Positions 1 to 64,000 of a stretch of 64,000 nt of DNA are shown one piece after another. The position numbers and the translations under genes were made by a program. The stretch's first letter is position 1; each line of letters begins with the position of its first letter. The notes under the pieces are model-generated. The model was not told where the DNA came from. It made no database searches and saw nothing but the letters and a program-made list of their open reading frames with translations. Origin of the DNA: Malus domestica (Eukaryota; Streptophyta; Magnoliopsida; Rosales; Rosaceae); assembly GCF_042453785.1 (NCBI RefSeq), contig NC_091668.1, positions 24,833,001 to 24,897,000 of the forward strand, read 5' to 3'.

Positions 1-70
1 TAAAATGCCCTTGTCCCAAATCAAATATTTTATATACTTTTTTTTAATATTTTTTGATATAGTATATAAT

Positions 71-207
71 AGTAACAAACTGATTTTGCATTGAGTAACA
101 AACTGATTCTGCATGAAGTAACAAATTGATTCTGCATTGAGTAACAAACTGATTCTGCATGAAGTAACAAACTGATTATGCATTGAGTAACAAACTGATT
201 CTGCATG
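71..207. repeat. Tandem repeat, about 22-23 bp unit, six copies
   Basis: A unit built on agtaacaaactgattctgca is repeated head to tail about six times with only single-base differences (ttgag and tgaag linkers alternate). It has no coding value. The near identity of copies suggests recent expansion or homogenisation. Confidence 0.9.
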
Positions 208-237
208 TATTTAGGAGTTACTTTAGATCGATTGAAT

Positions 238-560
238 TTACTCTAGGTCGACTGATAAATAAAATGGGTCGACTGATAAATAGAATGGGTCGATAAATAG
301 AATGGGTCGACTGATAAAGGCAACAGTCAGCCCTTTTACACAGAATTAGTTCAATACATAAGCCGACTGAAGTAATTGGGTCGACTGATAAATAGAATGG
401 GTCGACTGATAAATAGAATGGGTCGACTGATAAAGGCAACAGTCAGCCCTAGTTCAATACATAAGCCGACTGAAGTAATTGGGTCGACTGATAAATAGAA
501 TGGGTCGACTGATAAATAGAATGGGTCGACTAATAAAGGCAACAGTCAGCCCTTTTACAC
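238..560. repeat. Higher-order tandem repeat, 21-bp unit inside 103-116 bp unit
   Basis: A short unit gggtcgactgataaatagaa occurs two to three times in a row, followed by ggcaacagtcagccct and a spacer. The whole block recurs with ggcaacag at about 319, 435 and 538, so the larger period is 116 then 103 bp. Minus-strand open frames here (repeating SVDPFYL) are by-products of the repeat and are not proposed as proteins. Confidence 0.9.
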
Positions 561-1245
561 ATAATCAGTTTAAGTAAAGCATTAACTTTAACATTTCCAT
601 CCTAAATTTTTTTTCTGGACTTTTACACTACGACCCCTTGTGGTAAGATTCCTGGCTCCGCCACTGGTTGTGCATAATGTGAATGAGCATAGAATTATGC
701 TTAATGAGCAAGAAGGACATGGAAAGAAATTGTTAGGAGCATTTTCAGTCTTAACTCTTCAAGAATATATTTTGCTACATAATGTCAAGGAGTAGAAGAA
801 ATTTTGTTTTACCATTTCAAATCAAAAAACTTGATTCCCCTTGAACTAAAGTGATCTTCAAGAGGTGGATTTTGTATAATAGTAAATAAATGAAGAAAAA
901 AATATTAGTAACAAACAAAGAGTAGGAAATAACTTCATTAAAGTTAATATTTTACATTAAAGTACATCTATCTAACCACCATAACCAACCTAAGCAAACT
1001 TGTCATACCCTGCGTATGCATCATATTATCAAATATTCATAACCTGCCTACACATCAGATTGTCAACAAAATATTCTTAACCTGCCTAAACATCATAATA
1101 CCAACAAAAAGTAGTTCTTCACCATTATGGTGTCATCTAATAAGTCATTAGATTTACAAAACATTCACAATTTTCCCTGATATGTCATTATGGCAGTAAG
1201 CACGTCATAGCAAAAAACTAGCATTCACATTATTTGGACCATCAC
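561..1245. other. Non-coding, AT-rich
   Basis: No convincing gene. It includes the string ggctccgccactgg near 654-666 and the region downstream of the Myb/SANT-like gene fragment, which probably holds that fragment's 3' untranslated sequence. Confidence 0.5.
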
Positions 1246-2066
1246 TTAGATGTCGTTATGCATCCAAGTCTGCAACAAAGTAGTCACATATGCACTCTTC
1301 CTTTCATCAGACATGTTGAAAAACACCCTCAAAAGGTCATGTTCTTTGGCCAAGAAGTTAGTGACTTTAAATAAATCCATGGGAGACAAAAACTCCATTT
1401 TGGTCAACTCACTGTCAAGTTTTTGTTGCATTTCGGTCAGATTTATATCGGTTGACAGTGCATGAACTAGACCATCAATCTTAGGTCCCACATCGGCTAT
1501 AGCTTTAGCCATAATAGAGAATTGCTTGGCCATTTCATCCGCTACTCTTGTCCTTTTGCGACTAATGTTTGATGTGTTACTTTCTGCATTCCTTTGTTGT
1601 TGGGTATTTGGTACTGAGAAAGAAGTATCAAAGTCATTTCCACTTTCATCCTCACCTTCATGTTGATTGACATTGGCATCTTCAAGTCTAACTTCTTCTT
1701 CATCGTCATCAGCGTTACCAGCATTTGCACCCATAGCACAATCTTTTGCATAAATCTCTCCCAAACTGTGGTAGTGCGGAAAAGGCTTATCGTACAATCC
1801 ACTTGCATCCTTTTTACCCTACAAAAAAAAAACACAAAACACAAGGCGTGTAATACAATATATTAATTCTTGGTCTATTACAGGATGAAGAGGGCAGCGT
1901 AAAGAGGAAGAAGTGAAAAATCGATCTTTGAAGAAAGGACAAGAGGCAGAACAATTAATAATGGACAGGGCATGATGTTTTGACGTGTGCTAGCTATGGA
2001 AAACAAAAAAACAATGTTAAGTTTTTCCTTTTTTCAGAGGGATGATGGGTGAACCTTTCCGAAAAG

Positions 2067-2112
<46 letters not shown>

Positions 2113-2644
2113 TCTTTTATGTTGCCACACAAGCTGGCAGATCAACAGATCATCTATAAGTTTGTCATAACTCTTTTTTCTTTACAGTATGAAAGAGCTG
2201 GTATTTAAAAAGCTATGTCTTTCATACAAGTCTCAGTTTTTGTTTATGTGCACTGTAATCCTTCTAATATCTAGCTTCAAGTGGTTTCTGAGTGTATGGT
2301 GATGGTGTCAGTAAAGAACTTGGAATTACCTCCCATGGAGGTTTTTCTTTTTCTATGTATGTTGTTAGTGCATTATCCTGATTCGTAATTAAGAAGATGA
2401 TGATATTAACTCTGAGATTTTGAACTCAGTGTAATTAATCAAGGAACTGAGATTCTAAAAACAAAACACAATCAGATAAAACAAAAAATACAATCAGATA
2501 TACGCAAACCTTCGTAGCCTCGTCATACGCACTTTTCTCACAAGCCAACATCATTTTCTCTTCATTCCACTCAAACCCACTGAGAGCTAGCAATTCAGTT
2601 AAGGCAAAATATTTCTTCTGTTGGGTGATAAAGTTTAAATCAAG
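1246..2644 (-). pseudogene. Myb/SANT-like domain protein, 3' part only (harbinger-associated type)
   Basis: Two exons can be joined in frame: 2510-2644 (45 codons) and 1246-1818 (190 codons plus stop), with a good acceptor on the second and a donor AAG|GTTTGC on the first. The first encodes LLALSGFEWNEEKMML, the second begins with FPHYHSLGEIYAKD. Both are hallmarks of the C-terminal half of plant Myb/SANT-like proteins, a family related to the accessory DNA-binding protein of PIF/Harbinger transposons. An acidic, Asn-rich linker (DDDEEEVRLED) and a C-terminal helical block ending LLRVFFNMSDERK follow. The N-terminal Myb/SANT exon was not found upstream, so the locus looks 5'-truncated; it could also have a distant first exon I missed. 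Gene fragment or domesticated transposon ORF cannot be separated here. Confidence 0.6.
2073..2110. repeat. (AT)n microsatellite
   Basis: About 19 uninterrupted AT dinucleotides, lying in the intron between the two Myb/SANT-like exons. Confidence 0.9.
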
Positions 2645-2869
2645 CTACATTTGCAAATTAAACCCAATTCTATTAGCAGGTAATAGAAACAAAACAATTG
2701 TCAATTTTTTTTAAGATTCATAATATACATGGCAAAAATATGCTCCAATTAACCCATATCATGAGATTTGTAGCATTACTCTATTACACAATGGCAAAAA
2801 TTTGTAGTCCTAGTCTAAGCAAACACAAATCTGGTGAACAGTACTGTTTTTCTTATCCTGCTTCTTAGT

Positions 2870-2990
2870 CCGAGACTGCACCAAACGTTTCACTAAGTTA
2901 GTCCAGCTTAGTCCAGTCTAAGCCAGTCCAGCTTAGTCCCGGTAGCTAGTCCAGTCCGAGACAGTCCGGCGCAACAAACGCACCCTAAAG
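2870..2990. repeat. Degenerate agtcca-rich block, probable DNA-transposon end
   Basis: The motif agtccagcttagtcc and variants recur many times, flanked by gactgcaccaaacg on one side and gcgcaacaaacgcaccct on the other. Clustered short subterminal motifs of this kind are typical of non-autonomous DNA transposons. No target duplication was resolved. Confidence 0.4.
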
Positions 2991-3490
2991 GTTTCCCACC
3001 GGCCCCAGGGACAATAGTAGGGGTCAACAATGATGAGTACTTTATCTTCTTTTTTTTCTCTCTTGCGACTATGGTTTTCTCTCCTTAATTATACAAGGTA
3101 CAGATAAGAACTAATTTTGATAACGACTTACATAACTAATGTTATGTAAGCTTACACTCTGCAATCATAGATTTAAAAATAATAATAAATAAATAAAAAT
3201 TAAGTATACATTGTGGAAAAAAAACTAAGATGACTTATGGGTGGTGATTTTCACAAATCTTCGCAAATTTTTAATATTTGTTTGCTCTTTGTTCAAGGCC
3301 TACCTATAAGTTAAAAGATAAAGGGACAAAAGGATAGGAGCAACAAATACTTAAAAAAATAAAAAGTGTGCGAAAATTATCAATCATAACTTATATATTT
3401 CTATAGTGTGTGACTTATTAGCATAATAGTTTAGAGACAGAAAATATATGTGCTCACACTTGTCATATATAACAAATGCTATTCCAAGGT
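2991..3490. other. Non-coding, AT-rich
   Basis: No gene or clear element seen. It contains poly-A/T runs and low-complexity sequence. Confidence 0.5.
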
Positions 3491-3500
3491 GATGTTTTAT

Positions 3501-3697
3501 GAATGAGGATTATCTCCGGATTCTCTTTGTGAGGATCCTAGAGATCCTCAAATCGTGTTCGTTTATCGTACATTGTACGGTCAGTTTTTGTCAGGTACTA
3601 TTTATATTTAATTTTAAATAAAATTATTTAAAATAATTTTTTACCGCACGATGTACGATGATCATACACGATTTGAGGATTCCCAGGATCCTCATTC
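3501..3697. mobile_element. Mutator-type MITE with 9-bp target duplication
   Basis: A 197-bp foldback starts gaatgaggattatctccgg and ends caggatcctcattc. Inner parts also pair (cctcaaatcgtgt on the left, acacgatttgagg on the right). The flanks are identical 9-mers atgttttat at 3492-3500 and 3698-3706. A 9-bp duplication with long inverted termini points to mobilisation by a Mutator-like transposase. No coding capacity. Confidence 0.85.
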
Positions 3698-4089
3698 ATG
3701 TTTTATTGGGAGATGTCATTTTTGTAAATTTTGATGAACAACAATTGTCGCCTAACAATTAATAAAATAAAAATTAAATGTCACTTGACTAGTTTGGGGT
3801 TGCTTATGCTTTCTGCTGTTTTGGATTCTTAATTTGAGAAAAAACACTTTTTTTTTTCATTTACCAAACACAATTTTAGACTCAACTTTTTTCAAAAAGT
3901 TGATTTTTAAAAAAATTCAACAATACCAAACCAGATAATCACTTGCCATTAGACACGAATAGTATAACCTATGACTTTGGGAATATAATTTAATTGAGCA
4001 TCAATATGGTTTGTGTGAGTAGGTGTCAAATAAGTCCCACCCAATTCATATCATATATCCTTTTTAATCTAAAATTAAAATCCTTAAAC

Positions 4090-4765
4090 CACTTAGTATT
4101 ATGGTCTAGTGATATTCATCTTCATTTGTAAGTGAGAGGTCTTAGGTTCGATTCTCGCCCAAACTCATTATGAGAGCATCTCCAATCGGAATCCCTATTT
4201 AGAGACTTCCACTACCACTTTTGAGGACTTATTTAGAAGCTTTAGAGGAATATTCAAGTTCCTAAAAGAATATTGTCTACAATGAAATTCCTTACTGTAT
4301 AATCCCTAAATATAGGGACTAAAATATAAAAAAAAAATTATTCATTTCATTGAAATATTGTAACCATTGATAAAAATAAAAAACTATCTCTACCACTGAT
4401 TTTTCAAGAATTAAAAAAAAAAAGGCAAATGAGAAGTTTCCTCGCTTGGGTGGGTTCATAAAACAAGGAAAAAAACATAAAGAGCAGCACCATTTCCCCC
4501 CAAAATTAATATGGAGTCCACTATTTGAGTCCCTATATGTAGTCCTTAAATTTGAGAATTCTTTTGAGGTATCCGGCGAGTCCCTGTATATTGAGATACT
4601 TTAAGGACTTCAATTCCGGCTCATTGGAAGTCATTTGTCCCTATATTTAGGATCTATACGGTTGTAGGGACTTCATTTAGGGTATCCATTGGAGATGTTT
4701 TGAGGCTTAGCCCACACCCTTCTACTTAGTGTAAATAATATCATTTGTTAAAAAAAATATTTACA
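4090..4765 (+). mobile_element. tRNA-derived SINE, interrupted by a MITE
   Basis: The left part (to 4174) has the polymerase III B-box-like stretch ggttcgattctcgcc after ggtctagtgatattcatctt. The right part resumes at 4701 with tgaggcttagcccacaccc and ends with gtgtaaataatatcatttgtt and an A-run. The same order is uninterrupted in the copy at 52430-52592, which proves the split. Other copies lie at 19692, 40378 and 40573. Confidence 0.75.
4175..4700. mobile_element. MITE-like element inserted in a SINE
   Basis: The 526-bp insert begins agcatctccaatcgga and ends tccattggagatgttt, giving imperfect inverted termini around catctccaat. The SINE string cattatgag is split, leaving gag or tgag on both sides (4171-4174 and 4701-4704), so the target duplication is 3-4 bp. 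Termini resemble the PIF/Harbinger-like elements at 38.6-40.3 kb, but the fit is incomplete. No open frame of note. Confidence 0.6.
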
Positions 4766-6464
4766 TCCTATTAAAAACACATTGAATTTCACATCTTATA
4801 CTAAGCAAACACATTGAATTTCACATCTTATACCAATTGCTTAAACTTTGAAACCACAACAATTCTTTGCTTGTAATATTTGGACTAGGATTCTTCTTTT
4901 TCATGTGCTGTTGTCTTTTCAACAAACGTTTCGCTATAAAGAAAAGACATCCCCTTATGAGGAAAAATTACCATACCAAAAGAAAAATGGTGACATCCTA
5001 CTCATTCGTCAAAATATGTTGGGTAGTTTTTATCATCATCTTTGTACTTCATGCTTTCCATTTTTGACTCACCAGCACACACGTTCATCCATTTTTCCAT
5101 ATTTCCAATGGCCCATATTATTATTACATCAAAATTGAATCTGAAATGGAAATGGCTTCTTAATGTCATCAAAAGACTATAAAAAGTAAATGTCTAGTGA
5201 GTGCATCAATTTTTGACCAAGAATAGCGATTTTTAATTCTACGTGTTCTTGTTAATGTCATCGATCCATAAACGTTTTACGTGTTTTTTCAATGACGAGA
5301 CAAATCTCACAATTTAATTTTTCATCAAGTATACGAATAAAACTCATATACGTAATATCAATTGCAGATCACACATATCATATAAAACGAAGCATTTTAC
5401 ACATGTGAAAGTTCTATTTTAGCTAAAGTAGTGTTTGATTTCACAATTTAACATACTTAGGGTAGTTTTTTGGGAATATTTAGGATCATTTAAATAGGGT
5501 GCTATTCACACACTCATTTTTATCTTACACACATGTTTGTTATTTTTTTTTATTCATCTTCTTCAATTCATTCAATCCGACAGTTGAAAATCGAACATAA
5601 CGTACACCATGTACTGCCAATTTCAACCAACGTATAGCTAGGGAAAGACAATTACCATTGAATTGCCTAATCCCTGGTGGATTCCTACTCATTATATACA
5701 GGCAAGCGTCCAGAAGGGTGAGTGAACCATCATCCTCCACCGGCCAACCAATCACCACCGTCGGATCTCCTCCTCAACCCATTCCCCCACGCTCGCACAC
5801 GTTTGAGTCTTTGATTCTCCACATGCATGCGACACCATGCAACCGTCCAATTCCGTGTCCGTCAAATCAAATCAAACGGGAAGCTGAACCGGACCGGCGG
5901 TCGAACCGAATATTATGAGAGCGAAGAATTCACGCTTCTCGATGCCCTTCTGCAAAATTCCTTACCCCCGACCGTCAAGTTTCCGAATTTAATATTTTTC
6001 TGTTTCCAACCGAATTAAATATTTTCTCAACGTACAAAACAAAATTAAAAAAATCAAATAGAAAATTATATTCTTTGAATTGGAATTTAATTTAATTTAC
6101 TTTTTCCCCGAATATTTCTCACAATTCTATTTCTGGCTCCCTTACAAACAAGCCCTAAAGGTAAAATCTGAACCCATTTTTCCCCCAATTTATTGTACGG
6201 ATCAAAAAAACCGTCGCTAAAAATCCCAAACTTCACACTCTCTCCAAGCAACCAAACGCATTCTCCTTTCCCACCTGAATTCCCATTTCCTCGCAGTTTC
6301 GTTTCATCTCTCCGATTTCCGCCATCGTGGCCCAATTTGGACGGCTGTGATCGTCCGTCTCTTCAATCACCACCACAACCGCCCCCGCAGGCGTCGCCGT
6401 TGGTAATTACTAAATCTATGTTTTTGGGTCTGTTTGGATGCGTGAGTTTTTGGGTGGAGGATAA
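4766..6464. other. Upstream region of the ubiquitin protease
   Basis: The stretch 4766-5490 holds no recognisable gene; an unassigned 96-codon frame at 4848-5138 has no family features. A truncated MITE copy sits at 5497-5600. From about 5700 the sequence becomes less AT-rich and pyrimidine-rich, and 6100-6464 probably contains the 5' leader of the protease (ctcttcaatcaccaccacaa). I cannot place the transcription start. Confidence 0.5.
5497..5600. mobile_element. Truncated copy of the 147-bp MITE family
   Basis: It starts gggtgctattcacacactc and contains atcttcttcaattcattcaa, both shared with the complete copy at 19006-19152. The mirrored right half is missing. Confidence 0.55.
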
Positions 6465-9400
6465 ATGCATGTGGCTGGGGATCTAGGGTTTCGGAGCCTC
6501 GTGCTGGTGGCTTGTTTTCTGGCGCCGGTGATCGGATTCTTCGTGGTTCGGAGAAAATGGCGCCTCGCAAACGCCAGGAGGGAGGAGATCAGGAGACTTT
6601 TGGTCTTGGCCAAGGAGGAAGCTGCTAGAGCTGAGTTCGAGGTCACGGCTGGGTACGGCGCCGCTTCGGTGGCTGAGATTAAGGGTCCTTATTGCGTTGT
6701 TTGTTACTGCCCCACCACCACGCGCTGCGCCCGCTGCAAAGCGGTTCGCTACTGGTAAGTTTTCTGATAAATTATATGTGAAATTTAATTCTATTTTCTG
6801 TGATTTTGTGTCTTTTGGGTGGTAATTTGTGATTGTTGATTACATTGCATGTTGAGTATATTATGTATATTTTTGGAAATTTCTATGTGAAACCCAGTTA
6901 CTTATTTATTTATTTTGCATTTTGCTGAACATTGGATCAGCGGGTGGGTTTTTTTTGGTAATTAATGTGATTTTATTTCCTGAATATGTTGAAGAAGCTA
7001 AAACTCGAAAACCTGTTTTTGACGCAGACGGGGGAACGAATTTGATGATTTTTATGTTGTTTTAGATTTTACAGAATCTCCCGTGAGTATTTACAAATGT
7101 TATGAGAATTGTCTGTTATGAAAAGGGAAAGGGCTTTTGGTTACTAAGATGTTACGACATCTGCGAACTAACAATGATTAGCAGCCATTTGTAGATGGTT
7201 TTTTGTTGTCGTTTTTGTATATGCTTATTTTCAAGAAGTACCGCATGGCATAACTGAGATTGTGCTACTTGTCTGAAAGGAAAAACGGTAAAAGATTGGC
7301 TAAATGCCGTATTTAGTTTGTTAAAATTTCAAATAGCCGTAGCCACTATAATACGTTTGATAATGCTGAATGATGAAATAAAAATCCTTGTAGGTGGCTG
7401 TAGCCAACCCCTATAAACTTTGATAAGAAATTAAAAACTTTGTGGAATTATAGTTTTATTCATTTAAATGCGGGCATCTGTAATTGGTATGGTATTTATT
7501 TTCATGGACATTACATCCAATTAAATGTTTCAGTTCTGGGAAGTGTCAAATTGTTCACTGGCGACAAGGTCACAAGGAAGAGTGCCGTCCTTCTACCATA
7601 GTTCACCAGAATATTGATGTGGGAAGTGATTCTGGCCTGAAGGTAACCAAAGAAGACCTTGAAATTAATACCGACAAGTTTCAAAGCAGGCAGTCTGTTG
7701 AAAAATCTTCTGAGGAACCTGCATTGCCTAATCCTCATTGCTTTCCCGATGTTGAATGTATAAGGGATGATGATAGTGAAGATGAATTTCTTGCCGAGAG
7801 GAAAGGAACAAATTGTACGTCTGACTCAGCAGCTACCTCTTTTTCTGGATTTTCTACTTCTGCCAGCGGTACTGAATCTTCAGACGATGTTTCTGTCAGT
7901 GGGAGTGTTAGTTCATTTGAACCTGACAGATCAGATGGGCAACCATCCGCTAATGATGCCTTTGACATCCATCAGATTCCCTTTAATGTTAACAACATCG
8001 ATCAATCTAAGCCATCATCTCCAAAGTTTGCTAGCTTGGTTGATTCTGTTGATGGTTTTGCTAAGTTAAGTAAGTTGAATCAGGTTAAACCTAGTATTAA
8101 TGATGAAGAAAATGAGCAGAGATCAAATTTTTCTTCAGGTTTGAACGACAGTGGCATGAGTGAGGGTCCAGTTGCTGAGTCTTGTACACCTTCCTCTGAT
8201 TTCTGGGGGAACACTCTTGATTCCGTAGGGTCCAGGAGTGATGCCCAAGTGTCCAATTCCAGTGTAGCGAGTAATAGAAAGATATCTGATTCTGGAGATT
8301 CCTTACATTTTTCATTCAACTTGTCTGGAAGTACTGCAGCTCCCCTTCATAGACTAGGCTCCAAGTCAAGGGGCACGAGGTTAGGTGATGATCTTCTAGA
8401 TTCTTCGGAGCTCAGTAAGTCTACTCATGGAGCAGATTTATCAGAAAAGATTAGTGGAGATGCTGTTAAGGTCAAGAATTCCCCATCACAGAACAGTAAA
8501 GGGTCGAAAAAAGAGGATAATGAATCTAGCAGTAATTCACATGCCTTGAAGTTCAGAGAAATTAAGTCTATGTCATCCTCCTCGCCTTCAGTTCATAGAT
8601 CTCTTGGCACTGAAAGAGTTTCAAAAAGCACAGATGCTCTGAACTCTAGTAGAGTGCTATCCACAAGTTCAGAAAGGTCAGGTCATGCTGTTAAGAACTG
8701 CAGCAGAACTTCTGATGTTTTAAAGTCTAGGGAAGCTGGAACTCCATCACCCAGTGTTTCTGATGCTCGCCTTGCATCTGCTGTTGGAGGCGCACTTCCA
8801 CGTGTAAAATCTGGAAAAGTGGACTGTGTTGAGGCTAGTGATACTGTTTCATCTCAAGCCACAAATCTTTCAAATGATAGGAATGGCTTGAAAACCTCTG
8901 TATTTAAGGTTTTCGACCAGTTTAGAGGATCCAAAATACCAAAGCACTATCCTTCAGGAGTTGGGAGTGAGATTGCAGGAAAATATAGCGAGAAGGTTTG
9001 AACTTCTACTGTTTTGTAGTGCCTATTTCTTAAGATTTTAACTGGCTAGCAATAATTGTGAATTGATCATCTGTATTTGTTTCTGCAGGAACTTTTTTCG
9101 TATGAATTATTTGTCAAGCTTTACAATTGGAACAAGGTGGAATTGCGCCCTTCTGGCCTTATAAATTGCGGTAACAGGTAACATCATATGGTACCTGTTC
9201 ATGTGGTCGTGTTTGGAAAAAAAATAATTGCATAGAACCAATTAGTCATGTGAATCGGATTAGATCTTCAGAAAGTCTTGTAGCTGTAACCGTGCTTTTA
9301 ATTACTATGTCTTCTTGGTAAGGTGAACTTGCATTTTGCTACTTATTGTTTTATATAGTCAGTATTACCCAGTTCCATATGTATGGTGCAATTCCATCTT

Positions 9401-12400
9401 TCAGTCTTCTAAACCAGAAATGGAAAATGACCTTGATGTGAGGACATGATTATTACACTGTTTAACTGAATTTCCTTCAATTATTATGTGCATAAAACTT
9501 TATTATATGTTTTTGCTCGTTTCATTTTATAATAGATATGATAGATCAAGCTTTTTGAGTTTTTGATCAGAAGTGTGGTCATTCTGTTTTTAACATATTC
9601 TCTACTTTTATTCTGCAGCTGTTATGCCAATGCAGTGCTACAGTGCTTGTCATTTACTCCACCTCTGACTGCTTATTTGCTTCAAGGACTCCATTCTAAA
9701 GATTGTAAGCATTCGAACATGTTCTCCCCTTTGGATTCCTAGCAAGTACTTGTTTGGTACAGTCAGTAGGTCTTGTATTCTGCACAGTTTATTGATGTGA
9801 TTTTAATGTGTCAGGTGTAAAGAAGGGATGGTGTTTCATGTGTGAGTTCGAAAGTCTAGTTTCAATGGCAAAGGACTCTCCTCTGTCTCCTATGGGAATC
9901 CTTTCCCAGTTAAGAAAAATTGGAAGTCAACTTGGTAATGGGAGAGAAGAAGATGCCCATGAATTTCTAAGGTGTGCTAACTCTGTACATCTCTGGAGCC
10001 TAACATACTATTCTATGCATTAGTAACACTATTACTGTTCTTCTGGAAAAACCTTTTATTGACTTGAGAAGTTAAATTGACAGGTATGCAATTGACATGA
10101 TGCAATCTGTTTGCCTTACGGAAACTGGGGTTAATTCATCGTGCTCTTTGAACGAAGAAACAACTTTAATAGGCCTTACATTTGGAGGCTACCTTCGATC
10201 AAAGGTATGTATTACTGTTATTATAAGTTTTATACAGCCAAGGTTGTGTTATCTTGTCTGAGATTGGATAATAATTTTCCTAATAGAATGTATAAATTTG
10301 ATTTTGTGTTGCAGATAAAATGCACAAAGTGCCAAGGCAAGTCTGAGCGGCAGGAAAGAATGATGGATCTTACTGTAGAGATTGAGGGTGATATAGGAAC
10401 CCTGGAAGAGGCTCTTCGTCGATTTACGGGTACTGAGACCTTGGATGGGGAGAACAAATACCAATGTAGCAGGTTAGTTGTCCTATTTTTTCCCTTTTCT
10501 TCTATAAATACGTTTGAACATCTATTAATTCTGGTTACAGCAAACATTATGTTTTCTTAATCAACCTTTATGGCAATGAATTATAACTTGGTGAACCATT
10601 TTGGCAATGCGATGAATACTATATTAAGTCCACATTCTGATTAGATATTATGGGCTATAGGGCATCAACCTAGGGCTTCAAACTCTCTGTTCTATATGCA
10701 AAATTGAATCCTACTATTATTTTCTTCTCTTTGGCTTGATTATTCGCCGAGGTTTGGTTTAGAGTGAAAAGTACACGAAAAAATGAAGTTCTTATTACAA
10801 TTTTAGTTCTGGACGTTACCAAGGTTAGTTTTTTGTCCGATTGTTATTGAATTATACTGGATGTAGTATTTTTCTGGAGTTGTTATTGTATTCCCCCACT
10901 TTTCCCCCTTTTGTAGTCTGCTATTGGATGGTTACTCATTGATCTACCCTTAGAGTTTGAACAACAACAACAAAGCCTTTTCCCACTAAGTGGGGTCAGC
11001 TATATGAATCCTAGAACGCCATTGCGCTTGGTTCTGTGTCATGTCCTCCGTTAGATCCAAGTACTCTAAGTCTTTTCTTAGGGTCTCTTCCAAAGTTTTC
11101 CTAGGTCTTCCTCTACCCCTTCGGCCCTGAACCTCTGTCCCGTAGTCACATCTTCGAACTGGAGCATCGGTAGGCCTTCTTTGCACATGTCCAAACCATC
11201 GTAACCGGTTTTCTCTCATTTTTCCTTCAATTTCGGCTACTCCTACTTTAACTATAAATAAATACATTGAAGTTTTTCTAATTTTATGGAATTGTTGGCT
11301 AAGATGCACTAACTTTGTTGGTGCTTTTCAATATCATGTCAACCAGTTGCAAATCTTATGAGAAGGCCAAAAAGAAGTTGACAATACTGGAAGCTCCAAA
11401 TATCCTTACAATTGCACTAAAGCGTTTTCAGGTAATTGAGTTATTCAAGGACGTGTTTTCAGTCTCGGGTTTTTGTAGATTCTTTTCCTTTTATCTGATG
11501 TGTGTTCTCCTGTAAGCAGTCTGGTAAGTTTGGGAAGATCAATAAGCCTATCCGTTTTCCTGAGATCCTGGACTTGGCACCTTTTATGAGTGGTACAAGT
11601 GATAAATCGCCTATATACAGACTTTACGGGGTGGTTGTGCACTTAGATATCATGAATGCGGCATTTTCTGGTCACTACGTGTGCTATGTCAGGAATTCCC
11701 ACAACAAGTGGTTCAAGGTTGATGACAGCACGGTATGTTTTTTACGAAGTTATTTCTTTAATATGCGTTGTAACTTTACTCTTTTTTTTTTGTTATTTAG
11801 CTTTTGCTTTTAGCTATCTAGTGTCTACTGTAAGTCAAGGGGGTTACCTGAAAGAAAATACAACGCAATGAACAAGGTTTCTCCTTCGAACTTCATTTAG
11901 TCTACATGTAAAACAAGAAACTGAAGCCCACAAGGATGACAAAAAATTAACTGTCCCACAAATGGTCAACCTCCTTCCACGTCACCCGATGATTTGGTTC
12001 TCTACAACTACAGGGATTTATATTAACTATGTTTGTCACGGATGAAATTTTGTTTTACCTCCAATTGTGATGATATGATGCATTATTAGGTAGCATCCAA
12101 CCCTTTTAAGAATTACAATTTGAATTTCTATACTGGACCTTTCAGCGATGTCTCATCTTTTAGTCTCCAGTGTCTTGCTCATTTATTTTCATGCATAACC
12201 AGAATGTTGTTGTAATTTCGTATCTGAGCACTTTTAACCGATAATGTGTTGGCTTTGGTTGGGCAGGTAACCCCTGTGGAACTTGAAAAGGTCTTGATGA
12301 AAGGCGCTTACATGCTTCTTTATTCAAGGTGAAGGATCTCTTCTGTTTTGTTTGCTCTTCTCCCACATATCTTTCTCTCGTATAGTTCCTTTCGTGACTG

Positions 12401-13084
12401 TTTTTTGGGCTTTTGACTGAACTACCTTGCAGATGCTTGCCAAGGGCCCCGAGATTGATAAGGAACAGAATTATATCTAATGATCCCAAACATCGAGCCA
12501 TTCCTTCTTGGATCGGTGGAAGGGCTACCAACTTGAAACCCAAATCTGTCTCCAGACTCTCCACACATTCTGGTGTTGACCATTCCGTACCCAATGCATA
12601 TCCACCAGAGGAGCTGCGAAGGATTTTGGAAGAGGACTCATCAAGTGACAATTCTTCCCTTATCAGCAACAACTCCGACGAAAGTTCTATTAGTACTGGT
12701 AGTACTTGTTGCTCTACCAGCACCGATGACTTGTCCGATTACATATTTGGTCATTCAGGGCGTGGTTGGAGTAGCTCCTGGAGAAATTTTTCGGATTCCG
12801 ACACTTCTTCCTCATCCTCTTCCTCACCCTCGAGTACTAAGCATTCACCCCTCTCTGATTCGAACAGGTACGCTTCAGTTTCCCCTGAAACTATTGGGAG
12901 TAGCAAGCCAGCAGATTTGGATGGCGCAGTGACGGTTACTTTTTTGCACTCTGATACCAGTAAACAATGTAGAAGGCTAGCAAGTAGTAGTAGTAGAAAT
13001 AGGGAAACCGGCACGGAGAGATTAGTACCCGACTCTTTGGGGGATGTAAAATTTAGAAAATCAATAGTAGAGAAAGAACGGTAA
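6465..13084 (+). CDS. UBP16: MYND-finger ubiquitin carboxyl-terminal hydrolase (UBP16-like)
   Basis: Cysteine protease that removes ubiquitin from substrates. Exons: 6465-6754, 7534-8995, 9089-9177, 9619-9704, 9815-9971, 10084-10204, 10315-10472, 11347-11431, 11520-11732, 12267-12328, 12433-13084. All junctions are GT-AG and in phase; total 1124 aa. A hydrophobic segment at about residues 11-28 suggests membrane anchoring. The MYND zinc finger has C77, C80, C88, C91, C97, C101, H110, C114. A long Ser-rich low-complexity linker (about 120-580) is encoded by exon 2. The USP core starts [17 protein letters not shown] (catalytic C615), carries zinc CxxC pairs KCTKC and QCSSC, and has the His box GHYVCYVR (H868) and WFKVDD. 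The C-terminus is Ser-rich. The start is the first ATG before the hydrophobic segment. Family members of UBP15-19 share this layout; assignment to UBP16 is from memory. Confidence 0.93.
10955..11252 (-). mobile_element. 5'-truncated LINE 3' end in intron 7 of the protease
   Basis: Reading the minus strand, a frame gives [14 protein letters not shown] and [16 protein letters not shown] and ends in a stop, followed by a short 3' region and a tail of TTG repeats at about 10957-10970. RWFGHVQR is the classic extreme C-terminus of LINE reverse-transcriptase proteins, and a TTG-type tail is seen in plant RTE-clade LINEs. It lies antisense to the host gene, entirely inside the intron 10473-11346, with splice sites intact. 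Confidence 0.8.
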
Positions 13085-13469
13085 ACATTTAATTCTCGTA
13101 TATTTTACGTTCGAAAGCGGTAAATAAAAGAGATGGGAGGCCGAGGCCTTTTTTCCGGTTACCCTGTTCAAGTCTAATGTTAATAACACAACCATCTCAA
13201 CGTGTGAACTTTTAGCTGTTGATGCAAATGGGTTTTACAATGTTTACTTGTGAGTTGAAGTTAACAAAACATGGCGGTATTCATTCAGCGTTTGAGTAAA
13301 ACCTCTCTCTTGTACTGCAAATAGGAAATAGTGCAACTGGACGAAAACTAAATAGACGATTTCAAGGTCGACCTTCATGTATGGAGAGTTTGATACCTAA
13401 ATATGACTATCTCATCGTATATTACATGACACATGATAACAACATACAACGTCAAACAAAAACAAGGCG
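13085..13469. other. 3' flank of the protease
   Basis: Contains the likely 3' untranslated region directly after the stop (aataaaag near 13123 is a poly-A signal candidate). Otherwise nothing seen. Confidence 0.5.
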
Positions 13470-13477
13470 GGTTCGAG

Positions 13478-14371
13478 CATGGCTGGTCCAGGCCCAGTGG
13501 GTTAGGGGTTCCAAAATGATTAGTGTGACATTTATATACGTTTTCATAAGAGTATAAATTTATAAAATTTGGTTCAATGACAAAGAAATTTAATTAGAAC
13601 CGGTGATTTTGTTGTTTGAAATTAATGAGGAGGTCTTGGGTTGGGTTCAAAACACCATGTGTGCTTATTTAAATTTCAATTTTTACAAATTTCTTTTTAT
13701 AACAGTATAAATTTATAAAATTTGGTAAATGATTAGAAGTTTAATTAGAAGCAATGATTTTTGTATTTAATATTAACGAGAGATTCTAAGTTCGAAATGC
13801 TACGTGCATGTTTATTTTTTTTGAATTTTTACGAATTTTTGTTTGGTTGTTAATTTATTTTTAATTACTAGCTAGTAACTATGTGGGTTGTTATTTTTAA
13901 ACATTCATTTCAATTCAAGTCTAATCTTCAACAAAGGGTAATGCATATACTAAATTTTTAGACCAGATTTGCATATCATATGACGTGTCGTCAAACTGTT
14001 TAATTTGGTGCCCATTCATTACTTATACATATCCTTAAAGACTTGAAAATATCATTATTTTTTAGTCTTATATTGACAAGGTTAGTAAATAAGAAAAAAC
14101 ACCTCACGATTATACAAAAACACTTTAAAAGTTCAGATGGAAGACAAAACTCATAATCTATCTACTTGTAAGCCTGAAGTTTTTTTGTTTCCTTCTCTTG
14201 ATACAAAACAAATTAGTTTTTCCGTGTTTCTAAACTACTGAGTTTGAAGTACTTTTCTAAATATAATTTTATCAATGTTTTACGTGTAAAAACAAATATA
14301 TTTTTTTATATGAAGTGAGGGCACATTTTTTGGTGTCGCTCCAGGCTTTAAAAATCTCTGGACCAGCCCTA
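13478..14371. mobile_element. hAT-like non-autonomous element
   Basis: Termini are catggctggtccag on the left and ctggaccagcccta on the right, a 14-bp inverted repeat with two mismatches. The flanking 8-mers are ggttcgag (13470-13477) and ggtacgag (14372-14379), one mismatch, fitting an old hAT 8-bp duplication. Inside, a block of about 160 bp (tataaatttataaaatttgg, aattagaa..caatgatttt, then a ttcgaaat/ttcaaaac motif) occurs twice in tandem at about 13550-13860. No transposase frame. Confidence 0.65.
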
Positions 14372-14379
14372 GGTACGAG

Positions 14380-16890
14380 TATAACCATGGGAGAAAAACT
14401 TCGGGTGAGACTTTTGTGGCAAATATTTTCCAGTTAAAATAGAGCATATGTTACAAAGTGTGAACGTTCCCAAACAAACATTCGTAATGCAAATGTTACC
14501 CCCGAAAAAAGGCGCATCTGCAATTGAGTCAAGATTGAAGGCGAGCCAAAAATAGAAAGAAAAAAAAAAGTAGTCAAGAGTGAAGGCCAACCAAAAATAG
14601 AAAAAGAAAGTGGAGGTTGTCGGATTTGAGCAAAAGTGAGAAGTTGGGCCGTATAAAATTTGTTGACCAGAAAGTCAACGATTGCTCACGGTAGGTTATC
14701 TTCGGCGGGGAATTTTGAACGTTGAAGGAAGACAAACCGAATCGAATCACTCCAAATAAATGGCCCACACGCCACAAACCGAGCCCATATATGCATACTT
14801 ACAGACCTTGGTCCACATCATCCTCTCCAAGTTGAGATTCAGAATAACTTATACGGCAAAGATAAAGTCGCACGTGATATTTCGTGTCAATAATATTGAA
14901 ATAATGAACGAAAACTTACATAAGTTTTATTGTACTTGCACAATAACAGTATACCGATGTTATATAAGTTTCTTCTCTTTAAGTTTCAAATTCAAAGATC
15001 AAACCAAAAGCGCTGTCAGCACCGTCCACGTGTCCTTTTGTCAATGATGACTGCCACTTGACCCTCTTGCCAAGTTGCACCAAACCCATGCCCTAATCCC
15101 ATCCACTTGTTTGGGTGGACCCCGTCGTCTTGATTTTGGGCCTACATTTAAACCACTTGGATTTGGTGGTTTTTCGTTGGGGATAGATATGAGGGCAGTC
15201 AATGTAAATAAATGAGATTGGAATCAATCAAATTCTTTTGTCAAGTTGAAATTAATGTGTGCTCATCGGCTCCAACTTAGTACATAGTTTGGATTACTAC
15301 TCTCGGTTCTTTAAAAGAATAAAATATCAAATCGATCATATTTCTATTTCTCTCGGCAAAAGAGTTACTTGATTTTATTTAGGACCGCTCTTTGGGCAAT
15401 AACAAGATCTAATCTTTAATGTTGTTAGACTATTAATTACTATGCAGTAGTATCAAGGGATAAATAGCAGACCAAAGGGAAGAAGAGGAATAGATTTCAC
15501 ATTTGAATGATTTGTCTGGATGAATGAACCACACTTTTATAGATACTATTTCCAGAGAGTTGTGAGATTTTTCTAAATGGTCTATCTTTTCATGATAAGA
15601 CCGAGGGTGGAGTCAAAATTTTATTTTCTTTGGTGGACTAGCTGAAATTAGAACCATGAAATCATATCTTCACTTTTCTGCCTATATAAAATATAATATA
15701 ATAATCAATATGAAACAACAACAGTAGAATATATATAAACTATTCTCAAAATCGTAACCCTAACCGACAAATTCAATGACCAGATAAATAATTAATCTAC
15801 TAATTAAATTAAGAATAATTAAATAAAGATTAAGATCATACCAAAGGTGGCACTTATTGAAAATCTCAATAGAAAGTAAGGAAATTGCATAGATACGGAT
15901 TTAATGGTGGATTCAAACAATTAAAGCATGGGTTCACAAAAAACCTTCCCGGACTACACCCCTACAACCCACCTTAGTCACACATCTTATCACACCCGTT
16001 GATCATGCGTATATATGTATACCAATCTTATAATGCACCTCCATACATCAAATACACACATAATAAAATCAACATCATCATAATTATATTTCAACAATTT
16101 AGAGACTTTTGTATTTGAGCTTGACTGAATTCCATTTGCCTTTTTTTTTCAGAAACAAAGTACGTACGAGTGGATATAAAGTCCCGATCGATATTTGATA
16201 ATTTGATACTGGCCGGTATATATGGTGGAAGAATCAATCTAATTAATTACATATAAATGACTTGAGAAGGGTATTGTTTGTTAATATCCAGCTAAAAAAG
16301 AATTCAGTTGAAGAGTCATGCATGCAACCAAACTTCATGGGCAAAGCATATAGCAAGCATCCATGCATGCATGCAGGCACCGCGCCTGAATATATGTGGA
16401 TATGTATACGGTTTAGCTTTTCCACGGAAACTGAAAGTCATGAAAAAAGTTGGACAGCCGTACTCACGGCAAATATCCCTTGTTTTTCGGCGATGTCCAA
16501 GAAAGCAGCAACAATGTTCTCATTTTTCTTTTCGGCTGAAAGATTGCTGTCTTACGATCTCTTTCTGTATGCTTGCTGATGCTTTTCATCAACCTCGCCA
16601 CGCATTGCATCTCTTGAGAGTTAATGTATCTCTCATCGATGGAATGAAAGGCCTTGTATGAATTTTAAGTAAGTTAAGTTGCTTTTTAATTAGTTTTATG
16701 GTAGAATCTCAACTTCTTTTATGACATCAGAACAGATTGTCCCGCGTGTGAAGCCTAACGTCTACATGTACTCCACGTCATCCAATTTATAATATTCACA
16801 TGTTAGACTTGAAAATTAGCTATACGTGAGGGGGAATGCTAAAAATAAATCTCATATAAATGATCTTGCATGAACTTAAAAATAAGTTAA
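14380..16890. other. Non-coding intergenic DNA
   Basis: No gene recognised. Short open frames here (for example 14760-15047, 16262-16579, 16308-16661) lack domain features and overlap each other. A palindromic catgcatgcatgca occurs at about 16360-16374. Confidence 0.5.
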
Positions 16891-16919
16891 AGCCGTCACT
16901 GTATTGCCGTTTAATTTTA

Positions 16920-17725
16920 GGAAAAATTAGTATCCGGTTCCTAGTTTCTAATGTTCATTGATTGAGACCTTATCAGCTTTTAGATTTTCATCAAAGTCCC
17001 TAGCATTAATGTATCAATGAATTACATGTCAGTTACATAATTTTTTAAAATAAAAATTAGTAATTGATTTAGGATTTTAATACTCACACCCTTATTATAC
17101 TCCTAATTAATTTTCAATTCAAAAAATTTTCAAAATATAAAAATAAAATTAGAATAAATCTGTACCCATTATATTTTTTTAAATTTCAAATTTTTAATCT
17201 TATGCGTACCCATTCATATACCAAATTGTTATTTGTAAAATGTACCTTTTTTAATATAAACTGAACCTATTTGTTTATATAAAATTCATTTAATCTTTTT
17301 TCTATTCCATTTTTTAAACTTATATGGGTACATTCTATTTGGTTGATTTGAAAATGTATCTATGTCAAGTTTAATAGAAGAAATTTAATAATGTTATTAA
17401 GCCTAATATATATATATTGTGAAAAATGTACCCATGTTTTGGTGTAATAATTTTTTGTTTAGTTTTGATGAATGTATCCATGTATATATATAATCTATTG
17501 GAGAGTATAATTTATCTATAATATTTTTTTTGTCCCATAAATTATGGATTTTATTTAAAATCTCATTAATATAAATAACTAAAAATTTCATTTTTAATTT
17601 AAAATTATAATAACCTACATAGAAATATATTATTACATTAATGTCAATAACTTCGATCAAAAACTGAAAACCACAAAAATTTCAATTAAAAAATATTATT
17701 AATTAATCACCACATCAAAAAACTC
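16920..17725. repeat. Dispersed AT-rich repeat, copy 1
   Basis: Extended similarity to 61300-62225 in the same orientation: shared landmarks in order are gtaaaatgtacc, aaacttatatg.gtacattct, catgtcaagtttaat, aatgttattaagcctaatat, atgtacccatgttttg, ttttgatgaatgta.ccatgta and tacatagaaat. No coding capacity. The class is unknown; recurrent gtacccat is conspicuous. Confidence 0.7.
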
Positions 17726-17962
17726 TCTTAATTTTATAATAAAATCTTAACTTCTTTATGAATCCATTCAACGACTCCCAAGTCAAAGGCATAATTTATT
17801 ATCCCATTCATAGTAGGGTCACCCTTTGACCCGTGTTTATGCATGCCCGTGACCCGATGAGCAATTTGAATACACATATTGCAGTAAAATGACTTAGAAT
17901 ACCACGTGCATATTATATTGTCGGTGCAGCGGAATATGGAATTTATAATTATTTGAATGAAA

Positions 17963-18476
17963 TGTTGATTTAATTTTTGAATTATCATTTCAGTAAAAAT
18001 TAGATTTTTGATTTATTTTTTCAGTAAAATAAGTCTTTAAATTCATTAAAAATTGTTAATTTCATCCCTATTATTATATTCAAAGCTATTTTTTTCCATT
18101 TTTTCATTAACTTAAGTTAGTTGACATACTTTAGAATGTAATATCGTTATTTTTTCACTTATAAACCTTTAACATTTCATTAGGTTGCAAATCTAACATC
18201 TAATTTACCTTCCATTTTTTACACTATTTCTTATAAAAACTACCAATTTACATCCTAAAGTTAACTCCATACACTTTATTTATTAAAAACTACAATCTAC
18301 CCTCCAATGTGTATCACATGTAAGTAATATAACTTAAATTAATGGAAAATTGAATATAGTAGCTTTATTAGAGATGTAATTGGCAGATTTTTTTTAATTT
18401 AAGGACTGATTTTTCTGAAAAAGTAGTTTTAAGATCTAATTTTCACTGAGATGATAATTCAGAGACTAAATTGACA
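17963..18476. mobile_element. Long-inverted-repeat MITE
   Basis: Left end ttgaattatcatttcagtaa and right end (read on the other strand) ctgaattatcatctcagtga pair, and the pairing continues for roughly 80 bp at each side (left ttttttcagtaaaataagtc, right counterpart tttttcagaaaaatcagtcc). No clear target duplication, so superfamily is uncertain; the long termini fit Mutator-type MITEs. Confidence 0.6.
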
Positions 18477-19005
18477 GTTCACGCTATTCATTTTATTATG
18501 AATTAACAACAATATAATACATTCTCTGCAATAAGAAAATGAAATTTTTAATACATTCTCTGTAATAAATAAAATGAAAATTTTAATAAATTCTATGTAA
18601 TAATATGGAATTTTATATGAGGCCACGTGTACCAAGTAACCCGATCTCTTAAAACACTAAATTTTAAATTATTAAACCCCTGATTAAATCAACATCTTTT
18701 ACCTAAGCACACTCAAATAAGTCCTAATCAGCTAAAAAATTAAAATAAAAGTAGCAAAAAGAAATAGATCAACATCTTTTACTCAGGCCAGTCGCCACAT
18801 TTTATTTGTATTTCTTTGCAAAATTTGGTTTGTTATAACTAAAATAAAAAAGAGGTTTTAGCAGGCTCTGAAATGACTAAGCAACTAGAAAAAAAATGCA
18901 AAAGAAAAAGAAATAATGGGCTTAGACCCCAAACAGACCAAACTAAACATGATTTGGTTTCATTAGAGGTTTTAGTGCATTTTCAAACGAGTTAGCAATT
19001 TTTTA
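18477..19005. other. Non-coding with a short tandem repeat
   Basis: At 18515-18605 a unit of about 40 bp (aatacattctctg.aataa..aaatgaaatttttaa) occurs about three times. Nothing else recognised. Confidence 0.5.
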
Positions 19006-19152
19006 GGGGTGTGTTATCCACAAACCTTTTTTTACTTCTCACACACCATTTGTTAATTTCTGTCTGTTGATCTTCTTCAATTCATCTGATCCAACGACCG
19101 AAAATTAAAAGAGTGTGTGAGAAGTAAAAAGGGTGTGTGAATATCACACCCC
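19006..19152. mobile_element. 147-bp MITE, complete copy
   Basis: Starts ggggtgtgttatccacaaac and ends gtgtgtgaatatcacacccc; the arms pair (ttttttacttctcacacacc with gagtgtgtgagaagtaaaaa). The centre contains gatcttcttcaattcatctg. Partial relatives occur at 5497-5600 and 42590-42712, showing a dispersed family. Confidence 0.8.
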
Positions 19153-19691
19153 TTTTTTTAATTGTTATTTGTTAACTTATTTGACACTTTTTATACTATC
19201 TTAAAAATTTGTCACTCAAACTAACTCTTAAATTTTATCTGACACTTTAAAATATTAATCTGATAACTTTCTCTTATCTTTTGAAACCCAAATTTTAATA
19301 TTCAAAATCTTTACCAAACAAATTTTTTTTCAATAAAATATATTGCGGAACTCAACTTGTTAACTTGAACAAGTGGCATTTGGCCTTGTAATATACAAGG
19401 TCAGCTGCTAATTTTTCAATTTGCTAATTGGATTGCTACTTTCGTTGGAGATACATTTTTTCAAGTACCATAACAAATTTAACTTTACTATCCAACTACT
19501 ACCTCCTTGGAGAAGCTCTTAGGTAAAACTGACAAACCAGTTTGTTTCCCATTTACTACAAAAAAGTGCAATAGTCACCAATAGACAATAATGGAAAATA
19601 ATTGCAACGAGTAAAAAAAATTTGAGTTTGTGTAGAAAGTGTCATTTTGGCACTGTTTGTGTTAACAATGACAACAAATAGTAGCAGCTAT

Positions 19692-19850
19692 TCAGTACTA
19701 CGGTCTGATAGTATTCATTTTCACTTGAAAGTGAGAGGTCTTAGGTTCGAATCTCGTGGATGGCGAATTCGATATCAAATTAGACTGCCCATTGTGTGGC
19801 TTAGCCGAACTCCCTCTCATCTTAAAATAAAAATGTTGATGTACTAAAAA
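19692..19850 (+). mobile_element. tRNA-derived SINE
   Basis: Contains gagaggtcttaggttcgaat, including a B-box-like ggttcgaatctc, a downstream gtggcttagccgaactcc block and an A-rich end after tgttgatgtact. It belongs to the same family as the copies at 4090, 40573 and 52430 but is a diverged subtype. Confidence 0.65.
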
Positions 19851-22800
19851 AAAATAGTAGCAAGGGGTCCCTTTTTACACCAACACCCACATCTTTTACG
19901 CTTTGCCACTACTAACACTATTCTTACTTCAACAATAACTACCATGAATTACTAATTGCTATTTTTGTTAGTGTTAGGGCTTAATACTTTCTGAACTGAA
20001 CAATGAAATCGAACTGAATCAAACTTCTGAAACCAAAAATTACCGAATTGAAATTTATTATATTAAATATATATTAGTGTATTTGGTTGAGATAATCTCA
20101 ACCATTGATTCCTAAAGACAAATTCATTAAGTCATTCTCTCTCTTCCCTCTCGACTCACTCTCTCCCTACCTATCGACTCACTCTCTCTGTCATTCCTCT
20201 TGACTCACTCTCTCTCTCCCCCTCCCTCCCGACTCATTCTCTCTCTCATTCCTCTTGACTCAATCCCAAGCTCTCAGCCATCATCAGCGCTCAGTAACGA
20301 CTCACCTCAATCTCACTCTCAGTCTATCTCCTTTAACATAAGTCAAGGTAAAATTCTTGTAATCTCTTTGTAATTGCAAGTTGCTTTCTATTTCAGGTTT
20401 CAACTTGAACTTAAACTTATGTGTTATGCCATTTAAATTTTGAAGTTAGATAAAATTTGGCACTCAACTTCGAACCCTCAAATTCTCATAAAAATTACAC
20501 CAAAATTTGTACTCAAAGTCACTTATATATGGGCTAAAAATGGGAGATCCGAAAACAGTTGGTCTAACAAACAAAGCTTGATCCAATTTTTCAGTTTACC
20601 AAACCAAAAGGAAACCAATCAAATTTTTCATTTTACCGAAAATTTCAATTTCATTTGTTTTTGGTTTGACATTTTCTGTTTCCGAAAAATTGGATACGGC
20701 TTAATTATTCAACATCGGTGATCTCGCTAATTTTATTGTTCATATGAATCTAGAAAATACAATGTTCCACACATCAATTTCATCACTCAATAGTCTAGAA
20801 TTAGGGACACAATTACTCACGTTTTACAAAATGCATTTGTATATTACAGACTTCGAGTTCAAGGCAACAATAGAGACCCAAAGCCAGAAAAAAAAACAAA
20901 AACAAAACAAAAAAACAAAAACAAAACAAAACAAAAAACAAAAAAGTCCACAGATAAAAGAAAGTCAAGTAGAAAACAACTATCCAGACAGTTGCAGCGA
21001 TAATTAGCTTTAGCACCGAAAAAATGAACACAGTGAGTCGATCGATTGTTGGCTGCTGATCATAAAGATCGCAGAAATCATTAAGATCATTAATCAAAAG
21101 TTAAGTTGGCAGAAAAACATGATTAATTATTAGAATAAACAAGAGGGTTTGAAATTAAGGGAATAAAATACTACTAATAGTCAAGAAAATTGGGCGCCTG
21201 CACGGCTAGTTTATTATATATGATGACTTATATGCAAATTAACATAATCTTAGATAGCTTTATTCTCTACTAATCCATCCAAGTCCAACGCAATGGAAAC
21301 AGAATAGTTATAAATAAAAGAAAATTTAGGTTTTGACAAAATAATATTCTCCAAAATTTGGTGGGATTAGACGAAAAATTGATCACTTGTCCTTGCTGAT
21401 ATTAGGTGAAATTGTTGAAATATTCCACATTGGTTGTTTCTCTGATAAAAGAAGAGTTTAAATATTATAACCTCACTTCAATTAATACGAAGGCTTTTTG
21501 TAATTTATTAATTAGGGACAATATTGATATTGTTGGAACATTTTGTTTGTACTACGTCTAGACAATACTTGCATTTAATCTTTATCATTGATTTTTTAAT
21601 AATTGAATTGTTCATTTAAATATGTTACTTAGTACCAACACCATTATTGTTTAATTTCATGATCATCTTTTCAAAATCATTTCTACAAAAATAATCAAAA
21701 CATAAATCATTTAATTATCCTGTATGTATCAAATAATTGAATTTTTTATTTAAATATGTTACTTAGTACCAACACAGTCTATTTGTTCAACAAATATAAA
21801 TAATTATCAAGAAATGACAATATTCTGATTATAAAAGTTGAAAAAGTGAGTAAGTAGAAATATGATGTTAATTGCAAGGGGTGAATAAGGTGGTGCACCC
21901 CATGAGATGTATGCACATATTTTCCTATCATAAATTTCATACTTGACAATTTGAAATATTTTTAAACGAATTCAAATTTCAATGCACTTGCAATATCATC
22001 ACGACGAGTCGACGAGTATGAATCAACATAGTGACATGATCCAACAATTTCACCTTAAGTTATTTTTCAAATTTCAATACTACTACGGGCTCATTTGAAA
22101 TATTGAAAACGCTTTTAGATATAATTTTTTTTTTGTTTTAAAAACACTTCAAGTACTTGTTTTTAGGATTTACTTGTGTTTTTACTAAGAATTTGTTTCA
22201 AAAATATTTTTACAAAAACGTTTTAGTCAGTTTAAAATCACTTTCACACAAATGTATATGGCCGTAGGCCATAGTCAACAGATTGCATGAAAGGAATTGT
22301 CCAACATACAATAGTTATTGATTAAGCTTTATTATTCAAAGCTTTAAAGTTGGAACTCCTACTAGCTATAAATTAATACAAATTTTACAAATTATTATTA
22401 TATACTAATAATCTTTTTGGAACTCCTACTAGCTATAAAATACTAGCTTTAAAGTTGGAACTCACACATAATTCAATTACATTGGAACACATATAGCCGT
22501 TAAGCTTGAGCACGACACATGTTCTCATACTGTGATAAAGTTCACTCTCAATTGAGCCCTTAATGTACTTTTAGTACATCCAATTTCTTATTACCTACAC
22601 ATTCGGTATCAAACGGATCCACATTAGCCATATCTAAGTCTATAATAAATTGTAAGCCAAAAATCAATTTGTTCCATATAAATAACATTAAATCAGAAAA
22701 ATGATGGTAGACAAAAAAAAAAATTATAAATGGTAATCGCCACTTGCTACTCAAACTCTCTCATGTTCTTTTTTCTCTCTAGTAACCAATTTCTTGACAT

Positions 22801-23191
22801 GAAACGTTTTTAAAATCATAACATCTAAAAGTCAATCATGATAAAAACCAACATTTAATTAACTATTAGTTTAGCGAGATTTCTCTTCTCATTGTTAGAA
22901 AAATCTATTAGAAGAGATTTCAACAACAAATCTCCCGATTCCGTTGTGTGAAACTCTAGCACAAATCGACTGGTTTGTTCATAATTGGAATTGCCAATGT
23001 ATAATTTGTGAAGACAAACATTTCAAGACACGCATAAATGTTGGATATATGTCAACAATATGTGATAAACTTATATATGCTAATAATAAATGCAAATAAA
23101 TATATTATAGAGAATAAACAAAGTGAAATAATATTTAAGCAGATAAACATAAGATCGAGACTTGCATACCGCAATGTCCTTGAAACATAAA
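19851..23191. other. Gene-free AT-rich stretch
   Basis: Holds a CT-rich imperfect repeat at 20135-20262 (ctcgactcactctctc units), a poly-purine/A-C run at 20888-20945 (aaaacaaaac type), and two stretches rich in aaccgaa-like words (19990-20060, 20580-20700) that may be a decayed hAT-like element similar to 23797-24691. No gene seen. Confidence 0.45.
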
Positions 23192-23636
23192 TTTCGTGAC
23201 ACACCCCGACCGAGGTAGAAGCATGCTGGCTGTCACGTGAACGTGACGTAACCATGTGCACAGTACGGAAGCAGTAATAAAAGGATTTACGAATGAATAA
23301 AAACAAATTATTCAGAATGGCTAGCCAAAAGCAAGTGCTAGTGCGAGATTAAGTGTAAATACACTAATAGAGCACAAAAATCTAAGAGCAGTCAAGCATA
23401 TGGATTACTAAATAAACAACACCTGAAGGTGGTCCTACATGAATGATGGTCTGTCAGAACCTCTGCTGCGAAGCCTCGTGAGCCACCAATAGACACTGCT
23501 TCTCTAAAACCTGGAGGGGCGCCAAACAAAAGTGTGAGTGGGCAAAAACAAAGTTTTTCAAAATCATTTCACTTATCAAAAACTCTAACCCCTTGCCGTA
23601 AAACATATATAATTTTCCCAAAAATAGAATATAAGT

Positions 23637-24941
23637 TGTTGATGCACAAAACCGGAGGGGTTTTGGAACAACGTAAATCCGACCGTGAATCTGCAAAAAA
23701 GTAAAGAACACAAGATGTATTGTGGTTCACCCCAATGTTTGGGCTACGTTCACACTGATGTATTTCTCTTCTCTGTATGAATGTATGAATTACAAGTAGG
23801 GCTGGAAAAAAATCCCAAAAATCCCAAACCGAACCGAAAAATTCCCGAAACCAAACCGAAAAAATCTCAAACCGAAATTCCCAAAAATTTCGGTATCCAA
23901 TACCGAACTAATCCCAAAATTTCGGTACGGGAATCGGTCTCAAGTTTTTGGGATTTCGGTATTCCCAAACCGAACCGAAAAAAATATATATATATATATA
24001 TTATTTAATTTCTAAATATATAGGAGCACATCTTTAAGGGGAACATCATCTACCTACAATAGTGAAAATTGAAATACTGAAGGAGCATTGGAAATCGATG
24101 ATGGACCGTATACAGGAAGGAGCCCTAAGATAGATAGTGGAACATATGAAGAATTTTTAAATCACAGAAGATTGATAGATGGATACATAGATGCAGAATA
24201 AACACGGGAGATTGATAGATGGATACATGGATAGATTATAAGTTACAATTTGCTTGAGAAAACTTTACATCTATCTATAATATTTATACTATATATGTAC
24301 AGAAGTTTACTCAAGCATATATTAACGTTTTAGACGTAATTTTGGGGATTGGCATGATTATAGATAATTGCACTAGTTTACTCAAGCACAAATTAACGTT
24401 TCAGATTGGCAGATTGCTTTTGAATAGGCAGATACTAACTGGGCCTTGCCATTTGATTGGCAGATTGCGTCTGCCTATATGTCAATTTTTCAATATAAAA
24501 GGTTGAATTTTAGCCTAAAAGCATAATATGTCAAATTTTAGTCCAAAAGCCCAAAACCATTTCGGGATTCCCGATTTGTCCCGAAATCCCGAAACTATTT
24601 CGGGATTCCCGAAAATTGGGATTCCCGAAAATTTCGGTTTGGGAATCGGGACAATGCTTTCGGTATGGGATCCCATACCGAACCACCCCTAATTACAAGT
24701 GTGAGGGGGAGTCCCCCAGAGAAAGAGAGAGTTTGAGAGAGCTCTCTGTTTGTGAGCTTTGTGGCCTCTGTATGTGAGGATGAGAGCCCTTGAATTGTGA
24801 GGGTGAGGAGGTCCTTTTATAGGCTAAGGGCTCATCCCCTTTTTACATATTTGCCCATTCATTTATTACATAATTACATTTAAGTCTCCCGAGTATTTAT
24901 ACGAGATCTAAATACGAAGGTCCGAAAGTATGGTACAAATA
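23637..24941 (-). repeat. 3' LTR of the non-autonomous element (hAT-interrupted)
   Basis: Homologous to 28307-28707 in the same orientation, with aattacaag split by the hAT insertion. Outer end tgttgatgcac, inner end tatggtacaaata next to the purine tract. Confidence 0.85.
23797..24691. mobile_element. Non-autonomous hAT element, 895 bp
   Basis: Termini tagggctgg and ccaccccta are inverted repeats with one mismatch. The flanking 8-mers attacaag (23789-23796 and 24692-24699) are identical, and the uninterrupted sequence is seen in the sister LTR near 28460. Subterminal zones are dense in cggtatgg, ccgaacc and cccgaaa words in both orientations, the expected layout of hAT transposase-binding regions. 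A (TA)n run lies at 23985-24001. No transposase frame. Confidence 0.9.
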
Positions 24942-25960
24942 GTAGTCCTCCAAGTCTTCAGTCAAGAGAGTCTTTTGGCTGGAGACTTGAAATTCAGTCC
25001 ATATGTGGACCGAAGTAACTAGATGTCGTCTAGAACTGATACTCAATATGAGACAGTGCTCAATGTGAAATGATGCTAAATTAGAAGTAGCACATGTTGC
25101 GAGGCTGCTCGGCTTGTGGCTTATGTTGCCTTAGTTGGCTCGGCTTGTGGCGTTGAAGGTGAGGGAGTCCCTTTTATAGAATAAGGGCTCGCTCCTCAAT
25201 ACATAAATGATGGACTATAGTTGATGCTCGCGGCGAGGTGGTTGCTCAGTAAGCGGCGATGCTCTCTAATGATGGTGATGGAGTCCCTTTTATAGAATAA
25301 GGGTTCGCTCCTCAATACATAAATGATGGGCTAGAGTTGATGCTCGCAGCGATGCGGTTACGCAGTAGGTGGCGATGCTCTCTAATGATGGTGAGAGAGT
25401 CCCTTTTATAGAATAAGGGCTCGCTCCTCAATACATAAGTGATGGGTTAGGAGTGATGCTCGCGGCGAGTCGGTTGCTCAGTAGGCAGCGATGCTCTCTA
25501 ATGATGGTGAGGGAGTCCCTTTTATAAAATAAGGGCTAGCTCCTCAGTACATGAATAATAGGTGCTCTCTAATGAAAGTGAGGGAGTCCTTTTTATAGAA
25601 TAAGGGCTCACTCCTCAATACATAAGTGATGGGTTAGGAGTAATGCTCGCGGCGATGCGGTTGCTCAGTAGGCAGCGATGCTCTCTAATGATGGTGAAGG
25701 AGTCCCTTTTATAAAATAAGGGCTCGCTCATCAGTACATGAATAATGGGTGCTCTCTAATGAAAGTGAGGGAGTCCCTTTTATAGAATAAGGGCTCACTC
25801 CTCAATACATAAGTGATGGGCTAAGTGCCCTAAGTATTTTTCATGAGGCCCAGTTGTGGAAGCCCAATATATGGTACATAGTGTAGTCCCCCAAGTCTTC
25901 AGTCAATAGAGTCTATTGGTTGGAGACTTCAAATTGAATCTATGTATGGGCCGAAGTGGC
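24942..25960. repeat. LTR-derived degenerate tandem array
   Basis: The block gagtcccttttatagaataa followed by gggctcgctcctcaatacat recurs about seven times between 25165 and 25820, in units of roughly 75 or 120 bp that also contain gatgctcgcggcgag and cagtaggcagcgatgctctc. The core is recognisably the LTR segment around 24800-24850 (ggtccttttataggctaagg). At 25870-25960 the LTR edge plus purine tract (gtagtcccccaagtcttcag) and its downstream 60 bp reappear, so the array is bracketed by two copies of the LTR/internal junction. Confidence 0.8.
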
Positions 25961-25994
25961 GGTTGTTTGGATGCGGTATTTGTATACCCTACAC

Positions 25995-26425
25995 TGAAGT
26001 TTTGTAGGTGAAGCTTTGCAAGTGAAGCTTTGAAGCTGGAGCTTTTGTAAATGAAGCTTTTGAAGCTAGAGCTTTTGAAGCTGGAGCTCTGTAAATGAAG
26101 CTTTCGAAGCTGATTGACATGAGTGATGCTCATGAATGTTGACATGAATGATGCTCATGAATGTTTATGTATGATTGACATGAGTGATGCTCATGAATGT
26201 TTATGTATGATTGACATGAGTGATGCTCATGTATAATTTTGGAATACTGGACGTACTTTTGATCACCTATTGGGTGATAATAGCGGCAGGCTGCCGAATA
26301 ATTTTGGAGTACTGGGCGTACTTTTGATCACTTGGTTGGTGATAATAGCGGCAGGGTGCCGAATAATTTTGGAGTACTGGGTGTACTTTTGATCACCTGA
26401 TTAGTGATAATAGCGACAGGGTGCC
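25995..26425. repeat. Three further short tandem arrays
   Basis: 25995-26110: gaagcttttgaagct-type units of about 15 bp. 26115-26236: tgacatgagtgatgctcatg units of about 40-45 bp, three to four copies. 26234-26425: a 65-67-bp unit containing ttttggagtactgggcgtac and gataatagcggcag, three copies. All lie in the 3' interior of the LTR element. Confidence 0.85.
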
Positions 26426-26836
26426 GAATAAATTTGAAGCCATAGGGCCTGACTCTTTTGGGCATATAACATTCCAGCCCATTATTTTGGGCTTGCCCTT
26501 TTTTTTTTTTTACTTATCCTTTGATGGGGTTATACAGATGTCTCCAAAAGATAAGACAAATAAATCACATCATTCAAAAATAAATCTGACCCTCTGCTTA
26601 ATGGGTCACGCCCATAATTCCCTTTTCTGCATGCCATCACTACCGCGCAATTATGTCTGCTTCTTTTTATCTTCTTTTGCTTTCTGCTTTTGCTTTTTGC
26701 TTTTACTTTCTACTTTTCTTTCTGCTTTGGATATGTCGCTTGATGACATGATTAAGGGCAATATTCTTTCTCTAAAGTGACAGCTGCTTGGACAACCTTT
26801 TCGACACCACCCACTTGCTTTTCTTGATCTTTCCGC

Positions 26837-27272
26837 TCATTCTCTGCCCACCCATGTTCTATGGCCTTGGAGACCATCTGGCTTTAAGCTTTTAATTGCC
26901 ACTGTAATCCCTAACCCGGGTTTCGCTGGCCCTGTCCCATTTTCCTCTATCCACCATTTGAACACGTATCCAAATCCGCCTTCCCCAAGAATGTTATTCG
27001 GCCTGAAGTTCCCCGTTACTGATTTTAGCTCCTGAAAAGTGAACTGGAGCAACTGGCGAACCGGCTTCTCATCTGAAGGCGATGGATTGGGAGCATCAGA
27101 GGATAGTTAGGCTTTATTTGGAGGCAAGAGGTCCTTATTGCTGGCATTAAGATATCTGGTCTCTGTAGCTGCATCATAAACAAGACTAGTACGAGGGATA
27201 GTGCTGGCAAAATCTTTGGAAGAAGAGGATTTGCAGGTACCGCTCCCGCCGCATTTAAGGACAGCCCAACAA
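26837..27272 (-). pseudogene. Captured fragment of a receptor-like cytoplasmic kinase (RLCK VII / PBL type)
   Basis: The frame reads YDAATETRYLNASNKDLLPP, an in-frame stop (27107-27109), then LLQFTFQELKSVTGNFRPNN, ILGEGGFGYVFK (glycine-rich ATP loop), ITVAIKSLKPDGLQGHRTW (with the beta-3 lysine in AIK) and a stop. This is the N-terminal region and start of the kinase domain of a PBS1-like cytoplasmic kinase. The activation loop and C-lobe are absent. It is broken by the stop and by truncation, and lies inside the LTR element antisense to the window but sense to the element. Non-functional as a kinase. Confidence 0.85.
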
Positions 27273-27387
27273 CTGCACTGGTTGTCTATGGATGCTTAGA
27301 GGTGTTAGCTTTTATGGGTTGTCAACATAATTACATACGCGATTCAAGACGAGCAGTGATCCCGGAGGAACATCGTGGCTCTAATCA

Positions 27388-28161
27388 TAATCACCGAAGA
27401 ATTGAAAGTTCTGACTGGTGGCTGGATTTTCGATTTGTCAAATTCGGAGAGTGACTTGTTGGCGTGCCATCTTTTCGGCGTTGGCGGCGAAGATCAATGG
27501 GTGGGTATGACCATCCATATGGAGAAGCTCCATCTGTCATCCTGACTTTTCGACCTCTAATGATAGCTAAGTTATCATCTTTGCTTTTATCCATCATGTC
27601 TTTAAAACCATTGCTGTCAGGAACTGAAGATTGAGCAACCTCAGGAGGAGTAGAGGAACGGGGAATGCCCCTAATAGGATGAGGAAGAAGAGACGGTGCT
27701 AAGCTGTAGTTGGGTTTTTATCAAATGCACAGGAATAGGCTGCTGAGGAGGGAAATTGAGTAGGCGCCGAGATGGGTACACAGCTCCGGCGTTGGCCACA
27801 ATGAGTGCGGGTTCATCTCCGGCTGGCCGGCGGCGGCGGTGGGACGAATGAGCCGATGAATAAAGCTTCGACCAGAGGAAGCCAGTGGGTACAGAACCCC
27901 TTGATGATTAGCAGCTGCTGGTGATGATGATGGCCATTGGGTTCGAATTTGGAAGGATGGGGCTGTGTAAAGATTAGAAAGAAGATGAGATGATACGGCA
28001 GGTCTTACCAGCCTCGTCGTGGTTGTGTTGTGAGCGGCAGCTCCTACGGTGGCCATGTTGGCGGCGGCTGAAGCGGTGGTGTGGTTGGGATCTATAGTCA
28101 TGGTGGTGTCTGCGGGCAGTGGTGGGGAAATTTGGGAATTTGTTGCGCTTTGCAACTTCAT
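27388..28161 (-). pseudogene. Captured LIN37-like gene fragment
   Basis: Minus-strand frames give TTTTRLVRPAVSSHLL, GVLYPLASSGRSFIHR, RGIPRSSTPPEVAQSSVP, then DSNGFKDMMDKSKDDN and LAIIRGRKVRMTDGASPYG. The run KSKDDNLxIIRxRKVRxxDGASxY resembles, from memory, plant LIN37-like proteins (a DREAM-complex subunit that regulates cell-cycle genes). The reading frame stops at 27721 and resumes in another frame, and diverges after SPYG, so the copy is frameshifted. Family call is moderate; that it is host coding sequence captured between primer-binding site and kinase fragment is better supported than its exact identity. Confidence 0.55.
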
Positions 28162-28287
28162 CTCGTCTATTATCTCTGTGGCTGTGACTCTGTATAGGTT
28201 TTTGCAGATCCACGATGGAAAATGATGAGGTCTCACGGTGGTGAGATGAAAAAATGAAAGAAAACTGACATAGCTTTTTGTGTCGAT

Positions 28288-28306
28288 TCTCACAGACGGC
28301 GCCAAA
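28288..28306 (-). other. Primer-binding site of the LTR element
   Basis: Read on the minus strand: TTTGGCGCCGTCTGTGAGA immediately after the LTR end CAACA. TGGCGCC-type sites next to LTRs are common in plant gypsy-related elements. It fixes the element's orientation as minus. Confidence 0.75.
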
Positions 28307-28707
28307 TGTTGATGCACAAAACCGGAGGGGTCTTGGAACAACGTAAATCCAACCGTGAATCTTCAAGAAAGTAAAGAACACAAGATGTATCGTGGTTCAC
28401 CCCAATGTTTGGGCTACGTCCACACTGATGTATTTCTCTTCTCTGTATGAATGTATGAATTACAAGTTTGAGGGGGAGTCCTCTAAAGAAAGAGAGAGTT
28501 TGAGAGAGCTCTCTGTTTGTGAGCTTTGTGGCCTCTGTATGTGAGGATGAGAGCCCTTGGATTGTTAGGGTGAAGATGCCCTTTTATAGACTAAGGGTTC
28601 CTTCTCTTTTTACATATTTGCCTCTTCATTTATTACATAATTACATTTAAGTCCCCCGAGTATTTATACGAGATCTAAATACAGAGGCCCTAAGTATGGT
28701 ACAAACA
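28307..28707 (-). repeat. 5' LTR of the non-autonomous element
   Basis: 401 bp; on the minus strand starts TGTTTGTACCATAC and ends GTGCATCAACA. Contains GA-rich agagagagtttgagagagct and ccttttatag, homologous to the other LTR. Confidence 0.85.
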
Positions 28708-30061
28708 TAAGTATATATATTCAATCATGCTTCACATAATCATAATCATAAGTATGCCATGCCAGAAATATATGACAGAATAAGTAACACAGGTGGTAGT
28801 ATGCTCATGGAAAACAACATATCAGCTGGAACCCTTACAGAGGTCTGTACAGCATGAATTCATAACTTATCAATCAATCTAGCTGTAGTCACCTCATGTG
28901 ACCTGTACGACACTACTCTGCACACAAGTCAAAACCATTGAAATGGTATGTACGACAAGATTGGGTGTAATATAGTTATGCTCAATGCTACGCCCTATTG
29001 CTAGCTGTGCAATAAATCGCTAGTCACCTACGAGTCGGAACCACTTATAGTGGTGTGTACGATAAGACTGTGCACCTAAATTGGATCCAATGTGAGCATA
29101 TGGTGCGAGAGGTGACATAATATACAAGCTTGTGCCAACTCTCTCTGGCTAAATCACAATCACCCGGGATGCAGGTTTATGAGCTCATCATTTCTCAATC
29201 ATATCTCATGTAACAATCAACATGATCATCACACTATTCCTTTCATCACAATTATGACATGGCTGCACCTAACGTTTCGTTAGGCTGCCTACGTACCCTA
29301 AACAGGGATCAAGCCATTTGTAGTTCACATAATCAAGCATAACTTACCTAGTACTTACCTGAGCGTCCATAGCACCACAAACATATATATATATGCAACC
29401 ATGAAATGCATATTCAGAACATACAAGCATTTGGCATATTATTTCAAAGCATACTTTCCTTTAAAATGCATTTCTGGGAAACTATGTCACGTATATAGAT
29501 ATATACTGAAAACAAAAGCCCATTCACTGATATGTAGCCGAGTCGTAACCCCCACGCCTAGCCTAGCTACGCTCGTCCTCTGGATAGGTCTCGCCTAGAA
29601 TAGCTTCGATCTCGGCCTTTCAACGTCCATTTCCTTTCAACGAAGTACCCTGAGACTCGTGAGGACCTCCTTAAGCTTCATGTGAGCTGAAAATGGTCTA
29701 GATGTGTTCCTGAGCTTGCGAGGAACACGATGGTACCTTCAACGTCCTTGATCTATGAAGTTTGAATGGGTTTTGGTGTTTGTCCGTACACAATGCTGAG
29801 AGGGAGAGAGAGAGTCTGAGAGATAGAAAGATAGCACGGGAGGAAGAGAGAGAAATGGGTATGGATGTGTGTGTGGTCCAAAAATACACACCAATCAAAT
29901 TTGTTTAATCCTTTTGTTCTAATTGGGTCCAATTAGTTAGGAATGGAACTAATTGACCCAATTCCTTAACCCAAAACACAAACACACATCCAACGCTCAA
30001 GGGTAAATCGGTCTTTTCACAACCACGATAATTAATTCTCGGGATGGGCTGTGACATTTCG

Positions 30062-30723
30062 TCCCTACTCAGTGCTTGTAGTTTTATGGACGTCTGCTTC
30101 ACCAGGATTCAATGATCTAAGTTAGAATTTTAGCATCAGAAAACTAGACTTCTGGCAAATTTCTTTGTGGTACTCTCAGTATGCTTGGTATATAAGAATT
30201 GATGATTTTCAGTGAATTGAATGACATGCAAATGCATGTATTTATAGTGAGCATATGTCTGTTCGCAACAGATATGTTTTTGGGAGGCGACTGTTCAACG
30301 CAAAAGGTGTGTTGCTCCATCTGTTTCTCAAATATTTTCATACGCTCTCAGACTTCATCTAGAAAAATGAGTATGTTCATATAAAAAATTATTTAATTAA
30401 ATTCGAAATGAATTAAAGAATTTAATCTTCAGAGCCCCAAGAGCCAAGACCCATCTTTTGATAATTAATTATATATAATTATTAATTAATATATATAATG
30501 ATACTCGCCACGATCATTATATATTAATTATATATTAATTATTAATTAATTATCAATTAATTAGTACACTGTAAAGTCCAACCCCAAGGTTGAACCCAAT
30601 TTCATTTTCCATGGTTCATCACTCAAATCACTATCTATAAGGGACAAAGTCTTATAAAGTGAGAAAACCTTTTGAGAATTGTCAATGTAGGACAATGAAA
30701 TTTTCAACTCAAAATTTCCAACA
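30062..30723. repeat. Possible Copia-type LTR end with AT palindrome
   Basis: Ends (minus strand start) TGTTGGAAATTTTGAGTTG, a common Copia LTR start. At about 30460-30555 two AT-rich arms (taattaattatatataatta and partner) flank an actcgccacg centre, forming a long imperfect hairpin. No partner LTR or target duplication found, so this remains a suggestion. Confidence 0.35.
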
Positions 30724-33015
30724 ATACCCCACATTTAAGTTGAAATTTTATTCAAACTCCAACAATAAAAACACCATGTACAATATGAGTACGCCCACCT
30801 TCAATTATTTCATGTGATCAGTTCCAAGCAGAAAGTATTGAAGATTCCACACTAATTTGCACTTTGCAACAACTACAAAACATGACATGAAATAAAGTGT
30901 TTCTAACTTCTGTTTTCTTCTTCTTCTTCCAAGAATCAAGAAATATAAAAGAAAACATGAAATAATATGGTTTTTGTGAGGCTCGGGAAGAGCCAGCATG
31001 CTTTGGCTTTCATTATGTTGCTTTTTTCCCATCAAGGAAAGGATGGGGAGCAAAGTAAAATGGTGACAAACCACAAACTACGCACTCATATTTGACTGAA
31101 ATTAAAATAATAAAAAAAACCAATATGGAGAAAATATGAAGTCATAGGAGAAGACACTATTTCAATTTGATTCTTGATGTTGATGAATTGAAAGATAATG
31201 GAGAGAGAGGTTGAAACGCCTCTATAGATATATCGAATCTTAAAAAAAACAGATTATCGTGGCAAAATTGTCAGCTGATCTTCTTTTTTGAAGAAAAAAT
31301 CACTCATAAATAATTAGATATGATCCTTAAATATAATTACAACACATCTGATCGTGAATCGATAATTATATTAATTCATGACGTAGTGTGACCAAGTTCT
31401 ACACGTTCATGGCACAGTAGATTCAATTATCGTGTCGTAATGTGTCAATATAAATTTATGTAAAGAAAAATTTGTACAAATTGTTCTATCGGTGATACGG
31501 AACATCACAATAGCTTATGTTCTTTTAAAAAGTTCTCTTTAAACAGTATAACTCCTAAACGTATGCAATGTTTCTCTGAGATTCACTATTAACATGGTCT
31601 TATGCTATTCATGGAGAGACCATTTAAGTATTGGAAGCATTTTTCCTCACCACTATAACTATAGTGTAAGTTCATTATACATCTTGTTAAGATGAGATGT
31701 GTGATGGGGAGAAAAATGCTCCTTCAAGTGTACCTGTTGGACAAAAGAAAGAGCGTGTATGAAAAGGAACCGACTGGACTGGCAAATGACAAACCCTAAG
31801 CCACGTTTCATCACTGTCATACACTCTATCCAAATCCAGAATCTAGAAAAATTCAAAGAAAAAAAATCAGGCATTATCTTTGAGCCAGTGGTGCTTCTGC
31901 TTCTGCAGAAGGCCAGAGCAGAAAACAGCTAAGCATCGGAATCAAATAGTACTCCCACCCATTCGAAACTCATCCTTCCCATCAAGCCATTGAGCAATCA
32001 GCTCCAAACTTCAAGCAATCAAAAGCCACAAACCCCCATACCTCTCCCTCTCTCTCTCCAAAACCAATCAAAAGCCAAAAAGAACAGCACTTTTGAATTT
32101 CGACTTCGACTTTTGACACCGCCGAAGAGGCAAGAGGCAAAGAGCCGGTCCAGACCCCATTAAAGACACCCCACAGGCTCACAGCACACCCAAGCAGCTG
32201 AAAACTTGTAACTTACATTTGACCGTAACATAACTGCCACATTCATTAACTACCATTGCACTCTAAAACAGTCATAAAAAAATATTAACACTCTAAAATA
32301 AAAAAATATTAAGACTCTAAAATAGTCATGTTTTACGTTTTTCATTTCAGTTTTCATTTGAAAACTACACGAGAAGCATGAAGGATAACTATTTTAGAGT
32401 GTCAACAACCACTCCCTAATTTATAACTTACATTTGACAAAATAACAGTACCAAATAGTAATTAATTAATAACAAAAACAGCCTCAAAATTCACATAAAA
32501 TTCCTGCATGGTTTGATATCCCCCTTCAAAATTTTAATCAAACACTAACAGATAATCATATAAACAATAACTAAAATCACATAGAATAACAATAGTAATT
32601 AGCACTCTAAAATAGTTATAAATAACTGTAATTAACACTTTTAAAATAATCATGCTTCCGGTTTCACGTTTCAAATTAGGAGAGAAGCGCGAACAATTAC
32701 TAATTTTCAATGTCAATAACAGCTCCTTAACTATTCCTATTATAAACGAGTGACAAAATAAGAGTACCAAATGATAATTAATTAATAGGAAAAACAGCTT
32801 TCTAAATTCTAACTTCACATTAAAATCCTGCATGAAAAGACACAACCAATATCACATAGAATAGCAACGGTAATTCACATAGAAATTAAACAAGAAATTT
32901 AAAATGTAAAGTACCCAAAAGTACAAAAAAACAATAAAAGTAGCTTCTAGTTTCTTAATTCACAGTAACTAGAGACAGAATACAAAAAAGGAGAAAAAGA
33001 GAGACATCAAGGTTT
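30724..33015. other. Non-coding; 3' flank of the AHL gene with duplicated block
   Basis: 30724-32220 holds no recognised gene. 32230-32510 and 32600-32834 are diverged direct copies, offset about 324 bp: both contain cactctaaaa.agt, aaataa.agtaccaaat and end tcctgcatg. The AHL 3' untranslated region probably lies just below 33015. Confidence 0.55.
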
Positions 33016-33984
33016 TCAGTAAGGCGGTGGAGGTGGTGGTTGCCTTGCAGTTGGAGCCCATATTACATCAGTAGGCAAGTGACCGCTGTACATGGTCATC
33101 CCACACGTTTGTGACGGCTGTGGCGCGTGTCCCCCACTGTCCGCTGCACCCCCAGAAACCTGCGGCGAATGACCCTCACCCACAACCGAGTTCCTCACCA
33201 CCTCGTCTTCCACGGGGAGCCGATGGTAAGAAGGATTGCTAAACGACGCGGCGACTAGGTAAACGGTTCCTGCGGCTATTAGGGCTCCGGCCACGAGGCC
33301 CCCGACGATCTGGCCCTGCGGGCCCGCCAGAGAGATGGTGAAGCCGCTGGGGTTGGAGACGGGGCAAGACGGCAACGATTGGGAGAGGAAAGTAGCGGAT
33401 ATGGAGAGGATGTCGAAACGGCCGTGAAAAGTTACCGTAGCGCCGGGCGTAGTTGACGGCTGGCGAAGGGTGACGTTGGCCACGGTTCCGGAGCCGGTGA
33501 GAACGCAGAGCCCAATGTTTTTGCGAGAGCAGAAGCGGGAGACAGCTTCGACCACGTCGTTTCCGGAGTGCACTTCGAGAATGTAGGGGCTCATTGGAGG
33601 CTCAGAGTCGCGAGTTATGATGACGGGGGGCTTGGGTTTGTTTTTGGAGCCAGGTGGGCGGCCTCGGGGCCGTCGGATGACTTCAATGGTGGCGCCATCG
33701 GCAGATGGGTTGTTGATGTTGTTGGGGTCGGAGGAGGAGTTGGGGTGGGGATTGTGGGGAGATGGGTTGGTGGTGGTGACGGTGGCTGTGCCGCTGCTGG
33801 TTCGGCTGGTGTCTTCTTCTTCGGAGGTTTGGGATTCGCGGTGGGGGATGACTTGGAAGGGGCTGGAGAATTGGTGGGGGTGGTGGTGTAAGTTGTGGTG
33901 GTGGGGGTTTTGTTGGTTTGGGTGGTGAAGCTTGGAGAAGATGTTTTGGGAGTCACTCTTGCTGTCAACATACTCACCTCTCAT
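33016..33984 (-). CDS. AT-hook motif nuclear-localized protein (AHL), intronless
   Basis: DNA-binding nuclear protein that binds AT-rich DNA and forms multimers to regulate growth genes. The 322-aa frame starts MRGEYVDSKS and has a His/Asn/Pro-rich N-terminus, a single AT-hook RRPRGRPPGSKNKPKPP (core RGRP at residues 107-110), and a PPC/DUF296 domain from about 131 to 250 with GRFDILSISATFL and SLAGPQGQIVGGLVAGALIA, AGTVYLVAASFSNPSYHRLP. The tail ends DVIWAPTARQPPPPPPY. One AT-hook plus no introns fits clade A; the IEVIRRPRGRPPGSKNK form looks closest to the AHL17/28 group, from memory. Upstream DNA holds three GA repeats. Confidence 0.93.
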   Translation of the reverse strand: MRGEYVDSKSDSQNIFSKLHHPNQQNPHHHNLHHHPHQFSSPFQVIPHRESQTSEEEDTSRTSSGTATVTTTNPSPHNPHPNSSSDPNNINNPSADGATIEVIRRPRGRPPGSKNKPKPPVIITRDSEPPMSPYILEVHSGNDVVEAVSRFCSRKNIGLCVLTGSGTVANVTLRQPSTTPGATVTFHGRFDILSISATFLSQSLPSCPVSNPSGFTISLAGPQGQIVGGLVAGALIAAGTVYLVAASFSNPSYHRLPVEDEVVRNSVVGEGHSPQVSGGAADSGGHAPQPSQTCGMTMYSGHLPTDVIWAPTARQPPPPPPY

Positions 33985-34300
33985 ATTTGTTTATCCTTCT
34001 TCCCTCTTTCTTTTTTATTTTTGGGATTTATTGGGTTTTTATTTAAATATAACTCTAGCTGCTGAACTGAGGTTGGTAAAGTGATTGGTGGGTTTTTAGG
34101 GAGAGAAATGAATTAAATAAAGGGGAAGGAGAGGGAGGATTTAGGGGTTACGAAGTTGATGGGGAGGGAGGGGGGCAGGAGGAGGAGGAAGTGGAAGAGA
34201 GATGGGGAGAGGTGGTATTTGGATTTATTTATAATAAATATATGGGATGAGGATGAAATGTTATGATATGATATGGCATGCAGAGCAGACTGTAGAGACT

Positions 34301-34331
<31 letters not shown>

Positions 34332-34428
34332 GAGAGAGAGAGAGAAGGAGGGCGGGGGTGGTGGGTGAGCTTGGAAACCAAGTAAAGACCAATGGCGCCG
34401 CTGTTTGGGTAGGGTCCACACATCACAC

Positions 34429-34464
<36 letters not shown>

Positions 34465-34548
34465 AGTCATTGAGGAAAATGAAAAGCGAATGGGTATTGG
34501 TTTAGCTCAAGGTGTCTGGCACCGCCTTACCATTCTTTTGTTCAAAGT

Positions 34549-34594
<46 letters not shown>

Positions 34595-34650
34595 TGTTTG
34601 AGGGCCTTCCTTCCGGACCGAACGGATTGAAAGCGACTGGCGTTGATGCT
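33985..34650. promoter_or_regulatory. AHL upstream region with GA/CT repeats
   Basis: Three runs of GA on the plus strand (CT on the gene's sense strand): about 34293-34344 (interrupted), 34433-34462 and 34553-34591. They lie 300-610 bp before the start codon and may span the 5' leader. In plants GA/CT repeats can bind BBR/BPC factors; function here is inferred. Confidence 0.5.
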
Positions 34651-35148
34651 TATGGTTTTGGGCAATGGGGGATGCCTTTCAATTTCTTTCCTTGCTCTCT
34701 CTCTCTAGTTACAATTAGCATTAGCCAACTTCCTACTAGGTTGTTTCTCTCACGCTCAGTAATTTTCAAAAGACTGACTATTATTCGTTATCTTTTGAAA
34801 ATCAGATTAAATAACAAAAACAACAAACTTAATTAAACAAAATTCGTATATTTTTTTTCTTTAAAATATTACTATATAATGAAAGATAAGACATAATTTA
34901 CCATGTGAAAAGAGATATGAACTTTATACGGTATAACGTATAGTAGTGCATATTTGATTTTAAATTTTTTTATTTATCAAAAAAGATTAACATATGATTC
35001 ATCACCATGACATGAGGTCATGAGCAGTTTAAGAATAAAAAATACAGCGGATTGCGATTCAATTTTTTTAAATATTATTTTTTACATTTAACCTCAACTA
35101 TATCTTTTCCATCTCTACTGGTACAAGGTTATACAATAATAGTTAAAA
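34651..35148. other. Non-coding, AT-rich
   Basis: Nothing recognised beyond low-complexity sequence. Confidence 0.5.
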
Positions 35149-35268
35149 GAAGTATTATTAGCACTCCAAAAAATCTTATTCTACACTCCTCATAAGTGTA
35201 TTTTTCTTTCATAATATAGAAAGTTTGCAGTGTAAAATGAAATTTTTAGAGTGCTAATAACAATTCCC
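35149..35268. mobile_element. 120-bp foldback MITE, copy 1
   Basis: Left agtattattagcactccaaa pairs with right tttagagtgctaataacaat; the centre has ctcctcataagtgtattttt. The second copy is at 52113-52232. Confidence 0.7.
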
Positions 35269-38200
35269 TAATAGTTATTGTATTTAGAGTGTAGGAAGAT
35301 ACAAGAAGCCGAACGGAACCTCTACAAAAACCTTTGTTAAATAAGAAATCTAACGAGAAGGCTACTTATAGTCATCCTCTGTCTACTAGGATAGCTTGAG
35401 CCCCATTGTTGACTAGGATATACCCCTCTACTTGAGACGAACTTTGCGGGATAAAAATGGCATACAACTTTGGGCCGGAGATGGCTTGACACATAGTTGT
35501 AGAGATCGTGGTGTGAAATAGACACACACAAGGTAACCATATAACATGATACATGGCCATGTACAAATAGAAATAAACAAGAAAAAATAATCCACCATCA
35601 TAGGGTAACATATTGGGTGAAGTCGACCAAACAAGTGATCTATTTGACTAATTTCGCAAAACAACGAGACTCCATCATATTAGAAAGTTGCCCTATGAAC
35701 TCAAAAATTCCTTCTAACACAGTGTAGATAATATTGTTTATTAAAAAAAATCTTTCTAGAATGACACGTTTTAAATCTCTCTCAATTCACTTACTTTAAC
35801 TCGAAGATTTCTTCACCCTAAAGCACACAAAGATTGAAATTAAGAAAGATATGACATGAGACTCAAAGTTCATGTGCTAAATTGGAGCTTCAAAGGGATG
35901 GAAGCATGCTTTAAGCATTGATCAAATTGGAACTTTGGATTTGTCACTTTCCCAAATCAGAAAAGATTGGTTTTACTTTTTTGTCCAATTTTAAAAACAA
36001 TTCGAATGTATAAGCAAACCAACAAATTAATTCGACCACACCGCCTCTGTCATGGGCCAAGACTTGTCCTTCCTATCCTATTTTGGAATATAAATTAGTT
36101 GTCTTCCGAATTATTGGATATTTTGCTTAATTAAATACTTGTATTTATTTTCTTTGGAAGAAAAATGTATAGAATGTGGAGAACATTCTCGTGTCCATCG
36201 CCATCAAGGTTTAATATCTAACACCATCTCTCTATTGACATTATTTTGCTTATATGAAACTTAAATCTTGTTTAGAAGAAAAATGTATAGAATGTGGAGA
36301 ACATTCTCGTGTCGATCGCCATCAAGGTTTAATATCTAACACCATCTCTCTATTGACATTATTTTGCTTATATAAAACTTAAATCTTGTTTTAGACCGCT
36401 CACGCAACAAGAAAATGATTTGTAATTTTTTTATCAACAGGAGTTGAATCCATTGCTAAGAAGGCATTTACCCCAGCTCTTACCAACCTCTTACACAATC
36501 GACAAGTTGCTAGCTTCAACTCGGTTGAATAAGAGTCATTGATTACCTTACCTATGTTGTCCATTTCTTATTCATTCAGGGCGCTCGGACGAAGAACCGG
36601 CAAATATATACCGTCATGGTAATATTTTATGCCGAAACATGTGATACAAAGATATATGTTAATTCCTCTCTTATCATGTCTTTGTATTATTGACACATAA
36701 TAACACTATAACGGTGTCGTACTATATAAGTTGTTCCCTACGACAACCAGCGACCAGCATACCTTTTTCTTTAATTTATTTGCTTGTTTGCTGGATAGTG
36801 GGGGTTGGGGAGTTGCGGTGTGGTTCAGACGACAAAGATTTGCTGCTAAACTTGCAAGTCGGTGCACCATTTTAGAAGAGCATCCGTATCGGCATGCAGT
36901 AGTTGCACATGCCGACAACCGACAAACATATACCAATGGCATTACTTTGCTCACAAGCTTTTACATATACACACCAGCTGCCATTGCTATTTGGCATGCT
37001 CAGTGCTCACCATGGACTCAAACTAAAGCAACACTACTGCCATCTTTGGTTTTTAATTTCCTTTTCCGTTTTTGTTTAGAATTTGTCAACAAAAGAAGCC
37101 CAACTTCAAACCTTAATTTGGTTTTTAAACAAACAATATTCAGAAAAATAGAAAGATCTAGGTTGTAGTTTATACACATGATTATAAACAACTAAACACA
37201 GTGAATATGTCACTGTATATTACTATTCATTCCAAATTCTTAAAAAATATTCAAAGAACATGTTGTATTATAATCTACGTGTTATAATATGAAAAAATAA
37301 CGATGTTATAATTTTAGTACAATGTGCTTTTCATCGTATATAATCTCTCTCTTAGCCTTACTTTTCGTTTTTATTAGAATGGGTTTTAGTGGTGCATTTT
37401 AATTCTACCACTTTTTCACTACATCCAACAACAAGCTGAGTGTCACATCTTTTGGCTCAATTTGGGATGTCTATCAACACTTAAGACTTAGTTCGAGAAA
37501 CCTCCAAATTCTCTCTTAATTTCTTCGTTAGAGAATTGTAACCGTTCTAATAATTAATTGGGTTTTCTTGACTCATGTACTTTGGGACGCGCCCGGACGG
37601 AGGGAGGGAGGGAGGGAGGTGATGTTTTATTGATGGCATGGCTCCTTTTTCAATTGCTCTGAGCAGAGTAAGACGTAGGTCGTTTTTGGCAGCCACGGTC
37701 TGAATCTTGATGTGCAATCGGGCTCTCCTAATATTTTAGGAATACAAGGATTCAGACAAAAAAAGAAAAGAAAAAAAATCCAACTTGCTACATATCACCA
37801 TACCACACGCTGAACATCCATTGCACGACATCCTTCAGAGTCAGAAGAAGATGATGTTTTTTGGGTCAATAGAAACAGTTGTTTGTACTACTAGAGTACT
37901 AGTTGATGAGGATTTGAATTCAACTGGCATCCTTTTGGATTGTTCAATTGTTTACGTTGACTGCTTGAATTGATAAGAGTTTAGTCTCTTCGATCGCCAG
38001 TTGCAGCCAAAAGAAGCCAGGTACATTGAAACTAGCCATTTAATTTGTACTTTTGTCGTCTTTATAAACCCTTAACTGTGTACAAGCTTTGGCTCCAACG
38101 AGACAGTCACTTAGATCGATCCCTGATTTTTTAACTTAAGAAAAGATTCCAACTCATTTGCAACTCTTTATGTATTGTTTCGTTTTGCAAGCAATATTGG

Positions 38201-38564
38201 GAGAAGGGAAACTGCATGCGTAGCCAACTAAGCTGCAAGTTATTTACATAACTCTACATTGTTTTACAGGAAAAATTAAATTCGTTACAATGTTCTTGAG
38301 TGGTAACCCAAAATGAAGCTAAAAGAGTGATTTTCAAATCGAACCTATTCATCTCACCCTTGATATTTTAAATGTTAATATTTTCCTCCCACTTATAAGT
38401 TTATAGAAAGAAATAAAAAAATCACAGCCCAAGATAATCAAAACAAAACTTCTTTAATTATGTGATTTGCTAAAATGTTCATCGTTGTCTCTCAAACCTT
38501 GGGATCAACTCTAGACTCTGCAGACTATATATTATTAATAACCACCATCTCAACTAATTCGTTA
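35269..38564. other. Non-coding with a tandem duplication
   Basis: No gene recognised; frames at 35337-35664 and 36690-37168 overlap each other and lack domains. A near-perfect 118-bp tandem duplication spans about 36157-36392. A (gga)n-like ggagggagggagggaggg run is at 37599-37619. Confidence 0.5.
36157..36392. repeat. 118-bp tandem duplication
   Basis: Two adjacent copies beginning gaagaaaaatgtatagaatg and containing ggagaacattctcgtgtc; only a few differences (tccatcgcc versus tcgatcgcc, atgaaac versus ataaaac). Confidence 0.9.
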
Positions 38565-40313
38565 GGTCATCTCCAATCGAATGATCCAGATGGCCAAAAT
38601 AGTTCGAAAACTGTCTCTAATCGAGGGCTAGGCCAGAGGGCTTGTGGGCCCCACGAAATCTAAAAGGGCCAAAGGGCCAACCGGCTGGCCTAATCCAGCC
38701 AGCCAGCCAGCCCCAGGCTGGGCCATAAATTCTAAGGCCATCTCCAACCGAAGGGTCCAGAGGGACAGAGGGCCGAAAATAGCCCTAAAACCGTCTCCAA
38801 CCGAGGGCTAGGCCAGAGGGCTCTGGAATCTGGGAGGGCCCCACGGGATCGGAGAGGGCTTGAGGGCTGGAGGGCTGGCTGCTTTCGGCCAGCCAGCCAG
38901 CCCCTGGCTGGCAATTTTTTTTTTTAATGATTTCCTATTGCTGTCGGTTATAACCGACAGTATTAAAGGTATTCTTTTTTTTTAATAGTTCTACTATTAG
39001 TGTCGGTTATAACCGACACTAATAGTTTGAAATGCTTTTGAATATAACGGCTAGTAGCCGTTGGATTATTAGGCCTCTTTTTTTTTTTTTTTAATGAATT
39101 TAAACTTCTTTTTTTTTTAATGAATTTAAACTTCTTTTTTTCCCTTTTTAATGAATTTAAACTTCTTTTTTTCCCTTTTTTTTTCCTTTTCATATGAATC
39201 AAATTTTGTTTCATATTTTTTTTCCTATAACTTCTATTTCACAAAATTTGTTTCATATTTTTTTTCAATTCTATTTTTTTCGTATAACTTCCTAGGTCAT
39301 TTATACAACATTAAATTGTAGTTTTTAAATAATAAATTATGTTTGGCCCTATGGCCCTTTGGCCCTCGGTTGGAGACGGTTTTTTGTGACATGGCTAAAA
39401 CGAGCCCTCTGGCCCTCTGGCCCTCGGTTGGAGACGGAGGCAAATATGGCCCTGTACTGTTCATTAAAATATTAATATCTTGGAGAATCTTGGAGGGCCA
39501 GAGGGCTAAAACGAGCCATCTGGCCAGCCATCGGTTGGAGATGGCCTAACATTCCTGTCGGATATAACCGACATGAATATATTTAATATAAATATAAATA
39601 TATTCATGTCGGTTATATTTGACAAGAATATATTTAATATAAATATATTCTTATCGGTTATATCCGACAAGAATTCTAGGCCAAATTTCAAATGTAACGA
39701 TTAGCTGACATCAGCTAGCTGTTATTTTTGAATTTTTTTTTATAGTTTTTTTTATTTAATTTTTTTGTTAGACAATTTTTTTTCCTGTAACTTCTATTTT
39801 TTTTTTCTATAACTTCTATTTTGTTTGTTGTGCCTTACTTGAACTTCTTCATCAGACTCCTCATCTTCTTGTCTCATTTGGGCCCATTTTTCTTCCAATT
39901 TGGAATTGGATGAGGATCCCCAGTTGGAATCCGAAAAGGATCCAAAGTTGGAATTCATTGCAAACTTGAATTGAAAGATATTGAATTCAAAGTTGTGTGA
40001 ATTATAGCCCAATATCCACCATATTTATAGCAAAAAAAAATTCAAATCCAACTGCTAGCTGACGTCACTTAGCCGTTGGATTTGAATTTAAGTTGTAGTT
40101 GATAAATAATAAATTATGTTTGACTTTATGGCCCATTGGCCCTCCGTTGGAGACAGTTTTTTGTGACAAGGTTAAAACGAGCCCTATGGCCCTTTGACCC
40201 TCGGTTGGAGATGGAGGCAAATATGGCACTGTACTGTTTATTAAAATATTAATATCTTAGAGAGCTAGAGGGCTAAAACGAGCCTTCTGGTCAGCTTTCG
40301 GTTGGAGATAACC
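38565..40313. mobile_element. PIF/Harbinger-like non-autonomous element (outer)
   Basis: Ends are ggtcatctccaatcga and cggttggagataacc, with the trinucleotide TTA on both sides (38562-38564, 40314-40316). A TWA duplication and GGNC-type termini fit PIF/Harbinger. The interior is split by a second element at 38736. At 39794-40012 the minus strand keeps a frame with MNSNFGSFSDSNWGSSSNS and KLEEKWAQMRQEDEESDEEV, resembling from memory the acidic N-terminal region of plant Harbinger (ALP1-like) transposases, so this is a deletion derivative. Confidence 0.75.
38736..39546. mobile_element. PIF/Harbinger-like element (inner, nested)
   Basis: 811 bp with termini ggccatctccaaccga and tcggttggagatggcc, perfect 16-bp inverted repeats, flanked by TAA on both sides (38733-38735, 39547-39549). 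Subterminal blocks repeat gggctaggccagagggct and ggccctctggccctcggttg. Contains two perfect palindromes around tcggttataaccga at 38941-38960 and 38993-39026. No transposase. Confidence 0.85.
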
Positions 40314-40377
40314 TTACAATCCCTCTCAAATAATTCATCACAAGAATAGAAGGGTATGTTATGCCATCACTCTTATT

Positions 40378-40515
40378 TTTAACAAACATTATTATTTACA
40401 TTAAAATGGGTGGAGGAGTGGGCTAAGCCTCATAGTAGGTTAGCAGTAATGTGGTTCAAATTTTTCTTTGATAAAAATTAAACCTAAGACCTCTCACTCT
40501 TATGAATATTATTTT
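40378..40515 (-). mobile_element. tRNA-derived SINE, minus orientation
   Basis: Read on the minus strand: GTGAGAGGTCTTAGGTTTAA, then TATGAGGCTTAGCCCACTCC and a TGTAAATAATAATGTTTGTT end, matching the SINE at 4090-4765. Confidence 0.65.
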
Positions 40516-40572
40516 TTTTTTTCAAAAAAATTAGGGGAGGGGAGGCTACCCTATCCTAAGGCATTATAAGTC

Positions 40573-40780
40573 TGGCCACTTAGTACTCCGGTCTAGTGAT
40601 ATTCTTATTCATTGGTAAGTGAGAGGTCTTAGGTTCGATTCTCGCAAAATGCGAATTTGAACCACATTATTGTTAACTCATTATGGGACTTAGCTTACTC
40701 CTCCACCCCCTTAGTCTTAAGTTCGATTATCGCGAAAGGCGACTTCGAACCATATTATTGTTAGCCCATTATTGATAATG
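40573..40780 (+). mobile_element. tRNA-derived SINE plus partial second copy
   Basis: Complete head (ccggtctagtgatattctta, ggttcgattctcgcaaaatg) to about 40714, then a second B-box-containing segment (agttcgattatcgcgaaagg, cgaaccatattattgttagc). Either tandem SINEs or an internal duplication. Confidence 0.65.
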
Positions 40781-43281
40781 AAATTCGAATATAGACTTTA
40801 ATCTAACAAAGAAAACGATATTTAGCAACTCAACAAGTCCTCGTTGGCACTCTTAAAAACATTATTGAATACATGATGATCACGATAGTGACATTGTCCT
40901 ATTGTAGCAAACATTATTTACTAGATTAAAGTCGGTCCAAGTTAGCGGGTAAGAATATTTCCGTTGTTTTTTTTTTCAAGCTAAAAGACTACAACTTAAA
41001 TCAAACGTAAAGATTTCAAAAGATGACTCTTCCTAGAAAGCTATCCTGTCCTATCCTACCTAATTCTCTGTTCTCCCTTTTTCTCTCCGTTCTCTCCCCT
41101 GCTCTCACAGTTTTTTATGATTCTCTCTCTACAAAGATAAAATCTTGAACGATCAAACAGAAAAAGAAAAAACATAAAAAAGAGAAATAATCCTTGTCCC
41201 AATGAGTTTTACTTTGGAAAAGAGTCGAATTTTAAAGGGTCATAAAGGTTAAAGTGGGGGCTGCCTGACGTAGGTTACTTGCCTTTAGTTAAAAAGCAAA
41301 AGTAAAATTTAGAAGAGTTGCAAGCATCTAATCCATCACTGTTAAAACAAGTTAATTGCACCCGCCAAATTCTAAGTTAATTCGGTGTTATCGACACACT
41401 CATTTATATTTTATGGAATTTTTCAATTTTCAGCTATCAGATTGAATGAATTAAAAGAAATTAACCCTTTTAAATTAGGAAACTTTAACGAAAAGCTTCC
41501 AGTATTGTTCACTTTAAAGAAAAACCACATTTTTACACTAAAAAATCAATCATGGTACTATTCATTTTACTTTTTATTTTGTTGTTAAAACTCAAAGTTA
41601 TCAAGTATTTTTCATTAGTTTTCCTTTTAAATCATAGTTTCTTTGCTTTTTCTTTAAGGTTACATGAATAATTACATAACTTTTTATAGTTGTTAGGAAT
41701 GATGGATTCCCGTATTTACCGCCTACAGTCCTAGGCACATGAGAGATTTTCTCTTACATGCACAGTTCTAGTGGCGTCAAAGTTCTCCTCGTACAATTCT
41801 TTGAAATCTTGTTGGTTATAGAAAATCTTGATCAAATCACCTTTATAAAACCCCAAGTGATTCTTTTCTCTCAATGACAAGGGGAGCCACAAGAGAAAGG
41901 TGTATGTGAGCATGCCAGTGTTGGATGCTGCCAACATACAGAGAGAGTGAGTGCTGATATATGTTGCGCGTTTAATTAACTTCTAAACCAAACAATTGCG
42001 CCATAAGTAGATCGATGGCTCTCTCAACGTCTCAATTTGTTGAGAGAGTTGAAGATCCTTTTTATGAGCTCTCCTATGACTTACATTGGGTGACAAGAGG
42101 AACCTTGTTTGTTTTTTGCTTTCATAGATTGGCTGTAAATTGGCACAACGAAGCTCAACTCGTATTCTTAAGAAGAAATGGAAATAATTGGGCCCTAAAC
42201 AAGCCTTATTTTCATTGCTAGCCCAAACACACCTCTCCCACAATTCTTCAACTCTTCTACATCTCTCGCCTACGAGAGCAACTTACATGGAACGAGTTCA
42301 CTACCACGTGGTATCCCGATTTAACAATATAATGTCATATGTTGAAAAACGTACATATATCATTGTTTTTTGAAATGGGACACCACGGTAGCAGTAAACT
42401 CATTCCATATTCCATATGTCTTTCTCCTCATATATTTTCCCCACTACAACTAACACAAAAGATGAAAACTAAAAACTAAAAACAAAAACTCTGTCAACCA
42501 TGGGCTAAATTATCTACAGTGGCATGTTGAATATACAGCCATGGGTTGGTGGGTTCACGGTATAACTGTTCATCTGTGCAGGGAAATAAATAAGACAGTT
42601 TTGTTAGTTTTCATCTGTTGATCTTCTTCAATTTACTTCAATTTACTAGATCAAACGGCCGAAATTGAGAAGGATGTAAGAGAAGTAAAATAGATTTGTG
42701 AATAGCACTACTCAACAAATATTGCTGCGACAGCCTACTGTAACACCGTCACGTGTACATTTTACGGCTACAAGTTCAACATTTCGATAAAATATCAGAT
42801 GAAAACAAAAGCACTGCTGTTTATCCACCGTCGACTGTTTTTGTTTTGGGTTGTTAAGCAAACTGGAGGTTGGTGCATATAACAGACAGATACGGCAGAA
42901 GTTCATATGAAACTTACACTGTCATCACTCCCGAATGTTGTGGGCAGAATTTTCTTCAAAACGACATACTCCGACCCGGGGAAAAATAAATCGAAAGTAA
43001 CAAAAACTCTTACTGGTTGCAATTTGAGTGCATTTGTATAGTTAATAAACAGCCAATACACAAGGAAGGAGCAATTCAATGAATGAATAGTCCAGCTCAA
43101 AAAATTCAGTGATACAAACAACCTAAATGTTCGTCGAGAAATGAAATCACTGAAATCCGAACCCACCGAAAAAAGAATAGAGAGAGGGTTTCATTAGACA
43201 TCCTACAACAGCTAGAACCGTTTGCCTTCCAAATCCAATTCCTCCACCGCGAAATGGCATAACAGATGAGGCTTCCTCATA
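40781..43281. other. Non-coding; 3' flank of AP-4 mu at the end
   Basis: No gene recognised. Frames at 41731-41937 (-) and 42015-42221 (+) have no family features I know. A partial MITE copy lies at 42590-42712 (gatcttcttcaatttactt .. agagaagtaaaa). The AP-4 mu 3' untranslated region should lie just below 43282. Confidence 0.45.
42590..42712. mobile_element. Partial copy of the 147-bp MITE family
   Basis: Shares ctgttgatcttcttcaattt, ggccgaaatt, agagaagtaaaa and terminal gtgaatagcac with 19006-19152. The left arm is eroded. Confidence 0.55.
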
Positions 43282-46200
43282 TCATATCCGAGCAACGTAT
43301 GAATTGGCGAGAGTAACATATCTTACCCACCGATATGGATTATAAGTCCCAGATTTCTTTGCTATCTGCAAGTACTTTACCTGCATCAGAGAAAAAACAT
43401 TTAACTCAGCATATTCATTGGCAAAAAGTGGAGATAAATAACAGAGTTTAGCCATCATGTTGATGTACTGTCGACACATCCCCTATAAAATGGCCTTATT
43501 ATTTTTTTATGCTCTATTTAAAAGCTGCAAAAGACCGGGGGGACAGCGTTGTTAAAATGGCGGGGGCCAGTAATGTTAAAAGGTAGTGATAACTCTGCAT
43601 CTCAGGCATACTTAGCAGGGAAAATCCATTCGCCCCACTGTGCAAGACAACAGAGGATGAAGAGCTTTGTATAGGATGAGAGCTAGGTATTAGACAAATT
43701 AATGACAACCACTCTGAGGCACCAGGGCTGATGCCTCCCTGGCCCGGAAGAATCACTAAGGCTATACATATCAGTCTCAAACAAGTCGTTGGGAACATTT
43801 TTATCGCACACAAACAAAGCTGACCTCTTTTATTGCCCAATGCATATGCTTCATCAGAAATGACATTGTAACCTAGGGGTTTTTAAAAAAATGATCCATC
43901 TTTATAGCTCCATTCGAAAAACCAATCCTCAGTAGAAGATTTAGAAAAGAAACTCGTTTTATACTATGCCAAGGACTCAAGGCCTTGCCATAGTCGAGAT
44001 TTAGTTGGGATAGGGATACAAAATCTGGAGCCACATTTAACTCACATATTCGACCCATAATGTCCCTTTCATGTACACACAAATCAGCAACAGCATGAAA
44101 AGAAAGGATTTAACATGATCCATGATGAGTATTTTACCATATAATCAACATCCATTGCATGGTTTTAACGAGGTAAGAATGAAAGTAATGACAATGGCTT
44201 ACCTGAAGTCTTGAAGAATTATACATAGGTATTGTAAATGTCATGCTAACTGGACCAGATTCTTTTGTTATGTTTCCTGCATTGAGCATGTGACACATGA
44301 ATATGTATATATAATGAGATTAACATTAAATATGCATCATTTTGAAAGCAATCAAGGAGATACTAAACCCAATCAATGAAGGTCATACCATGTACTTCAG
44401 GGGAAAATGTGAGTCTGGCACGTAGCGTATGTTCAGATCCACCGACAATCTGTTGTTTGAACTTGTCAATATAGCATATGCAATAATGGGACAAAGTTTA
44501 ACACTGCTAAAAACACTACTCAAAACTCAATAACGTGAACAAATGAGATCATGGATGAGAAATTCTTGCCTTCTTTAATCCCCACTCAAGTCTCTTATTG
44601 GTATCCTTGAAGTCTGTTGTTTGTCCAACTGCTCCTGGTTCCAACTCAAAACTGGCTCTGAAGTAACATATATTAATTGTTTAAGCAGTGGTTAGTACAT
44701 ATAGACACTATAATGCAATTTTTAGCAAGGTCCGCCAGTTTGACTCCTCATGTGAATACTATGAAGCCTTGTCTGCACCTTTTTCATACACTGGAAGTTA
44801 AAGGTCCTCTTATTTATAGAATGTCTTTGTAATTACTCAAAGACAACCACCATGTTTTGCTGTATATTTTAGTTGGTTTTAATAACTGCTAGCCTTTACA
44901 AGTTCACAATAACCTGCTGAAGTCTAATCAGTCTTTCTAGTTACCACCCTTTTTGCTTATTTTTTATGTCTGCAATTATTGTAAGAGAATGATAGTCATG
45001 GGTACCCTACCCAGCAAACAAAACTCACCCTTCTCCTCTTTCCTCTCCCCTCCAATGTACTGTGAGAAAGGGGTAAAAAAAAAAAATCCTAGCAAGACTT
45101 GTTAAAATGAAACCCAAGAGAACAAAGTTTTCTATCATATTGAGACCGACATTTGTATTTTGAACAAACTTTAGAACCAAGAACAATGACAAATTAAAAA
45201 CAATGGCAAATTAAAGTACCCAGAAAATCTTATATGGAAATTGATCATCAATTAATAGACATGCAAAAACGTTGCCCTTTCACTATATCAATTGTTACAA
45301 GGATGACATGGAACAATACAAAATATTCTCTTAGCAATAGAAAATTAAGTGAACAGTTACCTGATAGTATATTTAGGTAGCGGCATTTGTATAGCAACTG
45401 TGTTGGAAGTAATGTTCGAGGGGAACTCGGCATATATTTTCAGAATCACTTCAGCCTACAATGGCAATTCCAAACTGTAATTTTCTACCATAACTACATG
45501 ATAATTTTCTACCTCAACTACGTGATCTTTAAATGATATGAATTATACAAAGTTGGCATCATAGTGTACGCCAAATGCCTCATTCTCTTGTTCAAAATCT
45601 GATTCTTTATCTTCCTAAATAATTTTTTTTTTAGTTAATTTCACAATCTTAAAACATTGAATAAAATTTATGAAACAGCGATCACCTTATGAGCTCCTGC
45701 TTCTTCAATCAACGCATTAATACGAAAAGGGGGCTTGAACTCCTGAGTCATACGGTAGTTCATGACAGGAAATTCACCGTCAGGGGGCACCTAAAATTAG
45801 TACCACAGGGCAGCCATTTAATCATTTCAACAAAAGAAATCAAATTACTTGAGTATCATTTAAATTGAAAAAAGAATAATCTGATCTGACTCATTTTCAC
45901 TTACCAGGGTCAGAGTTTTGTCTACTTCAAAATTATCAAGACGTACAGATTCATGAAAATTGCAATCATCAAGTACCACCGCTCCTGATCCAAATGAACT
46001 CCTATAGTCTGCAAGAGAAAGCAGTATTTGAGATTGTGAAAGGACAAGATACAAGCTTGACAAAATAACTTGGCATTTAGTGAACGAATTAAAGCTATAT
46101 TGAGGCATTGTAGTTGATGATTGTAGGCACTAATATCATACGGTTGAAAACATGAAAAAGAAACAGGGACTTTCTTTAGAAGAGAGGACATACTGCATGT

Positions 46201-49200
46201 ATCTAACAGTTCTGACCTCAAAATTTTAGTTTATTAATCCAAAAACTAGATATTTTCTAGGGAACATAAAACTACAAATCTTAAAATTAGATCATCCACT
46301 TGACCATAATACCACAAACAACTCCATGACACCATAATATGAAAAGATTTATTTTCAAAAGATAGTTGTGAACTTGTAAAACATAACAATCCGGTGGCAT
46401 GTCAGATAAGTACCATAGCCCGACCCTCCACCTCTTCCTATGCCCAGATCCTCATTGAGGGCTAATCGGATTTCTGGATTTCCAGAGAGATAGCTTTTCA
46501 TTTGAATGGTTCCATCAATCTCAGAAGTCAATATGTACCCCTGTATAGCAACATAAGATTACCTGATAAGAATAGACTAGCACTGCAGAGCTAATTGACT
46601 ATATTACTGTTTCCACATATATTGAATAAATGTAGTTAAGTTTGGGAGAAGTCAAGAATTAAGTCAAAAGAATGTGCATTGCAGTAAAGTTTATGTACTA
46701 CATGCATTTTATCCATTCTAAAATTTTGAGGCTAAAGTTACGAGCGCTAGAACCTCAAAGGAGTTTTTGGGTTAGACACAAGTGTTCAAGATGACTTACA
46801 AGAATTTTTGGCCTCATTTGGTATGAAGGATTGGAGTGGAATGGAAAAGGCAATTATTTTCAAGGTATGCTGAAAGAAGAAATAATATTTGTGATCAACT
46901 TGGTGGTAGGAGATGGATTACTCAAGAAGAAAAGTTATCCATTCCAATTCTCCCCAAAATGGTAGGATTTAGAAGGGAGAAGTTTTCTTCATACCTAATC
47001 CTTTTCTAATCCCCTCAAAATGAAGAATCATTCTCCATTGCCTTCAAAATACCTTGAATTTAGAGAGTTGTCCCTTCCAATCAAATCCATTATACCAAAG
47101 GAGGCCTTAGCATTCATTTGAAACCCTAAAACCTCTATGTTCATCCACAATTCTAATCCTTCAAATAACCCTTCAGAAAGGTCGAAAAATCCTAAAATTA
47201 GCTACTGCTGGACACCTAATCTCTTCATAATCAACCCCCTATTGTGCATGATATAAAAATTAATTATAAAGAACCACATAAGCTGAATTTCAGGTGCCAT
47301 AGAGACGCTGTCACGGTGTCACCTCATTCATAAGAACCACTGAACATACCAATATGATATCAAAAGAGATGGGAGTGCAAGATTTCTATATCAAACCCAA
47401 GAAGTTCATGATAACACTTGGGTAAGATTGGCATCAAATTTTGCTTGTTAGAAACTATAACTTATTATTGTGTCTGTACTATTGTTGTTATATTTTAATG
47501 CCCGTATAACAGTGAGGAAAAAGTGGTTAAATCTAATAGTAAGAAAAATATACTCACACTAGAGCTGAAAGTCACACTAATCTTCTCGATTATATCCACA
47601 AAAATTTCCTCCCTCTTCCTACCACCAGGCTCATTTGCAACAACTGATTTTGTGACAGCTGTTCCAGGCATTCTCTTTGTCCCTTGCTGCATGCATCGAT
47701 TTTGGGAATCAATAACTAAAATGCCGATAAGACAACAATAGAAATGATATTCCACCTAAGTTCCATTAATTTTCTGAAATTCGTAATAGATAGATAACAC
47801 CATACCATAAAAAGGCCAGTAGGGCCAACAGATGATAAACGCGCAGATTCAAGAACAATTGGCTCATTAAATATATAAGACTTCAACAATTCAGTTGATG
47901 TTGTTTGCACAAAGCCAAAATCCTGTAATGAATATACAAAATCAAGTCACAAGCAAGTTAATAATTTCCATGGATCAAATATATCACAATGTATTTTTCA
48001 CATAAATGCACATATCAAGTTTATCAACATATATATAGTTTCAATATGAAACACAAACTTTTATTGGATAAAAATGAAATTTGCAACACGGGACAAGGAG
48101 TTCTTCGCTAAATGCCACCCATCAAAATGTATATCAAAAAGGAAAACCAGTTGAAAACAAATTAAAAAAAAAACTATTTAAAACAGCAGTACAGTCAAAA
48201 TAAATAGCATGAAAACCAGTCCTTAAATTCTAAAGAAACCGAAGCTCACAAGGAAGTCCAAACTCAAACTTCATCTCACTAATGAACCATATCCTTTCCC
48301 TAGCACCCTTGAAAATTCTCTTGTTCATCTCCATCCAAACAACGCAAATTATTGCCAACACAACATAACTTCCTAGCACCAAACCCTTTTCCCCCCTCCC
48401 AAAACTTTAACTTTCGAACAGCAAAGCATCACAAGAAGCTGGAATTGCCCAACTCCAGCTGGGCTTGTAAATCCTTAGCACTATTTACAAATAATACACT
48501 GCTGGACAACACACCATTGAGGAGAAAGATGCATTCAGCATTACTTTTGCCGATTCAAATAATCCAGTTAATATCTAAACTCTGGTTGAAAAAAAATACT
48601 AATTAAAGCTGTCCTTTAAAAGAGCTAGTCATTTAAATAACTGTAAGAATAAAACACAAACGAGGGGGAGCAATCATCAGGGACAAGAAATAGTTACAAA
48701 ATGATCAACAAGATAACATCAATTCGAGATTTACTGAAAAAGGGTAACTAGCAAATCACATTTTAAATTTTCAATCAAATAGAGAAACTATCTTAGCACA
48801 TTACGATGATAAGAAGCATGAATTCATTACGCTCAGGAAAGATACAACCAAATAAGTTAAGAAAAACAAGAGGAGCTTACAATGACTTCATCAAGCAACT
48901 CGTACACAAGCACAAAATTCTTCCTTATAGAATCTTCATTGAGAACCCCAACATAATCTTTGATGACACGGGCAATTCTTTGTAGAAGTTCCAAGACAAG
49001 AGATGGTGATACATTAGCTCTTGTGGTTGCGACAAACAATAGTCCAACAACCTTCACATGAAAGTAGTTGACACCATCCACGTTCTATTGATTGAGTACA
49101 GAAAAAGTCAGCATAAGATACCGTATATGCAGACTGAATCAAATGAAAATAGTTGACACTGCCAAACATTCCTCAGTAAGATAATACCTACAAAGACAGG

Positions 49201-49856
49201 GGGTGCTTCCTCTTGCCCATCTTCTTTCCAAAACTTCACTTTCCGGAAAAATATCTCCGCGCTTCCTTTTGGCACTTCACCGCGATCTGCATGAACAAAA
49301 TCACGCATCAAATACACCATCCTTCAGCACTAAATCCAATAAGAACAGATCTCCCGAATGCTTATTCATCCTTTCTTGTAGAACAAAAAAAATTGTTCAC
49401 TTGCACTTGTTTCTCTATTTCTCACCATACCCATTTCCGAAAAGGTCATAATAGTACTAACTTCTTCAAAATCGAGCTCAAATTGCTTATTCATGAACGA
49501 AAATTAATTGGGAAAAACTATGGTATGCATGTACGATCTAGGAAACACCCACTAGAGATTAGAGCTGAATTAATAACTGTTCTTGGAGATCTCTACCAAA
49601 AAACTATTTTAGAGATAATTTCAAATAGTATAAGCAACAATTGATCTAAACGAAGATTGAACTACACAACAACTGAGTTGCTGAACAATTCAGATCGGAA
49701 GTTAAAATCTGAGCGTGTGAAATTAATAAGGAATAAGAGATTGGATCAGCAGAGAGAGAGCAGGGGGGGGGGGGGGGGGGGGAGAGAGAGAGACTGACAG
49801 TCGCGGAAGACGATATTGTCGCCACGCTGCGAGAGCAGGAAGAACTGCGAGATCAT
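43282..49856 (-). CDS. AP4M: AP-4 complex subunit mu
   Basis: Medium chain of the AP-4 adaptor, which sorts cargo at the trans-Golgi network, including vacuolar proteins. Exons (minus): 49799-49856, 49192-49286, 48881-49084, 47806-47922, 47558-47686, 46414-46540, 45905-46008, 45686-45790, 45361-45455, 44570-44657, 44389-44449, 44203-44276, 43282-43380; every junction is in phase, total 451 aa. It starts MISQFFLLSQRGDNIVFRDY (longin-like N-domain, residues 1 to about 140, with VLELLQRIARVIKDYVGVLN), followed by a linker and the mu-homology domain (GGRKREEIFVDIIEKISVTF onward) ending YNPYRWVRYVTLANSYVARI. The intron after 44570 uses a GC donor (AAG|GCAAGA). Intron 1 carries a 20-base homopolymer; intron 5 a MITE. 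I see no defect in the protein. Confidence 0.95.
46810..47106. mobile_element. MITE in intron 5 of AP-4 mu
   Basis: Starts ggcctcatttggtatgaagg and ends (other strand) GGCCTCCTTTGGTATAATGG. Flanking trinucleotides are TTT and TTA, compatible with a diverged PIF/Harbinger target duplication. Length 297 bp, non-coding, well clear of exons. Confidence 0.65.
49763..49782. repeat. G20 homopolymer in AP-4 mu intron 1
   Basis: Twenty consecutive G on the plus strand (C on the sense strand) between two GA-repeat runs, ending 16 bases from the 5' splice site of intron 1. Confidence 0.9.
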
Positions 49857-50310
49857 GGCTGCCCTTGCTTTCCGTCTTCTGTGTGTGTCCGCAATGCGGG
49901 AGTTCCTCAAAGCTCAGCTTATGAAGTCCCCCGATTGCATTTTCTTTGTTTTATTTAGACCCGTCTTTACTCGACTTAAATCAAGTTTTACTTTCATTCA
50001 CTTTCTCTTAATTTTGTGGAGGCCTATTCAGTTTTACAGTTTTAATTAGCAAATGATTTTTTTCCCCTTTTGTTTTGGGTTTTAATCTGAGTAGAACCAT
50101 TATGGTTACCATGCACCTACCCTACTAATATGAGGCCTCGAGGCGTGCTTTAATATCAAGAGGATACCTTGATACGGGAGGTGGATTGAGGTACGTCACA
50201 CAATACGTATTTAATCCAATAAAAATATAATACATTATCATCATCCATATCAAAAGGATTACTACTAAAATGTAGTACTAGTCGGTTCACAAAATGATTT
50301 TGAATAATTG
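49857..50310. other. AP-4 mu upstream region
   Basis: Presumed promoter and 5' leader of AP-4 mu. No specific element identified. Confidence 0.4.
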
Positions 50311-50319
50311 TTTGCAAAA

Positions 50320-51910
50320 AATAAAAATGACCAATAAATTTTTAATCTATGATTTGGCTGCTTTAAACTTCACGGCTTTGCATAGTTTTGGCTGTGATGC
50401 TTTACAATCTTCTTTGTGTGGTTCTTTCGCTCGTCAGCGTTTTCCTCTTGTGCCCTACAAAAAACAAGATGTATATTTACGGTCTTCAGTGTGGCATGGT
50501 TTGAAGCGGGCTTTGCCTATTCTGAATAATACTAGTTGTTGGATTATTGGCGATGGAATGTCAGTCTCTATTTGGTTCGACAAATTGTTGGATGGCCCGA
50601 TTATTGACCCTTCATTATCTTTGGTCATTTCACCCATAGTTCTTCCTCGGGTTTCAAATGCTATTGAAGCTTAAAGATGGTCTTTACCAAATTATTTTGG
50701 AGATTTATTCCCTTCTGTAGTCCAATAGATTCTTCGTTTACCTTTGCCCTTAAAGGTAGAGAATGACAAATTAATCTGGGAGCCTTCATCGACTGGGAAA
50801 TTTTCATTTTCTTCTGGTTATCATGTTATTCGGAAAAAACATAGCGATTGTGGTTGGGCCAAAGTTATTTGGTGACATTTTATCCCACCTTGACTATCTA
50901 TTTTGGCTTGGGGGCTTTTTCATGACAAATTTCCTACCGAAGGTGCAATACAATAATGCGGTATTTCTCTGGCATCCATTTGTTGCTTATGTCATAGCTT
51001 TGAGGAATATACTTTTCATCTTTTTTTTTTCGAGTTTCGAATATCTAGGCAGCTTTGGAGGTGGTTAGCATGTCAATTTGGTACCTCTTTGCCTTTTTCA
51101 GATTTCGTGGCTGTTTTTTTGGATGCCTACGTATGTAAGCCCTTTTCTCAACAGTTGCACAATCTCTGGATTTTTGCGGGTCTTTAGACTTTTCGGCTAT
51201 TTGGAAAGCTCAAAATAAGTTTATTTTCGAGGGTCACCCAATCTATTTTCATCGTCATTGCATATTTATCAATTATGTGATCGTTTATGGTGGGAAGTTT
51301 ATTCTTGGTTATTTTCAGGGTTTTGATGCTCGTATCATGTCTTCTTTGGGGATCCCACCTATCTCTCGCAAAGTGCCAACTATTATTCCTATGCTTTGGA
51401 CTTCTCTTTGGTTTCCTTTGCTTAAACTTAATACAAATGGTTTGTCTAAAGGAAATCCTGGTCCTGTTGCTTGTGGGGGAGTTTTTCATGATTGCCACGA
51501 TCAATCTCTTGGTGGTTTCTGCCAAGAGATTGGTCATTGCAATTCTTTTTTTTTTTTTACAAAATTATCAGCAGTTATTATTGGTATAGAGTTTGCGTAT
51601 CAATGGGGTTGACATTTTCTTTGGCTAGAAAGTGACTCTTCTAGTGTTATATTTTGCCCTCCACTCGCCTGATTTTGATCATCCTTGGTCTCTTTGTATG
51701 CAATGGTCTATTTGTTTGAACCATATTCGGAAGGTGACTTTCTATGTCTTTCACATATATCGGGAAGGCAATATAGTTGCAGACAATTTTACTAATATGA
51801 GCTTGTTTTCTCCAACTTTGGTATGACATGATTATCCTCCAATGATGGTTCGTGTTGCTTTGTTTTCAGACAATGTTGGCTTGCCTAACTTCCGCTTCTC
51901 AAATTAATGT
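50320..51910 (+). pseudogene. Degenerate LINE: zf-RVT and RNase H-like regions
   Basis: Across several frames the plus strand gives RSSVWHGLKRALPIL and CWIIGDGMSVSIWFDK, then LIWEPSSTGKFSFSSGYH, the reverse-transcriptase zinc-binding region of plant LINEs. Downstream, LKLNTNGLSKGNPGPVACGG matches the start of the plant RNase H-like (RVT_3) domain, followed by VFHIYREGNIVADNFTNM. Frame changes and stops (for example after NAIEA at 50671) show decay, and the reverse-transcriptase core is missing, so it is 5'-truncated. Confidence 0.85.
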
Positions 51911-52112
51911 GCATCTCGACATACATGTTTGTCTCACTTTCTTGTTTTTTTTCTTAACCTCATGATGTAGCTTGTTCTATTTTGCAAATTTAGACCTTTA
52001 GGTTCGGCTTTAGAGGGGTTAGGTTTCATTCCCCCTCTTTTCCTTGTATCTTTGTTGTTTTTGTTTCTAGAAGGGTAAGGTTTATGTGTCCCTTTCTTTT
52101 CATGTATTTTTT

Positions 52113-52232
52113 GGAAGTGTTATTGGCACTCCAAAAATCTCATTCTACACTCCTCACAAGTGTATTTTTCTTTCTAAATATAGAAAGTTTGGAGCATAGA
52201 ATGAGATTTTTGGAGTGCCAATAACAATTCCT
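52113..52232. mobile_element. 120-bp foldback MITE, copy 2
   Basis: Starts ggaagtgttattggcactcc; the other end read in reverse is GGAATTGTTATTGGCACTCC. Arms pair for about 40 bp, with ctcacaagtgtatttttctt in the centre as in the copy at 35149-35268. Confidence 0.8.
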
Positions 52233-52429
52233 TCTTTTTTTTTATCTTTTTTTCTTGTATTATGAGGATTAGGTTTATGTCTCCCATCTGACTAGGTGCA
52301 CTTTAAAATTATTATTATTATTATTAAAGAATATGTCTGTAGTCTAATTCAAGAATGATTTTATTGTAAGAAATATAACATTGAAAACATGTACCAATAT
52401 CTAAAATTGAGAAAAATAAAGTCACTTAT

Positions 52430-52592
52430 TACTACGGTATAGTGATATTGTTCTTCACTTGTAAGTGAGAGATCTTCGATTCGATTTTCGTCAAAGGTGA
52501 ATTCAAACCACATCATTGCTAGTTCATTGTAAGGCTAAGTCCACCATCTCCTCCTTAGTGTGGACAATATCATTTGTTAAAAAAATTGAGAA
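52430..52592 (+). mobile_element. tRNA-derived SINE, uninterrupted reference copy
   Basis: tactacggtatagtgatatt, gattcgattttcgtcaaagg (B-box-like), aggctaagtccaccatctcc, then gtgtggacaatatcatttgt and A-run. It shows the intact order that is split at 4090-4765. Confidence 0.7.
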
Positions 52593-53049
52593 AAACAATA
52601 AATTTGTTCTTGGTAATGATGTTTTTGTATTGAAAATAAAATAAATTAGACAGAGATAAAAGAAAAACAAAAGGGCAGTTGATGGAGAAAATAAGACAGT
52701 ATTATTCTCATTAGATAGCCTATTTATAGGCTTAGGGTTTTTCCAATAAAAAACTACAATATTAAGCTATTACATAATGCCTCCAAGTGAATAACCACAC
52801 AATTAATAGTAGTTGTCTTGATAAAATCTTACTTGAAAAACTCAGTGTCTGCACTGTTGTTCAAAGCTAAGGTGCATTAGAATATCATTATAAAGGGACA
52901 AAAAATGAAATAAGATAACTTTAGGGGACAATGTGGAATATGAATAAGTTTTTCTTGTTGCTTGTGTACGCCTTCAAAGTTGAAGCCCACCTAGCCTAGC
53001 ATTTACAATGCGGAGAATGAACATTCTTTCAATGGAAGAACCAAGAAAT
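52593..53049. other. Non-coding; 3' flank of the carbonic anhydrase gene
   Basis: No gene. Note that aaactcagtgtctgcactgttgttcaaagct at about 52839-52868 echoes the carbonic anhydrase exon 9 region at 53510-53540 (cagtgcctacactgttgttc), hinting at a small duplication. Confidence 0.4.
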
Positions 53050-55373
53050 TCAGCGCCAAAGTGCTTCATCTTTGATCAAGTATCTGCCTCCTACAAAGCT
53101 GCTGCTGCCATTTATATCAAGGCTCCATTTCTCAAATGTACAACTCGAAAAATCGTAATATCCTCCATGTAGACAGATCAACTCTTTCTTTGCTTTGTTT
53201 TCTATCCATGGGTACGTCCGAAGATTCAACAATGAACGATTGATCGATTCCTGCACTAGAACGAAAACTTATTATACCTCAAGAATGATCACATTTTAGA
53301 GGCTTGATCTGTATTCTTTTATCATTGTTACGTTTAACAAATCGTAATCAGTCACTTCCATTCGTTTGCACAAGACAATTAAGTATCTGTTTTATCATAT
53401 CACCATGAGTTACGAACAATCTGTTTTCGATCATTTCGGAGATATTTTAGAAATTAATCACAAACAAACAAGCTTAAGAAGAGTAGGATGAGGAAAATTG
53501 AGTATAACCTTCTCACAGTGCCTACACTGTTGTTCAAAGCTGAGGTGCTGTGCAATAGATTTTGTTCTTAGTTTGGCGATTTTCGCGTTGTTAACCCAAC
53601 TTTGAGTAAAGCTACTGAAAGCAAAATCACACAAAGAATATTTAGAGGGAATTCATGAACTGAATGAAAACAAAAGATAGAAATGAATTGTTAACGAGCC
53701 TCGAATCACCGTCATCTTGCATTCTCAATAGGGTCTGAATTCCTGCACAGCTACTGTGGCCAATGACTAATATATTCTCAACCTGAAGTCAGCCACAAAC
53801 AATTTTCTTCTCAAGGAAAGTAAACAGAAAAGTACTCGTGTGAGAAGATGCAAGAAGTGGAATGGGGGTCACTAATTTTTAACCCTTGTTTCGCTCCCAA
53901 ACCTATTTGCAAATTTATCGGTAATTTGGTATAGAAACGAACAATTTTTGGCCTTTCCTTTTAGAAGATACGATAACGTGTTTAGACGAAATTAAGAAAA
54001 ATTTCAGTTTTTGGAAAGAACATCTTGGATTGACGAATCTCCCTTCATACGACTTGTAATAAACCATGGTCAAGATATAAATATACATAGATGGAGGGAC
54101 TAGAGAGAGCAAGACGACCTACTTGAAGAGTATTTACTGCAAACTCAAGGGCGGCATTAGTTTCTGATGTTCCATACTGCAAAAGAGACCAAGGTTGATC
54201 CGAAGAATTCGATTGTGTATGTGTTTAGATTCGAGATAATATAAAAGGACAGACGAAAAGATAAGCCAAATACCTCAAATGGGGGGACAAGGTTTGCTAC
54301 ATTTCTAACCATGAAAGCTTCCCCTGGTTGAAACCCTAGGATATTAGAGGGACAAACCCTAGAGTCTGCACAAGCAATCACCATGAACTGTTTTCGAACA
54401 ATTTTAAGTTTATATATGGAAATATCCCAATTCCCTTGTAAATAATCAAACAAAAGCAGAATGTGTATAATAAACAAGATTAAGAGAATATAATTACCTT
54501 GGGTGCTTGTACTTGAGCTAGGGTTTGGAAATGCTCTGACTCTTTCCTGTTCAATATTATATTTACCTTACAGTTACAGACCACCACCAATGTGTATATG
54601 CAAGCAACTTGTGTAAACACTTTTAACTGCTACTTACAAAAATTTTTGCTTTTTAAAACTCAGAAACCTCTCTTTCATCGCTACAAACGAGTCCATCCCA
54701 TCCTTGGCTTTCGATACATTTTCTACTTTAAATTTTGTACATTCACGAGCAAGATCCTCGGAATCATTTGATGCCTCCGGCCTTAGAACTGGGTTGTTTC
54801 TACAAATGGAGAAAGCTCATTGTATATAGCACTTATAGTGGGAAGCTCTTAGTGGCACAATTTTAGGTCTAAAACATAAAAAATTACAGTACAGAGTTTG
54901 GACTGCAAGTCAAGGGGATCAGATGATCAATGTTCATTAATATTTTTATGCTTACTTGATCGAAGGCGGAAATTCGACAGGGATGCCTTCAACTTGTGCA
55001 GAATTTGTCTAAGAAATTTTCATAAATTCATGTAACAAAATCTGGTACGATCAGTAAGGAATACATTTTTGACAAAAGGGATGAATGCATGATTCATGAG
55101 AGGCTGAAAGTAGGACCTTGTTTGGAAAAGATGATTTTCTGTGAATTTGAGCTAGAGAGGAATTGGTTAAACCAGAAAAGAGTGAGCAGCAGCCAAACGA
55201 GTCTCTACAAACCAGTGCTGGAATCATCCAACGAGCGAATTTTGAGGCTGTGTTAATTGAGAGAAAAGAATTATTTGCAGCCAAACAGAGACCAATGAAA
55301 TAAACAGGTGAAGCTGGTTGAGATGATGAAACTTACGGATTGGCCACACCATCTCTCTTCCCGCCTTCAGCAT
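53050..55373 (-). CDS. Beta-carbonic anhydrase (BCA5-like)
   Basis: Zinc enzyme interconverting CO2 and bicarbonate. Exons (minus): 55337-55373, 55117-55247, 54956-55008, 54638-54799, 54498-54546, 54274-54387, 54123-54176, 53700-53782, 53509-53614, 53050-53250; joined in phase to 329 aa. Core motifs: [19 protein letters not shown] (zinc C150, D152/R154 dyad), [43 protein letters not shown] (zinc H209, C212), [20 protein letters not shown] and [15 protein letters not shown]. The roughly 110-residue N-terminus is poorly conserved and Ser/Lys-containing, as for an organelle transit region, but the compartment is not determinable. The donor after 53700 is GC, not GT. The first exon ([12 protein letters not shown]) and its start are the least certain part. 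Confidence 0.88.
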
Positions 55374-56924
55374 TTGTTGGAAGCTCCAAAAGATGAGTTT
55401 GGCAAACAAGTATTTCAAGAAACGATTTATTTGATAAATAAATAAATAAATAAACGTGAATACAATAAAGAAAAAGGCATTAATCTTATCCAATGCCACC
55501 TATCAGTGATTCAGTAGTAGTCATCCACAGTTGGAATAATGGTGCCTACTTGGAAAGAGAACATGAAAATTACAAACGATATTTTCTTGACGTGTACGAG
55601 TATGTACTCTCTCTCTCTCTCTCTCGCTCTCGTAGAGTTGGCAAATTGATCCCAACCCGTTAATTCAACCGAATTTACTCGTAAAAATGTCAATATTTAG
55701 GTGAATATTTAACGGATCATGTTGATAACGATTGAACCCGTTAACAAACTCGTTAGCTCATGGTTGGTTTTAAGTTAAACAGTAAAGAACGTTAGCAACT
55801 CGTTAGTTAAAGGTTGGTATTGAGTTTAAATTAAGGTTATATATTATAATATTTTCTTATTAAGAATAAAATGTGATTTTCTTTTGTACGTGTATATGAC
55901 AAACATATGTAATTACATACAATTTTATTTTGTCTCATCCATTAAAAAATCACCTGTAAATGGAATAATCAAATTCTGTGTTGTTCCAAGGATGGGCTTC
56001 CTTGCCCTCCGTAAGTGGTTTTTGGTGTGGGTGTGTTTTGGGTTGACGTCTGGCCTTTGTGGTACCGTCTTTGTACTGTTGTTCTCCCTCACATGACCCC
56101 TTTGTCTGTTTTGTTGTGCTTGTCCCTCTTGTGGGCTTTATTTGTTCCGTTGACTTTTGCCCTGGTTATGATCTTATCTAGTTTTTCAAAAAAATTAGTC
56201 TTTAGTTTTCTCACTGCATCCAGAAATACTGTCAATTTTTTTGGTTTTTGTTTTCAAATTAAGGAGAATAACATTTTAAAATGTTACCCATCATGTTAGG
56301 GTGTTGGGCGGGCCCACAAAGGCATGAAAACGTTGTGTATTTTCTTTGATGTACCTGAAAAAAAAAAGTCTATTGTGTTCGGATTCCACTTAACAATCTG
56401 GTTGATACTCTAAAAGTGGGATATATCGACTACATCGTTCATTTCATTATAACACGTGAAATAATACATCATGTGACTTGTGTTCTTAATAGTTATAAAA
56501 GTTTATCATAAAGGTCCAGAATAGAGAGAGAAGCAATACACCCCGTTCTTAAATTTCACCAACTGGTTTCAGACTTGGTATGCACAAAAAAGATACTTAA
56601 AACACAATTCAGTAGATTTTGCAACCACCCCCCAAAAACAAAATGAGAGCAAAAAACCAACTAGCCGGGACCATTTAGGCTTACTTTGTCAGGTGGCCTT
56701 ACAGCAGAAGCCTATGCATCTACAGTGCAATTCTTACATCAAAAGCTAGCAGCTTGCATCGAGCAGCCCCAAACGGGAAAAATAGGTTGGGTCCGAATGG
56801 TTCATGTGCCGAATTTGAAGTCTCTTAATGGTACAATGTTATCATACAGCTGCAAAAATCTTACCATTTTTAACAGATGATCGACACCATGACAAACAAA
56901 ACTGTAATACCTTAAGTAAGAGAC
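55374..56924. other. Intergenic between carbonic anhydrase and PWWP gene
   Basis: Holds a (CT)n run at 55606-55624 and a (taaa)n run near 55436-55455. Overlapping plus-strand frames at 55884-56299 have no recognised family. The PWWP 3' untranslated region ends somewhere above about 56650. Confidence 0.45.
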
Positions 56925-59200
56925 TCAAATCAGTCCATTTTTGTGGAATGAAGATCCCGAAGGAGCAACCAGGCCAAGCTGTTGCATCACTCTCAATCTC
57001 CGGGCACTCACTTCTTTGGACTTTGATACCACTTCTGCCCCACTTTGCTTGGAAGCTTTTCCATTTGTATTTTCAACCCTTAGTGCAAGTAGAGTCTTCT
57101 GCTCCACCTTACTTTGTGGTATAACGGCATTCCGCTTTCTTGGAGAAACCCTTACCTAACAGAAGATTTACATGAATAATGCCAAAGAATATGAAACTGC
57201 AACCCGTGAAGATAAATATGTAACCATACACCAGCTAAAGAAACTCACAGAAATTTCCGTTCTCTGAGCATCAGCATTCTGCAACCAAGTACCCGTATGT
57301 GATATCAAGGAAATAGAATTTTACAAAATAAGGACCGTTGAGAATCAGAACTTACCAAGTTTGAAGAATCTGTTTGCGGATTTTCCCTTGCGTGATTACG
57401 ACTGGACTTACGCCTAGAAAGATCAACTGCTCCATTTTCTGCCCGATAATATAAACATTTTGACCAGTATAAGAGTCTCAGTTTGTAAGAAACAATAGAG
57501 ACCTTTCCATTTAGGTCATTCTGAACATAATGATTTCATCAAAATAAGATAGTAAATTGTGACAATGACCATGATAGATAAAGACTTCAGCTCAGTTGTG
57601 ACCTCTACTCACAGACAAACAGGGGTACATTGGTGGCCATGGAAAGCCATGAGAACGAAACACCAAAAAGAGTATCACACTTTCATAACAAATTAGGTTC
57701 TAACTTAAGTTCCGCACCCAGGAGCGGAAGATCGCTTATTCTGATGAGTTCTTGCCAGTTTCTTAAATTGCCATGAATTTAATAACTTTTATAAGGTTTG
57801 CATGGGTACCTAAAGCATTATTGGTTATATTAGGGTTTCAAAAACCATACAAAATGTTCACACTTAGAGTGGATTCCCATTGTTTCTAGAAATATCAATA
57901 TGTTTAGCGTAGGCTGGCGTTACTCCTGGAATCTTCTCAGCCCATTTCACAAACTCATTCCCTTACATGGGCACAAACAAGTCTCCCATGAGCAAAGGCG
58001 CATACCGATGTTCTCTTGAAATGCAAGTTGAGTCACTAATAATTCTCAAGTGAGGGATCATCTAGTATTTCCATAGTGAATGGTGGCTCAATCGGTCAAC
58101 CAATGCTTCCACATATACCTCGTATTTCCCCTTGTAGTTCAATTCCTCAATCCTCTCATTTACTTCTCGAAACCTTAAATTCTTAAATAATCATGTGTTT
58201 ACAATTCTGATGGTCCCTTCCACATAGTGCTTTAAAATATGTTGAAATATTTCCCTTCTAATTTGTTCGTTGAGATGATTTCTATTACACCATTCAGCTG
58301 TAAATTTCGAAATTAAATCCTCTCAACTTGGATGCAGGGATTTTGAGTTGGCTAACCTTTAGACTTGGATCCTTGCTTCTTTGATCTGTCGGATTTTGAG
58401 CTAGAAACCTGCAGCCATATTAGATGACGTACGAGAAACCATCAACTTCAACCACAAGATTTCATTCCTGCCTAAAGGACCAATTATCAAAGAAAGAATA
58501 GTTACCTGCTCCAGAGCTTTTAGGAGTATTTCCCTATAACAACCGTTGTTCTGCTTGAGTATCTGAAAGTTCAGCAATTCGGTCAATATGATCAGGCATG
58601 GGGCATGTCTACTATAATCGGGTGGAAATTAGTATTCAAATTTCGAATGCTTAGGCAGAATTCAAGGAGATTCACCAGTGCATTCAAAACATACCATGTC
58701 GAAATCAGAATGACATTTTACGGGGTCCACATACAAGCTGCAAGAAAATATGCTCAGAAGTTCTATACAATCACAAGACAAATGAGGACAAAACACCTGA
58801 TCGTGGAAGACTTACTACTTGTAGCTTCCATAGAGCCGAACAAGAACCTTCTCTGCCGATCTTTTACTTGGCTTGTTCTTGCTACTCACGTTGTTATCAT
58901 CAACAACCTACGAATTAAACAAGAAGATAACAAAATGGATCCTTTGGCACAACTAAGTAATATCAAATAGAATCCGGGGTATCAACAGGTGCAATTAAAA
59001 ATCTCAATTATTGAATGTTACAAAACAATCAGAAAATACAGCATTTCAAATACCTGTGCTGGCCACCATGAGCCTCCACTGATCCTTACCCATATGAGAT
59101 CAGCCAACTTGACCTCCCCTTCCGATTCATTAGCAGCAACAACCTCTCCATCTTCCAGTTTAACATTATGTTTCCCAGTTGAAATATGATCGCATTCCAT
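56925..59200 (-). CDS. PWWP-domain protein
   Basis: Probable chromatin reader. Exons (minus): 59054-59200, 58816-58907, 58695-58737, 58506-58562, 58357-58408, 57356-57438, 57249-57278, 56925-57155; all GT-AG and in phase, 244 aa. Start MECDHISTGKHNVKLEDGEV is the first ATG after an acceptor at 59204. The domain begins EVKLADLIWVRISGGSWWPA (the variant of PWWP is SWWPA, residues about 33-49), continues with VLVRLYGSYKYLYVDPVK, then a basic, Ser-rich tail (SKSDRSKKQGSKSK; VRVSPRKRN) and ends RVMQQLGLVAPSGSSFHKNG. Similar short plant PWWP proteins exist, but I cannot name an ortholog. A 5' untranslated exon appears to end at 60599 (donor ACT|GTAAGA), with a Mutator MITE just upstream. Confidence 0.85.
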
Positions 59201-59204
59201 TATC

Positions 59205-60780
59205 TGCATTTGCAGTTGGAAATACCGAAGAAAAGGAAAACATAAGTAATTTCTTGGGCTGTAAACCTCTACAGACAAAATTGCCGCAATCGAATCAAGC
59301 ATCTCCGTTTCAAACAATTATACACAAACTATTGTCTCATTCTCTGTCTGATTAGAAGTTTAATATAATCAAGCTTTAGCCTTTTCTATGTTGCTCTTCT
59401 ACTTTGGAGTTTAATGCCTAGACTTTTGAACAAAATTTAACATACGGTAAGGTGTGGACAGTATACAGAAACACTTTTCTATGTGCTTTACAAATTTACT
59501 ATTACCAACTAAGTAGGTATACAGAATTACTATTATGTCAGGTCCAGCAGAACGATATTGTAGAGGTGACCTTAAAATGTTGGGCAACGGACCAGTGGTT
59601 GTAACTCTGAATCAACACCGAGATTGTCACTAACTTAGTCACCTAAACCAATGGTGTATGAGAAAGCCTAATGAACCTATGGGGTGTGGGGTTTAAACTC
59701 AAAAAGCTTTGATGCTTTTAGACTATCAGTGGTGGATCACCCATGTTATATATTGTACATTGTTTGTCTTCTATCCAACGGGAATAATCCCCGTTCTCAC
59801 CTGTCCCACCTAACCCCAACAAGAAAACCACTGCGAGGAACATGTAAGGCATGGTGAGCAGGAGAACTGTGGCAGTCCCAAGGTGAATCAAGTAGCATGA
59901 TAGAGAAATGTTTACGCAGGACAGACTACGCCACAAGACAGAAGACTCTTGCATTGTAGAATCGCCATGCTGTTCACATAATAACTATAAACAACGAGTC
60001 TGTGACAATCGACATTGTGAAAAGTTCCTCAAATGCTTCCCAAGATCCTAACATGTTAAATACTAGATTGGAGTTTACTTTGATCACAATCATAAACAAT
60101 AATATAATGCTAACCAAATGAGCTCGTCTCGTTAAATAATATAGATTATGCAGAAACAATTATATCCATAGATTACTTTGCTAAAAAGTAAGTAGTCGTA
60201 TTTATATTACACAATCAAACTTGAACCTCGTCCACAAAACTTCGAAATTTAATCGCGTATTTTTGTTTTCTCCTTAACATTTTGTGAACAACCAAGCTTA
60301 GATTATCTTCCCAAAACGAAAAATGTTCATGTGTGAAAGTAGTGTGAACATTTTACATCACATTGTCAAAATTTGAACCACACTTGGAAAGCTTAAACTC
60401 GATCATTTTCCATGTTCTTAACTTGGTTTCACCCACATTTTCCCGGCAAACAAACGGCACGAATTGAACCCATGTGAAAAGACAAACCCACATTGCAGGA
60501 AACAGGTAGTGTGTTTAAGAAACAAACAAACAGAGTACATAAACAAAAATTAAAAATAAAAAAAGGGCAGAAAAAGAGGAGGAGATTTGGGTTCTTACAG
60601 TTCACCAGAGCAGCAACAGATTGAGATTGAGACTGAGAGATAGCAGTTCGGATGATTGTGCGGTATGCCTGTATATGGGCTAAATGGTGGGTGGAGAAGA
60701 AAGTGTCTTGGAAGTTGGAACGACGAAGCAGCAGCTTTATTGGGTTCCTTTCTCTTCTGTCAGGCTGGTTTAATAAGACG
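59205..60780 (-). other. 5' untranslated exon and first intron of the PWWP gene
   Basis: The stretch 59205-60598 reads as a long first intron. The sequence 60599 to about 60780 (minus) is the probable leader exon, rich in caatctcaatctc-like sequence (gattgagattgagactgaga on the plus strand). The 134-codon minus frame here is not considered coding. Confidence 0.5.
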
Positions 60781-60791
60781 GGGATAATTTG

Positions 60792-61012
60792 GGACTTGGA
60801 TTGTCTGCCCTCATAATTGTGGTGCCCTTCCATGCCCTCCTATTTTGTGCGGTCACGGTTAAGCCACGTCAATATTTTATATTTTTATTATTTTTTGTCT
60901 TATTATTTTATTAAAAAATTAATATAAAATATTGACGTGGTTTAACCGTGACCGCACAAAATAGGAGGGGATGGAAGGGCACCTTAACTAAGAGGGCAGA
61001 CAATCCAAGTCC
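60792..61012. mobile_element. Mutator-type MITE with 9-bp target duplication, at the PWWP promoter
   Basis: 221 bp. Left end ggacttggattgtctgccct, right end agggcagacaatccaagtcc, perfectly complementary; pairing continues through ggtgcccttcca and tgtgcggtcacggtt almost to the centre, leaving an AT-rich loop. Flanks are identical 9-mers gataatttg at 60783-60791 and 61013-61021. No coding capacity. Confidence 0.92.
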
Positions 61013-61299
61013 GATAATTTGTGCGTTTTGTCACTTCTGTAATTATTTTGCGGGGCCTGCTGCATATACTTTTTTTTTTCTTTTTTACACAAGGGACTGC
61101 ATATACTTGGAAAATCCCCGGCTTCTTAAAATTTGATTCATTAAAATAATTATAACTTTCAAATGATATATTTGCTTGTAGCGGTTGGATCAAATTTTAA
61201 GAGTCTGGATTAATTAATTGGTGGGAAAGATCCGAAGGTGATCTCTTCCCGGAGAAAATGGAGGGTCTACTTGGATACAAAAATCATATATATATATAT

Positions 61300-61636
61300 G
61301 AGAAATTAAGTTCTCATCCTACCTTTTGCTACTCCATTGATTAAAATCATGTTTTTTTTTAATTTTTTATTAAAGTCCTTAGGTATTAATAACATAATTA
61401 ATTATTTCAATAATAAAATATTTTTTTTATTTCTAAATATATTCATTTAATGTTAAAAATGTTACAATTAATATATTTATATTTATGACTAAATTTTTTA
61501 TCATATATTTTTAGTTTTAGTTTTTAATTTGTAATTCTTTTTTAACTTGTACTAATTTTCTTTTCAGTTTTAATTTATACCCATATATTAATTTCTTTTT
61601 GTGCCCATATTTTTTAAAGTTGATTTGTATTTGTAC

Positions 61637-61671
<35 letters not shown>

Positions 61672-62225
61672 ATTTGCACTTTTTATTTTGATAAATGTAC
61701 CCATGCTAATTACATGTACCCATTCATGTAAGACTTTTTAATCTTAAAATGTACTCATTCTTAAATATACCAATTTGTTATATGTAAAATGTACCCTCTT
61801 TTTTTATATATATATATAAAATCTATTCAATTTTTTTTTAATCCATTTTTAAACTTATATGAGTACATTCTTTTTTCTTTGATTTTAAAATGTATCCATG
61901 TCAAGTTTAATCAAAGAAATTGACTAATGTTATTAAGCCTAATATCTTCTTTTTTGTGATTTTGAAGAATGTACCCATGTTTTGATACAATAAATTTTTT
62001 GGTTAATTTTGATGAATGTACCCATGTATATTTTAATATTTTTAATCCCACAAATTATGGTTTTTTTTATTTAAAATCTCATTTATATAAACAACTAAAA
62101 TTTCTAATTTTTTATTTTAAAAATATAGTAACGTACATAGAAATAAATTATTACATTAATTTCAGGGACCTTGATCAAAAATTAAAAACCAACAATGTTT
62201 CAATCAAAGAATATTCATGACTAAA
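61300..62225. repeat. Dispersed AT-rich repeat, copy 2
   Basis: Same landmark order as 16920-17725 (gtaaaatgtacc, catgtcaagtttaat, aatgttattaagcctaatat, atgtacccatgttttgata). Contains an (AT)n run at 61639-61669. Confidence 0.7.
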
Positions 62226-62240
62226 GATCGCATCCAAAGT

Positions 62241-62242
<2 letters not shown>

Positions 62243-62287
<45 letters not shown>
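62243..62287. repeat. (TA)n microsatellite
   Basis: About 22 uninterrupted TA dinucleotides between the AT-rich repeat and the Copia LTR. Confidence 0.95.
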
Positions 62288-62291
<4 letters not shown>

Positions 62292-62339
62292 CGTAAATAA
62301 GGCTTTTGTATATATATATTTTTGTCAAATGATAAATTT

Positions 62340-62537
62340 TGTTATATTAACTAAAGAACAGTAGTGTGATGGAATTGTCTTTTTCACTATTATTCACAGA
62401 ACTATGGTTACACTTTTATACACATATTGCAAATCATGATCCTACTCTATTGTCTAACTGGGAGCTAAATAAGAAAGGAAATAACTAATATTAATTTACA
62501 ATATTTGACCAATCAATCAGAGATCTCTTTCTTAACA
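62340..62537 (-). repeat. 3' LTR of a Copia element
   Basis: On the minus strand begins TGTTAAGAAAGAGATCTC and ends GTTAATATAACA (TG..CA), about 198 bp, preceded by a purine tract TTTAGAGGGAG. The other LTR lies outside the window, so the ends are not confirmed by comparison. Confidence 0.65.
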
Positions 62538-64000
62538 CTCCCTCTAAAGTTGGAGTGTATGTTGATGACACCCAACTTGCCAAGTAAGGTCTCAAACTGT
62601 GTCGAACTCAGTGGCTTGGTGAACAAATCTGCTGGTTGGTTTGTTGTTCGTATATAGGTTGTTCACACCATCCTTCCTTGAATTTTCTCGCGTACTAGGT
62701 GACAATCTATTTCTATATGCTTCGTTCGTTCATGGAGTACTGGGTTTGAAGCAATGTGCATGGCGGCTTGATTGTCATAGAATAATGTAACAGGTTGTGC
62801 ATGATTCACTTGCAAGTCCTTCAAAATATTCTTGAGCCATGTGACTTCGCAACAAATAGTGGTCATGGAGCGATATTCTGCCTCTGCACTAGGACGAGAT
62901 ACAATGCTTTGTTTCTTTGTCTTCCAAGAGATAGGTGATTATCCAAGAAAGATACAATAACTAGTTACCGATCTTCTTGTGTCTTTACATCGAGCCTAGT
63001 CAGCGTCACAAAGAGCTTGTAATTGCAATGAACCTGTAGCAGGTAGAAAAATTCCTTGTCCAGAAGCCTGTTTAATGTATCTAAGGACTTTATGTGCTGC
63101 TTCAAGGTGTGGTTATCATGGCTTATCCATGAATTGGCTCAACACATGAACCACATAGGTTAGGTCCGGCCTTGTAATTGTTAAGTAAATTAACCTGCCC
63201 ACTAGCCGTCTATATAAACATGGATTATTCAACAGTGTCCCATTTGTTTACGTGAGGGACAAGTTTTGTTCCATAGGAAACCGTGAGGGTTTTGATCCAA
63301 GGAAACCAGTATCATCTAATATTTCCAATGCATACTTGCATTGACATAAAGTAATTCCCTTGCTTGATCTTGCAACTTTTATTCCCAGAAAATATTTGAG
63401 CTGTCCCAAATCCTTTAGTTTGAAATGTTGGGAAAGAAAGCATTTAGTCTCTTCAGTCTCTTGTAGGTTATTTCATGTAAGTATTACATCATCAATGTAG
63501 ACTAGTAACGCCATAAACTACCTTGATGACTTCGGACGAACAGTGAGTAATTAGACCACGATTGATGGAAACCAGCGGCTTTGAGGGCATTGGATAACTT
63601 GATAAACCATTGTCTCGATGCCTGTTTTAAACCATAAAGTGATTTGTTTAGTTTGCATACACGAGTCTCCCCCTTTCGTCCGAACCTAGGAGGCAAGGTC
63701 ATATAGACATCTTCGTACAAATCACCATTCAAGAAGGCATTGTTCACGTCGAGTTGGTGGAGATGCCAACCGCGGAGTGCAGCAATGCTCAGAAGGACAC
63801 AAATAGTGGTGAGCTTGGCAATGGGAGCAAATGTTTCCCGATAATCAATCCCCTCTATTTAACTATAACCTTTCGCAACAAGTCGAGCTTTGTAGCGCTT
63901 GACACTCCCATTAAGTTTAAGCTTCACTTTGTACACCCATTTGCAGCCAATGGGACGTTTGTGAGATGGTAAGGGGCACAAGAGTCCATGTATGATTTGC
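62340..64000 (-). mobile_element. Ty1/Copia retrotransposon, 3' part, decayed
   Basis: The minus strand enters from beyond the window with [32 protein letters not shown] and LHQLDVNNAFLNGDLYEDVY (reverse transcriptase), LYGLKQASRQW, and the catalytic YIDD-type box VYIDDVILT near 63490-63505. RNase H follows with [32 protein letters not shown] and [14 protein letters not shown] at 62663-62830. An in-frame stop (after LVAKGYS, about 63857) and further stops and frame changes show that it is inactive. Gag, protease and integrase would be outside the window. Confidence 0.9.

Follow-up and report, generated by a model that had tools for sequence, protein, structure and literature searches.

Several plant LTR retrotransposons are known to carry host sequence. 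The cited passages describe maize Bs1 as an LTR element that contains parts of three distinct host genes (PMC13317346), of which only exons were captured (PMC4717578), and soybean GmaRetroS15 as a TRIM with pieces of three host genes (PMC4717578). The gene-carrying TRIMs in that account are 1,172–1,449 bp long, have no introns in the captured parts and have a 5-bp target-site duplication (TSD), with putative gene fragments in 30 elements from seven subfamilies (PMC4717578). In pepper, NLR retroduplication left host mRNA copies in LTR elements, ~72% of which lack gag or pol (PMC5664825), and the Retand lineage of Ty3/gypsy has a long stretch between pol and the 3′ LTR, arrays of short tandem repeats and some non-autonomous members (PMC11963269). 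Judged by these passages, gene capture by LTR elements is already known from Bs1, TRIMs and pepper, and what is new at the apple locus described here is the combination, within one family, of constant ends and exchangeable cargo. An initial sequence-only reading of this locus had called double capture uncommon, which was too strong, as capture of several genes is documented, in the passages cited, for both Bs1 and GmaRetroS15. Among the titles and opening lines of abstracts listed in literature searches, none reports this apple family, which does not establish that it is unpublished.

We analyzed a 64,000-nt stretch of the Malus domestica genome (the window), in which a non-autonomous LTR retrotransposon of Malus occupies positions 23637–28707 on the minus strand (Table 1). 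Like Bs1, it holds intron-free host exons of several genes; unlike Bs1, for which the cited passages describe one captured gene set, copies of the apple family carry different sets. The element shares intron-free cargo, a 5-bp TSD and a count of three host genes with the TRIM captures, but the window copy has a net length of ~4.2 kb, 401-bp LTRs and an extended, repeat-rich 3′ module, and the cargo varies inside one family, whereas the TRIM report, as cited, concerns seven subfamilies. Like the pepper elements, the apple family carries host mRNA copies inside LTR elements; the pepper cases, in the passage cited, center on NLR genes of particular subgroups, whereas the apple cargoes are short mosaics of unrelated genes. 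Tandem repeats before the 3′ LTR and non-autonomous copies also recall Retand as there described, with the apple partner known only by the gag, reverse transcriptase (RT) and RNase H of one copy, L033. The element is not a TRIM, given its 401-bp LTR and ~3.4-kb interior against miniature size. Nor is it a LARD, a class with very long LTRs and a long conserved non-coding interior, as its LTR is 401 bp and its middle is not conserved among copies.

Table 1. Positions of the element, its parts and its flanking duplications in the window.
Feature	Positions	Strand	Basis
Target-site duplication TAAGT, left copy	23632..23636		sequence
3′ LTR, 402 bp net, broken by nested insert	23637..24941	-	BLAST against right LTR, alignment
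Nested insert, 895 bp, ends TAGGG...CCCTA	23797..24691		sequence and junctions
Family 3′ module	24942..26847	-	TRF, self-BLAST, same block order in fetched copies
Purine tract	adjoining left LTR	-	part of 3′ module
Tandem TATA-block repeats	25154-25823	-	part of 3′ module
PPT-like repeat	25870-25957	-	part of 3′ module
Minisatellite	25994-26231	-	part of 3′ module
65-bp unit, three copies	26233-26436	-	part of 3′ module
Purine-rich stretch	after 65-bp units in listed order	-	part of 3′ module
Fragment of a PBL34/35-type receptor-like cytoplasmic kinase, exon 1 joined to exon 2	26848..27336	-	
ANKRD13-like internal fragment, third captured gene	27338..27467	-	
Between LIN37 and ANKRD13-like pieces	27468..27516	-	no match listed in genome search
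LIN37 fragment: ~50 nt 5′ UTR, exons 1-3, start of exon 4, spliced	27517..28152	-	
Leader downstream of 5′ LTR	28153..28306	-	comparison with other copies
Primer-binding site TGGCGCCGTCTG	28293..28304	-	few changes in other copies
5′ LTR, 401 bp (right LTR)	28307..28707	-	sequence, BLAST
Target-site duplication TAAGT, right copy	28708..28712		sequence

The two LTRs align in two BLAST blocks of 96% and 91% identity. The left LTR measures 402 bp after removal of the nested insert and one 8-bp duplication, so that both LTR lengths agree with those first read from the letters, as does the 5-bp taagt duplication on either side. The paired LTRs begin with TG and end with CA, except that the left LTR, read on the minus strand, starts on its inner side with TA in place of TG, a single change. 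On the minus strand, the primer-binding site (PBS) TGGCGCCGTCTG comes after the right LTR, and that LTR contains the TATA motif TATAAAAGG on the same strand (28588–28580). The element therefore reads on the minus strand with the right LTR as its 5′ LTR; a plus-strand element was rejected on these grounds. Of the signals previously described as clear, the PBS is present and conserved in other copies, but the word is generous for the purine tract, since the tract beside the left LTR (TTGGAGGA) is short; the same stretch occurs in an internal repeat as TTGGGGGA. The nested insert is flanked by the 8-bp duplication ATTACAAG (23789–23796 and 24692–24699), and from this duplication and its inverted ends we take it to be a hAT-like non-autonomous DNA transposon; it had gone unmentioned in the earlier reading.

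The interior lacks retroviral genes, as first proposed: it contains no long gag- or pol-type open reading frame, and the six frames tried gave no Pfam match above the cut-off. A tRNA scan in the bacterial setting detected no tRNA, an Rfam search returned no match and a literature search with the PBS letters found nothing. Three host pieces, all in sense orientation, lie between the leader and the 3′ module. The two gene fragments originally reported, LIN37-like and kinase, are both confirmed in that orientation, but the ANKRD13-like piece between them had been missed, as had the presence of other genes in other copies. The closest loci of the LIN37, ANKRD13-like and kinase pieces lie on C2, C10 and C15, respectively, of the apple genome (G000).

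The LIN37 piece aligns to C2:37362155–37362673 (90%), 37363628–37363675 (96%) and 37363792–37363842 (94%), and a protein alignment with P0004 extends to 27517; several full-length homologs contain Pfam PF15306, and a PDB search with the LIN37 frame gave no match. Its exons 1, 2 and 3 are joined exactly at the splice sites, with introns of ~955 and ~116 bp gone. The middle piece, presumably from an ANKRD13-like gene as read from the L057 frames, aligns to C10:18555804–18555675 (91%) and C5:45475597–45475727 (76%). The kinase piece, whose start codon has changed from ATG to ATA, aligns to C15:12868522–12868692 (92%) and 12869355–12869678 (95%) among the 40 places scored of 178 candidates; exons 1 and 2 are joined at the exact splice site, and an intron of ~662 bp is missing. 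PBL2 and BIK1 are its best PDB matches, and residues 1–147 of P0005 from Malus baccata align to it without gaps. The start codon site and 5′ UTR sequence are present in the LIN37 piece as well as in the kinase piece, and 5′ UTR-like sequence continues beyond the upstream end of the kinase match.

Matching loci at 90–96% identity, exon by exon, mean that these pieces are not chance resemblances. The LIN37 piece has lost two introns and the kinase piece one, each at exact splice sites, which indicates that spliced mRNA was copied. The window copy thus has the Bs1-like feature of intron-free host exon sequence inside an LTR element, and gene capture by a non-autonomous element, the core of the sequence-only reading, holds.

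The same LTR recurs elsewhere in the genome; 40 places were scored among 3855 candidates. All 15 copies compared share the LTR, PBS leader and 3′ module blocks, with L039 lacking a second LTR in the fetched stretch; the first ~64–110 bases of the leader are common to other copies with this PBS leader, and the 3′ module, whose upstream border in the window is at ~26847, spans 1.7–2 kb across the family, with the purine tract and then the LTR. Cargoes share at least 200 bp in 4 of 105 pairs. The ends are constant across copies, and the cargo is a differing patchwork of spliced host-gene fragments. Of ten further LTR pairs, seven have exactly matching 5-bp TSDs, and L031, L038 and L046 have no clean one; the LTRs of L037 diverge by a K2P distance of 0.30. 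Sense frames of 10 of the 15 cargoes scanned contain a Pfam family above the cut-off (none in L038, L039, L070 and L075, below the cut-off only in L046), and antisense frames from nine of those ten gave no match at all (0/27). A PDB search with the L035 frame found only distant oxidases.

Matching genes were sought for three of the 27 delimited cargoes (window, L041 and L077). In L041, five pyruvate kinase gene blocks that lie 83–601 bp apart at C14:14307613–14309530, with a homeologous set on C12, adjoin one another, as judged from the alignment. That this piece ends at an exon end (query 891) is unsupported, as by eye 35 further bases may belong to it. L077 carries a disulfide-isomerase-like piece in which two introns of a C15 gene are missing at exact sites; a stop at an annotated-looking exon end was not supported for it.

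The LTR occurs elsewhere together with parts of the window cargo. Four copies (L051, L052, L054 and L055) keep 71–81 bp of the LIN37 5′ end next to the leader, followed by other sequence, and in four more the kinase tail adjoins the 3′ module, starting at 27163 (L068), 26943 (L072 and L073) or 26936 (L070). The window copy and L068 share seven derived sites relative to the C15 gene over 314 bp, and the complete LIN37–ANKRD13–kinase set was seen at no other locus. Older cargo apparently survives as nested remnants. L033, with TSD AATAG, has the order 5′ LTR, PBS, gag, RT/RNase H, U5-like end, second PBS, leader, cargo, 3′ module and LTR; Pfam identifies gag, RVT_1 and RNase H under the family LTR, with no integrase match in that part. 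We see in it an apparent join between element RNAs that fused gag–RT to the non-autonomous body, and the family is probably of Ty3/gypsy type.

We consider it likely that these cargoes arose by repeated RT template switching onto co-packaged host mRNAs, with stepwise replacement of cargo in a two-ended non-autonomous vector. The LTR, PBS and leader would form its 5′ end and the purine-tract module and LTR its 3′ end, and the proteins that package and copy the element RNA would come from an autonomous partner that has the same PBS and a related LTR, so that the window element may have been mobilized in trans. During minus-strand synthesis, RT would jump off the element RNA, then copy at least one co-packaged spliced host mRNA toward the mRNA 5′ end and finally resume on an element RNA, within the leader or close to it. 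Every such event would swap out part of the earlier cargo, leaving newer host pieces plus trimmed older remnants beside the constant ends. The ANKRD13-like piece comes from the inside of its gene, so copying does not always reach the mRNA 5′ end, and capture from the transcription start is unsupported as a general rule.

Splicing could instead have made the 3′ junctions. An element inserted in sense in or behind a host gene would offer a splice acceptor where the 3′ module begins, onto which the host 5′ exons would be spliced, and the fused RNA would be packaged and regain the leader by one template switch. The module border is sharp and recurs: among the 40 places scored of 178 candidates, 18 start beyond query 600, and 10 of these start at 629–635 (window 26852–26846). 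L074, L076 and L077, whose cargoes differ, all join the module at this site to within a few bases. Six further loci start exactly at L041 query 927, the kinase piece stops at the end of exon 2 of its C15 gene and a disulfide-isomerase piece at C13:13877066 (taken as a copy, LTRs not seen) likewise stops at an exon 2 end; these exon-2 ends accord with splicing of RNA no less well than with template switching. However, the kinase carriers have one inherited junction in common and so are not independent cases, and the L077 piece stops where the C15 gene codes for ~70 more bases (by eye), although a GT follows the stop point and a cryptic donor is possible. Where the ANKRD13-like and kinase pieces meet in the window, no GT follows the first and no AG precedes the second, and no copy with an acceptor intron is among those seen, and we regard this route as unlikely.

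Entry of genomic fragments by recombination, repair or nested insertion is highly improbable, being largely refuted by introns that are missing precisely at their splice sites, both in the window copy and in L077; the adjoining L041 blocks and the sense-only Pfam matches in the nine cargoes scanned on both strands also argue against it. Ends common to all copies would accord with a cargo derived from degenerate coding sequence of the family itself that merely resembles host genes, but most cargo middles are mutually unrelated and three cargoes match host loci exon by exon, which refutes an old element coding region and makes that origin scarcely credible.

Accounts of how LTR elements acquire host genes usually start from individual completed examples. 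Because the apple copies have the same two ends but different cargoes and retain trimmed pieces of earlier ones, the steps, breakpoints and order of capture can be read by comparison, and the choice between template switching and splicing into the element becomes testable. The family is a natural record of retroelements copying and mixing cellular messages, as well as a source of new exon combinations in apple. More tentatively, it may be a standing retro-vector, in which leader and 3′ module suffice for packaging and reverse transcription, any host mRNA can fill the middle and cargo turns over so often that almost every insertion captures a sample of the contemporary transcriptome; the copies would then be a dated record of mRNAs that entered particles.

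The locus also carries a warning for annotation, as the cargo of the window element is listed as hypothetical proteins in apple (predicted models P0001–P0003). Predicted introns aside, the M. domestica models P0002 and P0003 match the window copy without substitutions and P0001 has three substitutions in each of two blocks; this near-identity suggests that the same insertion is present in other apple assemblies.

The window, placed at G000:C8:24833001-24897000 in its own assembly (G000, with contigs C2, C15 and so on), contains an element in which the 5′ LTR, primer-binding site (PBS), leader, host gene pieces, repetitive 3′ module, short purine tract and 3′ LTR succeed one another on the minus strand, which is also the strand of the LTR's TATAAAAGG. 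An insert, which we take to be a non-autonomous hAT-like element, splits the 3′ LTR and is flanked at both ends by an 8-bp duplication (ATTACAAG). With this insert left out, 28 of the 401 sites compared between the two LTRs are different (K2P 0.074, in an alignment that includes two surplus inner-end bases). In the 3′ module, a 65-bp unit occurs about three times, next to a minisatellite and to a tandem array that has periods of 71, 116 and 187 bp and includes a TATA block. Because this array is similar to part of the LTR, and because 88 bp from the LTR inner end are repeated at a second place, the module seems to harbor a second, degenerate U3 together with its purine tract.

Features of the window copy, with the best genomic matches of its host pieces, and neighboring open frames (TSD, target-site duplication)
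Feature	Window position	Strand	Match or remark
Whole element	23637-28707	minus	TSD TAAGT at either side
5′ LTR	28307-28707	minus	
PBS TGGCGCCGTCTG	directly after 5′ LTR	minus	
Leader	from PBS down to 28153	minus	
LIN37 piece, block 1	28152-27634		C2:37362155-37362673, 90%
LIN37 piece, block 2	27641-27594		C2:37363628-37363675, 96%
LIN37 piece, block 3	27592-27542		C2:37363792-37363842, 94%
49-bp stretch	27516-27468		no match found in genome search
Middle piece	27467-27338		C10:18555804-18555675, 91%; C5, 76%
Kinase piece, block 1	27336-27166		C15:12868522-12868692, 92%
Kinase piece, block 2	27171-26848		C15:12869355-12869678, 95%
TATA-block tandem array, then second PPT-side stretch	25154-25957		resembles LTR promoter region
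88-bp stretch at LTR inner end	24929-25016		repeated at 25870-25957, 84% identity
3′ LTR	23637-24941	minus	interrupted by insert
895-bp insert	23797-24691		
Open frame resembling AT-hook DNA-binding protein gene (by eye)	33019-33990	minus	
Copia-like reverse transcriptase and RNase H frames (by eye)	62666-62938 and 63505-63858	minus	near right end

The joins within the LIN37 piece coincide with donor and acceptor sites of the C2 gene, whose C7 homeolog shows the same blocks. Comparison with the LIN37-type homologue P0004 stretches this part to 27517, beyond the third exon border, and Pfam family PF15306 is present in several LIN37 homologues. The kinase piece, for which a PDB comparison names PBL2 and BIK1, lacks the intron of ~662 bp of the C15 gene, with the join exactly at the splice sites, and its start codon has changed from ATG to ATA. 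From reading the frames of the C5 locus, we take the piece between them to derive from an ANKRD13-like ankyrin protein; the matching C10 locus is degenerate in appearance. None of the six frames tried from the window copy matched a Pfam family above the cut-off. The cargo (the variable middle between leader and 3′ module) is annotated in Malus domestica gene sets as hypothetical proteins (P0001, P0002 and P0003); with predicted introns set aside, P0002 and P0003 show zero substitutions relative to the window copy, and P0001 shows 3 in each of two blocks.

Searching the genome with the LTR gave at least 40 scored places among 3855 candidates. We fetched 16 places from these matches, chosen blind to the coding content of their middles, and delimited 14 (all except L034 and L036), giving 15 cargoes with the window copy. 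LTR, leader and 3′ module blocks are present in all 15 copies; the module's first block is missing from two (L032 and L040), and the fetched sequence of L039 contains no purine-tract stretch and no second LTR. The cargoes are largely dissimilar: 9 of 105 pairs share any similarity at E 1e-5, and only 4 share at least 200 bp (L031, L043 and L044 among themselves, and L035 with L042). An earlier comparison of 17 LTR-adjacent stretches plus the window copy gave the same pattern, with L004/L023 as the sole pair sharing more than 300 bp. Among those 17, L009, L022, L024 and L026 had a different leader or no PBS. Twelve more copies entered through LIN37 and kinase searches and are biased toward those pieces. 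In one copy (L035:297-1692), an LTR and leader are followed ~900 bp on by a second LTR and leader, ahead of a single cargo.

We scanned 15 cargoes (nine from the first set and six later ones) against Pfam in three sense frames each, with stops written as X, and 10 contained at least one family above the cut-off: Ole e 1 (L031), Rx_N and auxin canalisation (L033), FAD-binding (L035), pyruvate kinase (L041), DUF3474 (L042), MGDG synthase (L045), WD40 (L051), thioredoxin (L073 and L077) and mitochondrial carrier (L074). Matches in L046 were all below the cut-off, and the sense frames of L038, L039, L070 and L075 had none. The antisense frames of nine cargoes with sense hits (L073 left out) gave no Pfam hit in 27 frames. 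Comparison with the PDB named MGDG synthase 1 for L045, added HPPD for L051 (E 2e-109) and an Obg-like ATPase for L075 (E 3.1e-12), and returned only distant oxidases for L035.

Two further cargoes are likewise composite. That of L041 is a mosaic, with matches on C16 and C11 (cargo 33-160), on C6 and C14 (151-329) and, for 326-891, to five pyruvate kinase gene blocks at C14:14307613-14309530, which are spaced 83 to 601 bp from one another and have a homeologous set on C12. The L077 cargo joins a piece from C15:10566447-10566886 to a disulfide-isomerase-like piece from C15:41752284-41753505, and two introns seen in the fetched source DNA are missing at exact sites. At another locus, L078 (G000:C13:13877066), a disulfide-isomerase piece is joined at the end of its exon 2 to other coding-looking sequence, which by eye is similar to zeaxanthin epoxidase.

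Other copies retain parts of the window copy's cargo. Kinase tails, kept from 27163 (L068), 26943 (L072 and L073) or 26936 (L070) onward, adjoin the identical 3′ module border and differ upstream from the window copy; over 314 bp, the window copy and L068 have 7 common changes absent from the C15 gene. At the other end, the start of LIN37 is retained over 81 bp in L051 and L052, where different sequence including HPPD follows, and over 71-74 bp in L054 and L055, after which these two have another sequence in common. From these nested remnants we infer that both captures predate the window insertion and that parts were later replaced in sister lineages.

A probable link to an autonomous partner is L033, which has a family LTR and the window copy's PBS, followed by gag (PF03732), RT (PF00078) and RNase H (PF17919, PF17917) frames (593-4962). 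These frames are followed by a U5-like end, another PBS with its leader, the cargo, the 3′ module and an LTR; the TSD is AATAG. Judged by this order of parts, L033 is probably a recombinant with an autonomous partner, arising from a switch between autonomous and non-autonomous RNA. Retand elements are reported to have long 3′ parts rich in repeats (PMC11963269).

Spliced multi-gene cargo in sense orientation, framed by constant ends, is the outcome that template switching during minus-strand synthesis would have, with host mRNA packaging, copying direction and proteins in trans as putative components of that process. The main alternative is that host exons were spliced into an acceptor at the 3′ module border. 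This would account for the sharpness of that border, where, of 18 listed places that start beyond query 600 of the kinase search, 10 begin at query 629-635 (window 26852-26846), and for a kinase piece that terminates at an exon end of its gene; however, splice signals are absent from the ANKRD13/kinase joint in the window, and the L077 piece stops, by eye, within coding sequence, although a GT adjoins the stop point. Template switching and splicing may both be at work.

Bs1 (PMC13317346) and a soybean TRIM (PMC4717578) each carry pieces of three host genes, many retroduplicated NLRs lie within non-autonomous elements of pepper (PMC5664825), and the published numbers of captured genes in rice and sorghum are 672 and 1,343 (PMC3726574). 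As far as the literature searched shows, a single family with cargo differing between copies, and with both ends and nested remnants retained, is new. At two points, window 26847 and L041 cargo position 927, several loci whose neighbors differ start abruptly; a splice acceptor, a pause site and shared ancestry are candidate causes.
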